Shown here piece after piece: positions 1 through 64,000 of a DNA stretch of 64,000 nt. The translations under genes and the position numbers were made by a program. Position 1 is the stretch's first letter. Each line of letters begins with the position of its first letter. Source of the stretch: Acidobacteria bacterium AB60. GTDB taxonomy: Bacteria > Acidobacteriota > Terriglobia > Terriglobales > Acidobacteriaceae. Below the pieces are notes generated by a model, which saw nothing but the letters and a program-made list of their open reading frames with translations, made no database searches and was not told the origin of the DNA. The DNA lies in contig VANK01000014.1 in the NCBI GenBank assembly GCA_008682415.1, positions 1-64,000 of the forward strand, read 5' to 3'.

Positions 1-33
1 ACAGGGGGTGGGACGAGGGGGTGGGATGGGGTT

Positions 34-82
34 CGTGCTGTCCCGCCCTTGCGACAGGAAAAAGTCGCAAGGACGGGGCACG
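34..82. repeat. Long imperfect inverted repeat beside a G-rich tract
   Basis: The arms CGTGC...CTTGCGAC (34-54) and GTCGCAAG...GCACG (63-82) pair almost throughout; the left arm has a three-base bulge and the loop is AGGAAAAA. A short T run follows at 87-90. Bases 4-30 just before it are almost all G, with two copies of GGGGGTGGGA. The hairpin lies downstream of the minus-strand ribBA stop at 182. It could be a terminator, or a REP-like dispersed palindrome. The sequence alone does not decide between them. Confidence 0.5.
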
Positions 83-181
83 GAGCTTTTGTTGTTGAAC
101 CGGGCCGGATAACGATAGGTTCGTGCGGCACGGGGAGTGTGGTGCAGGGCGAGGGGGATTTTGGTGGGTGACCCTCTGCGG

Positions 182-1480
<1,299 letters not shown>

Positions 1481-1568
1481 GTCCGGGACTATTGTCTCGC
1501 AAGGAGCGACACAGGGCAAAGATGCTGGATGGGAGTGAAACGGTCCAAATTCAAGTGGTTGGAGAAAG

Positions 1569-1597
1569 CAAAAGCGCCGCACGCGGCGGCGCTTTTG
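1569..1597 (-). terminator. Intrinsic terminator-like hairpin between the 75-residue gene and ribBA
   Basis: CAAAAGCGCCGC (1569-1580) and GCGGCGCTTTTG (1586-1597) form a perfect 12-bp stem with a 5-base loop. The four A/T pairs at the base give a short T run in either direction. It lies 22 bases after the stop of the 75-residue minus-strand gene and 88 bases before the ribBA start, so ribBA is probably transcribed separately. Confidence 0.65.
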
Positions 1598-1619
1598 GCA
1601 AAGGGGACCGATTTAGGGC

Positions 1620-1847
1620 CTACAACGTGGACTCGATCTCAAAGCCCCAGGCTTCCAGGAGGGCTTCGGGGATGTACTTGGAGTTCTTGTTGCGGCGAGC
1701 CCACTCCCTGAGGCGGGTCGACCGAATGTACTGGTCAGGTGTGAGCTTGAACTCCTTCACGATCTGCTCGAAGGAGGTCACGGTGGGCACAACCGGGCCG
1801 ATGGGCTCCGGCTTGCCCCAATTCGGGTTTCCACGACGCTTTGCCAT
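1620..1847 (-). CDS. Small conserved-looking protein of unknown function, 75 residues
   Basis: The protein begins MAKRRGNPNWGKP and is basic and proline-rich for about 20 residues. The predicted helical part that follows contains TSFEQIVKEFKLTPDQYI and LREWARRNKNSKYIPEALL. The tyrosine, tryptophan and basic residues of this part resemble a small nucleic-acid-binding or adaptor protein, but no family is recognised. There is no signal peptide or membrane segment. It is followed by a strong hairpin, so it is probably monocistronic. The ATG at 1847 is preferred to longer overlapping frames because its composition is protein-like and it ends just before the terminator. Function unknown. Confidence 0.65.
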   Translation of the reverse strand: MAKRRGNPNWGKPEPIGPVVPTVTSFEQIVKEFKLTPDQYIRSTRLREWARRNKNSKYIPEALLEAWGFEIESTL

Positions 1848-2124
1848 TGGGTGTCCTTAGAAAGGGTAGATTTGCTGCAACCTCGGACGCGCTCTTGGGG
1901 ATCACTGCATTCTGGGTCCTGAGGCACTCGTTCACTGCATTCTTATTTTAGGGAGATTTTCTTCAAAAATCAACAGCATAAGCGTCTTAAAGGGCGCAAC
2001 TTCCGGTGCCGGGCGGCGGGAAGTTCAAAGCAGACAATCGTTTGCGGATTCATAGACTTAGCGCAAAGAGCGCGGGGAGAAAACCGGATTTGGCGAGTTG
2101 GTAAACAGCCAGCGAAGTGGGACG

Positions 2125-2730
2125 ATGAGTGTTATGACGACAATCAGGCGGGCGGCGGGGCTGGCGATGTTTCTGTTGGGGGTGGCGCCGGGAGTGCAGG
2201 GCGTGGAGCTGAGGGTGAGCCGCCAGGCATTGCAGCGCACGCTGGAGCGGCAGCTGTTCACGGGGCCAGAGGGGCGGTACTACCTGAAGGGATCGCCGCG
2301 GACGGGATGTTCGGTGTACGCGGAGGATCCGGAGGTGCGGTTTGAGCAGGACCGGATCGTGGTGCGGGTGAAGACGCACGCGAAGCTGGGGACGAGCGTG
2401 CACGGCGCGTGCCTGGGGATCACGCTGGCGCCGGTCTCCGAGGTGTCATTGGCTCCGGAGGGCGAGGGCGAGACACTGGGGTTCCGGGATGCGCGGCTGG
2501 AGCGGATCAGCGAGCAGAAGGAGCTGAACTTTTTGCTGGGGCCGTTCTTGAGCCGGACGGTTCCGAGCAGCATGAAGGTGAATGCGGCGGAGCTGCTGCG
2601 GAAGGCGCTGGAGGGGTCGACGGCGACGTCGGGGTACAAGGTGACTCTGGACCGGCTGAAGATTCACTCGATTCAGATCCAGGGGGATGATGTGGTGGTG
2701 GATGCGGATGGGGATCTGAGCGTGAAGTGA
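2125..2730 (+). CDS. Secreted protein of unknown function (201 residues)
   Basis: It starts MSVMTTIRRAAGLAMFLL, a typical Sec signal peptide with cleavage near VQGVE. The mature part is a mixed alpha/beta protein of about 175 residues with two cysteines (in RTGCSVYA and HGACLGI) that could form a disulfide. The segments VELRVSRQALQRTLERQLF near the mature N terminus and DVVVDADGDLSVK at the C terminus recall periplasmic lipid-binding-like DUF1439/SRPBCC-type proteins. That resemblance is weak and is only a suggestion. A TTG at 2098 would add nine residues before the signal peptide, so the ATG at 2125 (or 2134) is preferred. It stands alone and is followed by a heptamer repeat. Confidence 0.6.
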   Translation: MSVMTTIRRAAGLAMFLLGVAPGVQGVELRVSRQALQRTLERQLFTGPEGRYYLKGSPRTGCSVYAEDPEVRFEQDRIVVRVKTHAKLGTSVHGACLGITLAPVSEVSLAPEGEGETLGFRDARLERISEQKELNFLLGPFLSRTVPSSMKVNAAELLRKALEGSTATSGYKVTLDRLKIHSIQIQGDDVVVDADGDLSVK

Positions 2731-2736
2731 AAAAGA

Positions 2737-2820
2737 CAGTGAACAGTGGTCAGTGATCAGTGATCAGTGGTCAGTGGTCAGTGGTCAGTGGTCAGTGGTC
2801 AGTGAATAGTGATCAGTGGC
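2737..2820. repeat. Heptanucleotide tandem repeat, about 12 units of CAGTGGT
   Basis: Consecutive 7-base units run from 2737 to 2820: CAGTGAA, CAGTGGT, CAGTGAT twice, CAGTGGT five times, CAGTGAA, TAGTGAT and CAGTGGC. The central five are identical and the edges have diverged at positions 5-7. The array fills the gap between the secreted-protein gene and the GH92 gene and is not coding in any sensible frame. It is a short tandem repeat of the kind that changes copy number by slippage. Confidence 0.9.
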
Positions 2821-2898
2821 GGGGCGGCGTTGCGTTGACAGGGGGCGGGGGGCGGCAATAGTGTCGGGGGTCGTTTGGTTTGGTGGAAGGGGTGGGGG

Positions 2899-5157
2899 AT
2901 GCGTGCTCGTCTTTGCTTGGTGATGGTGCTGGCTGCTGCGCTGGTTGCGCCGGTGTCGGCGCAAAAGGCGCCGTATGATGCGGTGAATCCGCTGATTGGG
3001 ACGGCGGGAGGCGGGAACACGTTTCCGGGGGCGACGCTGCCGTTCGGGATGGTGCAGTGGAGTCCCGACACGAATGCCGATGCCTGGTACAAGTACGACG
3101 AGGCGTCGATTCGGGGGTTCAGCCTGACGCATGTCAGCGGGGCGGGGTGTCCTCTGTATGGAGACTTTGCGGTGCTGCCGGTGGCTGGAGAGCTGGGCGC
3201 GAGTCCGGGGAAGGACTTTGGGCCGTACGCGGTGGGCTATGACCACAGCAAGGAGATTGCGCAGCCGGGGTACTACGCGGTGACGCTGGCGAATGGCGTG
3301 CGGGTGGAGGTCACGACCACGGAGCGGGCGGGGATCGCGCGGTTCACGTTTCCGGAGGGCGCGCCGGCGCGGCTGCTGGTGAATGCGGGATCGAGCGCGA
3401 ATGAGTTCATCAACGAAAAGCAGGCCGCGGATCAGTACGAGAACGCGATTGCGCTGAAGGGCGCGGACGGATTTGCGGCGTGGTCGAAGGCCGGGCACTT
3501 CTGCTCGACGGGTTCGCACTACAAGATCTACGCGGCGGGTGCGTTCGACAAGGCGTTTCACGCATCTGCGTTGTGGCAGGACGATGCGGTGATGCAGGGG
3601 GCGAAGTCGGCGCAGGGAAAGCATAGCGGTGCGTGGCTGGACTTCGGCAAAGAGCGCGTGGTGCAGCTGAAGGTGGGGATCTCGTTTGTAAGCGAGGAGT
3701 CGGCCCGCGCCAATGCGACGAAGGAGCTGCCGGGGTGGGACTTCGAGCAGGTGCATGGGGCGGCGAAGGCAGTGTGGACGGAGCTGCTGGGACGGTTCGC
3801 GACCGAGGGCGGGACGGAGGAGCAGCGGACGTTGTTCTACACGGCGGTGTATCACTCGTTTCTGTCGCCGAACCTGTTCAGCGATGAGGACGGCCGGTAT
3901 ATGGGGTTCGATAACACGGTACACACGCTGGTGGCGGGACAGCATGCGCAGTACGCGAACTTCTCCGATTGGGATATCTATCGCAACACGGTGCAACTGC
4001 AGGCGCTGTTCTTTCCCGAGGCGGCGAGCGACATGATGCAGTCGCTGGTGAATGATGCGGAGCAGGGCGGGCAGCTTCCGCGATGGGAGGCGGCCAACGA
4101 TGTGACGTACGTGATGAGCGGGGATTCGCCGGTGCCGGTGATTGCGTCGTCGTATGCATTCGGGGCGCGGCACTTCGATGCAGAGACAGCGCTGAAGTGG
4201 ATGGTGAAGGCGGCGACGGAGACGGCGAACAATCGCGAGCGGCCGTTTGTGGCGGAGTATCTGAAGCTTGGGTATGTGCCGAGCGATGAAGATGCGAGTT
4301 CGGCGTCGCGCACACTGGAGTATGCGAGCGACGATTTTGCGATTGCGGAGTTTGCCAAGGCGCTGGGGCATGCGGATATCGCAGCGAAGTTTCTGAAGCA
4401 GTCAGAGAACTGGAAGAACCTGCTCGATCCGGAGACGAAGTGGATCCGGCCGCGCAACAAGGATGGATCGTGGGTGCAGGGGTTCGACGCGGAGCGTTCG
4501 CTGCCGAAGCGGGGGAATGTTCCGGTGCCGACGGATCAGCTGGGGTTTGAAGAGGGGAACACGTATCAGTACTCGTTCATGGTTCCGTTCGACTACCCTG
4601 CCCTGTTCGCGGCGATGGGCGGCGAGGAGGAGGCGAGCAAGCGACTGGATCACTTTTTTGTGAAGCTGCGGTGCTGGGGCGAGCCCTGTTACAACATCGA
4701 GAACGAGCCGGATTTTGTGGTGCCGTATGCCTACGTGTTTGCGGGACAGCCGTGGAAGACGCAGGAGGTGGTGACGCGCATTGGGAAGACCACGTTCCAG
4801 GCGAAGCCGGATGGGATTCCGGGGAACGACGATCTGGGGGCGACGTCGGGCGTGTACCTGTGGAATGCGCTGGGGATGTATCCGGCGGTGCCGGGCGTGG
4901 GGGCCGTGGTGCTGGGGACGCCGCTGTTTGCGAAGGCGACGCTGGGGCTCTCGGGCGGGCGGACGCTGGAGATTTCGCGCAGCGGGGACGGCATCTATGT
5001 GAAGAACGTGACGCTTGACGGAAAGGCGTATGCGACGGACTGGCTGCCGGTGGCGAAGCTTCAACCGGGGAGAAACCGGCTGGAGTTCACGACGCAGGCG
5101 GAGCCGGATACGACGCGCGCGACGAAGGCGGCGGATCTGCCACCTTCGCTGCGGTGA
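2899..5157 (+). CDS. GH92 family alpha-mannosidase, secreted
   Basis: A 752-residue exo-acting alpha-mannosidase. The start MRARLCLVMVLAAALVAPVSAQ is a Sec signal peptide; an upstream in-frame TTG at 2875 only adds a poor leader, and a G-rich ribosome site precedes 2899. Family hallmarks are VNPLIGT and GNTFPGATLPFGM at the N terminus, GNTYQYSFMVPFD (about 551-563, region of the catalytic acid) and GIPGNDDLGATSG (about 640, with the paired aspartates typical of the base). GH92 enzymes are calcium-dependent and remove alpha-1,2-, -1,3- or -1,4-linked mannose; the linkage cannot be read here. Length is normal. It is convergent with the next gene, with an 11-base gap, and is not in an operon. 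Confidence 0.92.
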   Translation: MRARLCLVMVLAAALVAPVSAQKAPYDAVNPLIGTAGGGNTFPGATLPFGMVQWSPDTNADAWYKYDEASIRGFSLTHVSGAGCPLYGDFAVLPVAGELGASPGKDFGPYAVGYDHSKEIAQPGYYAVTLANGVRVEVTTTERAGIARFTFPEGAPARLLVNAGSSANEFINEKQAADQYENAIALKGADGFAAWSKAGHFCSTGSHYKIYAAGAFDKAFHASALWQDDAVMQGAKSAQGKHSGAWLDFGKERVVQLKVGISFVSEESARANATKELPGWDFEQVHGAAKAVWTELLGRFATEGGTEEQRTLFYTAVYHSFLSPNLFSDEDGRYMGFDNTVHTLVAGQHAQYANFSDWDIYRNTVQLQALFFPEAASDMMQSLVNDAEQGGQLPRWEAANDVTYVMSGDSPVPVIASSYAFGARHFDAETALKWMVKAATETANNRERPFVAEYLKLGYVPSDEDASSASRTLEYASDDFAIAEFAKALGHADIAAKFLKQSENWKNLLDPETKWIRPRNKDGSWVQGFDAERSLPKRGNVPVPTDQLGFEEGNTYQYSFMVPFDYPALFAAMGGEEEASKRLDHFFVKLRCWGEPCYNIENEPDFVVPYAYVFAGQPWKTQEVVTRIGKTTFQAKPDGIPGNDDLGATSGVYLWNALGMYPAVPGVGAVVLGTPLFAKATLGLSGGRTLEISRSGDGIYVKNVTLDGKAYATDWLPVAKLQPGRNRLEFTTQAEPDTTRATKAADLPPSLR

Positions 5158-5168
5158 GGCTAGGGTTG

Positions 5169-7283
5169 TTACTGGCCTTTGCCGGGCTGTGACGGCGAGA
5201 CGACAAGCTGCTGCTGGTCTGCGGCGATGACCTTCTGATAGAAGTCGCGCGGAGGCGTGTACTCCTTCGCGTCGAGCATGGTGAAGCCGCGGGCGATGAT
5301 ACGGGCGGTGGTGACGGAGTTTGAATCTGCCTTGGAACGCAACTGGTAGGCGGCGTTCTCTTCCCATTTGAAGACGGTGTCGTCGGGCTTGGATTCGAGG
5401 GCGAAGCCGGCGGGCAGGATATAGGTGATCTGCTCCTGGTCCTGCGCGGGATAGAGCAGGTCGATGGGCAGGGAGCGGTGTTCTTCGGCGGGAAAGGGAT
5501 TGGTCTCGCCGGTCTCGAAGAAGAGGCGGGGGAGGATGAGGCGGCCGGCGGTGGCGGCGAGGGTGCCGGAGACGGGGACGATAGCAACGAGCTGTTTGGC
5601 GGGGTCGTCGAGGTTGGCGACGCGTTCGACCTGGGCGGAGAAGCCGGCCGGCACCTCGGCGGCGATCATCTGGTTGAGCTCGGCCTTGAGGGCCTCGGGA
5701 CCGGAGAGGAGAGCTCGCTGGCGGAGGCGGATGGCCTGCTGGCCGGTGAATCCGACCTTGAGGGCTCCGGAGACGGCGCCTGTTGGAGTGACGGTGAGGG
5801 TGCCGACGCGGACGGTGGTGTTGTCCTTGTTGTCCTGGAGCGGGGTGATGACGGATTCGACTTTGCCGTTGGTCATGGCAATGCCGGCTGCTCCGGCGTG
5901 CGACCAGTAGAGGGTTTGAAAGGGCGCGGTTTTGACGCCGGGGTCGAGGACGATCTCCTTGTCATCAAGGGTGAGTGCGATGACGACGGCATCGAGCTGA
6001 TCGGTGTTGAGGAAGTTGGGGTCGAAGAGGCCGCGCTCGCGGGTGGAGATGCGCTCCGGGCGGGCGGGGAGGCCGGCGGCGCGGGCGAGAGCGAGGTAGA
6101 GGAAGGTGATCTCCTTGCCGGTGCCTTTCTTGTCCTGCAGAACGAGTTCGACGCTGCCGCGGGGGATGAGGCCGGTGGTGCTGGTGCGGCCGATGTCGGT
6201 GTTGTCGATCTTCTGGACGAGGGCATAGAGCTTTCTGGCTTTGTCGAGGGGCGTGTCGGAGGGGGAGCAGGATTCGGCGACGGCCTGGTGGAGGAGCGGG
6301 GTGGGCGCGGTGTACTGATTCACGTCGCGGGTCCAGGCGCTCATTTCCTTCTGCCAGAACTCCTTCTGATCGGGGGTGTAGATGTAGTTGAAGGCGACGC
6401 GGTAGACCTGCGAGGCGAGGGGCGGCGCATGGAGCTCGTTGGGGATGGCGGGAATGTCGGTGAGGTCGAGCTGCCACTGGTTGAGGGCGTCCTGCTTGAC
6501 GGACTTGCCGGGAGGCAGGACCGCGGTGACGCGGATGTCGGTCATGATTTCGCCGTTTGCGCCGAGGATGGCGCTGTTGCTGAGGCCGGCGCCGCCGCGG
6601 GTGCGTTCGGGGGAAAACTGCTCGGCGGGGATGAAGAGGTAATGAGCGCGATGGACGAACCACGGCTGCTGGACGATCCACTCGGGGGCCCCGAGGAAGC
6701 GGTCGTAACGGACTTGATAGCGGTACTCGAGGATGCTTCCGACCTCGACGGCGGGCATGTTGAAGGTCATCTCGTGGGTGGCGGAGCCGGCGTGACTCTC
6801 CTTGAGGAGATCGGCGGGGGCGCCGGCGAGCGGGGTGATGGTTCCGTCGGGGTGTATGGTGCGGCCCTCGATGGCGGCGACTTCGATGCGGCCGGCGTAG
6901 GAACCGGTGTCGAAGGGGCGGTCCTCGCCGGAGTGATTGATGTCGGGCGCGTCCCAGTGATTGGCGGTACCGGAGGCCATGCGGCTGGAGTTGGTTCCGG
7001 CGGCGTTGAAGACGAGGTGCTTCTGGTAGGTGATGTGCACAGTGGCCGCATCTTTGCCGGCTTCCGTGAGGATCTTGATGCGGGTGTAGACGGTGCGGAA
7101 GTGGTGCGGGTCGTCGTCCTTCTCTTCGTGGTAGAGGACGACGGCCGGGGCGCCCGGGGCCTTGGGGTCGGAGGTCATCTCCAACTCTTGTTTGGAGGGA
7201 GGAGCGAACTGAGCGTGAAGGGCGGGGGGAAGGATGGAACCAAGGATGAGGACGGGAACACAGACAGCAGGAAGGGACCGCAT
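5169..7283 (-). CDS. DUF3857 domain protein with a cysteine-less transglutaminase-like domain, exported
   Basis: A 704-residue protein with a signal peptide (MRSLPAVCVPVLILGSILPP, cleavage near LHAQ). Residues about 50-300 match DUF3857, with HFRTVYTRIKILTEAGKDAA and the LEYRYQVRYD strand. Residues about 340-450 match a transglutaminase-like fold (KARKLYALVQKI, then KKGTGKEITFLYLALARAAG at 385-404). In active members this segment carries a cysteine before the K-D/E pair; here glycine 389 occupies that place. The usual histidine is also not apparent (TDQLDAVVIAL), while the aspartate in IVLDPGV remains. It is therefore probably a non-catalytic binding or scaffold protein in the periplasm. Substrate unknown. 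It is divergent from the TPR gene, with 147 bases between starts. Confidence 0.85.
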   Translation of the reverse strand: MRSLPAVCVPVLILGSILPPALHAQFAPPSKQELEMTSDPKAPGAPAVVLYHEEKDDDPHHFRTVYTRIKILTEAGKDAATVHITYQKHLVFNAAGTNSSRMASGTANHWDAPDINHSGEDRPFDTGSYAGRIEVAAIEGRTIHPDGTITPLAGAPADLLKESHAGSATHEMTFNMPAVEVGSILEYRYQVRYDRFLGAPEWIVQQPWFVHRAHYLFIPAEQFSPERTRGGAGLSNSAILGANGEIMTDIRVTAVLPPGKSVKQDALNQWQLDLTDIPAIPNELHAPPLASQVYRVAFNYIYTPDQKEFWQKEMSAWTRDVNQYTAPTPLLHQAVAESCSPSDTPLDKARKLYALVQKIDNTDIGRTSTTGLIPRGSVELVLQDKKGTGKEITFLYLALARAAGLPARPERISTRERGLFDPNFLNTDQLDAVVIALTLDDKEIVLDPGVKTAPFQTLYWSHAGAAGIAMTNGKVESVITPLQDNKDNTTVRVGTLTVTPTGAVSGALKVGFTGQQAIRLRQRALLSGPEALKAELNQMIAAEVPAGFSAQVERVANLDDPAKQLVAIVPVSGTLAATAGRLILPRLFFETGETNPFPAEEHRSLPIDLLYPAQDQEQITYILPAGFALESKPDDTVFKWEENAAYQLRSKADSNSVTTARIIARGFTMLDAKEYTPPRDFYQKVIAADQQQLVVSPSQPGKGQ

Positions 7284-7430
7284 CGAACGTCTCCAGGGGC
7301 AGTATGTAAGGGTGTATCGCGAGAAGAGCTGATCTCAGTCGAAGTACCAGTGCGATTTTAACCGCCGCCGCGGGCCGGAGCGGGCCATGGAAAATTGCGG
7401 GCATTGTATGCTTGCTGGTGGAGATGGTGG

Positions 7431-9056
7431 ATGGGGATGGTGCGCGGACCTGGGGCCAACGGGCTTCTATTGTCAGCCTTGTTGGGGATCGGGGGAACGG
7501 CGCACGCCGCGTGCAGCGGGCCTGCGGCGCTGACAGTGCAGATGCGGGCGCATCCGACCGCCGAGAACGCTGCCAAGCTGGGCGGCTGGTATACGGATCA
7601 CGGACAGTTTGATTGCGCGGCGGAGACGCTGCGGGAGGCGCTGAAGTCCACGCCGAAGTCGGCGCGTTTGCACTGGCTGCTGGGGATGGCCCTGGCGGAG
7701 GGCAACCATGCTGAGGATGGGATCAGCGAGTTGCAAAAGGCCGCAGAGCTGACGCCCGGAGAGGCGGAGCCGCGCCTGCTTTTGGCGTCGGTGTACGAGA
7801 AGGCGGGCCGGCACGCGGAGGCGGAGGCGCAGTGGCGGCAGGCGCTGCGGGCGGATCCCAAGTCAGAGCTTGGGCTGGAGGGCCTGGCGGCAAACCTGAT
7901 TGCGCGGGAGGACTACGCGGGGGCGGCGAAACTGCTGAAGAATGCGCCACGCACGGAGAGGCTGACGATCAAACTGGCGCAGGCGCTTGGATTGATGAAC
8001 GACCTGGAGGATGCGTCGGCGGTTCTGCACGAGGCGATGCAGGCGCATCCCGGTTCCGCGGGGCTGGCCGACGCGATGACGGTGGTGCTGGTGAAGCAGC
8101 ATCGCTACCAGGAGGCGATCGAGCTGCTGGACAAGCGCGTGGCGGCGCATCCCGGGGACCAGGAGGCGCAGGTGCAGCTGTTGCGGCTGCTGGTGTTGAG
8201 CAATCACATGAGCGAGGCGCGTCCCTTGGCGCCGAAGCTGCTGGCGCTGCGGCCAAAGGATCCCGAAGTGCTGTACCTGAATGGGATCGTGCTGCGTTCG
8301 GCGGGGGAGTATGCGCAGGCGAAGGCGCTTCTGGAGCGAGCGGTGGCGCTGCAGCCGGACTTTTACAACTCGCGCTACAACCTGGGGATGGTGCTGGTGT
8401 TCCTGCGTGAGTGGGCGAGCGCGAAGGAGCAGCTGGAGAAGGCGATTGCGCTGGGCGCGACGCAGCCGGAGGCGCACTTTGAGCTGGCGAAGGCTCTGCG
8501 GGGACTGGGGGAGACCGACCAGGCTGCCGAGGAGATGAAGAAGTACCAGCAGGGCAAGAAGGAAGAGGAGACGCGGCTGGAGGCGAACGACGCGGCTTCG
8601 CAGGGAGACAAGGAACTGGACGAGGGAAAGGTGCAGGAGGCGCTGACGCACTATCGCGAGGCTGCGGAGGAGGAGCCGGGCAATGCTAGCTACCACTATC
8701 GGCTGGCGATGGCGATGGAGCGCGCAGGCGATGGCGGAGGAGAGCGCGAGCAACTGGAGAAGGCGGTGGCGCTTGATCCCAAGCTGGCGGGTGCGCAGAA
8801 CGCGCTGGGCTACCTGATGAGCCGCGGAGGCGAGGTGGATGGCGCCGTGCAGCACTTCCGGATGGCGGTGGAGGCCGCTCCCGGTTGGACGGAGGCATGG
8901 ATCAACCTGGCGGCGGAGCTGGCGGTGGGCTCGCACTACGCGGAGGCGCGGGAGGCTGTGGGCAAGGCTCTGGAGCTGGATCCTGCGAACGCCCAGGCGA
9001 AGGAATTGCGGGACCAGTTGGCGCGGGATCCAGCGGCGGGGCAGAATCATCCGTGA
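7431..9056 (+). CDS. Secreted TPR-repeat protein
   Basis: A 541-residue protein that starts MGMVRGPGANGLLLSALLGI, a signal peptide ending near THAACS. Almost all the rest is tetratricopeptide repeats: about 12 units with A-x-x-x-L-E-K-A-x-x-L-x-P spacing, for example REALKSTPKSARLHWLLGMA and LERAVALQPDFYNSRYNLGM. A GGAG-rich site lies before the ATG at 7431; the open frame reaches back to a TTG at 7395 without support. Its stop is 40 bases before the CRTAC1 gene start, so the two are likely co-transcribed. TPR proteins of this type are periplasmic or outer-membrane scaffolds. No enzymatic domain is seen. Confidence 0.85.
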   Translation: MGMVRGPGANGLLLSALLGIGGTAHAACSGPAALTVQMRAHPTAENAAKLGGWYTDHGQFDCAAETLREALKSTPKSARLHWLLGMALAEGNHAEDGISELQKAAELTPGEAEPRLLLASVYEKAGRHAEAEAQWRQALRADPKSELGLEGLAANLIAREDYAGAAKLLKNAPRTERLTIKLAQALGLMNDLEDASAVLHEAMQAHPGSAGLADAMTVVLVKQHRYQEAIELLDKRVAAHPGDQEAQVQLLRLLVLSNHMSEARPLAPKLLALRPKDPEVLYLNGIVLRSAGEYAQAKALLERAVALQPDFYNSRYNLGMVLVFLREWASAKEQLEKAIALGATQPEAHFELAKALRGLGETDQAAEEMKKYQQGKKEEETRLEANDAASQGDKELDEGKVQEALTHYREAAEEEPGNASYHYRLAMAMERAGDGGGEREQLEKAVALDPKLAGAQNALGYLMSRGGEVDGAVQHFRMAVEAAPGWTEAWINLAAELAVGSHYAEAREAVGKALELDPANAQAKELRDQLARDPAAGQNHP

Positions 9057-9096
9057 AACGACGGATCGAGCAGGCAGGAGCATTGACGTTCGCACC

Positions 9097-10869
9097 ATGA
9101 AGAAGCGGTACGGTACGCCCCGCTGGACACGGCGGAATTTATTGCGAATGGTCCCCGCGCTGTGTGGCTCTGCATTGCTGCCGCGGATGCTTTCCGGCGA
9201 ACAATCGGCGGTTCGGGGGAAGGCCGCGCAAGGTAAGACGCCCTTCTCAAAATTTACGGATGTGGCGAAGGCGGCCGGCCTGACCGCGACGATGTACTAC
9301 GGCGTTCCGGAGGCGGTGACGTACATCGTGGAGGAGATGGGCGGTGGCTGCGCGTTCTTCGATTACGACAACGACGGTTGGATGGATATCTTCCTGCTGG
9401 GCGGGCGCACGCTGGAGGGAGTTCCGGAGGGGGCGTCGAACCGTTTGTACCGCAATCGACGCGATGGAACTTTCGAGGATGTGACGAAGGAGGCGGGGCT
9501 GTGGGACGCGGGCTGGGCGGTAGGCGTATGCGTGGGGGACTACAACAACGACGGGCACGAAGACCTGTTCGTGACGTACTACGGGCAGAACAAGCTTTAT
9601 CGCAATAACGGGAATGGGACGTTCACGGACGTGACGAAGGAGGCGGGCCTGCTGCATGAGGGCAGGCGATTCGGCGCGGGATGCACGTTTCTGGACTACA
9701 ACCGCGATGGCTTTGTGGACCTGTTTGTTTCGAACTACGTGGAGATCGACCTGGCGCACGCGGCCAAGCCGAGCCTGGAGATCCTGAACTGCAACTACGA
9801 GGGCGTGCCGGTGGCGTGCGGGCCGAAGGGGTTGAAGGCGCGGCCGCAGGTGTTGTATCGGAATAACGGCGACGGGACGTTCACGGATGTTTCGAAGGAG
9901 TCGGGGATCGCGTCGTTTCGTGGATCGTATGGGTTGACTGCGGTTTCGTGGGACATCGACGAGGACGGATGGCCGGACATTTTTGTGGCATGCGACACGA
10001 CGCCGAGCCTGCTGTTGCTGAACAACCGTGACGGGACGTTCCGCGAAGAGGGATTGATGCGAGGCGTGGCAATCAGCCCGGAGGGCATGGAGTTGGCGGG
10101 GATGGGCGTGGGGGTGGGCGACTACGATCTGGACGGCCGGCTGGATATCGTGAAGACGCATTTTCAACTGCAGCCTACGGGGCTTTACCACAACCTGGGC
10201 AAGGGAGAGTTTGAGGACAGCGCGCACCAGGCGGGGATCTCCAGCGAGCGCAGTTATGTGAGCTGGGGAACGGGGTTGGTGGACCTGGACAATGATGGGC
10301 ATCCGGACATCTTCTGGGTAACCGGCAACGTGTACGCGGAGGTGGAGAAGATTAATCGCAAGTTCCCCTACAAGGGACCGCGCGTGCTGTATCGCAACCG
10401 CGGGAACGGGACCTTTGAACGGGTGCTGGACGGGGGTGCGGACCTGGAGGCGCGGTATGTGAGCCGGGGGTGCGCGTTCGGCGACTTCGACAACGACGGC
10501 GACCTCGATATCGTGATCATGAACCAGCACGCGCCGCCCACGCTGCTGCGGAACGATTGTCCGCGGGAGAACCATTGGCTGAAGGTCCGGCTGGAGGGTA
10601 CGCACAGCAACCGGAGCGCGATCGGGGCGCGAGTGCTGGTGCGTTACGGCGGGAAGGTGCAGGCGCAGGCTGTGCTGAGCCAGGCGAGTTACGTCTCGGC
10701 GAATGATCCGCGGCTGCATTTCGGCTTGGGGAAAGAGACGACGGCGGAGGTCGAGGTGACGTGGCCGTCCGGCAAAGCGGAGAAGTTCCCCGCGCAGAAG
10801 GCCGACCAACTCCTGACCATCGTGGAGGGCAAGGGGATCGTTCCGGGACGGCCGTTTTCGAGGAACTGA
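9097..10869 (+). CDS. CRTAC1-family FG-GAP/VCBS and ASPIC/UnbV protein, probably Tat-exported
   Basis: A 590-residue protein. The N terminus (MKKRYGTPRWTRRNLLRMVP) has a twin-arginine-like TRRNLL motif followed by a hydrophobic stretch. The body holds repeated FG-GAP/VCBS blades with calcium-loop motifs: DYDNDGWMDIF, DYNNDGHEDLF, DYNRDGFVDLF, DIDEDGWPDIF, DLDNDGHPDIF and DFDNDGDLDIV. They should build a beta-propeller. The C terminus carries the ASPIC/UnbV domain (NHWLKVRLEGTHSNRSAIGARV ending in LHFGLG and VTWPSGK). Function in bacteria is unknown; extracellular binding or adhesion is inferred from the fold. The start at 9097 is chosen because the frame upstream overlaps the TPR gene. It is co-oriented with that gene and with the TBDR that follows. 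Confidence 0.88.
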   Translation: MKKRYGTPRWTRRNLLRMVPALCGSALLPRMLSGEQSAVRGKAAQGKTPFSKFTDVAKAAGLTATMYYGVPEAVTYIVEEMGGGCAFFDYDNDGWMDIFLLGGRTLEGVPEGASNRLYRNRRDGTFEDVTKEAGLWDAGWAVGVCVGDYNNDGHEDLFVTYYGQNKLYRNNGNGTFTDVTKEAGLLHEGRRFGAGCTFLDYNRDGFVDLFVSNYVEIDLAHAAKPSLEILNCNYEGVPVACGPKGLKARPQVLYRNNGDGTFTDVSKESGIASFRGSYGLTAVSWDIDEDGWPDIFVACDTTPSLLLLNNRDGTFREEGLMRGVAISPEGMELAGMGVGVGDYDLDGRLDIVKTHFQLQPTGLYHNLGKGEFEDSAHQAGISSERSYVSWGTGLVDLDNDGHPDIFWVTGNVYAEVEKINRKFPYKGPRVLYRNRGNGTFERVLDGGADLEARYVSRGCAFGDFDNDGDLDIVIMNQHAPPTLLRNDCPRENHWLKVRLEGTHSNRSAIGARVLVRYGGKVQAQAVLSQASYVSANDPRLHFGLGKETTAEVEVTWPSGKAEKFPAQKADQLLTIVEGKGIVPGRPFSRN

Positions 10870-11217
10870 GCTCGGGGAGCCTCGCCGGATTCGGCTCTGG
10901 GGGAAGAAGTGGGACGAACCGGTATAAAGGCGTGACGAAACTGCACGTTGAGAGGTTGAAGCGGTCAGGAGGGGATCGCGATCACACTCTAAGTTTTTCG
11001 ATCCCATGCAGGGAATAATTGCTAGAGAAATCGGTTTAGTAGAGGGATATCTGGGGTCAAACTTGCCGGTCGTATCTTATTTGTGATATCGATACCGAGG
11101 CTCCTAAATATAGCCTTCGGACGCGGCGAAATCGCGTTTTTCGACTTCTCCACAGATTCCAAGGGCTTGTTCCCCATCACGCTACAACCTGCAGTACAGA
11201 TTCAGGAGGCAGAGCAG
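10870..11217 (+). other. Intergenic leader of the TBDR gene
   Basis: No credible gene is seen. A weak hairpin, ACGCG (11121-11125) with CGCGT (11133-11137), runs into TTTTT (11137-11141) about 77 bases before the TBDR start. It might be a minor terminator or attenuator. A possible -35 TTGCCG lies at 11063, with TATCGA about 18 bases downstream. AGGAGG at 11205-11210 is the ribosome-binding site that fixes the TBDR start at 11218. Confidence 0.35.
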
Positions 11218-14200
11218 ATGTACCCTACATCCATGGGAGGGTCGTGGAGACCTTCCTTCGCAAAGTGGTTGCGGCTGTGTTCGTGGTTGGTGATTCCAAT
11301 CATGGCACTGTCGTTGACCCCAGCGCGCGGTCAGCAACTGACGGCGACGCTGAGCGGTATCGCGGCCGACCAGACGGATGCGCGCGTGCCGAGCGCCGAC
11401 GTTTCGATCAAGAACGAGGCGACGGGCGACACGCGTACGACCAAGGCGGATGCGTCGGGCTTCTTTTCCGTCACAGCGCTGATCCCGGGCACCTACTCGG
11501 TGACGATCTCGGCCAAGGGATTTACTCCCTGGGAAGAGACTGGGATCGTTCTCAACCAGGGCGACAGCCGTACGGTTCCGAATATCCACCTGAAGATCGG
11601 GGGCGAGGCGACGGCCGTCACGGTGATCTCCGGGTCGGATGCGGAGATTCCGGTGGACACGGCCGAGGTAAGCGCCACGCTCAATAACGAGATGGTGGAC
11701 TCGGCGACGCTGACGGGGCGCAACGCGGCGGAATTGATCAAGATGATGCCGGGCGTGACGTTCAACAATGGCGGCAATGCGGGCTCGGGCTACAACAGCC
11801 AGGTAACGGGCACGAACAATGGTCCGGCGGGAAGCTTTTCCGCGAACGGCACGCAGCCGTACGGATCGACGGCGGTGATTCTGGACGGCGCCAACCTGAT
11901 CGATCCGGGCAATGCCGGAACGCAGGTAGCGAACATCAACCAGGACATGACGGACAGCGTGAAGTATCTGTCGGCTTCATATGGCGCCGAGTATGCGAAA
12001 GGGCCGGCGGTTCTGCAGGCATTTTCGAAGAGCGGCGGGCAGAAGTTCCATGGCGAAGCGTACCTGTACGCGCGCAACACCGGGTTGGGTTACGCGAACG
12101 ACTGGAACGCGAAGCACCTGGCGCTGGGGCAGAACAAGCAGCCCACGCTTTATCCGCAGGACTTTTACTACATTGGCGGCAACGTGGGCGGGCCCGTGTT
12201 CTTTCCGGGGTTCAACAAGAACAAGGACAAGCTGTTTTTCTGGGGTGGCTATGAGTACATGATCCAGCACCCCTATACCAACCCGGTACAGATGAACGTG
12301 CCGACGCCGGCGCAGCTGGCGGGCGACTTTACCACCGATGGCTCGGGCGGGCACGACCCGGTTGCGGCGGGCGTGTTGAGCCGATTCCCGGCGGCTTACA
12401 ACGTTCCCTGCAGCCAGCAGGTGGATGCGACACACCCGGCGACGACGGGCTGCCAGACGGGGAATTCTCCGTGGGCTCCGAACGGCGGGGGCGGCGCGCC
12501 AACGAACCTGAGCGCTTACTTTGATCCGAACGGCGTGGCGCTGACGAAGCTGAATCCGGCTCCCAACCAGACGCCGAACTCGGCGAACGGGTGGAACAAC
12601 TATTCGTTCTCTCCGGCGCTGCCGCAGGATCGCTGGGAGGCGACGGGCAAGGTGACGTACGCGTTCAATGACAACAACAAGATCTGGGGCTCGTACGCGT
12701 ACCAGTCGGAGACGGATCAGCATCCGCTCTCGATCTGGTGGGCTCCGGCATGGACGATTCCCTACCCCGCGGACCCGGTGGGCAAGGAGACGGCCAACCT
12801 GTACTTGGTCAACTTCACGCACGTGTTCAGCGCGACTTCGACCAACGAGTTTGTGTTTGCGTACGCGAAGTTCGTAAACAACACCAGCCTTTCCAAGCCG
12901 GACGCGGTCAGCCGCAAGAAGCTGGGCTTCACCAACTCAAGCCTGTTTGGCGCGGCGAAGACGGACCAGGTTCCGAATTCCACGGGACCGTGGGACGGCG
13001 GGCTGACAGAGATCAACGAGTTCGATTTCAACAGCGGAATCTTCGGCAAGGGAACGTTCGGCAAGCAGTCGAAGACGCCCTCGATTGCCGATACGTTCAC
13101 GAAGATCCTCGGCAGGCATTCGGTGAAGGCGGGCTTCTACTGGGATACGCAGCAGAACCTGCAGGCCAACGGCAGCGACATCAACGGCAACTACGATTTT
13201 GAAACGGGCAGTCTTTTTTCAACGAACAACGTGGTTCTGGACCGGCTGATGGGCCGTGTGGATCACTACGACGAGAACAACACGGACGTGGTGCCCAACA
13301 TTACTCAGCACGAATGGTCGATCTGGGGACAGGACTCCTGGAAGGTGACGCGAAAGCTGACCCTGAACGTGGGCCTGCGCGCGGATCACGAGGGGCAGTG
13401 GTACAACACGCTGGGCGATACGGAGGTCTGGGATGCTTCGACGTACAGCAATGCCACCAACCCGCCCGCCAACACCGGCCTGAGCTGGCACAAGCTAAAC
13501 TCGAGGATTCCGACCTCTGGCTGGAAGAGCCCGTTGTTCTTCTATGACCCGCGCGTAGGCGCTGCGTATGACGTGTTCGGGACGGGCCGTACGGTGGTCC
13601 GCGCCGGCTTCGGCACGTTCCGCTACCAGGTGTCGTCGAATGACGCGAGCGCGGCGATGAACGGTCCGATGGGGTCGTTCAACTTCGCGACCAACTCGGG
13701 CAGCACTTCGCAGAAGGGCTTCCTTGGGTACAACGTGAACAACGGCACGGTGTGCACGGCCATGGCAGGCGGCATGGCGGAGAACTGCACCGCGACGACC
13801 GCACTTGCGGTGCCCACGGGCCTGAACCAGACCGGCGCTTCCGGCCTGAAGGTGGACAAGCTGGGCGACGACAAGGTGCCCTATGCCAACACGTACAGCT
13901 TCGGGATTGCGCAGGCGCTGCCTTCGCATACCGTGGCGGAGGTCTCGTACGTGGGCAGCATGAGCCGCAACCAGTTGCTGAACGGCGCGAACGGTCACAT
14001 CTTCGACGTGAACCCGGTGAACTACGGATCGTTCTTCTCGGTGGATCCGAAGACGGGCAATTACAACAACATCCACCCGTTGACAGGAGCAGGCGCGAAC
14101 GCGCAGGATTGGCGTCCGCTGAACAACTACGGCGACATCTGGCTGCAGACGCACGGCGGGTACGCGAACTACAACTCGCTGCAGGTTTCGGCACAGAAGC

Positions 14201-15063
14201 AGTCGGGCAACCTGTTCCTGTTTACCAACTTCACCTTCGGGAAGGTGCTGGGCACGCGCGACGGATCAACGTCGAACGGCAACGGCAACGGCCCGGCGAA
14301 CGATCCGTTCAACCTGGATGCCAACTACGGCCCGCTGGAGTACGACCACACCAAGGTGTTCAACTTCTCGGCGAGCTACAAGCTGCCCAAACCGATTCAC
14401 AACAACCTGATTTTGGGTGAATTGATCAACGGGTGGCAGCTGAGCAACTACACCACGTATGAAGACGGCGCTCCGTACCAGACGGTGTCGCCGAACATGA
14501 ACCTGAACTATCAGCAGTATCACGATGCCAGCAACAAGGAGATCGATACGCTGATCACCATGCCGATTCCGGCGACAGCCACGGGCGGCAACCAGACGAC
14601 GCAGATCAACACGGATACGTGGGTGGGCAGCAACCAGTACGAGAACGGGATTCAGCCGCTGATCGTTTGCGATCCGCGCAAGGGCCTGAAGAGCGGTCAG
14701 TACTTCAACCCCAACTGCTTCGCGGCACCGCTGCCACCGACGGCTACGTCGTACGGGCAGATGGGACCGACGATCTGGCCGTACATTCGCGAACCGCACT
14801 ACTGGGGCAGCGATCTTGCGGTTTTCAAGGCGTTCCGCGTGACGGACGCGCAGCGGGTTGAGGTGCGTATCTCGGCCACCAACTGGCTGAACCATCCGAA
14901 CGCGCAGTTTGGCGTAAACGGGAATGCGGATAACCAACTGCTGTTCAACGGCGTGAGCACCGGCTCCGCGCTCACGATGAACAGCAACGCGTCTACGACG
15001 GGCGTTCCGGCGGCCAAGATCGGTTACCGCTGGATGCAGTTCGCAGCCAAGTACTACTTCTGA
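11218..15063 (+). CDS. TonB-dependent receptor with N-terminal carboxypeptidase-like domain (Oar type)
   Basis: A 1281-residue outer-membrane protein. The signal peptide (LVIPIMALSLTPARGQ) comes after a 30-residue N-region. A CarboxypepD_reg-like domain follows (LSGIAADQTDARVPSADVSI, TKADASGFFSVTALIPGTYS). The plug is seen in NAAELIKMMPGVTFN and AVILDGANLIDPGNAG, and a large beta-barrel ends in FAAKYYF, an aromatic C-terminal strand. The start follows a perfect AGGAGG, so the 45 codons of open frame upstream are not used. TBDRs import large or scarce ligands with TonB-ExbBD energy; the ligand is unknown. It sits between two CRTAC1 genes and is followed by a strong terminator. Confidence 0.92.
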   Translation: MYPTSMGGSWRPSFAKWLRLCSWLVIPIMALSLTPARGQQLTATLSGIAADQTDARVPSADVSIKNEATGDTRTTKADASGFFSVTALIPGTYSVTISAKGFTPWEETGIVLNQGDSRTVPNIHLKIGGEATAVTVISGSDAEIPVDTAEVSATLNNEMVDSATLTGRNAAELIKMMPGVTFNNGGNAGSGYNSQVTGTNNGPAGSFSANGTQPYGSTAVILDGANLIDPGNAGTQVANINQDMTDSVKYLSASYGAEYAKGPAVLQAFSKSGGQKFHGEAYLYARNTGLGYANDWNAKHLALGQNKQPTLYPQDFYYIGGNVGGPVFFPGFNKNKDKLFFWGGYEYMIQHPYTNPVQMNVPTPAQLAGDFTTDGSGGHDPVAAGVLSRFPAAYNVPCSQQVDATHPATTGCQTGNSPWAPNGGGGAPTNLSAYFDPNGVALTKLNPAPNQTPNSANGWNNYSFSPALPQDRWEATGKVTYAFNDNNKIWGSYAYQSETDQHPLSIWWAPAWTIPYPADPVGKETANLYLVNFTHVFSATSTNEFVFAYAKFVNNTSLSKPDAVSRKKLGFTNSSLFGAAKTDQVPNSTGPWDGGLTEINEFDFNSGIFGKGTFGKQSKTPSIADTFTKILGRHSVKAGFYWDTQQNLQANGSDINGNYDFETGSLFSTNNVVLDRLMGRVDHYDENNTDVVPNITQHEWSIWGQDSWKVTRKLTLNVGLRADHEGQWYNTLGDTEVWDASTYSNATNPPANTGLSWHKLNSRIPTSGWKSPLFFYDPRVGAAYDVFGTGRTVVRAGFGTFRYQVSSNDASAAMNGPMGSFNFATNSGSTSQKGFLGYNVNNGTVCTAMAGGMAENCTATTALAVPTGLNQTGASGLKVDKLGDDKVPYANTYSFGIAQALPSHTVAEVSYVGSMSRNQLLNGANGHIFDVNPVNYGSFFSVDPKTGNYNNIHPLTGAGANAQDWRPLNNYGDIWLQTHGGYANYNSLQVSAQKQSGNLFLFTNFTFGKVLGTRDGSTSNGNGNGPANDPFNLDANYGPLEYDHTKVFNFSASYKLPKPIHNNLILGELINGWQLSNYTTYEDGAPYQTVSPNMNLNYQQYHDASNKEIDTLITMPIPATATGGNQTTQINTDTWVGSNQYENGIQPLIVCDPRKGLKSGQYFNPNCFAAPLPPTATSYGQMGPTIWPYIREPHYWGSDLAVFKAFRVTDAQRVEVRISATNWLNHPNAQFGVNGNADNQLLFNGVSTGSALTMNSNASTTGVPAAKIGYRWMQFAAKYYF

Positions 15064-15081
15064 TCTTCGAGTCAGTGCTTT

Positions 15082-15113
15082 GCAGGGGTGGCTTCGGCCA
15101 CCCCTGCTTTTTT
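15082..15113 (+). terminator. Rho-independent terminator after the TBDR gene
   Basis: GCAGGGGTGGC and GCCACCCCTGC form a perfect 11-bp stem closed by a TTCG tetraloop, followed by TTTTTT at 15108-15113. It begins 18 bases after the stop of the TBDR gene. Confidence 0.95.
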
Positions 15114-15174
15114 GTGCGGATTCTGGCGCTCCGCGTAGCGGGAAAGCGCGCTCTGCGCTGCGTCAGGGATTACG

Positions 15175-16917
15175 ATGCGGAGTACAATGAAGGCACGAGG
15201 TGGGCTCCCGCCATCTCTTCTTGTTATGCAGGGCTGGCCCATCCTTCCCCTCTCTTTCAGGTTTATCGCATGGCTCTCGATGGCGTTGGCAGCGGGAGTG
15301 CCCGCGAACGCGCAGCAGGCGGCCGCGCCGATTCAGTTTGAGCTTCAGCGGCTTCCCTTCCAGCTCGACAGCAGCCAGTCCGCCGCCAAGAATGTGCCCG
15401 AGACCATGGCGGGCGGTGTGGCAGTATTCGACTACAACGGCGACGGCCGACCGGACATCTACTTCACGAACGGCGCTGACATTGCCACGCTGAAGAAGTC
15501 ATCGATGAAGTATGCCAACCGGCTGTTTCGGAATGACGGCAACGGCAAGTTCACCGACGTCACGGAGCAGGCGGGTGTTGCAGGCACTGGCTTTGATGTG
15601 GGCGTGGCGGCGGGGGATTACGATAACGACGGCCACCCGGATCTCTTTGTGGCGGGCGTGCATGGCAATACTCTCTATCACAACAATGGAAACGGGACGT
15701 TCACCGAAGTCACCCGGAAGGCAGGGCTGGACAAGGTCAACGATCCGGAGTTTGGGCCTTTGTGGGCGGTGGCAGCGGTGTGGGTGGATGTCAACAACGA
15801 CGGACTGCTGGATCTCTTCGTTGTGAATTATCTGCAATGGGAGTACTCACCGCAGCCGAAGTGCATTGTGGAAAAGGTAGCGGAGTATTGCCATCCTCGT
15901 TACTACAAGGGGCAGCCCAACCAGCTCTTCCTGAACCAGGGGGACGGTACGTTCAAGGACGTTTCGAAGGAGTGGGGCGTGCGCGAACATGTAGGCAAAG
16001 GAATGGGCGCGGCGATGGCCGATTACGACCTGGACGGGAGACCGGACCTGTTCGTGACCAATGATGCGGAGTACAACTTTCTCTTCCACAACACTGGCAA
16101 CAGGTTTGAAGAGGTCGCTTTCCCGGCGAATGTGGCGCTTGCGGAAGATGCGGCCTTTATCTCAGGGATGGGCGCCGACTTCCGTGATGTGAACAACGAT
16201 GGCATGCCGGATATTGGGTATGTGGCACTGAAGAGCCAGACGTTTCCCTTGTACCTGAACACCGGGAAGGGCGATTTCACCGAGGCTACTTCGCCGAGCG
16301 GCATGCGCGTGCTGTCGCTGGGAATGTCGGGCTTTGGGGCGGCGTTTGTGGATTTCGATAATGATGGATGGAAGGATCTAATTGTGACGCGCGGAGAAGT
16401 CACGTCAGTGTATCCGCCGGGAAACGCGTTCGCCCAGCCCAATAGCGTATTTCGCAACCTGGGCGCCAGCGGCAAATGGGCCGCGTACACGGCGGAGGCA
16501 GGATTCACGGACACGACGGTGGCACGGCATCGGGGCTGCGCGGCCGCAGATTTCGATGGTGATGGACGCATGGACGTTGTGGCGACCAGCCTCGATCGGC
16601 CGGCGGAGCTCTGGATGAATCACAGTCCCCACGCCGGGCACTGGCTGGCGGTAACGCTGACGGGGGTTAAATCGAACCGCGATGGAATTGGCGCCCGGAT
16701 CAAGGTAACCACCAAGGCGGGAACGCAGTATAACCACCAGACTTCGAGCACATGTTACGCGTCGTCGAGCCTGGGCCCGGTGCACTTTGGGCTGGGAGAG
16801 GAGACGAAGGTGCTGAAGGTCGAGATCCAGTGGCCGAGCGGGATGGTGCAGTCGCTGGAGAACGTGGATGCGGACCAGGTGCTCAAGGTGATGGAGCCTG
16901 CGCCGGCGCGGCGCTGA
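15175..16917 (+). CDS. CRTAC1-family FG-GAP/VCBS and ASPIC/UnbV protein, secreted
   Basis: A paralogue of the protein at 9097, 580 residues from the first ATG. In-frame ATGs at 15187 and 15226 are also possible, since the hydrophobic signal (IAWLSMALAAGVPANAQQ) lies at residues 31-48. Calcium-loop blades are DYNGDGRPDIY, DYDNDGHPDLF, DVNNDGLLDLF, DYDLDGRPDLF, DFDNDGWKDLI and DFDGDGRMDVV. The C terminus is the ASPIC/UnbV domain (HWLAVTLTGVKSNRDGIGAR, VHFGLGEE, IQWPSGM). The upstream CRTAC1 protein begins with a Tat-like signal, whereas this one has an ordinary Sec-like signal. Its stop lies two bases before the convergent TPR gene. Confidence 0.87.
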   Translation: MRSTMKARGGLPPSLLVMQGWPILPLSFRFIAWLSMALAAGVPANAQQAAAPIQFELQRLPFQLDSSQSAAKNVPETMAGGVAVFDYNGDGRPDIYFTNGADIATLKKSSMKYANRLFRNDGNGKFTDVTEQAGVAGTGFDVGVAAGDYDNDGHPDLFVAGVHGNTLYHNNGNGTFTEVTRKAGLDKVNDPEFGPLWAVAAVWVDVNNDGLLDLFVVNYLQWEYSPQPKCIVEKVAEYCHPRYYKGQPNQLFLNQGDGTFKDVSKEWGVREHVGKGMGAAMADYDLDGRPDLFVTNDAEYNFLFHNTGNRFEEVAFPANVALAEDAAFISGMGADFRDVNNDGMPDIGYVALKSQTFPLYLNTGKGDFTEATSPSGMRVLSLGMSGFGAAFVDFDNDGWKDLIVTRGEVTSVYPPGNAFAQPNSVFRNLGASGKWAAYTAEAGFTDTTVARHRGCAAADFDGDGRMDVVATSLDRPAELWMNHSPHAGHWLAVTLTGVKSNRDGIGARIKVTTKAGTQYNHQTSSTCYASSSLGPVHFGLGEETKVLKVEIQWPSGMVQSLENVDADQVLKVMEPAPARR

Positions 16918-16919
16918 GG

Positions 16920-18077
16920 CTACTGCAGCGGGCCCTGCTTTTGGGTGTTGGCCTCGAGCTTTTGCACAATATCTCGTTCGCGCTGGCCGTCATCGGGCCG
17001 GTGCAGCTTGTAGTAGATGGCGGCAAGTTCGATGTGCGGATCGATCCAGTTGGGATCAGCTTTCTCGAGGGCTTCGAGAGCGGTTGCGGCCTCGGGCAAC
17101 TTGCCGGTCATGCTGTTGAGTTTGGCCATCTGCAACTGTGCCTGCGGCATGTTGGGGGCGAGTTGCAGTGCGAGTTCAAGCAGCGGACGTGCGCCCTCCA
17201 GATCTCGCTGCTTGAGGCGCATGGTGCCGAGGTACAGGTTGGCCATGGGGTCACGAGGATTCTGCTTGAGAGCCGCTTCAAACGCGGGCATGGCGGCGTC
17301 ACTGTCGCCAAGCGCATCGCGTGCCTGGCCCAGCATGGTTTGCAACCCGGGGAAGTCCGGTGCGATTTTAGCCGCGGCCTCCAGGTCTGCGCGTGCCTCG
17401 TGGAACTCGCGGCGATGCAGGCGCGCCTGGCCGGCGATGACCCAGGCATCGATGGAGTTCGTGGTTTGCGCAGACTTCTCCATTTTGGGAAGCGCTTCCG
17501 CGGCATTACCCGATTCAAGAAGCGCGTAGGCATGCACAAAGGCGAAGTCGGGATTGTCTTCGTTTCCGCGCTCAAGGGGAGCCAGCAATGCGAGCGCTTC
17601 GCGGGCATTGCCAGTCTTGACGCTGCAATATGCGAGCAGCATGAGGGCGGCGGCATCCGAGGGTCGAGCAGCGTGCACTGTGGCAAACTCATCGCGCGCA
17701 TGCGCCCAGTCGGCCTTCTTATAGTAGGCAAGGGCGAGGTTCATACGAACGGCGTTTTTGTCAGGAGCGTTCGCGAGGGCCCGCGTGTCTTCCTGGATGG
17801 CGCCGTCGAAGTCGCCCACCGCGGCCAAGGCGGCGCCCAGGTTGGCGCGCGCTTCGGCGAGACCCGGTTGCAGTTGCAAGGCCTTGCGATAGTCGTCGAT
17901 CGCACTGCGGAGATCGCCCTGTTGCTGGGCAGCGATGCCGTTGCGGAGCAGGTCATCCGCGCTTGCCGCGGAAGGGGCGACCTGGGCGACCTGCGCGACC
18001 GCGACGACGGTAGCGGCGGAGAAACAAGCGGCGGCGATGAGGCGCGGCACGAATCCGCAACGCGCATGAGAACCCAT
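16920..18077 (-). CDS. Secreted TPR-repeat protein
   Basis: A 385-residue protein. It has a signal-like N terminus (CGFVPRLIAAACFSAATVVA) followed by about nine tetratricopeptide repeats, such as LRNGIAAQQQGDLRSAIDDY and ALQLQPGLAEARANLGAALA. No other domain is apparent. It closes the block TPR-CRTAC1-TBDR-CRTAC1-TPR and is convergent with the second CRTAC1 gene, with only two bases between stops. Its upstream side faces the promoter of the cysteine leader ORFs, so the two are divergently transcribed. Role as a periplasmic scaffold is inferred from the fold only. Confidence 0.85.
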   Translation of the reverse strand: MGSHARCGFVPRLIAAACFSAATVVAVAQVAQVAPSAASADDLLRNGIAAQQQGDLRSAIDDYRKALQLQPGLAEARANLGAALAAVGDFDGAIQEDTRALANAPDKNAVRMNLALAYYKKADWAHARDEFATVHAARPSDAAALMLLAYCSVKTGNAREALALLAPLERGNEDNPDFAFVHAYALLESGNAAEALPKMEKSAQTTNSIDAWVIAGQARLHRREFHEARADLEAAAKIAPDFPGLQTMLGQARDALGDSDAAMPAFEAALKQNPRDPMANLYLGTMRLKQRDLEGARPLLELALQLAPNMPQAQLQMAKLNSMTGKLPEAATALEALEKADPNWIDPHIELAAIYYKLHRPDDGQRERDIVQKLEANTQKQGPLQ

Positions 18078-18175
18078 GACGTAAGGATAAAGGCGTGCAG
18101 CGGGGCGAATGCTGCAAGAGGCGGCAATAATTGGGCTTCAGGGCCTGAGGGGGCTGCCCTTTGCGCTACGGCATT

Positions 18176-18203
18176 TTGCCGCCGGCTCAGCCTGTGGTAT
18201 GGT
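18176..18203 (+). promoter_or_regulatory. Candidate promoter for the poly-cysteine leader ORFs
   Basis: TTGCCG (18176-18181), a 16-base spacer and TATGGT (18198-18203). Transcription would begin at about 18209-18211, right at the GTG of the first leader ORF, so that ORF may be translated leaderless. A similar box pair (TTGCCG, 17 bases, TACCAT) precedes the third leader ORF at 22478. Each box matches the sigma-70 consensus in four of six positions. Confidence 0.45.
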
Positions 18204-18209
18204 CATGGG

Positions 18210-18284
18210 GTGATCGGCCGCAACCAACACGTCCGCTGCTCGAGCGCGCTTTTCGCGTTCGCAGCATGTTGTTGTCGCCGCTAG
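18210..18284 (+). CDS. Cysteine-rich leader peptide 1 (24 codons)
   Basis: A GTG-started ORF reading MIGRNQHVRCSSALF then AFAACCCRR and a TAG stop. Three consecutive TGT codons occur just before the end, and an earlier cysteine follows HVR. Such an arrangement is what a ribosome-mediated attenuator sensing charged cysteinyl-tRNA would need. Comparable poly-cysteine upstream ORFs are known in actinobacteria before sulfur genes. Here the gene lies at the head of a region holding a TBDR and cysDNH. The frame is open further upstream, but a promoter-like pair ends just before the GTG. No independent evidence of translation is available from sequence. Confidence 0.6.
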   Translation: MIGRNQHVRCSSALFAFAACCCRR

Positions 18285-18366
18285 TACTCAGCCCGTCACA
18301 CGTTTCCGCATCCCGCGGAATCCCCTGAGCATCAATCCTCCATCTGAGTTCGGAGCACCCGCAGCC

Positions 18367-18441
18367 ATGAACCTTCTGCATCTGCAATCATCCGGTTACA
18401 TCGCCTCTCTGGCGTGCTCGCGCTGTTGTTGTTGTCGCTGA
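18367..18441 (+). CDS. Cysteine-rich leader peptide 2 (24 codons)
   Basis: An ATG-started ORF reading MNLLHLQSSGYIASL then ACSRCCCCR and a TGA stop. Four consecutive TGT codons precede the last arginine. It starts 82 bases after leader peptide 1 and ends 60 bases before the TBDR start. A GGAG lies 11 bases before the ATG. The same design (cysteine run, arginine, stop) occurs twice within 232 bases, which is hard to explain by chance. I found no clear terminator between 18441 and the TBDR start. Control could therefore work through Rho, through mRNA folding around the TBDR ribosome site, or by translational coupling. Confidence 0.6.
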   Translation: MNLLHLQSSGYIASLACSRCCCCR

Positions 18442-18501
18442 ACCTTCGCGCGCGTTCCCCCTTATCCCTTTGATTTCATTTGTACTTTTTGGAGCAAGAT
18501 C

Positions 18502-21500
18502 ATGCCAGTTGTACGCACTTACGGGCGTATTCTCGCCCTGATTCTCGGCTTCCTTCCAATTGTCCCTGTCGCATTCGGGCAGCTGGTGGGAGGCACCATC
18601 ACAGGAACAGTCACCGATCCTTCCGGTTCCTTCCTTGAGGGGGCGAAGGTTACCCTGCGCAATGAAGAGACGGCAACTCAGCGCGACCTGGTTACGAAAT
18701 CCGATGGCACGTTCTCGGCCCCGTCCATTCCCGTGGGGACATGGACTCTGACGGTGGAGACTACGGGATTTGCGCCGCTGACGCGCACGGGCATTCACCT
18801 CACGGTGGGCCAGAGCATCAATCTGCCACTGGTGCTCGCAGTGGGCAAGATCGAGCAGGCCATCACGGTGGTGGACACGCCACCGGCTGTTGACACCTCG
18901 ACGCTGCAGTCGCAGGGGCTGGTAGACGAGAAACAGGTGAAGCAGCTTCCGCTGAACGGCCGCAGCTTTGATCAGCTGTTACAGCTCAATCCCGCGGCGG
19001 TGAGTTATACGACGCAGCGCAGCGGCTCTGTGGGATCGTCGAACTCTTCGGTGGGCAACATGTTCTCGATCTCAGGCCGCCGACCGCAGGACAATCTCTT
19101 CCTGCTGAACGGGATCGAGTACACCGGGGCATCGCTTATCAACGTGACACCTGGCGGCACCAGCGGCCAGTTGCTGGGAGTGGAGGCGGTGCGCGAGTTC
19201 AACGTGGTGACGGATACCTACGGCGCGAACTACGGCAAGCGCACCGGGGGTCAGATCAGCATTATCACGCAGGGGGGCGGCAATCAGCTGCACGGTTCGG
19301 TGTATGAGTTCCTGCGCAACTCGGCGCTGGACGCGCGGAATTACTTCGATCAGGCGCGAATTGCGCCCTTTCAGCGCAACGACTTCGGCGCGGCGCTGGG
19401 CGGACCGCTGCGCAAGAACAAGCTGTTTTTGTTCGGCAACTACGAAGGCTATCGGCAGCATCTGGGTCTGAGCGACTTCACTTTTGTGCCGGATGCCGCG
19501 GCCCGTGCCGCGACGGTTCCGAGCGTTCGTCCGCTGCTGGCGCTGTGGCCAGAGGCTACTACGGATCTCGGCCAGGGCATCGGAGTGGCATATTCGAATC
19601 CTCCACAGCACGTGCGCGAAGATTTCGGGACGGCACGGGTTGACAGCAATCTCACTGCGAATGATCTGTTCTTCGCGGTCTACACGGTGGATGACAGCGA
19701 CGCCACGACCCCGACAGCCAATCCGTTCTCGTCCATTTATGAGCGGCTCCGGGAGCAGGTGCTCAGCGCGCAGGAGCAACATGTGTTCTCGCCGACGCTG
19801 CTGAACACGCTGCGAGTTGGCTACTCGCGCGCCACGTTCGGGTTCCAGAGCATTGTGGAGGGCGGGGTTCCGGGATGGGTGGCAAACGGGCCGGTGGGCG
19901 CGATTGTGATCGCCGGCAGCACCGCGTCCAACGGAGCGTCGCAGATTACGCTGGCGGGAGCCAACACGGGCGCGAACAACTTGACTGCCCGAAATCTTTA
20001 CACGGTTGACGATCACATTTACTGGACACATGGCAAGCACCAGGTAGAAGCGGGTGTGTGGCTGCAACGGCTCCAGTCGAATGATTTTCTGGCGCAGAAC
20101 CAGTACGGGCAAGCATCGTTTTCGACGCTGGCGGCGTTTGAGAAGGGTCAGGTCTCGAAGTATACGATTGTGCCCGGGCCGACGGAGCTGGGCTGGCGCT
20201 CGCTTTTCAGCGCTGGATTCATTGAAGACGCGTGGAAGATCAAGCCGCGATTCGAGCTTCGCGCGGGACTACGAGTGGAGAGTTCCACGGGCTGGAACGA
20301 GACACATAACCGTGCCTCGAACTATCGCTTCACGAATGGAGTTTTGAATACCACGCCTACCGTGGGCTCGTCGGCGCTTAGCGACAATCGCGCTGTCTTT
20401 ATGCCCGAACCTCGCGTGGGGTTTGCGTGGGACGTGTTGGGCAACGGCAAAACGGCGGTGAAGGCCAGCTTTGGGCTGCATCGGGCGTTGCTGGACACGC
20501 TTGATTACCGCCTTGACCAGACGGCGCCGTTCAACACCACGCTGTCGTACAGCAACACAACGGTGGACAAGTTGCCTTCGCTCTCGACGACGTCGGCGAC
20601 AGGCGGGCTGGTTTCGCCCTCGAACGTGCAGCCCAATATTGAGACGCCCACGGTACTTGGCTGGACCTTCCGGATTGAGCAGGAGGTAGCGCCCCGCACC
20701 TCACTTTCGCTGGGCTATGTCGGCTCGCACGGCTACCACCAGATTCTTTCGATCGATCAGAATACGCCGGCATGGGTGGTGTGCCCTGCTGCAGAGTGCC
20801 CTGCGAACGTGCCCAACGGCAGCGTGTACTACACGAGCACCACGCTGGCAAATCCGAAGCTTGCCAACAGCACGTCGTGGATCTCGTCCGGTATCAGCAA
20901 CTACAACGCGCTGGAAGCAGATGTACGCAAGCAGTACGCGAACGGTTTTCAGCTGCGCGGGGTATACACGTGGTCGCGCAACCTGGACGACGGATCGGCG
21001 TGGAATACGAGTGTTTCGTCGAACACGCCAGCTTATGTTTCGTTCCCGGGCAATCCCAAGCTGGATTATGGCCGGGCGGCGACGGACATTAGCAATGCGG
21101 GCGCCATCAATGGCTCGTGGGATTTGCCCTTCGGCAAGGACCACGTGTTCTTCCACGGCATCTCGTCACGCGCAGACCGGTTTGTGGGAGGGTGGTCGCT
21201 CAGCGGCATTCTTTCGGTGCAGAGCGGATTCCCGTTCAGCCCGCAGCTGGGCTACAACCCGAGCGGCAACGGCGACACCCGCAACCCAGTGCGTCCCAAC
21301 TTTAACCCGAATTACCACAGCAAGCTTTACCCGCGGACGCCGCATCAGTGGTTCGATCCCAACGCATTTGAGGCGCCGGTGGCGGGCACGGTGGGCAACG
21401 CTGGCCGGGACACGCTGGTGGGGCCGGGGCTGGTGGATGCGGATATCTCGCTGGCGAAGACGACGAGTGTCAGCGAGCATTTGCATGCCCAGTTCCGGGC

Positions 21501-21681
21501 AGAGTACTTCAACGTTGCGAACCACACGAACTTCACTACGCCGAATGCGGTGGTGTTCTCAACCGGTCCCACGCCCGCCAAGCCAGCAACCGCGGCGGCT
21601 CTGAGCCCCACGGCGGGCGTGCTCACCGGGACGGCGACGACATCGCGACAACTGCAGTTCGCGCTGAAGCTGTTGTTCTAG
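18502..21681 (+). CDS. TonB-dependent receptor with carboxypeptidase-like domain, in the sulfur-assimilation region
   Basis: A 1059-residue outer-membrane receptor. The signal peptide is MPVVRTYGRILALILGFLPI, with cleavage near AFGQ; GGAG lies eight bases before the ATG. It has a carboxypeptidase-regulatory-like domain (GTITGTVTDPSGSFLEGAKV), a plug (QLPLNGRSFDQLLQLNPAAV, GANYGKRTGGQISIITQGGG) and a long barrel ending LQFALKLLF. It follows two poly-cysteine leader ORFs and precedes cysDNH. The inference is uptake of a sulfur-containing compound, such as a sulfonate, sulfate ester or sulfur-bearing chelate, when cysteine is scarce. No sequence feature names the ligand. The overall build is the same as the other three TBDRs in the window. 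Confidence 0.92.
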   Translation: MPVVRTYGRILALILGFLPIVPVAFGQLVGGTITGTVTDPSGSFLEGAKVTLRNEETATQRDLVTKSDGTFSAPSIPVGTWTLTVETTGFAPLTRTGIHLTVGQSINLPLVLAVGKIEQAITVVDTPPAVDTSTLQSQGLVDEKQVKQLPLNGRSFDQLLQLNPAAVSYTTQRSGSVGSSNSSVGNMFSISGRRPQDNLFLLNGIEYTGASLINVTPGGTSGQLLGVEAVREFNVVTDTYGANYGKRTGGQISIITQGGGNQLHGSVYEFLRNSALDARNYFDQARIAPFQRNDFGAALGGPLRKNKLFLFGNYEGYRQHLGLSDFTFVPDAAARAATVPSVRPLLALWPEATTDLGQGIGVAYSNPPQHVREDFGTARVDSNLTANDLFFAVYTVDDSDATTPTANPFSSIYERLREQVLSAQEQHVFSPTLLNTLRVGYSRATFGFQSIVEGGVPGWVANGPVGAIVIAGSTASNGASQITLAGANTGANNLTARNLYTVDDHIYWTHGKHQVEAGVWLQRLQSNDFLAQNQYGQASFSTLAAFEKGQVSKYTIVPGPTELGWRSLFSAGFIEDAWKIKPRFELRAGLRVESSTGWNETHNRASNYRFTNGVLNTTPTVGSSALSDNRAVFMPEPRVGFAWDVLGNGKTAVKASFGLHRALLDTLDYRLDQTAPFNTTLSYSNTTVDKLPSLSTTSATGGLVSPSNVQPNIETPTVLGWTFRIEQEVAPRTSLSLGYVGSHGYHQILSIDQNTPAWVVCPAAECPANVPNGSVYYTSTTLANPKLANSTSWISSGISNYNALEADVRKQYANGFQLRGVYTWSRNLDDGSAWNTSVSSNTPAYVSFPGNPKLDYGRAATDISNAGAINGSWDLPFGKDHVFFHGISSRADRFVGGWSLSGILSVQSGFPFSPQLGYNPSGNGDTRNPVRPNFNPNYHSKLYPRTPHQWFDPNAFEAPVAGTVGNAGRDTLVGPGLVDADISLAKTTSVSEHLHAQFRAEYFNVANHTNFTTPNAVVFSTGPTPAKPATAAALSPTAGVLTGTATTSRQLQFALKLLF

Positions 21682-21836
21682 CAGCAACTTGGGGCACTCT
21701 GCGGAGTGCTCCTCGCTTGCGGCGAGCGGGCACGAATCGGTACCGCGAAGTTGCGCCGCAGTTTGCCATGCAACAAAGTCGTGGCGCTTCATCACTGGCA
21801 ACTTGAGGAAGCGAAAGGGCCAGGAGGTTCCGAGCC

Positions 21837-22346
21837 ATGACTACGACCAATGCTGGAGTTTGCCCCACACGCGTGTATCGCAAGCGCTCGGCGCAGCGAA
21901 CCGTCGGCCTCATCTTTGTTGCGGCGGGGCTATTGCTCTGGGTGGCGATCTGGGGCCAGGTAATTCGGGGAACGCGGGAGGGGAGAGTCCTCGACCTACT
22001 GTTTCCGGTGGTATTCACGGCGCTTTGCCTGCTGTTCACGTACCGCGCGCATCAGGCAGATGTACGCACTACGGACGGCTCGATTGTGATGCATACGATT
22101 CTGCGCCGCCATATTTTGCCGTTTCATGCGATTCAGGGGCGGCGAACGTACGTGGATCGCGGGGATGGCGACTATCCGGACGTGTGGCATTTCGTTCTGG
22201 AGTCCAGCGACGAACGCTATCCCAGCCTGGATATCGAGGACGTTTACGACTTCGATCCCACGTTTCGCGGCTGGTTTTATTCTCTTCCCGACCTTGACGA
22301 GGAAGAACGATGGCATGGCCGGCTCACGACCCTGGGTCGGGTGTAG
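21837..22346 (+). CDS. Membrane protein of unknown function with two N-terminal transmembrane helices
   Basis: 169 residues. A good AGGAGG lies before the ATG. The basic N terminus (RVYRKRSAQRT) leads into two hydrophobic helices, VGLIFVAAGLLLWVAIWGQV and LDLLFPVVFTALCLLFTYRA, joined by a short loop. The remainder is a soluble domain rich in aromatic and acidic residues (QADVRTTDGSIVMHTILRRH, WHFVLESSDERYPSLDIEDV). This build resembles bacterial PH-like membrane proteins, but the match is only general. It lies between the TBDR and the cysD attenuator, in the same direction. Whether it belongs to the sulfur regulon is not known. Confidence 0.7.
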   Translation: MTTTNAGVCPTRVYRKRSAQRTVGLIFVAAGLLLWVAIWGQVIRGTREGRVLDLLFPVVFTALCLLFTYRAHQADVRTTDGSIVMHTILRRHILPFHAIQGRRTYVDRGDGDYPDVWHFVLESSDERYPSLDIEDVYDFDPTFRGWFYSLPDLDEEERWHGRLTTLGRV

Positions 22347-22438
22347 GCGCTTTTTCGGGGGGATGGTGCAATGCCGTCTTCTCCTACTGTTCTCCTTGGT
22401 CGGGGCCCATCGCTCCTTGTCCCGCAGCAATAGGGCAT

Positions 22439-22467
22439 TTGCCGTTCATTGCAGGCTTTGCTACCAT
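22439..22467 (+). promoter_or_regulatory. Candidate promoter for the cysD leader
   Basis: TTGCCG (22439-22444), a 17-base spacer and TACCAT (22462-22467). The start of transcription would fall at about 22474, only a few bases before the leader ORF ATG at 22478. The boxes resemble those in front of the first cysteine leader at 18176-18203. Confidence 0.45.
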
Positions 22468-22477
22468 AACGATACAC

Positions 22478-22555
22478 ATGTTCCGCGTCTCCTATCGCCG
22501 GTCTTGTTGTCGCCCCTCGAACATCTTCGACGGGTGTCCTCGCACGTCTCTCTGA
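22478..22555 (+). CDS. Leader peptide with Cys-Cys codons upstream of cysD (25 codons)
   Basis: An ATG-started ORF reading MFRVSYRRSCCRPSNIF then DGCPRTSL and a TGA stop. Adjacent TGT codons are at 22505-22510 and a third at 22535-22537. It lies between a promoter-like pair and a terminator-like hairpin that ends 38 bases before cysD. A ribosome paused at the paired cysteine codons would leave 22528-22536 free to pair with the terminator's left arm, whereas one reaching the stop would cover that segment. The position therefore fits classical attenuation. The peptide has only two adjacent cysteines, fewer than the leaders at 18210 and 18367. Confidence 0.55.
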   Translation: MFRVSYRRSCCRPSNIFDGCPRTSL

Positions 22556-22622
22556 TTCCTGAAACATACGATGAAGAGGTCGCACCCGCCGCTGAACGGC
22601 CGGGTTCGCCTTTATCTTTTTT
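22528..22622 (+). promoter_or_regulatory. Transcription attenuator in front of cysD: alternative antiterminator and terminator
   Basis: The terminator arms ACCCGCCG (22584-22591) and CGGCCGGGT (22597-22605) pair with one bulged base around a CTGAA loop. A T-rich tract follows (22611-22622, TTTATCTTTTTT). The segment CGACGGGTG at 22528-22536 can pair instead with CACCCGCCG at 22583-22591; there are eight pairs with one mismatch, six of them in a row. The two structures share the same left arm, so they exclude each other. The antiterminator strand lies inside the leader ORF, 18-26 bases after the last of the paired cysteine codons. Folding was judged by eye only. Confidence 0.6.
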
Positions 22623-22660
22623 CGCATCGGCCCTCAGCATCCTGAATCCAAGAGGACCGT

Positions 22661-23620
22661 ATGCCGATCGCAGTTACCCAAAACCCAGCCAGCAGCGCAG
22701 AGTCATCAATGCTCGAGCACCGGCAGCGCCTGAGCCATCTGAAACTTCTTGAAGCCGAGAGCATTGCGATTCTTCGCGAGGTCGCCAGCGAGTTCGAGCG
22801 ACCGGTGATGCTGTATTCGATCGGGAAAGACTCGTCGGTGATGCTCCGGCTGGCCCAGAAGGCCTTCTTTCCCGGGCCGATTCCCTTCCCTCTCCTCCAT
22901 ATCGACACTGGATTCAAGTTCGTAGAGATGCTCACATTCCGAGACGAGATGGCGCGTTCGATCGGGGCGGAGCTGCTGGTATGGCGCAATGAGCCGGCGA
23001 TCGCCGCGGGTACCAATCCGATAGCCCTGGATACGAAGCGTTGCTGCGCTCTGCTCAAGACCGGAGCGCTCCTGGATGCGCTGCGTCACTACAAGTTCGA
23101 CGCAGCCTTCGGCGGGGCACGTCGGGACGAAGAGAAGTCGAGGGCCAAGGAGCGCATCTACTCGTTTCGCGATGAGGCGGGCCAGTGGGATCCCAAGAAT
23201 CAGCGCCCGGAGTTGTGGAACGTATACAACGGCCGTATTCATTCCGGGCAATCGATCCGAGTGTTCCCGCTTTCCAACTGGACTGAGCTGGACGTCTGGC
23301 ACTACATCCATCAAGAGAAGATTCCTGTGGTGGATCTCTACTACGCCAAAGAACGTCCGATGTATGTGCGGGGCGAGATGCTTCTGCCGGTGGAGCACTC
23401 GTTCGTGGCGCTGCCGGGCGAGAAGCCGCAGATGGTGAAGTCGCGGCTGCGCTCGCTGGGGTGCACGCCGTGCACGGGGGCGATCCGTTCCGATGCGAGC
23501 ACGATTCCGGACATCATTGCGGAGTTGTTGAGCTTCCGGTCTTCCGAGCGTGCGAACCGGGTGATTGATCACGACCAGGAGGGCTCGATGGAGCTCAAGA
23601 AGCGGGAGGGCTACTTCTGA
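22661..23620 (+). CDS. cysD: Sulfate adenylyltransferase subunit 2 (ATP sulfurylase small subunit)
   Basis: A 319-residue cytoplasmic enzyme subunit. It makes adenosine 5'-phosphosulfate (APS) from ATP and sulfate, together with the CysN GTPase. The PP-loop is clear as [10 protein letters not shown] in the first quarter, followed by [45 protein letters not shown] and the C-terminal CTPCTGAI. Length is normal. AGAGGA sits before the ATG. The gene follows the attenuator and overlaps cysN by one base (TGATG), so the two subunits are translationally coupled. Confidence 0.95.
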
Positions 23621-25356
23621 TGGCTGCTGTAGCCGACCGTTTTTCGATCGAAGAGTTTCTTGCGCAGGAGCGGGAGAAGGACCTGCTTCGCTTTTCAACC
23701 GCCGGCTCCGTGGATGACGGAAAGTCGACCCTGATTGGGCGGCTGCTGTATGACACTCAGTCGGTGTACGACGACCAGGTCCGGTCGATTGAAGGCAAGG
23801 GCACAACGGCGCCCGGTCAGCTCGATTTCGCGCTGTTGACGGATGGGCTTCGCGCAGAGCGCGAGCAGGGCATCACGATTGACGTGGCGTACCGCTACTT
23901 CTCCACGCCGCGGCGCAAATTCATCATTGCGGACACGCCGGGGCACGAGCAGTACACGCGCAACATGGCCACCGGCTCGTCGACGGCAGACGCGACCATC
24001 GTGCTCATCGACGCGGGCAAGGGCGTCCTGGTGCAATCGCGGCGCCATGCGTATATCGCGTCGCTGCTGCGAGTACGCCACCTTATCGTCGCAGTGAACA
24101 AAATGGATCTCATCGGCTACGATGAGGCCGCCTTCCGCGCGATCGAGCGGGATTTTCGTTCGGTACTCGACAAGATTGCGGAAGACACAGGTAATCCGGT
24201 GGAGGCGGTCTTTGTTCCGGTCAGCGCGCTGAAGGGCGACAATATTGTTCACCGGGCGGCAGAAACTTCAGGGGCCATGCCCTGGTACAGCGGGCCTTCT
24301 CTGCTGGAACTGCTGGAGTCACTTCCGCCTTCGCTGGATACGACCCAGTCTGCGTTCCGCTTCCCGGTACAGCGGGTTGTGCGCCCCGACCACACGTTCC
24401 GCGGATTCGCCGGCCAGATTGCGTCAGGCACGGTGCGCCCGGGCGATGAGATCACGGTTTTGCCCTCGGGCCGGTCGGCGGTGATAGAACGGATTGTCAC
24501 ATGGGATGGCGAGCTTGAAGAGGCGCAGGCGCCGCTCTCGGTCACGCTCGTTCTGGATCGTGAGCTGGACATCAGCCGCGGCGACCTGATCACGGCCGCC
24601 GACGAGCCGGGCCGCTTCACCAATCATCTGAAGGCGTCGGTGGTTTGGATGGATCAGCGGCCGCTTCAGCTGCACCGGCGATATCTGCTGAAGCACGCCA
24701 GCCACCTAGTTCCGGCGGTTGTGGCCAGCATCGATTACCGCAGCAACGTGGCGACGCTGGAGCATGAAGCCGCGACGACTCTGGAGATGAATGCGATTGG
24801 CGTGGTGAACCTGGTGCTGTTGCGCCCGGCGGCGTTCGATCGCTATGCGCTAAACCGAACGACCGGGGCGTTCATCCTGATTGACGCGGAGACGAACGGA
24901 ACCGTGGCGGCAGGCATGGTGACGGCAACGGCACATGCATCAGACACGGAAGAGAATCTGGATACGGGTACGTGGGGTCCGGTGACGGCAGGCGAGCGCG
25001 AAGGACGCTGGGGCCATCGCGGCGCAGTACTCGAGTTAGCTGGTCCAGCATCCCTGATTGATTCCATCGAGCGCTCGTTGTTTACCGTGGGAGTAATTTC
25101 GATTCGGCTGGATCGGGAGTCCGAGTCATTCCGATCTGATCCGTCACTCCTAGCGGCAGTCCTCGGGTTGCAGACGCGAGCGGGCTTTCTGGCGCTGGTG
25201 ACTCGCGCTGGCGATGACGATGGCATTCTGGTCGCCAAGATCGAAGGGCAAGAGATCTTTCTTGAATCGGGCGAGACTATGAAGGCCGTCTCCGCCATCC
25301 ATCAGCTTCTCCACCGCACGGGGGTCTTCCCCTCCACAGAACAGGCGGGATTTTGA
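23620..25356 (+). CDS. cysN: Sulfate adenylyltransferase subunit 1 with a degenerate APS-kinase-like tail
   Basis: 578 residues. The first 440 or so form the CysN GTPase that drives APS synthesis with CysD: P-loop GSVDDGKSTLIGRLL, switch DTPGHEQYTRNM, and NKMDLIGY, then the beta-barrel domains. The tail (about 465-578) aligns in outline with APS kinase of CysNC fusions: GHRGAVLELAGPASLIDSIE then RSLFTVGVISIRLDRE. The kinase P-loop (GLSGSGKST in active enzymes) is missing, the LDGDN motif is altered, and the domain is about 115 residues instead of 180-200. Kinase activity is therefore not expected. This fits the APS-type reductase encoded next door, which does not need PAPS. It overlaps cysD and cysH by one base each. 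Confidence 0.9.
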   Translation: MAAVADRFSIEEFLAQEREKDLLRFSTAGSVDDGKSTLIGRLLYDTQSVYDDQVRSIEGKGTTAPGQLDFALLTDGLRAEREQGITIDVAYRYFSTPRRKFIIADTPGHEQYTRNMATGSSTADATIVLIDAGKGVLVQSRRHAYIASLLRVRHLIVAVNKMDLIGYDEAAFRAIERDFRSVLDKIAEDTGNPVEAVFVPVSALKGDNIVHRAAETSGAMPWYSGPSLLELLESLPPSLDTTQSAFRFPVQRVVRPDHTFRGFAGQIASGTVRPGDEITVLPSGRSAVIERIVTWDGELEEAQAPLSVTLVLDRELDISRGDLITAADEPGRFTNHLKASVVWMDQRPLQLHRRYLLKHASHLVPAVVASIDYRSNVATLEHEAATTLEMNAIGVVNLVLLRPAAFDRYALNRTTGAFILIDAETNGTVAAGMVTATAHASDTEENLDTGTWGPVTAGEREGRWGHRGAVLELAGPASLIDSIERSLFTVGVISIRLDRESESFRSDPSLLAAVLGLQTRAGFLALVTRAGDDDGILVAKIEGQEIFLESGETMKAVSAIHQLLHRTGVFPSTEQAGF

Positions 25357-26057
25357 TGAGCACAATCGAAATTGAGAACCAAACTGCATCGCGCATTGCC
25401 GAAGTCCGAAGCACGTTGGCCCAGGAGATCACCGGAACGAGCGACGTCTGCGTGACCTGCAGCTTCCAGGCTGAGGATGTGTTTCTGACCAAGTTGGCTC
25501 TTGAACTCGATCCGCGAATTCCGGTCCTGTTCCTGGACACGGGATACCACTTCCGTCAGACCTATGAATATCGCGACCAGATTGCGCGGGAGTGGAATCT
25601 GAACCTGATCAACCTTCTGCCCGAGAAGACGGTTGCCGAGCAGGAGGCAGAGCACGGATTACTCTATCGCTCCGCGCCCGACCAGTGCTGCAAGCTGCGC
25701 AAGGTGGAGCCGCTCTTCAAAGCAGTAGCGAACTATCGCGTTTGGGTTACGGGTCTTCGCCGCGAGCAGGCGCGCAGCCGCACGGCGCTGGAGGAGTCGG
25801 CGATGTTTCAGTTGCCTGGCGGCAAGCAGGTGCTGAAGCTGGCGCCGCTCGCATCCTGGACTACGAAAGACGTCTACTACGCATGCCAGCAGTTGGAGAT
25901 TCCGCTGCTGCCTCTTTATGAGCTTGGGTATTCGTCAATTGGCTGCGAGCCGTGCACTACGCTGCCGACTGATCCGAACGATCCCCGCTCCGGCCGCTGG
26001 GCGGGGCAAAAGGTGGAGTGCGGAATCCATATCCAGGCTGCGCCGTCCGCGAACTAG
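25356..26057 (+). CDS. cysH: Adenylylsulfate (APS) reductase, CysH family with iron-sulfur cysteines
   Basis: A 233-residue cytoplasmic enzyme that reduces activated sulfate to sulfite. Seen in order are CSFQAEDVFL (nucleotide-binding loop), LDTGYHF, DQCCKLRKVEPL (paired cysteines), GCEPCT (CxxC) and the C-terminal catalytic ECGIH. The CC...CxxC set binds a [4Fe-4S] cluster and marks the APS-using branch rather than the PAPS-only enzymes. The ATG at 25356 shares one base with the cysN stop; a TTG three bases earlier is not needed. Sulfite reductase is not in the window. Confidence 0.93.
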   Translation: MSTIEIENQTASRIAEVRSTLAQEITGTSDVCVTCSFQAEDVFLTKLALELDPRIPVLFLDTGYHFRQTYEYRDQIAREWNLNLINLLPEKTVAEQEAEHGLLYRSAPDQCCKLRKVEPLFKAVANYRVWVTGLRREQARSRTALEESAMFQLPGGKQVLKLAPLASWTTKDVYYACQQLEIPLLPLYELGYSSIGCEPCTTLPTDPNDPRSGRWAGQKVECGIHIQAAPSAN

Positions 26058-26085
26058 CAATTCACCACCGAGTCAGGAGCTGTCG

Positions 26086-26886
26086 ATGGCTTACATTCTC
26101 GGATTCCTGATCGCGCTTTTCATCGCCCTGACCGGGGTGGGCGCGGGCACCATCACGGTGCCAACGCTGGTGCTGTTTCTGGGTGTTCCCTCCGCGGAAG
26201 CCGTAGGGATCGGGCTGATGTTCTCGACGGCGGTGAAGCTGATGCTGGTTCCGGCGCAGGTGGCACGCGGGAACGTAGCGTGGCGGACTCTGGGTTTCAT
26301 GCTGTTGGGAGGTGCGCCGGGGGTCCTGATCGGGTCGTTGTTCTTGAAACACCTGATCACCAGCGGCGCGCAGAACGTGCTGAACGCTCTTCTGGGGCTG
26401 GTCCTGGTGGCTACGGCTGCGTCCCAGCTGATCTTCCATTTCCGCAGTGGGCGGCGGACCGAGCAGGCCGCGGATCGGACAAGCTGGCTGCCATGGTTGA
26501 TGCTTCCGGTGGGCGCTGAAGTGGGCTTCTCCTCTGCCGGGGCGGGGGCGCTGGGTTCGGCGGCACTGCTGACGCTGACACCGCTCAGTCCGGCGCAGGT
26601 GGTGGGTACGGATATTGCATTCGGCTTTTTGGTTTCGCTCATTGGCAGCGGGGCGCATTTCTTCTCGCAGGGGGCGAGCCCTGAGCTGCTGACGAAGTTG
26701 GTCGCCGGAGGACTGTTCGGCGCCATTGCGGGGACGCTGCTGAGTGTTCGAATCCCCCGCCGGCCGCTCCGGCTGGCGCTTTGGATATGGCTGTTGATCC
26801 TGGGAGGCCAGTTCCTGATCACCAGCTACAAAGCGCCAGCCCAAGCGCCGAAGCAGACGGCCAGCCATTTCCAACAAGGGCGCTAG
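26086..26886 (+). CDS. TauE/SafE (TSUP) family membrane permease
   Basis: A 266-residue inner-membrane protein with about eight hydrophobic helices. It begins MAYILGFLIALFIALTGVGA and contains ITVPTLVLFLGVPSAEAVGI, a TSUP signature, and a second-half repeat (AGALGSAALLTLTPLSPAQV). AGGAG lies six bases before the ATG at 26086; the frame upstream overlaps cysH and is not used. It follows cysH by 28 bases, in the same direction. TSUP proteins move sulfite, sulfonates or related anions. Given the neighbours, sulfite export or sulfate/sulfonate import are both possible; direction cannot be read. Confidence 0.88.
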   Translation: MAYILGFLIALFIALTGVGAGTITVPTLVLFLGVPSAEAVGIGLMFSTAVKLMLVPAQVARGNVAWRTLGFMLLGGAPGVLIGSLFLKHLITSGAQNVLNALLGLVLVATAASQLIFHFRSGRRTEQAADRTSWLPWLMLPVGAEVGFSSAGAGALGSAALLTLTPLSPAQVVGTDIAFGFLVSLIGSGAHFFSQGASPELLTKLVAGGLFGAIAGTLLSVRIPRRPLRLALWIWLLILGGQFLITSYKAPAQAPKQTASHFQQGR

Positions 26887-27047
26887 CGCCTCCGTTGCTC
26901 CTTCAAGTGGAAGGTCGTTCGGTCGGTGGGGTCAGGATTGCCCGTCCGTGTTCCCCAGACACCGCGCTGGCCGCGGCTGATCAACACCTACGCGACAAGT
27001 ATGGGAACCACTGATATTGGCAGTTCCGGTTCGTATGAGCTAAACAC

Positions 27048-27173
27048 GTGCGCTACCGATGCACAGGGGAACGGAACACGACGGTGCCGATCAGCGCGGG
27101 AAGCGGTGGTGACATGCTGGAGGTCGTCCCCCCGAAGCGTGGCGGATTTATCGGCGGCTTCCGCGTGCCGTAG
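27048..27173 (+). CDS. Small ORF of 41 codons, unknown function
   Basis: A GTG-started frame reading MRYRCTGERNTTVPISAG, then SGGDMLEVVPPKRGG and FIGGFRVP. It ends 34 bases before a strong terminator. The basic, glycine-rich C terminus and the matching terminator are the only support for a real gene. The frame is closed by a TGA only three codons upstream, so the start choice is narrow. There is no clear ribosome site. It is not part of any recognised family. It could also be the 3' end of a small RNA. Confidence 0.35.
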   Translation: MRYRCTGERNTTVPISAGSGGDMLEVVPPKRGGFIGGFRVP

Positions 27174-27207
27174 ACGCTACCGGTTCAGGCAAACGGAAAG
27201 GACCGTT

Positions 27208-27246
27208 CGAAAGCCTCACGGGCGGTTTGCGTGAGGCTTTCGTTTT
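27208..27246 (+). terminator. Rho-independent terminator
   Basis: CGAAAGCCTCACG (27208-27220) and CGTGAGGCTTTCG (27230-27242) form a perfect 13-bp stem with a 9-base loop; TTTT at 27243-27246 follows. It closes the sulfur region, or the 41-codon ORF, before the sigma-54 promoter region. Confidence 0.9.
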
Positions 27247-27321
27247 CGGATAACAACGATCCTCGCGCGGCGGGAGCAGTTCACCGTCCATATGGGCGAG
27301 ACGGTGGTAATGCCGAGGTTC

Positions 27322-27398
27322 CGTCACAAGCCGAAGCCGGCGTGCCGTCACAGGTGACGAACCTCCGTCACTGACGGCGTCGTCACGAGTTTCGTCAC
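27322..27398. promoter_or_regulatory. Array of CGTCAC boxes upstream of the sigma-54 promoter
   Basis: CGTCAC occurs at 27322, 27346, 27366, 27381 and 27393, with start-to-start steps of 24, 20, 15 and 12 bases. Two of the boxes are also halves of palindromes: CGTCAC-AG-GTGACG (27346-27359) and CCGTCA-C-TGACGG (27365-27377). The array ends about 80 bases before the -24 element, a usual place for enhancer-binding activators. The protein that binds is not known. Confidence 0.55.
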
Positions 27399-27480
27399 TA
27401 TTGGTGCGCTCGAGACACTGCTGCTCTGAAACCAAGAAAAATGAGCGGTTTGCACGAGGTTTCGAGGAGTCACGCGGATT

Positions 27481-27497
27481 TGGCATAGGCCTTGCAT
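27481..27497 (+). promoter_or_regulatory. Sigma-54 (-24/-12) promoter
   Basis: TGGCATAGGCCTTGCAT has GG at 27482-27483 and GC at 27494-27495, separated by exactly ten bases, as sigma-54 needs. The flanking TGGCA and TTGCA parts match the consensus. Transcription would start near 27508, ahead of the STAS gene at 27546. An upstream array of CGTCAC boxes fits activator binding. Confidence 0.75.
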
Positions 27498-27545
27498 TTA
27501 GGAGGACGTCCGGCGCATACAGCTGCCGGATAAGAAAGCGCCGAG

Positions 27546-27833
27546 ATGCTGAAGATCACGATACGCGAGACCGACGAGGGACAGACGATCAGCCTGGAAG
27601 GGCGGGTGGTGGGTGCCTGGGCTGCGGAGCTGAAGCGGGTTTGGACCGCGAAGGCTGCGGAGTTGGCTGGACAAGGGGTTTCTCTCGATATGCGTGAGGT
27701 GACCTACATGGATGAGGACGGCAAACAAGTTCTTCGCCAGATTGAGAACGAGTCTGGCGCGCAACTGATTGCCACGACTCCCTGGACACGGCAGCTTGTT
27801 GCGCAGATTCGGGATACGAACACCCACGACTGA
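27546..27833 (+). CDS. STAS-domain protein with an acidic DEDG in place of the phospho-serine motif
   Basis: A 95-residue cytoplasmic protein with the fold of anti-sigma factor antagonists (SpoIIAA-like): MLKITIRETDEGQTISLEG, VVGAWAAELKRVWTAK, and SLDMREVTYMDEDGKQVL. In switchable STAS proteins the last motif is usually D-S-S-G, with a phosphorylatable serine. Here the residues are D-E-D-G, so the protein cannot be controlled by phosphorylation there and may mimic a permanently charged state. It is driven by the sigma-54 promoter and lies 11 bases before the Crp/Fnr gene. It may bind a partner other than an anti-sigma kinase; the target is unknown. Confidence 0.8.
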   Translation: MLKITIRETDEGQTISLEGRVVGAWAAELKRVWTAKAAELAGQGVSLDMREVTYMDEDGKQVLRQIENESGAQLIATTPWTRQLVAQIRDTNTHD

Positions 27834-27844
27834 GGAGAACGAAG

Positions 27845-28555
27845 ATGCAAGCCATGGAAAATGCCACTGCCTTCCGGAAGAGCCCATCGACCCCGCGGGG
27901 TGGATTGTTCGATCGCCTTTCGCCCGAAACGATGCGCGAGTTGATGTCACTGGCCCACCTTCGCAGCTTCGAGCCGGGCGAGGTGCTGTTCTCTGAGGGT
28001 GACCAACCGGAGCACGTCTACGTGGTGCTTGAGGGAACGGTAAAGCTGTCGATTAATTCGACGGGCGGCCGTCGATTGATCCTGGGCATGATGGGGAATG
28101 GCGATGTAGCGGGGGTCGCCTCGCTGCTTTGCGGCAAGCCGCAGGAGACCACGGCGGAGGTGGTGTACACCTCCAAGATTGCAGCGGTTGCGGGGAATGA
28201 GTTTCGCAACTTTCTGCTGCGCCATCCGGATGCCTATGCAATGGTGAGCGAGGAGCTGGGACGGGAGTTCACCAAGGCATGCGAGCAGCTCCGGACGGTA
28301 GTGTTGTCAACTTCGGCGCCGCAGAAGCTAGCGCGTCTTCTGCTGGACTGGAGCAAGAACGGACAGGCGACGGAGACGGGCGCGCGGTTCCGGTTCTGCT
28401 TTACCCACGAGGAGCTTGGGGAGTGCATCGGAGCCTCGCGGGAGACGGTGACGCGGGTGATGACGACATTCAAGAGCAAGAAGCTGGTGATGCTGAACGG
28501 ATCGGTCCTGACGATTCCGAATACCCGCGCACTGGAACATTACGCGTCCGCGTAA
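27845..28555 (+). CDS. Crp/Fnr family transcriptional regulator
   Basis: A 236-residue cytoplasmic regulator. The N-terminal cyclic-nucleotide-binding-like sensor contains LRSFEPGEVLFSEGDQPEHV and YVVLEGTVKLSINSTGGRRL. A long dimerisation helix follows, then the C-terminal winged helix (FRFCFTHEELGECIGASRET, then VTRVMTTFKSKKLV). The N terminus lacks the four cysteines of oxygen-sensing FNR, so a non-FNR ligand is likely. AGGAG lies before the ATG. It should form an operon with the STAS gene under the sigma-54 promoter, and it is convergent with lacI across a hairpin. Confidence 0.9.
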   Translation: MQAMENATAFRKSPSTPRGGLFDRLSPETMRELMSLAHLRSFEPGEVLFSEGDQPEHVYVVLEGTVKLSINSTGGRRLILGMMGNGDVAGVASLLCGKPQETTAEVVYTSKIAAVAGNEFRNFLLRHPDAYAMVSEELGREFTKACEQLRTVVLSTSAPQKLARLLLDWSKNGQATETGARFRFCFTHEELGECIGASRETVTRVMTTFKSKKLVMLNGSVLTIPNTRALEHYASA

Positions 28556-28590
28556 GATTCGGCTAGCGCTTTAACAAATCAGAGGAACGA

Positions 28591-28623
28591 AAGGCCTCGG
28601 GTGCTTACAGCCCTCGAGGCCTT
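28591..28623. terminator. Shared hairpin terminator between convergent crp and lacI genes
   Basis: AAGGCCTCG-GGG (28591-28602) pairs with CCC-T-CGAGGCCTT (28611-28623); one T is bulged and the loop is 8-9 bases. The stem is 12 bp. T runs are short on both sides, so it may be a weak bidirectional terminator. Confidence 0.6.
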
Positions 28624-28637
28624 CGCTGCCTGGGATC

Positions 28638-29714
28638 TCAATCAGCCTTGGACCGCCGCGAACTGGCTGTTTGAGTGCGACTCTGTCGACTGGCGGCCGC
28701 AGACCTGCGAAGGCTGGAGGCGCGTACGATGAGCGAGGGATCGAGAATGAGGCTGCGCGGCTGCGGCCGAATCTTGGCGCCCAGGATGCTCAGGAGAATC
28801 GCCGCAGTCCTTTCTCCGATTCCCTGGCTGTTCTGATCGATACTGGAGAGGGGAACGCGAAGGAGAGGGTCGTAGTGCAGATTTCCGCAGCCAATCACGG
28901 CAATGTCCTGAGGGATGCGAAGGCCGGCCTCGAGGATCGCATCGATAGCACCGATGGCGAGAGGATCGTTATACGCGAAGACTCCGTCGGGGCGAGGGCG
29001 GCGCTTGAGCAGCAGGCGCATGGCTTCGGCGCCTAGCTTTTCGCTATCGATATCGACGTTGGATCGAGCGATAACCAGCGATTCTGAGAATGCAATGTTT
29101 CTCTTATGGAGAGCGTGGCGATAGCCATCGAAGCGGCCTTCCCCCGTACTGTTCTCCCGCCCACGGATGTGAGCAATGGATTTGCACCCTTGCTCAAGCA
29201 GGTGCTCGGTTGCCATGCGGCCCGCTGCTTCATCGTCGATTCCAACGAAGTTGGCGGAGAGCCCCGGGATTTCGCGATCGATCAGGACATAGGGCAAGCC
29301 CTGCCGATCCATGCGTAAGAACGGCTGTTTGTCAGTACCCGATGAGGCGACCACCAGCGCGTCGAGTCCGCGCCCGGTGAGTTGCTGAATCTCCCGCGCC
29401 TCTAATCCCGGATCTTCTTCCGAAGAGGTGATGATGGTGGAATAGCCTTGCGATCCAATAGCCGCGGAGAGGGCTTTCGCCAGTTCGGCGAAAAAAGGGT
29501 GGAGCAGGTCAGGAACTACCAGGCCGACCAGATAACTTCGTCCGGTAACAAGGCCTCGAGCGAGGATGTTGGGCTGGTATTCGAGTTCCTTGACGCGCTT
29601 GAGTACACGCTCCCGTGTCTCTTCCGGAATATCGGGATGATTCCGTAGAACCTTCGAGATGGTTACGATCGAAAGGCCCAGGTCCTGTGCAATGTCTTTC
29701 AGGCGGACAGCCAT
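28638..29714 (-). CDS. LacI/PurR family transcriptional regulator
   Basis: A 358-residue repressor. The start MAVRLKDIAQDLGLSIVTIS is the family's helix-turn-helix; the 61 open codons upstream are not used. The hinge helix follows (YQPNILARGLVTGRS), then a periplasmic-binding-protein-like sensor (YLVGLVVPDLLHPFFAELAK, VLIDREIP, HIRGR, VFAYNDPLAIGAIDAI, GCGNLHYDPLLRVPLSS). The effector is expected to be a sugar. It is divergent from the AKR gene, whose promoter carries an operator-like motif that recurs near the GH29 promoter. It is therefore likely a local regulator of the polysaccharide locus. Confidence 0.9.
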   Translation of the reverse strand: MAVRLKDIAQDLGLSIVTISKVLRNHPDIPEETRERVLKRVKELEYQPNILARGLVTGRSYLVGLVVPDLLHPFFAELAKALSAAIGSQGYSTIITSSEEDPGLEAREIQQLTGRGLDALVVASSGTDKQPFLRMDRQGLPYVLIDREIPGLSANFVGIDDEAAGRMATEHLLEQGCKSIAHIRGRENSTGEGRFDGYRHALHKRNIAFSESLVIARSNVDIDSEKLGAEAMRLLLKRRPRPDGVFAYNDPLAIGAIDAILEAGLRIPQDIAVIGCGNLHYDPLLRVPLSSIDQNSQGIGERTAAILLSILGAKIRPQPRSLILDPSLIVRASSLRRSAAASRQSRTQTASSRRSKAD

Positions 29715-29853
29715 ACTTGGGAATATATCGCGCCTCCCTCGCGTCAGGCTTGACACAGGCTTGCGATCGAGCGCCTGAGGCCGGTAGTGCGATGCAAAGC
29801 GGGCGGCGGGATCCCTCCCGGCCTGACGCGTTTCAAGATAGCAGTGTTTATTG

Positions 29854-29882
29854 TTTACTTTATCGTTGACGTTGCCTATACT
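29854..29882 (+). promoter_or_regulatory. AKR promoter overlapped by an operator-like motif
   Basis: TTTACT (29854-29859), a 17-base spacer and TATACT (29877-29882) form a sigma-70 promoter. The -35 element and spacer contain GTTTACTTTATCGTTG (29853-29868), which matches the GH29 promoter region (minus strand, GTTAACTTTATCGTTG) in 15 of 16 bases. It also reads as the direct repeat GTTTAC-6-GTTGAC. A repressor bound here, for example the divergent LacI protein, would block the polymerase. Confidence 0.5.
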
Positions 29883-29923
29883 TTGCGGGTCAAGCACGCT
29901 CGTTCCGAAGCTCGTGAGGAATC

Positions 29924-30925
29924 ATGCCAGAGCCAACACTCGCTCCCCCAGGTTCATCACAGCAAGCAAAACCCATGCAGTACCGACGACTAGGGAGTAC
30001 GGATCTATATGTCTCGGTTCTGGGGTTTGGCGCGTCGCCGCTGGGGGATGTGTTCGGAACGACGGATCAGGACGAGGGCGCACGAGCGGTTCAGCTTGCG
30101 ATCGACGAGGGAATCAACTTCTTCGATGTCTCTCCCTATTACGGGTTGACCCTAGCGGAAGAGCGCCTGGGGAAGGCTCTGGAAGGGCGCCGCGAGCAGG
30201 TAATCCTGGCCACCAAGTGCGGACGGTACGGGATTGACCGATTTGATTTCAGCGCGGCGCGAGTTCGGCAGAGCGTGGAGGAATCGTTGCGACGTCTACG
30301 CACCGATCACGTGGACCTGCTGCAGGCGCACGACGTCGAGTTTGGAGACGCGGAACAGGTCATCCACGAGACGATCCCGGCTATGCGGCGTTTACAGGAA
30401 GAGGGGAAGACCCGTTTCGTGGGAATCACGGGGTATCCGCTGAAGGTATTGATGCGCATTGCGAGCGCGATCCCGGTGGACAGCATCCTGAGCTACTGCC
30501 GATACGACCTCCTGATCGAAGATTTGGATAGCGTGTTGATGCCGTTTGCGGAGCGGCATGGGATTGGCGTGTTTAATGCTTCTCCTTTGCACATGGGTGT
30601 ACTGACCGAACGCGGGGCTCCCGATTGGCACCCGGCGCCACCGACGATTCACGAGGCTGCTCGCAAGGCCGTTTCGTTCTGCCGAGAGCATGGCTCGGAT
30701 CTATCGGAACTGGCACTGCGGTTTTGCTTAGAGTATCCTCGGGTGGCCAGCACCCTGGTGGGGATGTCCAAGACGAGTCACGTTCGACGGAATCTTCGGA
30801 ACCTCGGCGAGACCGACCGCGAGTTGCTGAGGGAAGTGAAAGCGATTCTGGAGCCGGTCAGCAATTTAGTGTGGCCCTCCGGCCGGCCGGAAAACCAAGA
30901 TGAGGCCACGGCTCAGGGCGCATAA
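29924..30925 (+). CDS. Aldo/keto reductase resembling L-galactose / L-fucose dehydrogenase
   Basis: A 333-residue cytoplasmic oxidoreductase of the aldo/keto reductase superfamily. The catalytic tetrad is seen in FFDVSPYYG (Asp and Tyr), ILATKCGRYG (Lys) and LLQAHDVEFG (His). The stretches VLGFGASPLGDVFG and YYGLTLAEERLGKAL, with the SILSYCRYDLL motif, closely follow recalled plant L-galactose dehydrogenase and bacterial L-fucose dehydrogenase. The expected reaction is oxidation of the free sugar to its lactone with NAD(P). This suits a locus with an alpha-L-fucosidase (GH29). The GAGGA before the ATG supports the start. It is divergent from lacI. Exact substrate is not certain. Confidence 0.8.
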   Translation: MPEPTLAPPGSSQQAKPMQYRRLGSTDLYVSVLGFGASPLGDVFGTTDQDEGARAVQLAIDEGINFFDVSPYYGLTLAEERLGKALEGRREQVILATKCGRYGIDRFDFSAARVRQSVEESLRRLRTDHVDLLQAHDVEFGDAEQVIHETIPAMRRLQEEGKTRFVGITGYPLKVLMRIASAIPVDSILSYCRYDLLIEDLDSVLMPFAERHGIGVFNASPLHMGVLTERGAPDWHPAPPTIHEAARKAVSFCREHGSDLSELALRFCLEYPRVASTLVGMSKTSHVRRNLRNLGETDRELLREVKAILEPVSNLVWPSGRPENQDEATAQGA

Positions 30926-30960
30926 CATTCTGGCAATTTCCCTCAGCCATTGTGGGGCAT

Positions 30961-32301
30961 TTACCAGGAGCGGAAGGCGATCATAACGGGAGTCGTTGGC
31001 ACGTCATTGACGACCTTGGTCTGTAGCACGAACTGAAGATTTTTCCGAGACCAGTCTTTAGGTGCGACAGCTAAGAGTGTCTTGATCAGTTCCGGGTCGG
31101 TAATGTACTCCGCTGCGGCGCGCGTGCCGCATTGAGTGATTCCCGCAATCGCGATGAGTGGCGCGCCGGTTTTGGATTGAGGCATGCGCGTGACCACAGC
31201 GTAGTCAATCGCAACCTTCCCAGGCGCGCCGAATAGGGGGGTCCAGGTTTGCTTCGGGTTGGCCTGGTTCTTGATGGTCAGATACCGATCAAAGATGAAC
31301 GGAAGATCACCGGTGAGTTCCAGAGTCCAACTATTATTGAAGGCACCGATCAGCACGCTTGGCGATTGACGCAGATCGCTGAAGGCAATGTCTTCGCCGA
31401 GCCTCAGATCAAAGCGGCTGTGATGGAACGCGAGCAAGGAGGCAACGCGAACATTGGCGGAGAGATCCCCGAGGGTCACGAAGTCGTTCTTGAATCCCAC
31501 GAGATCCCCAGCTTGGACCTTGATATCGTCTGACATGGGCACCACGAACTCGCGTCCCTGGCTTTGAAGATGGTCGAGGCGATGTGTGGCTTCGTAGCGG
31601 TCCATGAATCCAGGGCTGAGCATATAGACGGCATTCGCCCCCGAGTAGATCAGCACGGGCCTGCTTCCTTTGACGAGCGGCGCCCAAAACTGGTCAATCG
31701 GCGGGAGAGGTCGCAATTGGAGCCAGAGGACCACCGCCAGCGATGCCGCGAGCAAAAACACGGTGGCGAAGGCGACCTGCATCCCCTTCCAAGGTCTCCT
31801 GGGAGTAAGAGCGCGAGGCTCTTCGTGGATCACGGGGGGCAGCGGGATTTGGTTCTCGGGGAGCGGCGTCGCGTGAGGAGTGAGAACCGGCTGCTCCGGA
31901 ACGGCTTTCCGCGGCGCATCGCTAAAGCACGCAAGATAGGAGCCGGGATTGATCTCAATACGAACCAGGCTGTCGCTGCCGTTGCTTTGGTAGAACTGCG
32001 CCAGCCGTTTCCGGACTTCGGCTGCCCTGGCCCGGACGATGGGATCGACGTTGGTGTCGTAGTCTGGCCTCCGGCCGAAGACATTGACTCCAATGAGGCG
32101 CTCCTTGAGGAGTTCAATGTGTCCTGCGAGGCTCTGATTGACGATGTATTGCAAAAGATCGCGCGACTGCCTGCTGGCTCGAAATGGAGCGCTCTGACAT
32201 ATCTCCGCAAGAGTCTGCTGAACGAGGACGCCCGAGAGCTCGTGCGCGCCTAGGGTTCGCTCTGGAGTTGCGGTGCTGGTTCGCGAGTTTGGATTTTCCA
32301 T
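30961..32301 (-). CDS. Single-pass membrane protein with an N-terminal regulator-like domain (putative ToxR-like regulator)
   Basis: 446 residues. Residues about 20-135 (SRDLLQYIVNQSLAGHIELL, then LKERLIGVNVFGRRPDYDTN, then DPIVRARAAEVRKRLAQFYQ and RIEINPGSYLACF) match an N-terminal module that I recall from acidobacterial and rhizobial regulators, and that resembles a winged helix. One transmembrane helix follows at about 175-196 (VAFATVFLLAASLAVVLWLQ). The C-terminal part lies outside the cytoplasm and resembles no family I know. The arrangement suggests a one-component transmembrane sensor. It is divergent from the TBDR at 32554, and palindromes sit between them. DNA binding is inferred, not shown. 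Confidence 0.6.
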   Translation of the reverse strand: MENPNSRTSTATPERTLGAHELSGVLVQQTLAEICQSAPFRASRQSRDLLQYIVNQSLAGHIELLKERLIGVNVFGRRPDYDTNVDPIVRARAAEVRKRLAQFYQSNGSDSLVRIEINPGSYLACFSDAPRKAVPEQPVLTPHATPLPENQIPLPPVIHEEPRALTPRRPWKGMQVAFATVFLLAASLAVVLWLQLRPLPPIDQFWAPLVKGSRPVLIYSGANAVYMLSPGFMDRYEATHRLDHLQSQGREFVVPMSDDIKVQAGDLVGFKNDFVTLGDLSANVRVASLLAFHHSRFDLRLGEDIAFSDLRQSPSVLIGAFNNSWTLELTGDLPFIFDRYLTIKNQANPKQTWTPLFGAPGKVAIDYAVVTRMPQSKTGAPLIAIAGITQCGTRAAAEYITDPELIKTLLAVAPKDWSRKNLQFVLQTKVVNDVPTTPVMIAFRSW

Positions 32302-32320
32302 CAGTCACCCTTTGACCGAA

Positions 32321-32405
32321 CGTACAGTACCTTGCTGGGGTTTGTGGCGGGAACTGGGCTGCAACCGTGCGGGTACGGGGCGAACAGTACCGTACTGTAC
32401 CTTGC
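32321..32405. promoter_or_regulatory. Palindromic operator-like boxes between the membrane regulator and the TBDR
   Basis: CGTACAGTACCTTGC (32321-32335) recurs as CGTACTGTACCTTGC (32391-32405) with one mismatch and 70 bases between starts, about seven helical turns. The second copy overlaps the perfect palindrome ACAGTAC-C-GTACTGT (32384-32398). The boxes lie in the divergent promoter region and would suit a dimeric regulator binding in two phases. They are good candidates for sites of the protein encoded at 30961-32301. Confidence 0.55.
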
Positions 32406-32416
32406 CAACCTCCTTT

Positions 32417-32433
32417 AAGTCAACGTTTTCTTA
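32417..32433 (+). promoter_or_regulatory. Motif shared with the GH29 promoter
   Basis: AAGTCAACGTTTTCTTA here and AAGTTAACGTTTTCGTA at 44989-45005 agree in 15 of 17 bases. Its core GTYAACG is also seen in the AKR promoter motif read on the opposite strand. It may be an operator for the LacI-type regulator of the locus. Confidence 0.4.
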
Positions 32434-32553
32434 GTCGACTCGCAAAGTGACGCCGCTTCAATCATGAAGAGGCGAAGCGTCCTAAATCGGCCCGCGGATT
32501 GAGCCTGGGTTCAATCCGTTGGGGGACTTGCAATGTGACTCGGGAGGCGTTTC

Positions 32554-35500
32554 GTGAGCACAAAACGGTTTCTTCAAACTTCGCTGGCGGTGCTGGCTAC
32601 GTTATGCCTGTATGGAGCACCAGCACTGCGTGCGCAATCACTCGCGTCGAGCGCATCGCTCTCAGGTACGGTCACTGACCCCTCCGCGGCACGCGTGGCG
32701 GGAGCCAGCGTCACGCTGGCCAGCCCTGACAAGGGCATCTCGCGCACCTACAAGACGGACGCGGAAGGAGGCTTTTCGTTTCCACTCCTGCCGGCCGGCG
32801 CATACACGCTGACAGTGGAGGCCAAGGGGTTTAAGACATTCAAGCAGCAGGGCATCCGACTGGAAGTGGGACAAGCGGCGAACTACACCGCCACCCTAGC
32901 GATCGGAGCAACGGAAGAGATCATGGTCACCACCGAGCCACCGCTGCTGCAGACCGACAATGCGAATATCGGTGCAGAGATCTCCAGCGTGCAGGTGACC
33001 GAGTTGCCGCTCAACCTGCGAAACGTATTCAACTTCGTCGAGCTGAATTCGTCGGTCAATAACCTCTCCCAGCGGCAGACCATCAGTTCGGGAGGCGAAC
33101 AGGGAACGGCCGACCAGGATGTCTCGTTCCTGAACTTCGGGGGCGGCTACTTCGGGACGACCGCATTTTTGCTGGACGGGGCGTGGGACACAAGCACCGG
33201 ATGGGGAGGCGTGATTTACGTTCCCTCCCCCGACAACGTGCAGGAGTTTAAGGTCCAGCAGAACTCATTCAGTGCGCAATATGGCTGGAGCACCGGGAAC
33301 GTTGTGAACGTCGTGACGAAATCGGGAACCCGCAGCCTGCATGGGGTGGCCTACGATTACCTGCGCAATGGCGCGCTGGACGCAAACTTTTACTTCAACA
33401 ACCTGGCACACCTGCCCCGTCCGAACTCTCACCGCAATCAATTTGGTGTGGCTGTCGGCGGCCCGGTCTTTATCCCGGGAGTGTACAAGCACCGGGACAA
33501 GACGTTCTGGTTTTTCCAATATGAAGGCCATCGGGAGAACGATCCGCTGGCTGCCCCTCTCAGCACGACGCCCATCGATGCATTCCGGAATGGCGATTTT
33601 TCCGCTCTGCTGGGAGCACCAACCGGAACCACGGACGCGCTGTGCCGACCGATTGTGGCGGGGCAGATTTACGATCCCTTTACCACGCGACAGGTCACCG
33701 CGACCTGCGGCCCCTCAGCGGGTAAGACGGTCTACATTCGCGATCCGATCGCGGGCAACAATCTCGCAAACTCGAAGATGGGAATCGACGCGGTGGGCCA
33801 AAAGCTGGTGAGTTACTATCCCAAGCCGCTTAACAACCAGGTGACGAACAACTGGAGCGCCACGGGAGTGGCGTTGAACAACTCCGACGAATTCAGCGCG
33901 CGCATCGATCACAACGTGAATGACAATACACGGATCTACGGGCGCTACTCCTACAAGAAGGAGTCAAAAGGAGAGTCGCCGGATTATTACGGAGCCAACG
34001 ATCCCGCGGGGCCAGGGCAGATCAACCCTAATAACCGCTGGAATCTTGCGCTGGGCGGCAGCCACGTGTTCACTCCAACCTTCACCCTGAGCGCGAACTT
34101 GGGCGGGATGAAGTGGATTGAAGGAAACAACTTGCAGAGCGCTGGGTTCAAGCCTTCATCACTCGGGCTGCCGGGGTTTATCGATTCCAGTTCGGCGCAG
34201 TTCCCGGTGATCAACGCCAATCTGTATCTGGGCGAGGGGCCGCTTCAGGGCGCCGGTGAGGCGCGGTTCCCCCGAAGCGCCGTGAGCGGCTCGGTGGATC
34301 TCGTGAAGGTGCTGGGCGCGCACCAGTTGTCATTCGGATTCATGCAGGTAGCGATCGACGAGAACGGAGGCCGCATCTCGCCCACGACCTTCACCTTCAA
34401 TAATTTGTTGACAGCGGGCCCGGATCCAACGAGTCCCGCGACCGGTGGAGATGCGATTGCCTCGATGCTGCTGGGAACTCCGGTCAGCGGCGGCACGGGA
34501 GTTTCGGTATTCAACGTCTCCCGTACCTGGCTGTACGGAACCTATCTGCAAGACGACTGGAAGGCGACGCGGAAGCTCACTCTTAACCTTGGACTGCGCT
34601 GGGAGGTTCAGACACCAATCACGGATCGGCACAACCGGCTGTCGACGTTCAACTACAGCGCGGTGAATCCGATCAGCTCAAGCGTTGGCGGCACATATAC
34701 CGGCGAGGTAGTGTTCGCCAACTCAAACCACCGCGGACAATACGACACGAACTACAAGCACTTTGCACCGCGCTTCGGGCTGACCTACCAAGTCATGCCG
34801 AAGCTTGTGGCGCGGGGAGGATTCGGATTCTTCTATCCGAACCAGTTCTTGAACAGCCCGAATATTATCGGCTACACGTCTTCGACTCCTTATGTGGCGT
34901 CCAACGATGGCGGCATTTCGCCGTGCCCCGGATGCACGCTCAGCCATGCGTTTCCGAATGGACCCGTTCCGGTCGTGGGGAATACCCTCGGCAGCTTGAC
35001 GAACGTGGGTTTCAGCACCAGTGCGGTGAACCCCAAGCGCAAGACCTACTATGGCGAGCAATGGATGGGCGGAATTCAGTTTGCGCCAAGCGCGAACGAC
35101 GTGCTCGATATGACTTACGTAGGCAATCACAACGTCCACACCTTGGCTGGCGGTTTGAACCTGAACCAGATTGACCCCAAGTACTTCTCCATGGGCAACG
35201 ATTTACTCACGCAGGTGCCTAACCCGTTCTACGGACATGTTCCGGCCGGCAGCCCCTGCAGCCTGGACCAGCCCACGGTAGCCCAAGGACAACTGCTTCG
35301 GCCGCACCCGGAGTTCTGTGACATCAACGAGACACAAGATCCGGCCGGCACTTCGCATTACAACGCGTTGGACATCAACTACACGCATCGCGTATCGCAG
35401 GGATTGACGCTTCTCGCCTCTTATACCTTCTCGAAGTTCATCGACGATATCTCCGGGCCTGAGGGCTGGGCGAACTCGTCGGCGGAGTCGATTCGGAACG

Positions 35501-36120
35501 TCTATAATCTGGCCGCGGAGAAGTCCGTGGACCCCACGGATACGCCGAACAGCTTCGTACTGAGCTATGTCTACGAGCTACCCGTCGGCAAGGGCAAGAC
35601 ACTGGGCGGGGGCATGCACGGCGTTGCCAATCAGATTTTGGGAGGCTGGGAAACGACGGGGATCTTCACCCTCAAGGAGGGCTTTCCTCTCAGCATCAAT
35701 AGTCCCGGTAATGGGTTGAACTATTTTGGAGCAGGACAACACGTGGATGTGGTTGGGAACTATAAGGTCGCCCATCAAAGCCGCACCCAGTGGTTCAACA
35801 ACACGCCTCCGGGTATCTCTGGTGCCGCGTTTGCGCCGGCATCCAGCTGGAGCCTGGGAAATGCTCCGCGCTACTTCTCCGATCTGCGCGCCCCTCACTA
35901 TAACAACTGGGACATTGGCGTTCAGAAGAACTTCCCCATCAAGGAGAGCTCTCGAGTAGAGTTCCGGCTGGACATGTTCAATGCCTTCAATCACACCAAC
36001 TTCTATAGTCCGAATACGTCGCTTCCGCCGTTGGGCTCAACCAGTCCCGGGTCGTTCGGCACAATCAGCGAGTCCTGGACGCCGAGGCTCCTTCAAGCGG
36101 CATTGCGGCTGTACTGGTGA
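32554..36120 (+). CDS. TonB-dependent receptor of the polysaccharide locus
   Basis: A 1188-residue outer-membrane receptor. It starts with GTG after GGGAGG and has a signal peptide (MSTKRFLQTSLAVLATLCLY, cleavage near LRAQS). An N-terminal carboxypeptidase-like domain (SLSGTVTDPSAARVAGASVT), a plug (LPLNLRNVFNFVELNSSVNN, TTAFLLDGAWDTSTGWGGVI) and a barrel ending LLQAALRLYW follow. It heads a plus-strand run TBDR-TPR-GH31, so it probably imports oligosaccharides released from a plant polymer. No SusD-like protein is encoded nearby. The TPR protein four bases downstream may play a related capture role; that is inference. Confidence 0.93.
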   Translation: MSTKRFLQTSLAVLATLCLYGAPALRAQSLASSASLSGTVTDPSAARVAGASVTLASPDKGISRTYKTDAEGGFSFPLLPAGAYTLTVEAKGFKTFKQQGIRLEVGQAANYTATLAIGATEEIMVTTEPPLLQTDNANIGAEISSVQVTELPLNLRNVFNFVELNSSVNNLSQRQTISSGGEQGTADQDVSFLNFGGGYFGTTAFLLDGAWDTSTGWGGVIYVPSPDNVQEFKVQQNSFSAQYGWSTGNVVNVVTKSGTRSLHGVAYDYLRNGALDANFYFNNLAHLPRPNSHRNQFGVAVGGPVFIPGVYKHRDKTFWFFQYEGHRENDPLAAPLSTTPIDAFRNGDFSALLGAPTGTTDALCRPIVAGQIYDPFTTRQVTATCGPSAGKTVYIRDPIAGNNLANSKMGIDAVGQKLVSYYPKPLNNQVTNNWSATGVALNNSDEFSARIDHNVNDNTRIYGRYSYKKESKGESPDYYGANDPAGPGQINPNNRWNLALGGSHVFTPTFTLSANLGGMKWIEGNNLQSAGFKPSSLGLPGFIDSSSAQFPVINANLYLGEGPLQGAGEARFPRSAVSGSVDLVKVLGAHQLSFGFMQVAIDENGGRISPTTFTFNNLLTAGPDPTSPATGGDAIASMLLGTPVSGGTGVSVFNVSRTWLYGTYLQDDWKATRKLTLNLGLRWEVQTPITDRHNRLSTFNYSAVNPISSSVGGTYTGEVVFANSNHRGQYDTNYKHFAPRFGLTYQVMPKLVARGGFGFFYPNQFLNSPNIIGYTSSTPYVASNDGGISPCPGCTLSHAFPNGPVPVVGNTLGSLTNVGFSTSAVNPKRKTYYGEQWMGGIQFAPSANDVLDMTYVGNHNVHTLAGGLNLNQIDPKYFSMGNDLLTQVPNPFYGHVPAGSPCSLDQPTVAQGQLLRPHPEFCDINETQDPAGTSHYNALDINYTHRVSQGLTLLASYTFSKFIDDISGPEGWANSSAESIRNVYNLAAEKSVDPTDTPNSFVLSYVYELPVGKGKTLGGGMHGVANQILGGWETTGIFTLKEGFPLSINSPGNGLNYFGAGQHVDVVGNYKVAHQSRTQWFNNTPPGISGAAFAPASSWSLGNAPRYFSDLRAPHYNNWDIGVQKNFPIKESSRVEFRLDMFNAFNHTNFYSPNTSLPPLGSTSPGSFGTISESWTPRLLQAALRLYW

Positions 36121-36124
36121 AGGG

Positions 36125-38059
36125 ATGCATTCGACGATGCGGGCATCGGGTTATAGACCTGCTGCGTTCTGGGGCTTTACGCTCCTCGCTCTTGCCTGTA
36201 CAGCCCTCTCACAGCAGCGCAGCGATTATGACTCTCTCCTTGCCTCGGCCCAACAGGCTCAGGTAAGGGGGGACTTTGATGGCGCTGCGCGACTGTACCA
36301 GCAAGCCTCGGTGATTCACCCGGAGCGGGCCGAGCTCAAAGCGAACGCGGGGCTGATGTACTACCAGGCAAACAGGAGCGAACTCGCGGCTGCTTCGCTG
36401 CAGCAGGCGATTCGAATCAGCCCGGAGCTGTTTGTTCCTAACCTGTTTCTCGGGCTTGATTACGTGAGACTCAGGCGCTTCAACGAAGCGATCCCTTACC
36501 TGAAGCGCGCCGCGCGCATTAAGCCAGATGACTTCCACGCCGCGGCGGGATTAGGAGACGCTTATGAGGGTGTCGGAAATATCCGCATGGCAATCCGGTG
36601 CTTCCACAGAGCAACGGAGATCGATGGGAAGGATGCGGATAGCTGGTTCCACCTGGGAGTGGAATACCTGAAGCAGGTGGAAGGAGACGCCCGCACTCTG
36701 GTGACGCAATATCACGAATCGGCCTACGTCGCAGCCCTGATGGGGGAAAACTTTGCTCAGCGGCACGCTTGGATTCAGGCATCACGCGCCTACCAGCAGG
36801 CGTTCGGCCAGCCCGCTGTTCCTCCGGATACGCACGCCGCCTATGGATTTGTATTGATGAATGAGAACGATCTTGCCGGGGCCGAGCGCGAGCTGCACTC
36901 CGAGCTCGCATCAAATCCGGGTTCTCTGCTGGCACGGCTGGGCATGGCCAAACTGGCGCTAGAACAGCGGTCGAGCGAGATGGCGGCAGAGCACGTCGCG
37001 CAGATCTGGAAAACTGATCCCGGCTTTCTTATCTCGAACGCGGAGCTGTTCAGCACAGGCCTGGAACCGGAAAAGAAGTCCGACTTCCATTCCGCGTTAA
37101 GACAGTTGGTCACTTCCGGAGAGCTTTCTGAGGAAGTGACTTCGCTCTTTCAGCCGGTGGACGCCTCTCTACCTGCTGCTCAAACGGGATCCGAAAAGAC
37201 CTCTGATGCCGGGCAATCGGGAACCGATACGACGAAGCTGTACAGCCGGGGTTCGTATCGGCAATGCAGCGAGGATCTAAGATCGCGACTCGATTCACTT
37301 GCGGTGAAGGATTTGCGGATGCTGGCATTCTGTGCCTACGCCACTGGCGACTACGAACACGCTTTCCTCGCGGCAGAGAAGCTTGTTTCCGTTAAGGCAA
37401 CTGAGGCGGAAGGATTGTATTGGGAGATCAGGTCGTCGCAGCGCCTCTCGACGAGTGCACTAGCGCGCGCCAGCGACATCGATTCAAGTTCTGCGAAGTT
37501 CCACGTATTGCTCGGAGACATCTATCGTGAACAAAGGCAATCGCAGGAGGCGGAACGTGAGTACCGCCGGGCATTGGGTCTCCAGCCCCGCGACTCCGGA
37601 GCGCTCTTCGGTTTGTGTTTGTCGCTGCTCGCCAATGGGCGTACTGACGAGGCGCTGCAGGTGGCACAGGGTGCAGTTCTTCATAACCCGCGCGATCCGG
37701 AGCTAAATGCGGTGATGGGTGAGATCTTGTGCCAGCGCGAAGACTTCTTGGGGGCGGAGACTTATCTGAAGAAGAGCCTTGATACGAAACCCGAGTACGT
37801 GGCACAAGTGCATGCTTTGCTCGGAAAGGTTTATTCAAATACGAATCGTACGCAAGAGGCTATCCGCGAGCTGAAGCTCGCATTACCTGCCGACAAAAAC
37901 GGCCATCTCTTCTACCAGATTGCGAGGCTGTATTTGAAGATCGGCGATCGCGATGCAGCCAACAGGGCATTTCTGGAGGCCAAGCGCCTTACGCGCGAAG
38001 GTTTGATGAACTCACCCGCGGAACTGGGTTCCGAAGATAGCGGTCCCGAGACTCCCTAG
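36125..38059 (+). CDS. Secreted TPR-repeat protein coupled to the TBDR
   Basis: A 644-residue protein. It starts MHSTMRASGYRPAAFWGFTL, a signal peptide that ends near ALSQQ; an ATG at 36137 is an alternative. It has two blocks of tetratricopeptide repeats, about residues 35-290 and 430-640. The repeats include ARLYQQASVIHPERAELKAN, SLQQAIRISPELFVPNLFLG and EREYRRALGLQPRDSGALFG, with a less regular middle part. The gene begins four bases after the TBDR stop, so the pair is probably co-translated. SusD proteins, absent here, also carry TPR-like helices. A periplasmic or surface role beside the receptor is plausible but unproved. Confidence 0.85.
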   Translation: MHSTMRASGYRPAAFWGFTLLALACTALSQQRSDYDSLLASAQQAQVRGDFDGAARLYQQASVIHPERAELKANAGLMYYQANRSELAAASLQQAIRISPELFVPNLFLGLDYVRLRRFNEAIPYLKRAARIKPDDFHAAAGLGDAYEGVGNIRMAIRCFHRATEIDGKDADSWFHLGVEYLKQVEGDARTLVTQYHESAYVAALMGENFAQRHAWIQASRAYQQAFGQPAVPPDTHAAYGFVLMNENDLAGAERELHSELASNPGSLLARLGMAKLALEQRSSEMAAEHVAQIWKTDPGFLISNAELFSTGLEPEKKSDFHSALRQLVTSGELSEEVTSLFQPVDASLPAAQTGSEKTSDAGQSGTDTTKLYSRGSYRQCSEDLRSRLDSLAVKDLRMLAFCAYATGDYEHAFLAAEKLVSVKATEAEGLYWEIRSSQRLSTSALARASDIDSSSAKFHVLLGDIYREQRQSQEAEREYRRALGLQPRDSGALFGLCLSLLANGRTDEALQVAQGAVLHNPRDPELNAVMGEILCQREDFLGAETYLKKSLDTKPEYVAQVHALLGKVYSNTNRTQEAIRELKLALPADKNGHLFYQIARLYLKIGDRDAANRAFLEAKRLTREGLMNSPAELGSEDSGPETP

Positions 38060-38144
38060 GCATTTTACCGAAGGCCTGCTCGCTCGCTCCAGAGCAGGCT
38101 TGAGCCGCGCGATTGAATCCACGAAAGGCTATTCAGTCTCAAAG

Positions 38145-40748
38145 ATGATCAAACGACACAGCATTCTTCTGTTCTTTCTCGCCACGAGTTACACGGTCTG
38201 GAGTGCTGAGCAATCGCGTTTCCAGATCGAAGACGCTCATCCCGATCGCAGTGGAGTCACTCTGCGGACCGCTGTTGGAGTGATGAGAATTGAGTTTTGC
38301 AGTGAAAGAGCGGTGCACGTTGTGGCCAGCCACACGGGCCAGATTCCCCCGGCCAAAGTGCCGGTGGTTACGCAGCCCTGTTCGGAGAAGTCCGTGCGAG
38401 TCCGTTCGGGGAAGGACCAAATCACGATCTCCACTCCAAAGATTTCTGTCCTAGTGAACAGGGCAAATGGTGCAGTTGCGTTCCAATCGCCTGAGGGGAA
38501 AACCCTGCTTGCGGAGCCAAGCCAAGGTGGCAAACAGTTCGACGTCCCAGGGACGTACGAGGCTCAGAACTGGCAGGTGAAACAGGAGTTCCGATTGCAG
38601 GCGGAAGAGGCGCTCTATGGGCTGGGTCAACACCAGGAGGGATTCTTCGATCTACGCAATATTCCCATTCGGCTTTTGCAAGCGAATACGAACATCGCGA
38701 TTCCCTTCTTGTTATCGACCAACGGATATGGGCTGCTCTGGAACAATCCTTCGCTTACCGATTTCGATCCTCCGACGGAGGTAGTGTCACTCGATCAGGA
38801 CGGCAATGGCACCTTCCAAAGCGGACCGGAGGGAGACTACGGGTTCCTTTTAAGCGGCAATTTCCGAGACCGCCTTCGATTAACGGTCGATCAAAAGGAC
38901 ATCATCGACTTGAAGAATATGTGGCTGCCCCTCTCCGCCGGGGCGAAAGTGCATCTGGCTGCCAACACGAAGTACACCCTGAATGCCGCTACGGGAGGGC
39001 ATACCAGGCTGGAGGTCCGCAGACCATCAGACACGATGGGGTTCCGATCGGAGGCGGGCGACGCCGTCGATTATTACTTTCTCTACGGGCCAGAGTTAAC
39101 CAACGTGATCGCCGCGTACCGCGACTTGACCGGGACGGCGCCGTTGCTGCCGCGCTGGGCGTACGGTTTCTGGCAATGCCGGGAACGTTATTCAAGTCAG
39201 CAACAAATCTTGGACACGGCAGGGGAATTTCGAGATCGCAAGATCCCGGTTGATGTCCTGGTGCAGGACTGGCAGTACTGGGGCAAATACGGATGGAATG
39301 CAATGCGGTTCGATGAGCGGAATTACCCCAACCCCGGGGCGATGATGGCGTCTCTTCACCAGAAGGATCTTCATTTGGTGATCTCCGTTTGGGCGAAGTT
39401 TGGAGTGGAGACAGACGTCGACCGCAACATGGTTTCGGACGGTCTGGTCCTGAAAAGCGCTGCTGCGACCGGCGAGCCCGGAGAGGCGAAGGAGCGCGAG
39501 AACTGGGCCGATCTCTTCAACCCTCGTGCACAAAGAGCCTTCTGGTCCGACCTGAATCGCAACCTGTTCGGTCTCGGGCTCGATGGATGGTGGCTTGATG
39601 CTTCGGAGCCCGAGGGTGATCCGCTCAAGACCGACGAAACTTACCTGGGTCCTGGCACCACCGTGCGCAATGCCTTTCCGTTGTTTGAAACTTCAGCGGT
39701 TTACTCGGGTCAGCGTGTCACTTCCACTGACAAGCGCGTTGTTATTCTTTCCCGCTCAGCATTCGCTGGTCAACAGCGCAACGCCTCGATCGCATGGTCG
39801 GGTGACATCTCTGCGAACTGGGATACATTACGTCGCCAGGTCACGGCCGGACTCGAGTTCGGTATGTCTGGTTTTCCATACTGGACCACGGACATCGGCG
39901 GCTTTTTCCGTCCACGCGATCAATACACCTCCGTTCCTTATCACGAGCTTCTGATTCGGTGGTTCCAATTCGGTGCCTTCTGCCCGATCTTCCGCATACA
40001 TGGATATCAATCTGAGACGGAGATGTGGAAGTACGGACCGGAAGTTGAACGCGTCTTGCGCGAATATGACGATTTCCGCTATCGATTGCTGCCCTACATC
40101 TACTCCACAGCATGGGGCGTGACCAATCGGAATGAAACGATGATGCAGGCATTGCCACTCGTGTATCCGAGCCAGCCGTCTGTAAGGTCAATTCGTGACG
40201 AGTTCCTGCTCGGAGATTCGCTCTTGATCAGCCCTGTTCTTACGGAAGGAGCGAACGCAAGAGAGGTGACCTTACCGGGCGGCGAGGATTGGACGGATTT
40301 CTGGAGCGGCGAGAAAACCCACGGCGGCCAGACGGTTCGGGTTGAGGCACCCCTCGATCGAGTTCCCATCTTCGTGAAGGCTGGTAGCATTGTTCCCCTT
40401 GGTCCAGAAGTGCAATCAGCAGCAGAGCCAATCAAGAAGCTAGAGATCAGGGTTTATCCAGGGAAGGATGCGCACTTTCTGCTCTACCAGGATTCGGGAG
40501 ACGGTTACGGATACGAACATGGAGAAAGGGCAACTATTCCGATGCACTGGGATGATGTCCATAACCGCCTGGATGTCGGGCGTAGGTCGGGGTCTTACCC
40601 AGGAATGCCTCAAGGGTTCACGTTGAATGTCGTCCGCGTCAATGGCGGCCGGGGCGTGGGAGATCTGATGATGCCAGACGGCAACCACGTCCTCAGCTAC
40701 AAGGGCGATCCGATCGCAGTGAGTCTGCCGGAGGCCAGCCAACCTTAA
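38145..40748 (+). CDS. GH31 glycoside hydrolase, probably alpha-xylosidase
   Basis: An 867-residue secreted enzyme. The start MIKRHSILLFFLATSYTVWS is a signal peptide; the TTG at 38100 only adds a non-family leader. The N-terminal beta-sandwich (EALYGLGQHQEGFFDLR) leads to a TIM barrel: WAYGFWQCRERYSSQQQILD, then GLDGWWLDASEPEGDP, which holds the nucleophile Asp, and IAWSGDISANWDTLRRQ, which holds the acid/base Asp. The C-terminal sandwich domains follow. The WWLDASEPE form is typical of GH31 alpha-xylosidases rather than alpha-glucosidases. With GH29 and GH51 nearby, xyloglucan side-chain xylose is the likely target. The exact leaving sugar is not fixed by sequence. Confidence 0.87.
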   Translation: MIKRHSILLFFLATSYTVWSAEQSRFQIEDAHPDRSGVTLRTAVGVMRIEFCSERAVHVVASHTGQIPPAKVPVVTQPCSEKSVRVRSGKDQITISTPKISVLVNRANGAVAFQSPEGKTLLAEPSQGGKQFDVPGTYEAQNWQVKQEFRLQAEEALYGLGQHQEGFFDLRNIPIRLLQANTNIAIPFLLSTNGYGLLWNNPSLTDFDPPTEVVSLDQDGNGTFQSGPEGDYGFLLSGNFRDRLRLTVDQKDIIDLKNMWLPLSAGAKVHLAANTKYTLNAATGGHTRLEVRRPSDTMGFRSEAGDAVDYYFLYGPELTNVIAAYRDLTGTAPLLPRWAYGFWQCRERYSSQQQILDTAGEFRDRKIPVDVLVQDWQYWGKYGWNAMRFDERNYPNPGAMMASLHQKDLHLVISVWAKFGVETDVDRNMVSDGLVLKSAAATGEPGEAKERENWADLFNPRAQRAFWSDLNRNLFGLGLDGWWLDASEPEGDPLKTDETYLGPGTTVRNAFPLFETSAVYSGQRVTSTDKRVVILSRSAFAGQQRNASIAWSGDISANWDTLRRQVTAGLEFGMSGFPYWTTDIGGFFRPRDQYTSVPYHELLIRWFQFGAFCPIFRIHGYQSETEMWKYGPEVERVLREYDDFRYRLLPYIYSTAWGVTNRNETMMQALPLVYPSQPSVRSIRDEFLLGDSLLISPVLTEGANAREVTLPGGEDWTDFWSGEKTHGGQTVRVEAPLDRVPIFVKAGSIVPLGPEVQSAAEPIKKLEIRVYPGKDAHFLLYQDSGDGYGYEHGERATIPMHWDDVHNRLDVGRRSGSYPGMPQGFTLNVVRVNGGRGVGDLMMPDGNHVLSYKGDPIAVSLPEASQP

Positions 40749-40828
40749 CTTCATGGAGTTTGGCCCTTGTCCGTGTTGCAGAAGGAGCGACGACGCAGGA
40801 AACCCGCAGAGCACATTTCTCACGCCGG

Positions 40829-43003
40829 TCACAGGGACAAAATACAACCCATGCGGGGCCTCGGAAAAGTCGCGACGCAGTCCTTGCCGGACTGGGCTAT
40901 CTTGATTCCGAGGTCCGTGGGATAGACGATTTCTGGGCGCCCCTCGCCGATTGGAACCCGAACTTCTTGCTCACCATCCAGACGCCAGAGAGCCACAAAT
41001 GACTTCTTCGGCGATTTGATGCCGAAGGCTATTGGCTTCGAGCTATTCGTGACATCGGGCATTCCCAATGGATAAAAGGGCACTGCCTCCGGGATGTGTT
41101 CGCGGATTATCTCTTTGTAAATGCGAATGCCCTGCTTCACTTGTGCTACCGCCAGGGCATCAAGTTTTGCAAGATGGCCGCTCTGGTGAATGCGGAGCAA
41201 CATGGCGGTCACCATGTTGAAGCTCGCCTGATCTGCGTCCGCGCCTTGGCGGGGATAGGACCACAGAGCGAGTTGGGATGGCACGACGCCCGCCGAGGCC
41301 CCGGTCGCGATCGCGGGCAGGCGGAGATATTCTTCCTGATCGGTGCAGGATTGTATCTGGGTATGCGAAAGCATGCCGTAATCCATGCGGCCGCCCCCGC
41401 TCCCACAGTTTTCAATCACGAGCTTGGGATAGCGATCGAGGAGGGTATCAAGCCAACTCAGAACAGCGCGGTTGTGTTCGAGCAACCCCTGGCCGAAACT
41501 GTCAGCGTTTTGACTCGTACCCTCGAGGGTGTCGGTGTTGTAGTCCATCTTGATGTATCCGACGCCGTACTCGTTGACCAATCGCTCAATGACCCCATTG
41601 AGGTGGCTGCGCACTTCGGGATTGCGAAAGTCGAGGAGGAGACGAGAGTTCTTAATCACCCGCTGCCCGTGACGCATGAAGAACCAGCTATCAGGTTTCT
41701 GAGCGAGAGCCGATCGCTTGCCGGCCACCTCGGGCTCGAGCCAAAGCCCGGGAACCATACCTCTCTGCCGAATCCGGTCGAGAACGAAGCGAATGCCATG
41801 GGGCCAGCGCGTTCGCGAAGGCTGCCAAAGCCCCACCGTCGAGGACCAGTCCTCGTTTTCCTCTGCATACCAGCCGGCATCGATCACGAAGTATTCGCAA
41901 CCCGCAGCAGCAGCCGCATCGATGAGAGGAAGCTCCTTCTCTTCGCTAGGATCACCCCAGAGACAGTTCATGTAATCGTTGAATATGACAGGGCAGTTGA
42001 GATTCTGGGCGGCCCTCTTTCGCACGCAGACCTGTTCGCGATAGCGCGTCAGAGCTTGAATGGCGTTCTCAAATCCACCGCGAACGCAACCGATCGCCAC
42101 GGGTACGGTCCGGAAGGACTCGCCTGGCTTCAGGTTCTTCCACGCTTGAGAATGAAGTTGATCGGGACCGCCGAGATACGCGTAGACGTTGGAAGCGCGG
42201 ATGCCTCGTTCAGCGACATTGGAGATCTCCCAATGCCACGATCCGTTATGTTCGATTTGCCAGAACCAAGCGATTCCGAGACTGGTGTTCTCCACGACAG
42301 CCATCGGAAGATATTTTTCGCTGGACCAGCTACCGATGCTGCCGGCAGCGGCCTGCGACCAGCTGGTTCTCATGTTCTCAACAAACCCAAGTTCGGAAGG
42401 CCGAAACCTGTGCCACTGCCCCTCTGCCATCCAGCTGTTGTAAGCGAGCCAGATGAAGAGCTCGCCCTCATAGTGGAGCGGGTCAGCCAAGCCGTGAAGC
42501 ATGGCAGAGCTGACGTATTCGAGTCCCACGGGCTGATCGCCGTCGTTTCGAATCACCACGTGACGCCGCACGACGGGAGAGTTATCAAACCCTTGGTAGT
42601 GCGATTCGATGTTCAGACGGGACATGGGGTCAGTGTGGCGCAGGACCAGAGTTTCATCCCCGTCCGCACGCTGCTCGTCCTTGGCGACGAATCGGAGGCG
42701 CTGGCCGGAAGATCCTCCGGATTGCTTCATCCCCGAATCCGGTGAGTCGTCGCCGGAGAAGAGCAGCCCTACCTCAACGCCGAACCTCTGGGTCAATTCT
42801 TGAGGACCCTGAAAATCTGCAGGCAAGAACGCATGTTGCCGGAGTCGTCCGTCCGAGAGGGAAAATTGGAATTGCAGCTGGCCGGGATTCCACGAAAGGT
42901 TCTCTATGGAAGCAGTTCCGGAGCCCTGGCCCGAGGCAGCTGCCGGGATTAGTGAGCCAATGCCTGCCACCCCTGAAGAGATAAGAAAATTTCGACGATT
43001 CAT
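40829..43003 (-). CDS. GH36 alpha-galactosidase, Tat-exported
   Basis: A 724-residue enzyme. The N terminus MNRRNFLISSGVAGIGSLIP has a twin-arginine motif. The N-terminal beta domain contains NIESHYQGFDNSPVVRRHVV, then the TIM barrel FNDYMNCLWGDPSEEKELPL, VPGLWLEPEV, GYIKMDYNTD (nucleophile Asp) and ENCGSGGGRMDYGML; SCTDQEEYLR carries the acid/base Asp. These are standard GH36 residues. It should release terminal alpha-linked galactose. The gene is the last of the minus-strand run and is convergent with the GH31 gene. Alpha-galactose is not a normal xyloglucan side sugar, so mixed hemicellulose or galactoside substrates are implied. Confidence 0.9.
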   Translation of the reverse strand: MNRRNFLISSGVAGIGSLIPAAASGQGSGTASIENLSWNPGQLQFQFSLSDGRLRQHAFLPADFQGPQELTQRFGVEVGLLFSGDDSPDSGMKQSGGSSGQRLRFVAKDEQRADGDETLVLRHTDPMSRLNIESHYQGFDNSPVVRRHVVIRNDGDQPVGLEYVSSAMLHGLADPLHYEGELFIWLAYNSWMAEGQWHRFRPSELGFVENMRTSWSQAAAGSIGSWSSEKYLPMAVVENTSLGIAWFWQIEHNGSWHWEISNVAERGIRASNVYAYLGGPDQLHSQAWKNLKPGESFRTVPVAIGCVRGGFENAIQALTRYREQVCVRKRAAQNLNCPVIFNDYMNCLWGDPSEEKELPLIDAAAAAGCEYFVIDAGWYAEENEDWSSTVGLWQPSRTRWPHGIRFVLDRIRQRGMVPGLWLEPEVAGKRSALAQKPDSWFFMRHGQRVIKNSRLLLDFRNPEVRSHLNGVIERLVNEYGVGYIKMDYNTDTLEGTSQNADSFGQGLLEHNRAVLSWLDTLLDRYPKLVIENCGSGGGRMDYGMLSHTQIQSCTDQEEYLRLPAIATGASAGVVPSQLALWSYPRQGADADQASFNMVTAMLLRIHQSGHLAKLDALAVAQVKQGIRIYKEIIREHIPEAVPFYPLGMPDVTNSSKPIAFGIKSPKKSFVALWRLDGEQEVRVPIGEGRPEIVYPTDLGIKIAQSGKDCVATFPRPRMGCILSL

Positions 43004-43106
43004 CGAATCTCCCGCGGAACAGTGGAGCCATCCGATTCCGGAGCACGAATGGTGAGAGGCTCACGTTGTGATCGCCACAACTGTGCTGGCGAGTTGATCA
43101 CGTCGC

Positions 43107-44906
43107 TCAGGCGAGCGTAACTCTCAGAGCGGCTGCATAATCAACCGCAGGCTTATAGCTCCCGGGGAGCTGAACGCGGAGACCCTCAGCCTGCTGCTTC
43201 CAGTCGATGGTTGCACCCGCTCCGAGTAGTTCGACACGCTCAATCTTTCCAGGATTAGTAGCGGACGAAAGGCCGAGTGATTGTACGAGAGTTGGCTCTC
43301 CGAGCCAGCCCAGAATGAGCGCATAGATCACGTTGTTTGCCTTGTTCCGCGTGAACCGAATGTCTTTCTGCCCCAGCTTGGTAATGCTCTCGCCCTGAAA
43401 GGATCCGGGCTTCACGAGGTTTGGACCTTCGCCCAGAACCTTCCATGGCCTCGTCTCATAGATTGCCTCGCCATTGATCTCCATCCAGGAGGTCACACCA
43501 TCTAGGACCGCAATCTCCTTGCTGTCGATGGTGCCGTCAGGTCTTCCAGGCACGTTGAGGATGAAGGTGCCGTTCTTGCTGACGGTGTCGATGAGCCAAT
43601 GAATCACGTCGCGGGGATTGAGATAGCCGCCGTATTCACCCGGTCTTTCATATAGGTGGCGGGAGTAATGCCAACCGCCAATGCATGTCTCCGACTGCCA
43701 CGGATATTTCATAATCTGGGCGGTGAGACCCCGCTCGTAGTCGGCGACCACGGCCTTGGCGAGTTTATCGGGCACGTCCTTAACGTTCAGGACTGCCTCC
43801 ATCTTGCCGCCATGTACTTTGAGGTTGTTGTTATAGAAGTAAGCCCCGATGTTCATCCCGCCCCATCCGAGAGGCAACAGTGAATCGTCGAAGTAGAGAA
43901 GATCGGGACTATGTTGGTCGATAAGATCGCGCGTCCTGTCGTAAAAGTTCTTCACGTACGAGACGTCGGGCAGAGCGTCAGCCGGGTGTTTGACGCAGTA
44001 GAGACGCTGAGGATCCAATCCCTGCCACCATTGATCGTCCCCTTCCCTTTGCGTCAGGTGCCCGTCATACGGAACGCCGACGAGCGGCCCTGACCTGTCG
44101 GCGCCGTGAGAAGGCTGAAACCACCACCAATTCCGGGCCTGGTGGACGGTGACGCCGAATCGCATTCCCTGCTTACGCGCGGCCGCAGCCCATGTACCCA
44201 CGACGTCGCGGTGCGGCCCATGGGCCGCGGCGTTCCAGGGTTGATGCTTCGAATCCCACGCGTCGAAGTTATCGTGATGATTGGCGAGAGCAATGAAGAT
44301 CTTTGCGCCGGCCTTCTTATAGCGCGCGATGAGTTCCTCGGGCTCCCAGTTCAGAAGGGTCCATTGCGCGCAGAGGTCTTTGTAGCCGAAGCGCGAAGGC
44401 GGACCGTAGTGATCCAGATGAAACTGATGCTGCCTCTGACCTTCAACATACATGTTGCGGGCGTACCAGTCGCCCGCCTCGGGCACGCACTGGGGACTCC
44501 AGTGAGCCCATATGCCGAACTTGGCATCGCGGTACCAGTCGGGAGCCTCGTATTCCAGCAGTGATTCCCATTCGGGCTTGAACGGGCCCTCACCGGCAAG
44601 TCCCGGAAGCGGTGACTTGAGCGGTACATCGTCCCACATGCCCCCTGCCACTTGAAGGGGAGCAGGGTTATAGTTCCATGCGGGCTGCTGCCAAGTCGAT
44701 TCATCCAATCTTGTTGAAAGGATCTTTCCGCCGCTCACCTTGTAAAAGGTTCTCTTCTCCGGCGCCAACCCACAGAATTCAGCATAGTCCTGGGTGTAGC
44801 GGTTGAATTCGCTCGGTTCTTGACCAGTAGACGCCTGCCCCACAGCCGGGATCGCCCGCGATGCTACGGTGAGTGCCATCCATTTGCAAAATTCCCTTCG
44901 CTCCAC
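43107..44906 (-). CDS. GH29 alpha-L-fucosidase, Tat-exported
   Basis: A 599-residue enzyme. The GTG at 44906 is chosen because AAGGAG lies six bases before it and because MERREFCKWMALTVASRAIP then is a short twin-arginine signal; the frame extends back 84 codons without family-like sequence. Domain markers: YRDAKFGIWAHWSPQCVPE, RYKKAGAKIFIALANHHDNF, DLLYFDDSLLPLGWGG (region of the nucleophile Asp) and NGTFILNVPGRPDGTIDSKE, then a C-terminal sandwich. It should remove alpha-L-fucose from oligosaccharides. A separate promoter lies 5' of it. GH36 follows after 103 bases, so the two can be co-transcribed. Confidence 0.92.
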   Translation of the reverse strand: MERREFCKWMALTVASRAIPAVGQASTGQEPSEFNRYTQDYAEFCGLAPEKRTFYKVSGGKILSTRLDESTWQQPAWNYNPAPLQVAGGMWDDVPLKSPLPGLAGEGPFKPEWESLLEYEAPDWYRDAKFGIWAHWSPQCVPEAGDWYARNMYVEGQRQHQFHLDHYGPPSRFGYKDLCAQWTLLNWEPEELIARYKKAGAKIFIALANHHDNFDAWDSKHQPWNAAAHGPHRDVVGTWAAAARKQGMRFGVTVHQARNWWWFQPSHGADRSGPLVGVPYDGHLTQREGDDQWWQGLDPQRLYCVKHPADALPDVSYVKNFYDRTRDLIDQHSPDLLYFDDSLLPLGWGGMNIGAYFYNNNLKVHGGKMEAVLNVKDVPDKLAKAVVADYERGLTAQIMKYPWQSETCIGGWHYSRHLYERPGEYGGYLNPRDVIHWLIDTVSKNGTFILNVPGRPDGTIDSKEIAVLDGVTSWMEINGEAIYETRPWKVLGEGPNLVKPGSFQGESITKLGQKDIRFTRNKANNVIYALILGWLGEPTLVQSLGLSSATNPGKIERVELLGAGATIDWKQQAEGLRVQLPGSYKPAVDYAAALRVTLA

Positions 44907-44954
44907 AGGCGCTCCTTTTCGCTTGTCCTCGCTTCCATGTCGCGATGCACGGCG

Positions 44955-45005
44955 ATCATAAACAAGCAAATGGATCTCAGCAACGATAAAGTTAACGTTT
45001 TCGTA
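44955..45005 (-). promoter_or_regulatory. GH29 promoter and operator-like motif
   Basis: On the minus strand, TTGCTG (forward 44978-44983), a 17-base spacer and TATGAT (forward 44955-44960) form a sigma-70 promoter about 50 bases before the GH29 GTG. Just upstream lies GTTAACTTTATCGTTG, which matches the AKR promoter. It overlaps the forward motif AAGTTAACGTTTTCGTA (44989-45005), which matches the TBDR region at 32417. This suggests shared control of three genes. Confidence 0.5.
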
Positions 45006-45161
45006 AGAGAATCTAGGAAAGAAAGGCGAGAGACTAGAGTTCGTCAGGTTCGCGGCCAAGGGCGATCGGATCGGGTGGACTGTGTCTCGGAAGACTATTG
45101 GCCTCGTAAGGGTGGGAGGGCGCACAGGCCAGCCTGCGCCTTGGAGGCTGGCCCACACGCA

Positions 45162-46274
45162 TTAGTGACAATCGGCAGAGAAGCAGAGGCTTTTACTGAA
45201 GAATGGTAGTACGTGATTCTGGAATCGGTCTGCTACAGCACTGGTGTGGGTGCCGGAGTAGATTTCGAAGGTGTTGGCGACGCCGTAGCTGTCCAGGATT
45301 CCGTGCAGTTTGATCGTGTCGAAGCGAAGCCCGTCCTGGTCGCCCACATCGATAGCGATCGCGCGATAGCGCTTCAGACTCCCGATGTACTGATCAACGA
45401 ACGAAAGTGGCGCATTGGCAGCAAACTTGGCAGCGATCTCGGGCTGCAGGGCACCATCCTTTGTGGGCAAGTCGAAGTACAGAGGCGGATTCTTGGGATC
45501 AGGGGCCCAGGCGGCAGCGGTCGCGTATTGGGCGGCGCCGAATCCGGGAGACTGAGCAGCAAGATCAGTCGGAGACTTCGCCGCGGCAACCTTCTTCTCG
45601 TTCGCGATGGCGCGCTCCTTCGCCTGATCTGCCGGCCCAGGGCCGCCACCCGCCATCGGCGAAAGGCAGCAGGGGCTCATGATGTAGAGCGCGCCGAATA
45701 CATCTGAGTGCTTCATCCCAATGCGGCTGGCGCCATAACCGCCCATAGAGTGTCCCACGAGTCCGCGGCTGTTTCGATTGGCAAGCGTGCGATAGTGGGC
45801 ATCGACGTAGGCGACCACATCGTGAGCAATGTAGTTCTCGAAATCTCCGGCTGTCGCGGAGCTGGAGTACATGGAACCGTTGTAGATGGTCTTGGAATCC
45901 GGCAGGACGACGATCACCTCCTGCGATCCCTTGGCGAACGCACCTTCGATGGTCTGGGGAACGTGAATTTCGTGCGACCACTGCTCGGCTCCTATGGAAT
46001 AGCCATGCAAGGCATAAACTACCGGGTACCGTCGTTTCGTTTCTCTCCCATAGCTCGGCGGCAAAAAGACAATAACGTCTCGATCGACAGCGTCACCTTC
46101 GAGATTTCCTTCAAGCGTGGCGCCATGAATCTTGATGCGTTCCACTGTCGTGGGCTTCGCCCCAGGCACGACTTCGGGGACATTGGTTTGAACCTGGGCG
46201 CGCGCCTGAAAGGCAGGCGCAGTAAGGGCGACGACGACGATCGTGGATGCGACGAGGAGAATGCTAGTCTTCAT
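45162..46274 (-). CDS. Secreted esterase of the alpha/beta-hydrolase fold
   Basis: A 370-residue protein with a signal peptide (MKTSILLVASTIVVVALTAP, cleavage near ARAQ). The alpha/beta-hydrolase features are RDVIVFLPPSYGRETKRRYP, YALHGYS, the nucleophile elbow GHSMGG, and likely DVGDQDGLRF (Asp) and SGTHTSA (His). It resembles the esterase D/feruloyl-acetyl esterase group that removes acyl groups from plant polysaccharides. It begins 22 bases after the GH51 stop, so the two form an operon. The substrate is inferred from neighbours. Confidence 0.85.
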   Translation of the reverse strand: MKTSILLVASTIVVVALTAPAFQARAQVQTNVPEVVPGAKPTTVERIKIHGATLEGNLEGDAVDRDVIVFLPPSYGRETKRRYPVVYALHGYSIGAEQWSHEIHVPQTIEGAFAKGSQEVIVVLPDSKTIYNGSMYSSSATAGDFENYIAHDVVAYVDAHYRTLANRNSRGLVGHSMGGYGASRIGMKHSDVFGALYIMSPCCLSPMAGGGPGPADQAKERAIANEKKVAAAKSPTDLAAQSPGFGAAQYATAAAWAPDPKNPPLYFDLPTKDGALQPEIAAKFAANAPLSFVDQYIGSLKRYRAIAIDVGDQDGLRFDTIKLHGILDSYGVANTFEIYSGTHTSAVADRFQNHVLPFFSKSLCFSADCH

Positions 46275-46296
46275 CTGGGCCTCTTGAGCTGCATGA

Positions 46297-48429
46297 TTAC
46301 TGCATGGGATACGAGTAGATGTTCACACTGAATGGGCGCACGATCATGATCTCGGGGAGAGCGCCTATCGACTGCTCCTCAACCTGGACCTCCGGCTTCT
46401 TGCCCACCTGCACAGTTGCGTTGATCGACTCCGGTGCCATGCGCCACAGGGTCCCGGCGACGGCGAGCTTCGCGTTCTTCACGGATAGCCTGATACTTTG
46501 TTCCGCGTCTGAGGGGTTGAGGACCGCGATGGCGAGAGTCTTGTGATCGTCTGTTAAAGCAGCGCTGACGTCCAGGGGATAGGTATCGCTGCCGGGATTG
46601 ACGGCGGGCTGATCGCCACCGATGGGAAAAGTTGGCTTTGGCTGAGGCGAGTCCCCCGTCACTTCGACCGGAATCGTGCCAAAGTGGTCGCGATACATCT
46701 TGAAGAGCATGCCGGTAGGGTTGAGAACCGCCTCAGTTCGATTCTCGCTCATCATTGCCGTCGCGAATGTGAATGCGCCCATCTGAAAGATGTCGGAGTG
46801 ACGGAACATTTCATGAAACGCCCACGCATACGCCGGAACGGTCTTGTAAGAATTCGGTCCGCCGCCAAAGTACGCCCACTCGTCAATGGCGATGGGGACT
46901 GGCTTAGCCCTGAGGGCCGGAATGCGCTTGAGATATTCCTGGTAGTGCTCATATTTGGCGCGCACTTGGACAGCGGGCGCACGCTGCCATTCGATAAACG
47001 AGAGCGGAGGATCGATGGGCACCTTCTTCTGAAGCTTCATGTCGGTGTGTTCGGTGCCCGATGCATAGTAGTGCTCGCTGACCATGTCGATATTGTCCAG
47101 ACAATTGAGCAGCATCTGACCCGTCCAATCAGCTGGAGAGAGATAATCGGGGACATACTGCCCATTGATTCGCCTGGACTGATCGGCGCCTTCCATGACG
47201 TCGGGCATTGCTCCGCCCGCGATCAGCTTGATGGAAGGATCGACCTTGCGCATCTCTTTGGCGAAGAGATTGTGCTTGAGTTCAAATTGAGGGAGCGACA
47301 TGGCTCCCATCTGATAGTCGCCCCACGGCTCATTGCCGACGCCCCAGAACTTAACGCCGTAGGGCGCTGGGTGACCGTTGGTAACGCGCCATTTGCCCAT
47401 GGGCGTGGTTGCCGCCCCATTCGTGTATTCCACCAGTTCACGCGCAGACCAGGCATCCCCGAAACCTGCATTGACCGTGATGTAAGGGTCGACGCCAAGC
47501 AGCCGGCACAAGGTAAGGAACTCGTCTGTCCCCACATCATTCGGTTGTACCGCGTGCCATACGGGATCGAAGATTGGGGGTCGCTTGTCGATATCCCCAA
47601 CTCCATAGCGCCATTCGTACGAGGAGACGAAGTTGCCCCCGGGAAAACGCAGAACCCCGAAGCCCATCTGTTTTAGCGCGGCGATGACTTCGGGCCGAAA
47701 CCCCTGGATGTTGTCTGCCGGCATGAGCGACACCGCGCCCACCTGGACCGAGCCACTGCCCGTCCCAGTGATCTCCAGGTTCGCGTCATCGCTATCGGCA
47801 GCAGCCGTGAACTTCAGAGGGAACTTGTGGTAGTCGCTTCCCAGATTGCGGATGACGACGGTTTGACGATCAGCCTGCTCCTTGCCCCAAACTAGGGTGA
47901 CATTCACCGCCGCACCGGGAGAACCAGACAATATGATGCGCCCACTGTAGATCTTCCCTTTCCGCACGGCAATTCCGGCCTGGCTCAAACCGTGAGGATG
48001 CGCGGACTCCAGGGAGATTACAGGCGAGTGATCGCCTGTGTAGGGCGCCTTGGTATCCATCGTCACGTTCTCGGGGCCGCCGACGGGCGCCCACCAGCGA
48101 GTCGGCGTACGCCTGAACCGTGGGTTCCCACCGGCATTTCCCATCACCGGCGGAGGCGTCGGGGCACTTGTGGAAACGGGATAGAAGAACTTGCGATCGA
48201 CCAGCATCTCCGACCAGATGCCGTTGTTGACGATGTCTCCCCCATGCTCCAGAAATTGACCATAGATGTACTTCGAAATCGGAGCGCCCGTTTTTGTCAC
48301 GTCTATATTTGCAGTGACGCTGTGGCTTTGGGAGAAAGAAGGGACTAAACCAACGAAAATGGCAAACAAAAACGGCAGGAAAGAACGCGAAAGCGTTTTC
48401 TCATTCGTCCACAATTTGACGATGGGCAT
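46297..48429 (-). CDS. GH51 alpha-L-arabinofuranosidase, secreted
   Basis: A 710-residue enzyme. The start MPIVKLWTNEKTLSRSFLPF with FLFAIFVGLVPSFSQS gives a signal peptide; GGAG precedes it, and the 11 codons upstream are not used. Domain signs: ISKYIYGQFLEHGGDIVNNG, MGFGVLRFPGGNFVSSYEWR, KFWGVGNEPWGDY (acid/base Glu) and PIAIDEWAYFGGG (nucleophile Glu), then a beta-sandwich. It should remove alpha-L-arabinofuranosyl side groups. It is first in the operon GH51-esterase and is divergent from the XRE-cupin gene. Confidence 0.92.
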   Translation of the reverse strand: MPIVKLWTNEKTLSRSFLPFLFAIFVGLVPSFSQSHSVTANIDVTKTGAPISKYIYGQFLEHGGDIVNNGIWSEMLVDRKFFYPVSTSAPTPPPVMGNAGGNPRFRRTPTRWWAPVGGPENVTMDTKAPYTGDHSPVISLESAHPHGLSQAGIAVRKGKIYSGRIILSGSPGAAVNVTLVWGKEQADRQTVVIRNLGSDYHKFPLKFTAAADSDDANLEITGTGSGSVQVGAVSLMPADNIQGFRPEVIAALKQMGFGVLRFPGGNFVSSYEWRYGVGDIDKRPPIFDPVWHAVQPNDVGTDEFLTLCRLLGVDPYITVNAGFGDAWSARELVEYTNGAATTPMGKWRVTNGHPAPYGVKFWGVGNEPWGDYQMGAMSLPQFELKHNLFAKEMRKVDPSIKLIAGGAMPDVMEGADQSRRINGQYVPDYLSPADWTGQMLLNCLDNIDMVSEHYYASGTEHTDMKLQKKVPIDPPLSFIEWQRAPAVQVRAKYEHYQEYLKRIPALRAKPVPIAIDEWAYFGGGPNSYKTVPAYAWAFHEMFRHSDIFQMGAFTFATAMMSENRTEAVLNPTGMLFKMYRDHFGTIPVEVTGDSPQPKPTFPIGGDQPAVNPGSDTYPLDVSAALTDDHKTLAIAVLNPSDAEQSIRLSVKNAKLAVAGTLWRMAPESINATVQVGKKPEVQVEEQSIGALPEIMIVRPFSVNIYSYPMQ

Positions 48430-48460
48430 CTTAAGGTCTCCAGGTTCAGCACTGTCTATC

Positions 48461-48558
48461 ACGACACGTTACGGGACATTGCAACGCAACTACGGCACAA
48501 AAAGCGAGAATCCCGTGCTGTTATCGGGACAATCGAATATACAGAGCGAACGACACGT
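48461..48558. promoter_or_regulatory. Repeated boxes in the GH51/XRE divergent region
   Basis: ACGACACGT occurs at 48461-48469 and 48550-48558. CGGGACA occurs at 48472-48478 and 48525-48531, the second as the right arm of TCCCG-N9-CGGGA (48511-48529). These are candidate operators for the XRE-cupin regulator or for a locus regulator. The promoters themselves are unclear; TTGACA at 48606-48611 is a possible -35 element for the regulator gene. Confidence 0.3.
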
Positions 48559-48659
48559 AAAACAAGAAATAAATCGGTTTATTGCCAATTCGTCCGCCTG
48601 ACTCCTTGACAGTGAAGCAATTACCTTTGATTTTGTGTAAGGGGGCGCTCGGGAACTCT

Positions 48660-49313
48660 ATGGGGAGACGGAACGATTCCAAGCCTCTTAAACCGAAGAC
48701 AGATCCTACCGAGGGCACGGATGCGGCTATCATTCGTGAATCGCTGCGACCCTATGCGATCGCCGACAAGCTCCGCACCCTTCGTCTGCGACGCAGCATG
48801 GGTCTCGCACAACTTGCCGAGCACACTGGCTTCTCTCCAGCGATGCTGTCGCGACTCGAGAATGGACGCCTGATCCCGACCCTACCGACGTTGACGCGGA
48901 TCGCGCTGGTCTTCAGCGTAGGTCTGGACTACTTTTTCAGTGATCCAAGAAAGCGCCACACCGTAGCGGTTGTACGGCGCAACGAGCGGAAGATCTTCCC
49001 GTCGGACCCAAAATCTGCGCGGGTGCCCTGGCATTTTGAGAGCCTCGATTTCCGCGTGAACGATCGAAAGCTCAACGGGTACCTGGCGCATTTTCATTCT
49101 CTTCCGCAAGACGAACTCGAGCCGCATTATCATCCGGGAGTAGAGCTGCTCTACCTGATCGAAGGAGAACTCGAGATATCGATTGGAGTAGAAACGATTC
49201 AGCTATCTGCAGGTGATGCAATCTACTTCGATTCCATGCAGAAGCACACCTATCGTAGCCTTGTCGATAGTTCCTGCACTGCCATGGTCATTACCACGGG
49301 AGCCCAGCGCTAG
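48660..49313 (+). CDS. XRE-family regulator with a C-terminal cupin domain
   Basis: A 217-residue cytoplasmic regulator. Residues about 30-95 hold a Cro/CI-type helix-turn-helix (LRTLRLRRSMGLAQLAEHTG, FSPAMLSRLENGRLIPTLPT). The C-terminal half is a cupin (HYHPGVELLYLIEGELEISI, then QLSAGDAIYFDSMQKHTYRS), whose HxH-E-H pattern suggests metal or small-ligand binding. The ATG at 48660 is used because the TTG at 48582 lacks a site and adds no family sequence. The gene is divergent from the GH51 operon and lies before the carotenoid operon in the same direction, so it may control either. Ligand unknown. Confidence 0.85.
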   Translation: MGRRNDSKPLKPKTDPTEGTDAAIIRESLRPYAIADKLRTLRLRRSMGLAQLAEHTGFSPAMLSRLENGRLIPTLPTLTRIALVFSVGLDYFFSDPRKRHTVAVVRRNERKIFPSDPKSARVPWHFESLDFRVNDRKLNGYLAHFHSLPQDELEPHYHPGVELLYLIEGELEISIGVETIQLSAGDAIYFDSMQKHTYRSLVDSSCTAMVITTGAQR

Positions 49314-49463
49314 CCCTCCATCCTGCGGCCGCGCTTGTATACGCAAATCCTGGGTTTTACTGGTTGGCAAAAGCACCCGACCCTGTTGCACTCTGCGCAA
49401 ACAATAGCGATCAAGTGCCTGGCTACCTTCGATTATCTCTTCTGTCGACTCTACCGTTAAGGA

Positions 49464-51005
49464 ATGAGAGTTTACCGCAGAGGCGGCAAGAAGAGCGTTG
49501 CGATCGTGGGAGCGGGTCCCGGTGGACTGGCCGCAGCAATGCTTCTGGCACAAAGGGGATTCCGAGTTCAAGTCTTCGAGAAACAGGACGTCATCGGCGG
49601 ACGCAATGCCGAGGTGCGCCTCGGCGAGTACCGGTTCGACTTAGGGCCGACCTTCTTGATGATGAAGTTCCTACTCGACGAGCTATTCGCGGAGGGAGGG
49701 CGCAAGTCAACCGACTACCTGCAATTCAAAAAACTTGATCCAATGTATGCGCTTGCCTTTCCGGACAAGACCATGCTTGCCCGGTCGCACCCCGAACAGA
49801 TGAAGGCTGAGATCGACAGGCATTTCCCAGGGGAAGGAGCGAACCTGGAGCGCTTCCTTAAACGCGAGAGTCTGCGATTTCAGAAGCTGTATCCGTGCCT
49901 GCAGAAGCCCTATGGAACAGTCGCCAGCCTGATCAGCCCGACACTGCTGGCCGCGGTTCCCCATATCGCTGCGGGACGATCCCTTTATAGCGTCTTAGGC
50001 GACTATTTTCGTTCCGATGAACTTCGTCTCGCGTTCACGTTCCAGTCAAAATATCTGGGGATGTCGCCATGGGACTGTCCCGGCCTGTTCACCATGATTC
50101 CGTATACGGAACACGCTCACGGCGTGTATCACGTAATGGGCGGCCTCGCCCGCATCAGCCACGCCTTCGCCCAGATCAGCCGGGAAGAAGGAGCCGAGAT
50201 TCATACCTCCTCGTCCGTTGCACGCGTCTTGCTCGACGGACGCCGGGCCGTCGGCGTTCAACTGGCCAGCGGGGAAAAGATCCCCTCTGATGATGTCATC
50301 ATTAACGCCGATTTTGGTCACGCCATGGCGACACTTTTCCCTGCTTCTGACCTGGGCCGCTATAAACCCTCGCGACTGCGCAAACGAAAGTTCTCCTGTT
50401 CGACCTTCATGATGTACCTGGGGCTCGACCGGACCTACGATGCCGAGCACCACATGATTGTTTTTGCACGTGACTACAAGCGGAACATCGAAGCCATCAC
50501 GCGTGGTCAGGATGGATCCGAGGATATGTCGCTCTATATTCGCAATTCATGCGCCAACGACGCATACTGCGCGCCTGCCGGTCACTCCGCACTGTACATC
50601 CTGGTCCCAGTCGCGAATAACAGCAGCGGTATCGAGTGGGGGGAGCGCAAACACGCGCTCCGCGAGCACGTCATGCGCACTCTGCGCGACCGAACGCCTT
50701 ACGGCGATGTGTCAGCGCATATACAGCGAGAGCTTATCGTCACCCCGCAAGATTGGGAACAGAAGTACTCGGTGTTCCTGGGCGCTACGTTCAATATGGC
50801 GCATAGCTGGAATCAGATGCTCTACATGCGCCCTCATAATCAATTTGAGCAATTCTCGAACTGTTACCTGGTGGGAGGAGGCACTCATCCAGGAAGTGGT
50901 CTCCCTACGATCTTTGAATCCGCCCGCATCTCCGCAAACCTGCTCTGTCAGAAGTACCAGATTCCGCACCCCGCGAACAAACCCCTCGAGGTCGTGCCCG
51001 CATGA
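49464..51005 (+). CDS. crtN: CrtN-type carotenoid desaturase (squalene or dehydrosqualene desaturase)
   Basis: A 513-residue FAD enzyme. The dinucleotide-binding fold is VAIVGAGPGGLAAAMLLAQR, followed by EKQDVIGGRNAEVRLGEYRF and DLGPTFLMMKFLLDELF; the C-terminal FAD segment is YLVGGGTHPGSGLPTIFESA. These match the CrtN branch of phytoene-type desaturases that act on C30 substrates. The expected product is a 4,4'-diapocarotene. It is the first gene of a six-gene run joined by ATGA overlaps. No crtM (dehydrosqualene synthase) is in the window, so the C30 substrate must come from elsewhere, perhaps squalene from a hopanoid pathway. The start ATG has AAGGA directly before it, an unusually short spacing. 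Confidence 0.85.
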   Translation: MRVYRRGGKKSVAIVGAGPGGLAAAMLLAQRGFRVQVFEKQDVIGGRNAEVRLGEYRFDLGPTFLMMKFLLDELFAEGGRKSTDYLQFKKLDPMYALAFPDKTMLARSHPEQMKAEIDRHFPGEGANLERFLKRESLRFQKLYPCLQKPYGTVASLISPTLLAAVPHIAAGRSLYSVLGDYFRSDELRLAFTFQSKYLGMSPWDCPGLFTMIPYTEHAHGVYHVMGGLARISHAFAQISREEGAEIHTSSSVARVLLDGRRAVGVQLASGEKIPSDDVIINADFGHAMATLFPASDLGRYKPSRLRKRKFSCSTFMMYLGLDRTYDAEHHMIVFARDYKRNIEAITRGQDGSEDMSLYIRNSCANDAYCAPAGHSALYILVPVANNSSGIEWGERKHALREHVMRTLRDRTPYGDVSAHIQRELIVTPQDWEQKYSVFLGATFNMAHSWNQMLYMRPHNQFEQFSNCYLVGGGTHPGSGLPTIFESARISANLLCQKYQIPHPANKPLEVVPA

Positions 51006-52867
51006 CGCAGATAGATCCGTTCAAGGTCATGATGCGCGCGCGCCAGGCTCAGGCCGCATGGGCACGATTGGATGTGGCGAGACGGTGCGTCAGCCTCGGC
51101 CGTCTTCGTAGCGAGATCGCCGTGAACTGCGAGTGGATCGTAGAATCGATTTCCCAGGAAACCTCGAAGCCCCTCTTGGACGCGCTATCCGGAGACGTGA
51201 TGGTGACCTTGGAACTGATGCGCTACTACGAAGGTCACGCCGCGAAACTTCTTCGCACACGACCCCTTTCTAAGCCACTCTTCTTCTTTCCCGGCACTCG
51301 CTTCGAGGAATACTTGGAGCCCCATGGCGTGGCCTTGGTTTTTGGCCCCTCCAATTATCCGTTCCAGTTGTCGATGGTCCCAATGATCACCGCGCTGCTC
51401 ACCGGCAACGCCGTAGTTCTCAAGTGCTCGGAGCGAACACCCGGCGTCGCTGCGCTGATCAGCCAGCTGTGCACAAAGGCTGAGCTGCCAAACGGACTGG
51501 TACAGGTGTTCCATGATGGTCCCGAGAAATCCTCTGCCCTCATCGATGCCAAACCAGACATCATCTTTTTCACGGGGAGCAGCAAGAACGGTCGTCTGAT
51601 TGCGGAACGCGCAGCGAAATACCTGATACCGACAATTCTCGAGCTCGGCGGGAAAGACGCGAGCCTAGTGTTCGCGGACTGCAATCTAGAACGCGCCGTG
51701 GAGGGCATTGTCTACGGCGCGTTCGCCAATACGGGTCGGGTTTGCGTCGCAGTCAAGCGCGTATTTATTGAGGCGCCCATATACGACGCGTTCCTTTCGC
51801 GCATGAAGATGCGCATCAGCTCGCTCACGATCGGCGCAGACGCCGACGTCGATCTACGCCCGCTTCCGGGGGAGAGTACATCGATTCTGCGCGAACAAGC
51901 AGCCGATGCGATCGCCCGAGGGGCAATCCTGCATTGGCCACAGACTCAGGCCGCGATCGGCCTCGAGCCGGCGCTCCTCACTGACGTCCCCTCGGACGCC
52001 CGTTTGATGACCGAAGAATGTTTCGGCCCGGTGCTCTGTGCCGCAGCGTTCAAAAGCGAGGCTCAGGCTATCGCTCTGGCCAACGACACCAGCTTCGCGC
52101 TTAGCAGCAGCGTATGGACGCGCGATCGTTCCCGGGGCCGCCGCATCGCGTCGCAGCTCACCGCCGGTAGCTGCGGAGTAAACGATGTGATTCGCGTCAT
52201 CGCTAACCCGTACGCTGCGTTTGGAGGAAATCAACTCAGCGGATACGGACGCTACCACGGTCCCGAGGGAATTCGCGCCTTTTCCCGCGTCAAGACGGTG
52301 ATGCTGGCGAAGGATCGTCGCAAAAGAGAGGTCAACTGGTTTCCGTTTACCGGACGGACGCGCCGACAACTCACTTCCCTGCTCCGTTTTCGGCACCAGC
52401 CCACTGGTCTGGCGGCGCGCCTCAGCCGGATGATCCTACCCCTGATTCTGTGGTTACTTATCGGAGCCTCCCTGCAGGCACAGGCAAGGGGAAATTCGCA
52501 CCTGACGATCGAGGTGCAGCTCGGACCGAAAGCGCACGGGGAATTGGCTTACCTCGTTTTCGATTCGCCTTCAGGGTTCCCGGAGGATCGAGGCAAAGCA
52601 GTCCGTCATGGCTTTTTGCCCATTCATGCGGACACCGCTAAGCTCCGCATCGAGACCGACGTTCCTCTCGGCACTTATGCGGTGAGCGTTTACCAAGATT
52701 CGAACGGCAATCATAAGCTCGACCGTAACCTGATCGGTATCCCGCGCGAGCCGGTCGGGGCTTCGAACAATCCAACATCGCATATGGGACCACCGCGCTT
52801 CGACGAATGCTCGTTCAACGTGGAGGACACCTCGAAAACCATCAGCATTACCCTGGTGCGTCGATGA
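51002..52867 (+). CDS. Carotenoid aldehyde dehydrogenase (CrtNc type) fused to a C-terminal DUF2141 domain
   Basis: 621 residues. Residues 1 to about 450 are an aldehyde dehydrogenase: FGPSNYPFQLSMVPM, ELGGKDASLV (general-base Glu) and NTGRVCVAVKRVF (catalytic Cys). A KREVNWFPFTGRTRRQLTSL linker follows; similar C-terminal parts occur in dehydrogenases of C30 carotenoid clusters. It should oxidise the terminal carotenoid aldehyde to the acid. A hydrophobic stretch (MILPLILWLLIGASLQAQAR, from 52430) then leads into DUF2141: LVFDSPSGFPEDRG, YAVSVYQDSNGNHKLDRNL and IGIPREPVGASNNP. The hydrophobic stretch looks like a signal peptide with its own ATG, so either a true fusion or an internal start is possible. 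Overlaps neighbours by ATGA on both sides. Confidence 0.85.
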   Translation: MTQIDPFKVMMRARQAQAAWARLDVARRCVSLGRLRSEIAVNCEWIVESISQETSKPLLDALSGDVMVTLELMRYYEGHAAKLLRTRPLSKPLFFFPGTRFEEYLEPHGVALVFGPSNYPFQLSMVPMITALLTGNAVVLKCSERTPGVAALISQLCTKAELPNGLVQVFHDGPEKSSALIDAKPDIIFFTGSSKNGRLIAERAAKYLIPTILELGGKDASLVFADCNLERAVEGIVYGAFANTGRVCVAVKRVFIEAPIYDAFLSRMKMRISSLTIGADADVDLRPLPGESTSILREQAADAIARGAILHWPQTQAAIGLEPALLTDVPSDARLMTEECFGPVLCAAAFKSEAQAIALANDTSFALSSSVWTRDRSRGRRIASQLTAGSCGVNDVIRVIANPYAAFGGNQLSGYGRYHGPEGIRAFSRVKTVMLAKDRRKREVNWFPFTGRTRRQLTSLLRFRHQPTGLAARLSRMILPLILWLLIGASLQAQARGNSHLTIEVQLGPKAHGELAYLVFDSPSGFPEDRGKAVRHGFLPIHADTAKLRIETDVPLGTYAVSVYQDSNGNHKLDRNLIGIPREPVGASNNPTSHMGPPRFDECSFNVEDTSKTISITLVRR

Positions 52868-54381
52868 GAAACGCTGCGGAGAGGAAGCGAGTCGTTGTCA
52901 TCGGCGCCGGCTTAGGGGGCACGTCGGCAGCGATCATGCTGGCCCGGCAGGGCTTTGAGGTCACGCTCGTGGAAAAGAACGGCCACGTGGGAGGAAAGCT
53001 CAATCGCCTGCAGACACAAGGCTTCAGTTTTGACCTTGGCCCGTCCATCTTCACGCTCCCACAGATCTTCCGCCCTTTGTTCGACGGGAAAGGAAAGCGG
53101 ATGGAGGACTACATCTCCCTGCAAAGGCTCGACCCGCAATGGCGCAACTTCTTTGAAGATGGGATGGTTTTAAATCTCTGGGAAGATCGCGAACGCATGC
53201 GCGTCGAGCTGGGCCAGTTCGGCACTGGGGTCATCAGCGAGTACGAATCCTTTCTCGAATATTCGCGACAGCAATACGATATCGTCGAACGCGGATACTT
53301 ACGCCGTGGGTTCGACACCATCGGGCAGTTTCTGCGCTTCTATGGATGGCGCGATGCTCGAAACCTCGACTATCTACGATCCATGTCGGGCAGCATCTAT
53401 AAGAGGCTCAGCAACCCCTACCTGCGCGATATCTTTGAGTACTTTGTCAAGTATGTCGGTTCGAGTGCCCTTGACTCCCCTGCGTTCATGAACCTAATGT
53501 CGAATATCCAAATGGAGTTTGGGCTCTGGTACGTGGCCGGTGGCCTTTATCAGCTCGCAACCGCTCTTCGCCAACGTCTTCATGAATGCGGTGTCACGCT
53601 CCTTCTTGAACACGAGGTGTTGCGGATTGACAGTCGCGGACGGTCTGTCTCTGGCGTGCAGGTTCGCAGCTCCAACGGCCTTTCCTCGATTCTCGATGCC
53701 GATTTCGTCGTCTCCAACATGGAGGTGATTCCGGCGATGCAGAAGTTGCTGAGCGCCTCTCGCTCCGCGATGAAGAAGCTGGGCCGTTTTCAGCCGTCCT
53801 GCTCCGGAATTATCATTCACCTTGGCCTTGATCGGGTCTACCCGCAACTTGCCCATCACAACTTCTTCTACTCTAGAGATCTGCACACCCATTTTCGGCG
53901 CGTCTTCCGAGAGGGAAAGCTCCCCGACGACCCGACCCTCTATGTGGTCGCTCCAACGCGCACGGACCCCTCGCAGGCACCGGCAGGTTGCGACAATATC
54001 AAGATCCTGCCGCATATCCCTGCTCTCGACGAAAGCCGGCCCACGACCCGCGAGGATTACGAGGCACTGAGGAATGTATGTCTTGAGAAGCTCGAGCGAA
54101 TGGGCCTGACGGATCTGCGACGTCATATCGTTGTGGAGGACTTCTGGACGCCCTTCGACATCGAGGCTCGGTATGGCTCGAACCGAGGCTCCATCTATGG
54201 GGTTGTTTGCGACCGCCGCCGCAACTTCGCCTTCAAGGCTTCCAAGCAGAGTTCCGAATTTGACAATTTGTTCTTTGTAGGCGGCAGCGTCAATCCGGGG
54301 GGAGGCATGCCCATGGTTACGCTGAGCGGTCAGCATGTTGCGCGGATGATTGCCGAGCAGAGCGAGAGAGGCACACGATGA
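52864..54381 (+). CDS. crtP: CrtP/CrtNb-type carotenoid oxygenase
   Basis: A 505-residue FAD protein in the CrtI-CrtN superfamily but in the oxygenase branch: VVVIGAGLGGTSAAIMLARQ, EKNGHVGGKLNRLQTQGFSF and DLGPSIFTLPQIFRPLFDG, ending FVGGSVNPGGGMPMVTLSGQ. These match 4,4'-diaponeurosporene oxidase, which turns a terminal methyl group into an aldehyde. The product would feed the aldehyde dehydrogenase encoded upstream. The ATG at 52864 shares bases with the upstream stop; the frame extends 19 codons further but has no reason to be used. Confidence 0.85.
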   Translation: MRNAAERKRVVVIGAGLGGTSAAIMLARQGFEVTLVEKNGHVGGKLNRLQTQGFSFDLGPSIFTLPQIFRPLFDGKGKRMEDYISLQRLDPQWRNFFEDGMVLNLWEDRERMRVELGQFGTGVISEYESFLEYSRQQYDIVERGYLRRGFDTIGQFLRFYGWRDARNLDYLRSMSGSIYKRLSNPYLRDIFEYFVKYVGSSALDSPAFMNLMSNIQMEFGLWYVAGGLYQLATALRQRLHECGVTLLLEHEVLRIDSRGRSVSGVQVRSSNGLSSILDADFVVSNMEVIPAMQKLLSASRSAMKKLGRFQPSCSGIIIHLGLDRVYPQLAHHNFFYSRDLHTHFRRVFREGKLPDDPTLYVVAPTRTDPSQAPAGCDNIKILPHIPALDESRPTTREDYEALRNVCLEKLERMGLTDLRRHIVVEDFWTPFDIEARYGSNRGSIYGVVCDRRRNFAFKASKQSSEFDNLFFVGGSVNPGGGMPMVTLSGQHVARMIAEQSERGTR

Positions 54382-55451
54382 TTCTGCCGGCTTTGTTATG
54401 CGCTGTCGGACTGCCTGCAGGTTTCCTGTTGATCCGCAGGATTCCTAACTGCCCGCCAGCCGTAACTGGACCCGCACTAGACCTCTCGATCATTATCCCG
54501 GCCCGAAATGAAGAGAAGAACCTGCCGCGGCTTCTTGGATCCATCGCGACGTCGGCAGCCCGTCCCACGGAGATTCTGGTGATCGACGACGGTTCTACCG
54601 ATAGCACAGCCCTGCTTGCGGCGAGCATGGGCGCCCGCGTGTTGACCGTTGCCGCCAAGCCAAAAGGTTGGACTGGCAAATCATGGGCCTGTTACTACGG
54701 AGCGCAGCACGCGACCGGAGATGCCCTCCTGTTCCTTGATGCCGATACCTACTTTCGCCCCGGCGGTTTGGAACGCATGGTGTCGCGCTGGCTGGACCAG
54801 AACGATCGAAGACTGGTTCTATCCGTCCTTCCCTACCACTGCATGAGCGAAACGTACGAGCAGCTTTCCGTCTTCTTCAACATCCTTATGGCCGCTGGGG
54901 CAGGCGGCTTTGGAGTACTCTCCTCGCCTCGTCTCTTCGGCCAGTCACTCCTCATCTCAAGAGATCTCTATTTCGGCGCCGGAGGGCACGCGGCGGTGCG
55001 TGGCGTAGTTCTCGAAAACCTGCGCTGGGCGGGGGTTCTGCGTGACTGCGGTGCTCAGGTCGTCTGTGTCGGCGGCGAAGGCACACTTCATATGCGAATG
55101 TTTCCCGAGGGAGTTCGGCAGATGTCTGAGAGCTGGTCGAAAGCTTTCCTTCAGGGCGCCGCGGACTCCGGAGGCACGGTGCTCGGCGTTGCCGTGATTT
55201 GGATCTCCACACTCTGGTCCTCCGCCATGCTGCTGATCGCGCCACACGATTATGGCCGCCTCAACCTCCTTCTGGTGTACTGCCTCTTGTTTCTACAGAT
55301 CTCTATGATGGCTCGTCGGTTGGGCAATTACCGCCTCCTCACATGCGCCTTGTTTCCCGTGCCACTCAGCTACTACTGCATGGTGTTCGGACGCGCCGCA
55401 TTTCGTCGCGCCCTGGGTCGCAAAAGCCTTTGGAGGGGCCGCGAAGTATGA
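54378..55451 (+). CDS. crtQ: Membrane-associated glycosyltransferase family 2 (CrtQ type)
   Basis: 357 residues. The GT-A core is LDLSIIIPARNEEKNLPRLL, EILVIDDGSTDSTALLAA and ALLFLDADTYF (DxD); KGWTGKSWACYYGA is the feature seen in carotenoid-acid glycosyltransferases. Hydrophobic segments at the N terminus and in the last 90 residues (WISTLWSSAMLLIAPH, LLLVYCLLFLQISMMARRL) anchor it in the membrane. It should attach a sugar to the carotenoid carboxyl group, as CrtQ does in staphyloxanthin synthesis. ATGA overlap with both neighbours. Confidence 0.85.
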   Translation: MILPALLCAVGLPAGFLLIRRIPNCPPAVTGPALDLSIIIPARNEEKNLPRLLGSIATSAARPTEILVIDDGSTDSTALLAASMGARVLTVAAKPKGWTGKSWACYYGAQHATGDALLFLDADTYFRPGGLERMVSRWLDQNDRRLVLSVLPYHCMSETYEQLSVFFNILMAAGAGGFGVLSSPRLFGQSLLISRDLYFGAGGHAAVRGVVLENLRWAGVLRDCGAQVVCVGGEGTLHMRMFPEGVRQMSESWSKAFLQGAADSGGTVLGVAVIWISTLWSSAMLLIAPHDYGRLNLLLVYCLLFLQISMMARRLGNYRLLTCALFPVPLSYYCMVFGRAAFRRALGRKSLWRGREV

Positions 55452-55924
55452 CCGCGCTGGTGTGGACGGCAAACCTATTGGGCTGGCCAGCGATTCAGCT
55501 TGGGATTAGTTTCGCCGCGTTACGGCTTCCGACCCGTATCTTTGCAGGCGATAGCTGGCTCACCACGCTGCGCGGATGGGAGCGCGATGGAACCTTTTAT
55601 CGCAACCGCCTCGCCATTCGCAGCTGGAAGTCCCGATTACCCGACGGTGCATCCTGGCTTGGAGGTTTCGGCAAGAAGAAGTTGCGCCAGAGAGACCGCT
55701 CCTATCTTGAGCGATTTTTGGTGGAGACGCGCCGCGCGGAGTGGGCGCATTGGTGCATGATCAGTTGCCTGCCCCTATTCTTCCTCTGGAATCCTCCGTG
55801 GGCCCGCCTGGTCATGACGTTATATGCACTCGCGTCTAACCTGCCTTGCATTCTTACCCAGCGATATAACCGCATTGTTCTTGAGCGCGCAGTTCGTCCC
55901 CCGCGCATAGCGGCGTCCGCATGA
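55448..55924 (+). CDS. crtO: Carotenoid glycoside acyltransferase (CrtO type)
   Basis: 158 residues, close to the length of staphylococcal CrtO. The signature RGWERDGTFYRNRLAIRSWK then SRLPDGASWLGGFGKKKL matches the glycosyl-4,4'-diaponeurosporenoate acyltransferase family (E-x-x-G, I-x-x-W-K-x-x-L-P-D). It has hydrophobic helices at the N terminus and at about 103-135, so it is membrane-embedded. It should place a fatty acyl group on the sugar. The start overlaps crtQ as ATGA. Confidence 0.85.
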   Translation: MTALVWTANLLGWPAIQLGISFAALRLPTRIFAGDSWLTTLRGWERDGTFYRNRLAIRSWKSRLPDGASWLGGFGKKKLRQRDRSYLERFLVETRRAEWAHWCMISCLPLFFLWNPPWARLVMTLYALASNLPCILTQRYNRIVLERAVRPPRIAASA

Positions 55925-56232
55925 GCGACATAGGGCGGCAACACGATGGCACGCACGGACGGCGGCGTTTCATTGTGCACTTGTTGTGCTTGTCCGACAC
56001 GCACGCTTACGTCCTGCGCATCCGGCCGTATAACCTGCGCGGCACCGCCCGTCTCAGCGAGGGCGCGAGGACGTTTGCCGATGACTGCGATCTCATCGCC
56101 ACGATCAACCCCCTCTTGCCCTCCGGCTCTGACGTCCGCGACATCTTCGATCATATCGAGAGCTCAAACGGGTTCTACTACCTGCTCAACCTCACCGCCG
56201 AAGAAGCGGCCCGATTGGGTTGGGTGGAATAG
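55921..56232 (+). CDS. Small protein of unknown function at the end of the carotenoid operon
   Basis: 103 residues, no signal peptide and no membrane segment. It begins MSDIGRQHDGTHGRRRFIVH; two other readable parts are LIATINPLLPSGSDVRDIFD and YLLNLTAEEAARLGWVE. I recognise no family. It shares its ATGA with the crtO stop, exactly as the five genes before it share theirs, which argues that it is a real and coupled gene. Possible roles are an assembly or regulatory partner of the membrane enzymes; none can be read from the sequence. Confidence 0.65.
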   Translation: MSDIGRQHDGTHGRRRFIVHLLCLSDTHAYVLRIRPYNLRGTARLSEGARTFADDCDLIATINPLLPSGSDVRDIFDHIESSNGFYYLLNLTAEEAARLGWVE

Positions 56233-56286
56233 GCCACGAGAGCTCGACCCTTGACGCAGGCCTTGCTCACACCGCGCGGCCGCCTG

Positions 56287-59200
56287 CTAATACAGGAACT
56301 TCAGGGCAAACTGCACCTGGCGCGGAGCCTCAGCCGCGAGGATATGATTGAACGTGGGCGAACTGATGTCGCTGTCAGGCAAGCGGAAGTTTGCGCGGTT
56401 GAGTATGTTGAACAGCTCCGTGCGGAATTGGAACTGCTTCGATTCAGTCACTCTGAAATTCTTGAGCGCCGCGAAGTCCCACTCCGCAAAGGCAGGTCCG
56501 GTATTCACATTGCGGCCCTCCGTGCCAAACTGCCCTGCGTTGGCCGTCGGATCCAGCCTCTGAAAGGCATCGGCGTTGAGCCATGAGCTCACCTTGCGGA
56601 GACCGATGTTTGGATTCCCAACAAGATCCGGTCGCTGCGCAGAGAATCCCGTGATCTCGGGCGCGCTGCCTTGCGCCGCCACATCGTTCGAGTCAAACAC
56701 GGTAAAAGGTGTGCCACTCATCAACGTAGCAATCCCGTCAAGTTGCCATCCACCAAAAGCAACGTGATACCAATTCGTCCCCTGGTTCCAGAAAGGGAGA
56801 GCCCATTCATAGCTTGCGACGAAGCGGTTGCGCGCATCGAAGAGCGACAATCCTCGTTCAGCGCTCAGATCAAATGGATTCTGGGCCAGATCGTTTTCCC
56901 CGGCGACCGGCTTGGCCGCTGATCCGGTGATATTGAATGAAGAAACATCATCAATGGTCTTCGACCACGTGTATGACACCAGGAAACCCAGACCGTGACT
57001 GAAGCGCTTGCGCAACGACGCTTCCATGGCGTTGTACGACGAGTTTGCGATCCCTGCTATCTCGCCAGTTGATGAAAACTGACAGGTGCTGGGGGCGTCG
57101 GCAAGCGTGCAATTCGAATAAAGGCGCCGTTGATCGGCATTGCTGGAATTGGAAATCGGCTGGCCATCCACCCGGCCGGGCACAAACACCGCCGGATTGG
57201 CTTCGATGAATCGAGGCAGGTGCGTACCTTTCGTGCCCACATATCCAATCTCAAAAAGCCAGTCGGATCCAAAGGTACGTTGCAAGTTCAAGTCCCAGTC
57301 CTGGGTGTAGGGAAGCGTCAGAGTCGGCGACAGCGTTAGATTGGTAAGAGGGGTGGAGAAGGTGCCCGCCGGCGGAGGATTCGAGTTGAACGGATTTGCG
57401 AAAACCGGCAGGCTCACCTGCGGTGTGCCCAGGTAAGGAGGCGCGCTGATCGGCGTCTGCAAAGGCCCACCCTGGCCAGTGTAATACGGCTCATAAAAGA
57501 GCCCATACGCAGAGGTCAACAACATCTTACCGTCCCCTGCGGGATCCCATGCAATGCCCAAACGGGGCGCGAATGCCTTCCGGTCCGTAGGTATCAGACC
57601 AGAGGGTACCCCGGGATCGCCAGGATACAGCAACCCCGCTGGCGCATTCGGCAAAACCCGGGACTTCTTCCCCGGTTCGAACAAAGACTGCCGATTGTGA
57701 ATCTCTGTGTACGGTTCAGGCAGTTCATAGCGTAACCCGACATTGATGGTCACCCGCGAGGTGATCTTGTACGTATCCTGCACGTATCCATTGGCATTGT
57801 TCCCGCGGATACCCCGGGAAAAGTCGCCGATCCCCTGCAGGAATACCACCGGCTGCCCCGTTAGGAAGCTGGCGAAGGCGTCCGTTACCGGGAAAGGAAC
57901 GAAGACGAAGAAGCCGTTGGTAGCGATTCCCTGCAACACATCGATCTGCTGATGCTGGTAGCCGCCGCCGAACTTGAGTTCATGCTTGCCGCGAACCCAT
58001 GTCAGCGATCCCGAATAGTCGAATACATTCTCATAACTGTTACGCGGCCCCGTTATTGGATCGCCGACGGTGGAATAGCCATTCACCTGGATGAAGGGCG
58101 GCCCTGCCGCGACATCGAGACTCGGTTTGTATTGGAACCCAAGGGTCGAGGGCAGCTGATGATCCTCGTGTTCGCCGAATAACAGCTTGTTCCGCAAATA
58201 CGAGAAACGCGCCACAGCGATGACGCTCGACGAAAAAGTATGTGTTTCATCCGCTACAAGATTCTGGGCGCGCTGATCTTCTCCCACCGGAAAGCCGGGC
58301 ACGCTGGCACCGCCCGGCGAAAGCGGATCGACCTGAGAGAGTTGGTTGAACATATAACGTAAGTTCAGCGTATCGTGCGCATCGAGATAGTGATCGACCT
58401 TGATTCCGAACTGATCGGAGTCATTCCTCAACGTTTGAGTCGTCGAAAACAGATTGGTTCCAGCATTCGGAAGCGGAAAGAACCCCAGAAGGTTCTTTGA
58501 AACTGAGTTGAACTGATTCGACGGCACTTGGTTGTCGGGGTAGGGTGCCTTCGCAAAAACATTGAACAACTGGTGCGCTGGGTTATTGCAGAACCCGGCC
58601 GTGAATCCTTCGGGGCAGAGTTCAGAAAAATCTCCCGTGCGCTGCTTGAGCGACGGAACAGTTGTCAGCGCTGTCTCGCCCTGGCGATTACGAAAGCCTT
58701 CATAGAATCCAAAGAAGAACGCTTTGTCCTTCTTGATCGGCGCACCCGCAGCCGCTCCAAATTGGTTCTGCTTCAGCGGCTCCTTCGACTGAGCGAAATA
58801 GTTGTTCGCATCAACAGCATCGTTGCGCAAGAATTCCCAAAGCGTACCATGAAGGTGGTTGGTACCCGACCGCGTGATGATGTTCGTAGTCGATCCCAGT
58901 GCATTGCCAAACTCAGCGTTCGCATTGTGTGTGATGATACGGAATTCGCTGATCGCATCGACCGGCGGTTTCAACACAAACCCGCCATCCACCCCATTGA
59001 AGTTATTGGCCCCGTCAATGAGAAAATTGTTCGACTCTGGCCGTTGCCCATTGACCGCATAAGCCTGGCCATTGCGCAGGGAACCTCCCGCCTCTGCGAT
59101 GCCCGGGGTCAGGGGAACTACCCCTGGCTGGAGCAAACCAAGCTGCGAGAAATTGCGACCGTTCAGAGGCAGGTCTTCCAGTTCTTGCTGCTCCACCACC

Positions 59201-59598
59201 TTGCCCATGCTCGTGACAGTTGGCTCAATCAGCTCGGCATCGGCGCGTACCAGCACCTGCTCCTTCTCCGATCCAACCAGAAGATGCGGCGACACTGAGG
59301 CCGTCTCGTTCACGTTCAGAGTGATGCCGTCTTGCACGTACTCTTCGAATCCTTTGGCCGCCACCCGCAGGCGATAGTGCCCTACCGGCAGTTCCAGCAG
59401 TACGTAATTGCCATTGCGGTCCGTTGCGGTACTCCGGGATAGCCCGGTTTCTGTTTGTCGTACCGTAAGCTCTGCGTCCCGGATTACGGCGCCGCTGGGA
59501 TCCGACACGGTCCCCCGAATGGTTCCCGTGATCTGTTGAGCAGACAAACTCACGCATGCGAACATCACCAATGCCGGCACATCGCGAACAATCTTCAT
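56287..59598 (-). CDS. TonB-dependent receptor with carboxypeptidase-like domain
   Basis: A 1103-residue outer-membrane receptor. The signal peptide is MKIVRDVPALVMFACVSLSA; the carboxypeptidase-like domain is TIRGTVSDPSGAVIRDAELT. Plug and barrel follow (LPLNGRNFSQLGLLQPGVVP, NAEFGNALGSTTNIITRSGT, ending VQFALKFLY). It is convergent with the carotenoid operon, so any functional link to it is weak. The ligand is not known. No terminator is apparent between the convergent stops (about 54 bases). Confidence 0.92.
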   Translation of the reverse strand: MKIVRDVPALVMFACVSLSAQQITGTIRGTVSDPSGAVIRDAELTVRQTETGLSRSTATDRNGNYVLLELPVGHYRLRVAAKGFEEYVQDGITLNVNETASVSPHLLVGSEKEQVLVRADAELIEPTVTSMGKVVEQQELEDLPLNGRNFSQLGLLQPGVVPLTPGIAEAGGSLRNGQAYAVNGQRPESNNFLIDGANNFNGVDGGFVLKPPVDAISEFRIITHNANAEFGNALGSTTNIITRSGTNHLHGTLWEFLRNDAVDANNYFAQSKEPLKQNQFGAAAGAPIKKDKAFFFGFYEGFRNRQGETALTTVPSLKQRTGDFSELCPEGFTAGFCNNPAHQLFNVFAKAPYPDNQVPSNQFNSVSKNLLGFFPLPNAGTNLFSTTQTLRNDSDQFGIKVDHYLDAHDTLNLRYMFNQLSQVDPLSPGGASVPGFPVGEDQRAQNLVADETHTFSSSVIAVARFSYLRNKLLFGEHEDHQLPSTLGFQYKPSLDVAAGPPFIQVNGYSTVGDPITGPRNSYENVFDYSGSLTWVRGKHELKFGGGYQHQQIDVLQGIATNGFFVFVPFPVTDAFASFLTGQPVVFLQGIGDFSRGIRGNNANGYVQDTYKITSRVTINVGLRYELPEPYTEIHNRQSLFEPGKKSRVLPNAPAGLLYPGDPGVPSGLIPTDRKAFAPRLGIAWDPAGDGKMLLTSAYGLFYEPYYTGQGGPLQTPISAPPYLGTPQVSLPVFANPFNSNPPPAGTFSTPLTNLTLSPTLTLPYTQDWDLNLQRTFGSDWLFEIGYVGTKGTHLPRFIEANPAVFVPGRVDGQPISNSSNADQRRLYSNCTLADAPSTCQFSSTGEIAGIANSSYNAMEASLRKRFSHGLGFLVSYTWSKTIDDVSSFNITGSAAKPVAGENDLAQNPFDLSAERGLSLFDARNRFVASYEWALPFWNQGTNWYHVAFGGWQLDGIATLMSGTPFTVFDSNDVAAQGSAPEITGFSAQRPDLVGNPNIGLRKVSSWLNADAFQRLDPTANAGQFGTEGRNVNTGPAFAEWDFAALKNFRVTESKQFQFRTELFNILNRANFRLPDSDISSPTFNHILAAEAPRQVQFALKFLY

Positions 59599-60144
59599 GT
59601 CGTCTTTGAATCTCCAAACAACCTGGCCTTACACGAAGGAAAACGCGCCTCGACCGGGGCACGTCAAGAATATCTGTGAACTGAAGACAGCGCCCCGGGG
59701 AAACATGGCAGGGACCCGCCCATTTTCAGGGAATGGCGATGTGGCGGGCTGCACCGTTGAACAGTACTAGCTCAATTGACACACTGTCCTGCACCGCTCG
59801 ATGGGGACCTTTGTCAACCCATGGGTGGAGGAAGGCTCGAATTCCGACTCTCCGCGTTCAAAGTGCGGATTCATACGCAGTTCACTAGGGTGAACACCAG
59901 CGTGCTCCTGGGAATGCTTCCAATCTTTATAAATGCACGGCCGGCCAGATCAACTCGATCGGTTACCTGCATGTCTTCCAATTCGGAGGAAAGCTCTTCT
60001 TCTGAGTTGGAATCATGGGGTTTACTCCTCGCCGGCGTGCTGCTGAACTCAACAGCACCCACCAGCAAGCCGACCTTTGGCTTTGGAAATGCGCGACAGG
60101 ACCGTCCCATAAACCGCAACGCCCAAGATCTTCACGAAGCGACT
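59599..60144. other. Intergenic region between the TBDR and the methyltransferase
   Basis: About 545 bases with no convincing gene. On the minus strand a TTGACA lies at 59812-59817 (forward TGTCAA), without a clear -10. TCAATTGA is a short palindrome near 59773. A minus-strand 82-codon frame (59871-60119) has protein-like parts such as SSELEDMQVTDRVDLAGRAF but no ribosome site or family. It may be a remnant. Confidence 0.3.
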
Positions 60145-60927
60145 CTAGCGTCTTGCGCTTAACACAACGCCTTGAAAAGCAATCCGGATCCCATTTGCGG
60201 TTCGTCGCGCATTCATGCCGAGACGATCTCCTTCCACGCTAGCCTCGATCAATCCGAGTAACCCTTGACGATCGCCGTTGGCCGGGAAGGAACGAGCGAC
60301 GAGTTCCTGGGCAACATAAGGAATTTGGAACTGCTCGACAGAGGGCTCCCCCAAGCCCGCGGCGATGAATAAATGACGCAAGAATCCGACCGTGCGAAAT
60401 TCCACGGTGGACGGGTCTCGGAACCTTTCCATTTCGTTGAACGCATCGGCCTTTTCCTTCTGATCGGGTGCGATTGCATCACAGAGAATAATGCGGGCTC
60501 CGCGTGAAGACACCCGAGCCATCTCGGAAAATGCGGCCTTCGGATCCTCGAAATGATGGAACGCAAATCGACAGGTAACGATCTGGAATGAGTCTGCCGG
60601 GTAGGGGAGTGCATAGACACTTCCCCTCCGAAAACGCGCATTGGCCAACGCCTTGCATTCCGCTAGCGCCTTTGCTTCCCTCAACATCGCTTCGGTTGCA
60701 TCCAACCCGTCGACGGATGCCACATGCGATGATAGTGCCGCCACAACAGTACCTGGACCGCAGGCAACATCCAACGCCCGATCCGACGGCTCTGGTCGCG
60801 CAGCCTTGACTAGTAACGAAAGGACAGCATCGTTGTGGAGTTCCGGAGACTCTGAAAAGCCTCGTGCCTGGCGTGTGAACTGATCCTTGACGAGTGCTGC
60901 GTGAAAATATGACTGGGGCTCCGTCAT
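60145..60927 (-). CDS. Class I SAM-dependent methyltransferase
   Basis: A 260-residue cytoplasmic enzyme. Motif I is ALDVACGPGTVVAALS, the acidic second strand is VDGLDATEAML, and the later parts are VTCRFAFHHFEDPKAAFSEM and ARIILCDAIAPD. This is the UbiE/Methyltransf_11 type that methylates small molecules; the substrate is unknown. The start MTEPQSYFHAALVKDQFTRQ is chosen because GGAG lies nine bases before it and the 18 codons upstream are not family-like. It follows the kinase gene at a distance of 262 bases in the same direction. Confidence 0.85.
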   Translation of the reverse strand: MTEPQSYFHAALVKDQFTRQARGFSESPELHNDAVLSLLVKAARPEPSDRALDVACGPGTVVAALSSHVASVDGLDATEAMLREAKALAECKALANARFRRGSVYALPYPADSFQIVTCRFAFHHFEDPKAAFSEMARVSSRGARIILCDAIAPDQKEKADAFNEMERFRDPSTVEFRTVGFLRHLFIAAGLGEPSVEQFQIPYVAQELVARSFPANGDRQGLLGLIEASVEGDRLGMNARRTANGIRIAFQGVVLSARR

Positions 60928-61189
60928 GATTATCGCTCCAGGAGTTTGAACTGGCATTGCTAGTATCCACGCGTAGGGCAACGCTCTCTTCGTTTCTTAT
61001 GCTCTGACGAAGTCCGGCCTTGTTCCGCTGCAAGGAATTCGAATTGATCTCTGTTGAACCGTACACGATAAGAGCCAATACACACAGGTCGAGCACCGGG
61101 CGGCTCCTCACAGGCAGAGGTGAGGCCAGGTCCCTTGCACACGGTGAGCGCACGGGAAGGTGCCTCGGTAAGATGTTAGTCTACCGTCC

Positions 61190-63925
61190 TTACTTCGCTT
61201 GGATTTCCAGGAGCCTCGCAGTGAATGAGCGCGGCGCATTGGGAGGGAGCAAGGCCAGCCCCTCGCGTGCGGTTGCGCGAGCGTCGTCTACTCGTCTGGC
61301 GGCACGATACGCCTGCGCGAGCGAAAGCAGTAACCCGGGGTGGTGCCGATGTGTTAGCAGAGCCTCATGCTCGGCCCGCTCCACCGCCAGCCGCGGATCC
61401 CGCAACGTGATGGGCCTCGCATTGAGGAGCGCAGAGATCTCCAGGTCGAGCGTGAAGGCCGTGTCTGGATGTCGCTCCGCCATGGTGTTGAGGGTTGCGA
61501 GCGCCGCGGACGTAAGCGCGGCAGCACCCGGCGCGTTTCCTAACCCCTGCTCCGCCGTCCCCAGTCGCTGCTCGATGCTGGCCAGTGCGGTTCTCCAGTC
61601 GTCATTGGAAGGATCGAGCTTCACCAATTGCTGCAAGATTGACTCCGCCGGCTTCAACTCCGCTATCGCCGCCTCAAGATTCCGCCGGCGATCGGCCGCA
61701 CCCGACGAAAACGCCGGGTCAGCGGCATCTTCAAAGTTGACGGCCGACTGGTTGAGGTCGACGTAGACGTCGAATTGCGAGCGGCTGTCGTTGGGATCCT
61801 GCGCGGCAATATCTCTCTGGATCCTCAACGCCTCTTCGAAGAGCGGCGCCGCCTGCGCAAACCTCGTCAATTCCCTGAGCGCCTGGGCGCGGTGGCGCAG
61901 CATATTGGCCCGTGTGCGCAGAGCGGAGAGGCCGTTAGTTTTTGCACCCGGAAGTGCCTCGAAGCCGTTCTCGGCGATCTCGTAGTCCTTCAGCGCCTGG
62001 GAGGGGTCCCACTCAATCTCCACATTGCCAACCTTCAGTTCATTGATCGGAATAGCGCGGCGCGCGCGCAGGAAGCCGGGATCGAGCCGGAGCGCTCGTT
62101 CGTCGAGCGCGATTGCTTGCCGATAGACCTTAAGCGCGCCGAGTAGATCGCCCATGCTCGGAGTTCCCGGCTGACCGAGTTCATCTCCAAGCGTTCCGTA
62201 GGCGGCAGCGGCTTCGCAGATTAGGGAAGCCGTCGCATCGCGCGCGGCAATTAGCCGGTCAAACACCTTGATCGCATCCCTCATCGAGGAGACCGCCTCC
62301 GATGTCTTCTCCATTCCCCACAATACTTCGCTGCGGGATTGCAGTGCGGAGGCTAGCGCGCGAAGGGATTCTTGGTCGGCAGTTCGGGTACCACTAAGGG
62401 ATCTTGCGATCGCCAATGCTTTGTCGAGGCTGATGAGCGCGCCGCTGCGATCACCCAGGTTCTGATCATATGGATTCCCCTGGATATTCCCCAGGCGCGT
62501 GTAGGCATTCACGAGGTCGAGTTGCGTCTGGCGATCGCCGGAAGCATCTTTGGATGCGCGGTCAAGATGTTCCAATACACGCGTCACCAACAGACGTTGT
62601 GCCCCGGTTGACCCAGGCAGTTCCTTGATAGCTTCGTCCAATTCGGAGATCAGGCTGTTGCTTAGCTCGCGCAGATCCGTGGCGCGTGCTTCCGCGCGGC
62701 GCCGTTCCAGGTTCGCCAGCCTCGACTGCCATAGCACACCACCCACTCCCGCGAGCACTGTGAGAATGATGATCGCCGCGGAGACCAGCGCGATTCGATG
62801 CCGGCGGGTGAATTTTCCGGCTCGATACGTGAACGTTCCACGCCGCGCCGAAACGGTACGCTCCTCCAAAAATGCTTGCACATCATCCGCCAACTGGGCA
62901 GCCGTCAGATAACGTTCGTTCGGCTCCTTGCGCAGGGCCTTCAGAACGATTGCTTCCAGGTCGGGATCGAGATGCGTGGCCGGATCCACCGCCATCGCCG
63001 GCCGCCGCGGGGCTTCCTCGCAAATCACACGCACCAATTCCGCGGTCGTGAACTCCGTCAATTCGTAAGGCAGCTTCCCCGTCAGCAGCAAATAAAGGAG
63101 CACACCCAGCGAGTATGTATCGGAGGCGGTGGTGATCGGATGCCCCAGCACCTGTTCGGGGCTGGCGTACTGCGGCGTAAACGACTGGAAACCTTGGCGC
63201 GTCAGTTCGCTATCGGACCCGAGCGCGGAAGGCGAAAGCAATTTAGCAGTTCCAAAGTCGAGAAGGCGCGGCGTCCCATCCGGGGTCACTAAGATATTGT
63301 CCGGCTTTAGATCACGATGCACTACAAGGTTCTGGTGAGCGAACTGGACCGCCTCGCACACCTTCTTGAACAGTTCGAGGCGCTCTGGGAGCGGAAGGGC
63401 TCTTCCCTCGCAATAGCGCTGGATGGTGAGGCCGTCGACGAATTCCATTACCAGAAAAAGTTCGCCTTGGGAGGTTACTCCGCCGTCAAGCAAGCGCGCG
63501 ATCCAGGGATGATTCAAGCCCGCCAGAATCTGCCGCTCCAACCGAAATCGCTCCCGGAAGAGATCGGTCGCAAGGGGAAGATCGATCAGCTTGATGGCTA
63601 CCTGCTGCTCGAAATTCCCGTCAACCCGATGCGCGATATACACAGCCCCCATGCCGCCACGCCCAATCAGGCGATCAATCTCATACGCTCCTACGCGTTT
63701 TCCTTCTTCGTTTGAAGATCCCTCACCTAGCCGCAATCGCAGGCTCGCGGCCGAAGTGAGTTCTTCCTCGGCGCATGCCCGCAGGAGAGACGACACTTCG
63801 GCCATAAGCTGTGCCTCTCCGTCGCAGAGCGATTCAATCAGCCCTGCCCGATCGCCTTCTGGCAGAGCGAGCGCCTGGTTGAAGATCGATTCGATTCGTT
63901 GCAGGTTCCCGGTAGAGAGTCTCAT
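61190..63925 (-). CDS. Membrane Ser/Thr protein kinase with C-terminal TPR-like repeats
   Basis: 911 residues. An N-terminal helical part (IESIFNQALALPEGDRAGLI, VSSLLRACAEE) leads to a complete PknB-type kinase: GRGGMGAVYIAHR (glycine loop), VAIKLIDLP (Lys112), HRDLKPDNIL, DFGTAKLL and an activation loop before TPQYASPEQVLGH. One transmembrane helix follows at about 380 (RIALVSAAIIILTVLAGVGG). The last 480 residues lie outside the cytoplasm and are helical, TPR-like (DLVNAYTRLGNIQGNPYDQN, AAPLFEEALRIQRDIAAQDP). This architecture is common in Acidobacteriota. The signal and targets are unknown. The ATG at 63925 is preferred to the GTG at 63952; neither has a strong ribosome site. Confidence 0.9.
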   Translation of the reverse strand: MRLSTGNLQRIESIFNQALALPEGDRAGLIESLCDGEAQLMAEVSSLLRACAEEELTSAASLRLRLGEGSSNEEGKRVGAYEIDRLIGRGGMGAVYIAHRVDGNFEQQVAIKLIDLPLATDLFRERFRLERQILAGLNHPWIARLLDGGVTSQGELFLVMEFVDGLTIQRYCEGRALPLPERLELFKKVCEAVQFAHQNLVVHRDLKPDNILVTPDGTPRLLDFGTAKLLSPSALGSDSELTRQGFQSFTPQYASPEQVLGHPITTASDTYSLGVLLYLLLTGKLPYELTEFTTAELVRVICEEAPRRPAMAVDPATHLDPDLEAIVLKALRKEPNERYLTAAQLADDVQAFLEERTVSARRGTFTYRAGKFTRRHRIALVSAAIIILTVLAGVGGVLWQSRLANLERRRAEARATDLRELSNSLISELDEAIKELPGSTGAQRLLVTRVLEHLDRASKDASGDRQTQLDLVNAYTRLGNIQGNPYDQNLGDRSGALISLDKALAIARSLSGTRTADQESLRALASALQSRSEVLWGMEKTSEAVSSMRDAIKVFDRLIAARDATASLICEAAAAYGTLGDELGQPGTPSMGDLLGALKVYRQAIALDERALRLDPGFLRARRAIPINELKVGNVEIEWDPSQALKDYEIAENGFEALPGAKTNGLSALRTRANMLRHRAQALRELTRFAQAAPLFEEALRIQRDIAAQDPNDSRSQFDVYVDLNQSAVNFEDAADPAFSSGAADRRRNLEAAIAELKPAESILQQLVKLDPSNDDWRTALASIEQRLGTAEQGLGNAPGAAALTSAALATLNTMAERHPDTAFTLDLEISALLNARPITLRDPRLAVERAEHEALLTHRHHPGLLLSLAQAYRAARRVDDARATAREGLALLPPNAPRSFTARLLEIQAK

Positions 63926-64000
63926 GACATTCGATCTTGCTGAATCGGGCACAATCTCGCTTATTGAAGAAGGCGGGAAAACGCGACAGAATGACTCAAA

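Follow-up and report, generated by a model that had tools for sequence, protein, structure and literature searches.

Two short cysteine-rich upstream open reading frames (uORFs) ahead of a gene for a TonB-dependent receptor (TBDR) in Acidobacteria bacterium AB60 are very probably cysteine-sensing attenuator leader peptides of a sulfur-acquisition regulon, two of them acting in series at the TBDR gene. They lie in the first 64,000 nucleotides of contig VANK01000014.1, the whole stretch of DNA analysed here (hereafter, the window). An earlier, sequence-only reading of this DNA had reported both 24-codon ORFs. That finding holds, and such ORFs occur much more often than chance predicts. Of the two, uORF1 ends in AACCCRR-stop with three TGT codons, and uORF2 in SRCCCCR-stop with four. 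The same reading had named the TBDR gene as the target, which is incomplete, since a cysD-cysN-cysH-TauE/TSUP cluster follows and the region is thus a sulfur locus. Likewise, both cysteine uORFs are real, but a third, before cysD (22478–22555), had been missed. The features of the locus are listed below.

18176–18203, + strand: promoter-like pair before uORF1 (TTGCCG at 18176–18181, 16 nt, TATGGT at 18198–18203, with TG before TATGGT), read by eye
18210–18284, + strand: uORF1, Cys leader peptide, GTG start, predicted leaderless, Cys run at 18267–18275
18237–18266, + strand: RNA hairpin immediately 5′ of the uORF1 Cys run, −16.6 kcal/mol
18367–18441, + strand: uORF2, second Cys leader peptide, ATG start, without a promoter of its own, Cys run at 18424–18435
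18403–18413, + strand: GCCTCTCTGGC, a CTCC/CCTCT-type element just 5′ of the Cys run in uORF2, complementary to a Shine-Dalgarno (SD) sequence
18491–18494, + strand: Shine-Dalgarno GGAG of the TBDR gene
18502–21681, + strand: TonB-dependent receptor, 1059 aa, with CarboxypepD_reg and an OMP_b-brl_4 barrel; plug match below the cut-off
22439–22467, + strand: promoter-like pair before the cysD uORF (TTGCCG, 17 nt, TACCAT), read from the sequence
22478–22555, + strand: uORF3, cysD Cys leader peptide MFRVSYRRSCCRPSNIFDGCPRTSL, with an RxCCRxSNIFDGC-like motif common to relatives
22529–22537, + strand: GACGGGTGT, predicted antiterminator strand within uORF3
22576–22622, + strand: intrinsic terminator after uORF3, hairpin at 22576–22612 (−18.9 kcal/mol) followed by TATCTTTTTT
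22661–23620, + strand: cysD, sulfate adenylyltransferase subunit, with a PAPS_reduct domain; the name is based on gene order and our reading
23620–25356, + strand: cysN, GTPase subunit of sulfate adenylyltransferase, with a GTP_EFTU domain; named on the same basis as cysD
25353–26057, + strand: cysH-type APS/PAPS reductase
26086–26886, + strand: TauE/TSUP family permease

A 169-aa ORF without a Pfam match (21837–22346) separates the TBDR gene from cysD in the window, and in seven loci of the same gene order the TBDR and cysD matches are separated by only about 235–560 nt.

Cysteine-rich uORFs were clearly enriched upstream of related TBDR genes. The sample comprised the best 80 of 100 confirmed loci of TBDR relatives, drawn from species-representative genomes of genera including Silvibacterium, Acidicapsa, Terracidiphilus, Granulicella, Edaphobacter, Occallatibacter, and Bryocella. 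Under our strict rule, a poly-Cys uORF was a short ORF of 12–45 codons, with an ATG, GTG, or TTG start, located within 500 nt upstream plus 30, and with either CCC or four or more Cys (CC among them) in its last 16 residues. We counted 78 of the 80 loci (L174 and L176, with a start at the contig end, were left out) and ran the shuffle control on 77 of these (without L175); some loci had less than 500 nt of upstream sequence (271 nt for L097). The sequence-only reading had proposed comparing these upstream regions for Cys runs, and 52 of 78 loci keep at least one poly-Cys uORF, with at least two in 30. On the 77-locus set, these numbers were 51 and 30, compared to 4 and 0 on the reverse strand, and to means of 1.4 (maximum 4) and 0.03 (maximum 1) across 30 dinucleotide-shuffled sets. 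Chance ORFs in GC-rich DNA would thus yield about 1.4 short Cys ORFs per 77 loci, far below the number seen, and the promoter position and codon bias described below also speak against this explanation, whose probability we consider negligible. The inference at the core of the earlier reading, i.e., a putative cysteine-responsive control region acting on an acidobacterial TBDR, is well supported by this comparison.

Under the strict rule, 26 of the 78 loci had no poly-Cys uORF. Among these, four had a weaker Cys ORF (L120, L129, L156, and L159) and two had one farther upstream (L128 and L140), all six behind a promoter, while L167 offered a weak candidate only. A looser rule returned nothing in 19 of the 26, including five Bryobacterales/Bryobacteraceae and four Granulicella loci. 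Across 20 TBDR loci that are paralogous or more distantly related, a looser listing gave two entries, neither of them convincing (one ends inside the gene and the other has no start codon).

The features that persist among relatives fit regulatory codons better than a functional peptide. A role as cysteine-rich micropeptides, for instance in metal or redox binding, would be consistent with the conservation of both Cys runs and short lengths. However, what relatives retain is the Cys runs, promoters, and terminators, whereas the remainder of the peptide varies widely, and the ORFs recur before sulfur genes and the linked TBDR, so that we regard this role as very improbable. The NCBIfam search returned no match for the uORF1 and uORF2 peptides. 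Cys codons in the leaders were mostly TGT (155 TGT to 52 TGC in uORF1 and 98 to 26 in uORF2, with further leader figures of 103:41 and 38:7), compared to 8 TGT and 50 TGC in the 14 large genes of the window.

Genomic context and similar leaders elsewhere link the TBDR to sulfur assimilation. Specifically, cysD was found within the fetched flank in at least 26 of the 80 TBDR loci (a lower bound, given contig ends), which ties the TBDR to this pathway. These 26 cysD genes were located downstream on the same strand in 7 cases, upstream on the same strand in 2, and in divergent orientation in 17, and a Cys-rich uORF preceded cysD in 24 of the 26 loci (shuffled mean 1.3, maximum 3). Sulfite reductase-type (SiR, PF01077) genes also carried Cys leaders, in 24 of the 30 relatives' loci listed under a stricter rule and in 26 under a looser one that takes in the weak cases L188, L199, and L205; in the wider class, the 30 best-scoring loci included 21 with a Cys leader. 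Since Cys leaders are thus also found at cysD and sulfite reductase genes, the TBDR would be one member of a regulon. In contrast to these genes, cysK was rejected as a member, with a leader in 3 of 30 loci under the looser rule; the relatives' SiR and cysK sets are the 30 matches listed for each rather than all matches.

Most first leaders, and few later ones, were found directly behind a promoter. At uORF1, the promoter-like pair noted by the sequence-only reading can be recognized by eye, but a strict consensus scan of 18050–18650 lists no promoter. The −10-like box of the window lies 6 nt from the start codon at uORF1 and 10 nt at uORF3, i.e., in a near-leaderless arrangement. We scored sigma70-like promoters for which the end of the −10 box fell 4–11 nt before the start codon, using mononucleotide shuffles as controls. 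In an unselected test, promoters were identified for 35 of 55 first (farthest) ORFs (shuffled mean 4.7, maximum 7) and 1 of 32 later ORFs (shuffled mean 3.0, maximum 8), as well as in 23 of 24 cysD loci and 15 of 24 SiR loci; 20 of the first ORFs and 9 of the SiR loci had no promoter at the start codon. On hand-listed sets, the corresponding counts were 33/40 for uORF1, 0/28 for uORF2, 21/22 for cysD uORFs, and 11/12 for SiR leaders. These sets were selected: the 40 uORF1 came from 44 (L105, L111, L113, and L136, for which no near promoter was found, were left out) and included in-frame starts picked by eye in L109, L112, L121, L123, and L126, the 28 uORF2 came from 32 (without L103, L114, L118, and L164), the cysD set had 22 members (without L140 and L169), and the SiR set had 12. 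Compared to these, the unselected repeats gave somewhat weaker promoter figures, and stronger terminator and cysD figures. The commonest spacing between the −10 box and the start codon was 6 nt for uORF1 and SiR leaders in the hand-listed sets, such that the transcription start would fall on the start codon. Because they lie directly behind a promoter-like pair, uORF1 and the cysD uORF are probably leaderless or nearly so; uORF2 is probably not.

We propose a mechanism that resembles tryptophan attenuation. The uORF1 transcript would start at the promoter ending right before its start codon, and would probably be translated leaderless. With charged tRNA-Cys in short supply, the ribosome would stall at the TGT codons. 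In sister lineages, such a stall would allow pairing between the 3′ part of uORF1 and the 5′ arm of the terminator that follows, leading to antitermination and transcription of the TBDR gene. With ample cysteine, a ribosome reaching the stop codon would mask the pairing segment and the terminator would form. The same switch is predicted in the window for uORF3 and its terminator ahead of cysD-cysN-cysH-TauE. At the TBDR gene, uORF2 would follow uORF1 as a further leader in series, and uORF1 of the window's clade would act without a terminator. The graded or AND-type response that the sequence-only reading had envisaged for two such sensors would be hypothetical.

Several lines of evidence from related leaders are consistent with this mechanism. 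An intrinsic terminator was identified after the TBDR uORF1 in 24 of 54 scanned loci, falling into three sequence families of 14, 7, and 3 loci when sorted by eye. When scanning TBDR upstream regions for hairpins of −15 kcal/mol or lower with a tail other than the Cys run, 23 of 54 loci were positive, compared to 5–7 in four shuffled sets; at −12 kcal/mol, these numbers were 29 of 54 and 6–15. RNAalifold recovered the first-family terminator unaided from 13 sequences, with 5 of 12 base pairs doubly changed. The 5′ arm of this terminator complements the final codons of uORF1, which come right after the Cys codons. For 14 TBDR leaders, the cognate antiterminator pairing had a mean energy of −18.96 kcal/mol, compared to −15.65 kcal/mol for non-cognate pairings (0 of 20,000 permutations), and for 17 cysD leaders these values were −15.02 and −12.73 kcal/mol (2 of 20,000 permutations), with kinship not removed in either comparison. 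The 17 cysD leaders were taken from 22, leaving out L103, L109, L119, L144, and L164, for which no terminator was seen by eye (nor, for L164, by scan). Comparison with synonymous recodings of the uORFs gave a modest signal: the native pairing was better than the recoded mean (z < 0) in 33 of 37 cases and reached the 5% level in 8, from which the window's uORF3 is absent, as 23% of its recodings pair equally well.

Folding with a ribosome placed on the leader was also mostly in line with the model. The antiterminator was likelier with the ribosome stalled than with the ribosome at the stop codon in 10 of 14 TBDR leaders and 10 of 15 cysD leaders, and less likely in none. The mean terminator probability was 0.64 stalled vs. 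0.94 at the stop codon for TBDR leaders, and 0.67 vs. 0.94 for cysD leaders; for uORF3 of the window, this shift was small (0.85 vs. 0.91). When the transcript was cut before the 3′ arm, as in co-transcriptional folding, 14 of 15 cysD leaders fitted the model, and uORF3 gave values of 0.85 stalled, 0.43 at the stop codon, and 0.83 without a ribosome. The outcome of this co-transcriptional test was mixed for the 14 TBDR leaders, with 6 for and 7 against. Both folding analyses used 15 cysD leaders, as L101 (no hairpin) and L167 were also left out. Given the terminator hairpin and the antiterminator strand of uORF3, we predict trp-like attenuation of the window's cysD operon.

The TBDR leader of the window is organized differently. 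No terminator with a clear T-tract was detected between uORF1 and the TBDR gene, including the interval between uORF1 and uORF2, and in the sole terminator-like match at this leader, the tail is the Cys run (mean of 0.7 in shuffles). Hairpins followed by a TGT run do exist, but we rejected them as terminators: RNA polymerase would already be past the run by the time the ribosome reads it. Whole-leader folding in the window indicated a stability not above that of shuffles, and no Rfam family (S-box, T-box, etc.) matched at gathering score anywhere in the window. The uORF1 hairpin is found as well in near relatives (mean z of −1.89 across 8 loci, including the window's), and a consensus fold of 8 sequences (A2) has 4 of 10 pairs doubly changed.

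Without an intrinsic terminator at the window's TBDR leader, Rho-dependent or mRNA-decay control could be envisioned, in which translation of the Cys leader would protect the transcript, or stalling would expose it. Control of this kind has been proposed for the cys leaders of mycobacteria, and Rho has been suggested for cysteine leaders in Actinobacteria (PMC1262725). However, the cysD leader of the same window and the TBDR leaders of sister lineages do carry intrinsic terminators, and we consider this form of control rather unlikely.

A second alternative is translational attenuation by uORF2 (and by uORF1 in the window's clade), whereby a CTCC or CCTCT element would mask the Shine-Dalgarno sequence of the ORF that follows, except when a stalled ribosome sits on the element. 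Of 28 uORF2, 23 had one of these motifs within the 33 nt that precede the Cys run (mononucleotide-shuffle mean 10.7, maximum 19), with no enrichment in uORF1 (7 of 40, shuffled 10.7), and structure before the uORF2 Cys run was somewhat above shuffles (mean z of −0.86 across 28 loci). Yet the motifs are also frequent in cysD uORFs (10 of 22, shuffled 5.8), and folding of 23 loci did not support this masking as a switch: predicted SD accessibility was the same free and stalled (mean 0.182 in both), stalling raising it in 4 and lowering it in 8, with the site used for at least L132 lying inside the gene and loop pseudoknots outside the model. Translational attenuation of this kind is therefore rather unlikely.

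Returning to attenuation by cysteine-sensing leaders, a more specific scenario is conceivable, and in our view has slightly less than an even chance of being correct. The Acidobacteria would possess a regulon of Cys-sensing leaderless leaders in which the TBDR is gated by two mechanistically different sensors in series, namely a transcriptional uORF1, whose terminator would have been lost or replaced in the window's clade, and a uORF2 of a new type, combining a hairpin and a Cys run, that would act after transcription.

The trp- and his-type attenuators of Proteobacteria combine regulatory codons in a leader ORF, an antiterminator overlapping its 3′ part, and an intrinsic terminator. The acidobacterial leaders share these three parts, except that the amino acid is cysteine and that we predict a leaderless ORF. 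A terminator with a predicted, mutually exclusive antiterminator pairing was found for uORF3 and for uORF1 of sister-lineage TBDR genes, while uORF1 and uORF2 of the window have no terminator. Among receptors, SftP of Pseudomonas putida is a sulfur-starvation TBDR under protein regulators. Both SftP and the acidobacterial TBDR would be outer-membrane receptors for sulfur scavenging, with control exerted in the latter by predicted leader peptides.

The closest parallels are found in Actinobacteria. Mycobacteria have poly-Cys leaderless short ORFs (Canestrari et al. 2020, as cited in the accessible parts of PMC9031893, PMC9094748, and PMC13236596). The mycobacterial and acidobacterial ORFs both have a run of Cys codons close to the stop, lie before sulfur or cysteine genes, and are proposed to act by cysteine-dependent attenuation, and the predicted leaderless start of the acidobacterial ones would be a further similarity; the acidobacterial ones differ by their phylum, the terminator and antiterminator (at cysD and at sister-lineage TBDR genes), the two leaders in series, and the TBDR target. 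Candidate cys leader peptides with Cys-codon runs near the stop were also described before cys operons of Actinobacteria (Seliverstov et al. 2005, PMC1262725), where that study found no conserved terminator hairpins. The acidobacterial leaders have similar Cys runs near the stop, but differ from that description by terminators with compensatory changes. Leader genes have been counted in Acidobacteria, with cysteine not named in the accessible part of that study (PMC4833913). We found no paper on acidobacterial cysteine leaders in the open-access literature; most subscription papers were outside this search, so that absence from print is not implied. What appears to be new is that control by poly-Cys leaders probably also occurs in this phylum, where it is combined with intrinsic terminators, uses two leaders in series, and has a TBDR among its targets.

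If confirmed, poly-Cys leader control would not be peculiar to mycobacteria, and would extend to a second phylum in which it is coupled to classical intrinsic terminators. This would provide a cysteine counterpart of trp attenuation, open to direct tests in soil bacteria that are available in culture (Granulicella, Edaphobacter, Silvibacterium, Acidicapsa), and would assign one of the many acidobacterial TBDRs to sulfur acquisition. A single transport gene with two sensors in series would also represent an unusual regulatory design.

Additional observations were made on other genes of the same and related genomes. A scan of the same genome for CCCR codon runs returned 51 matches, 30 of which were inspected, vs. 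38 for a reversed-pattern control, a difference too weak for naming targets. A sulfite reductase-type gene of this genome (L191, contig C28) has a Cys leader, MQTTSCCRCPSHRAHRSPA, with the ORF end at locus position 939 and a promoter-like site before it. In two other genomes, a PF01077 gene lies about 1–2 kb from the TBDR gene (G044, contig C35, 44390–44860; G083, contig C5, 35455–35940), which represents a further link to sulfur. Across loci L237–L266, PF01077 genes of families f5, f7, and f8 of the class have Cys-rich short ORFs before them, and none was found in the five f6 loci, so that this type of regulation may have an early origin in the class and have been lost in places. Finally, based on similarity to an ORF of L072 that we take to be an Rrf2-family regulator, an Rrf2-like regulator gene is located upstream of the TBDR gene in L128 (7454–7855), L145 (7484–7885), and L149 (1410–1811). 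A protein regulator may thus have been added to, or be used in place of, a leader at these three loci; at L128, uORF1 precedes the regulator gene.
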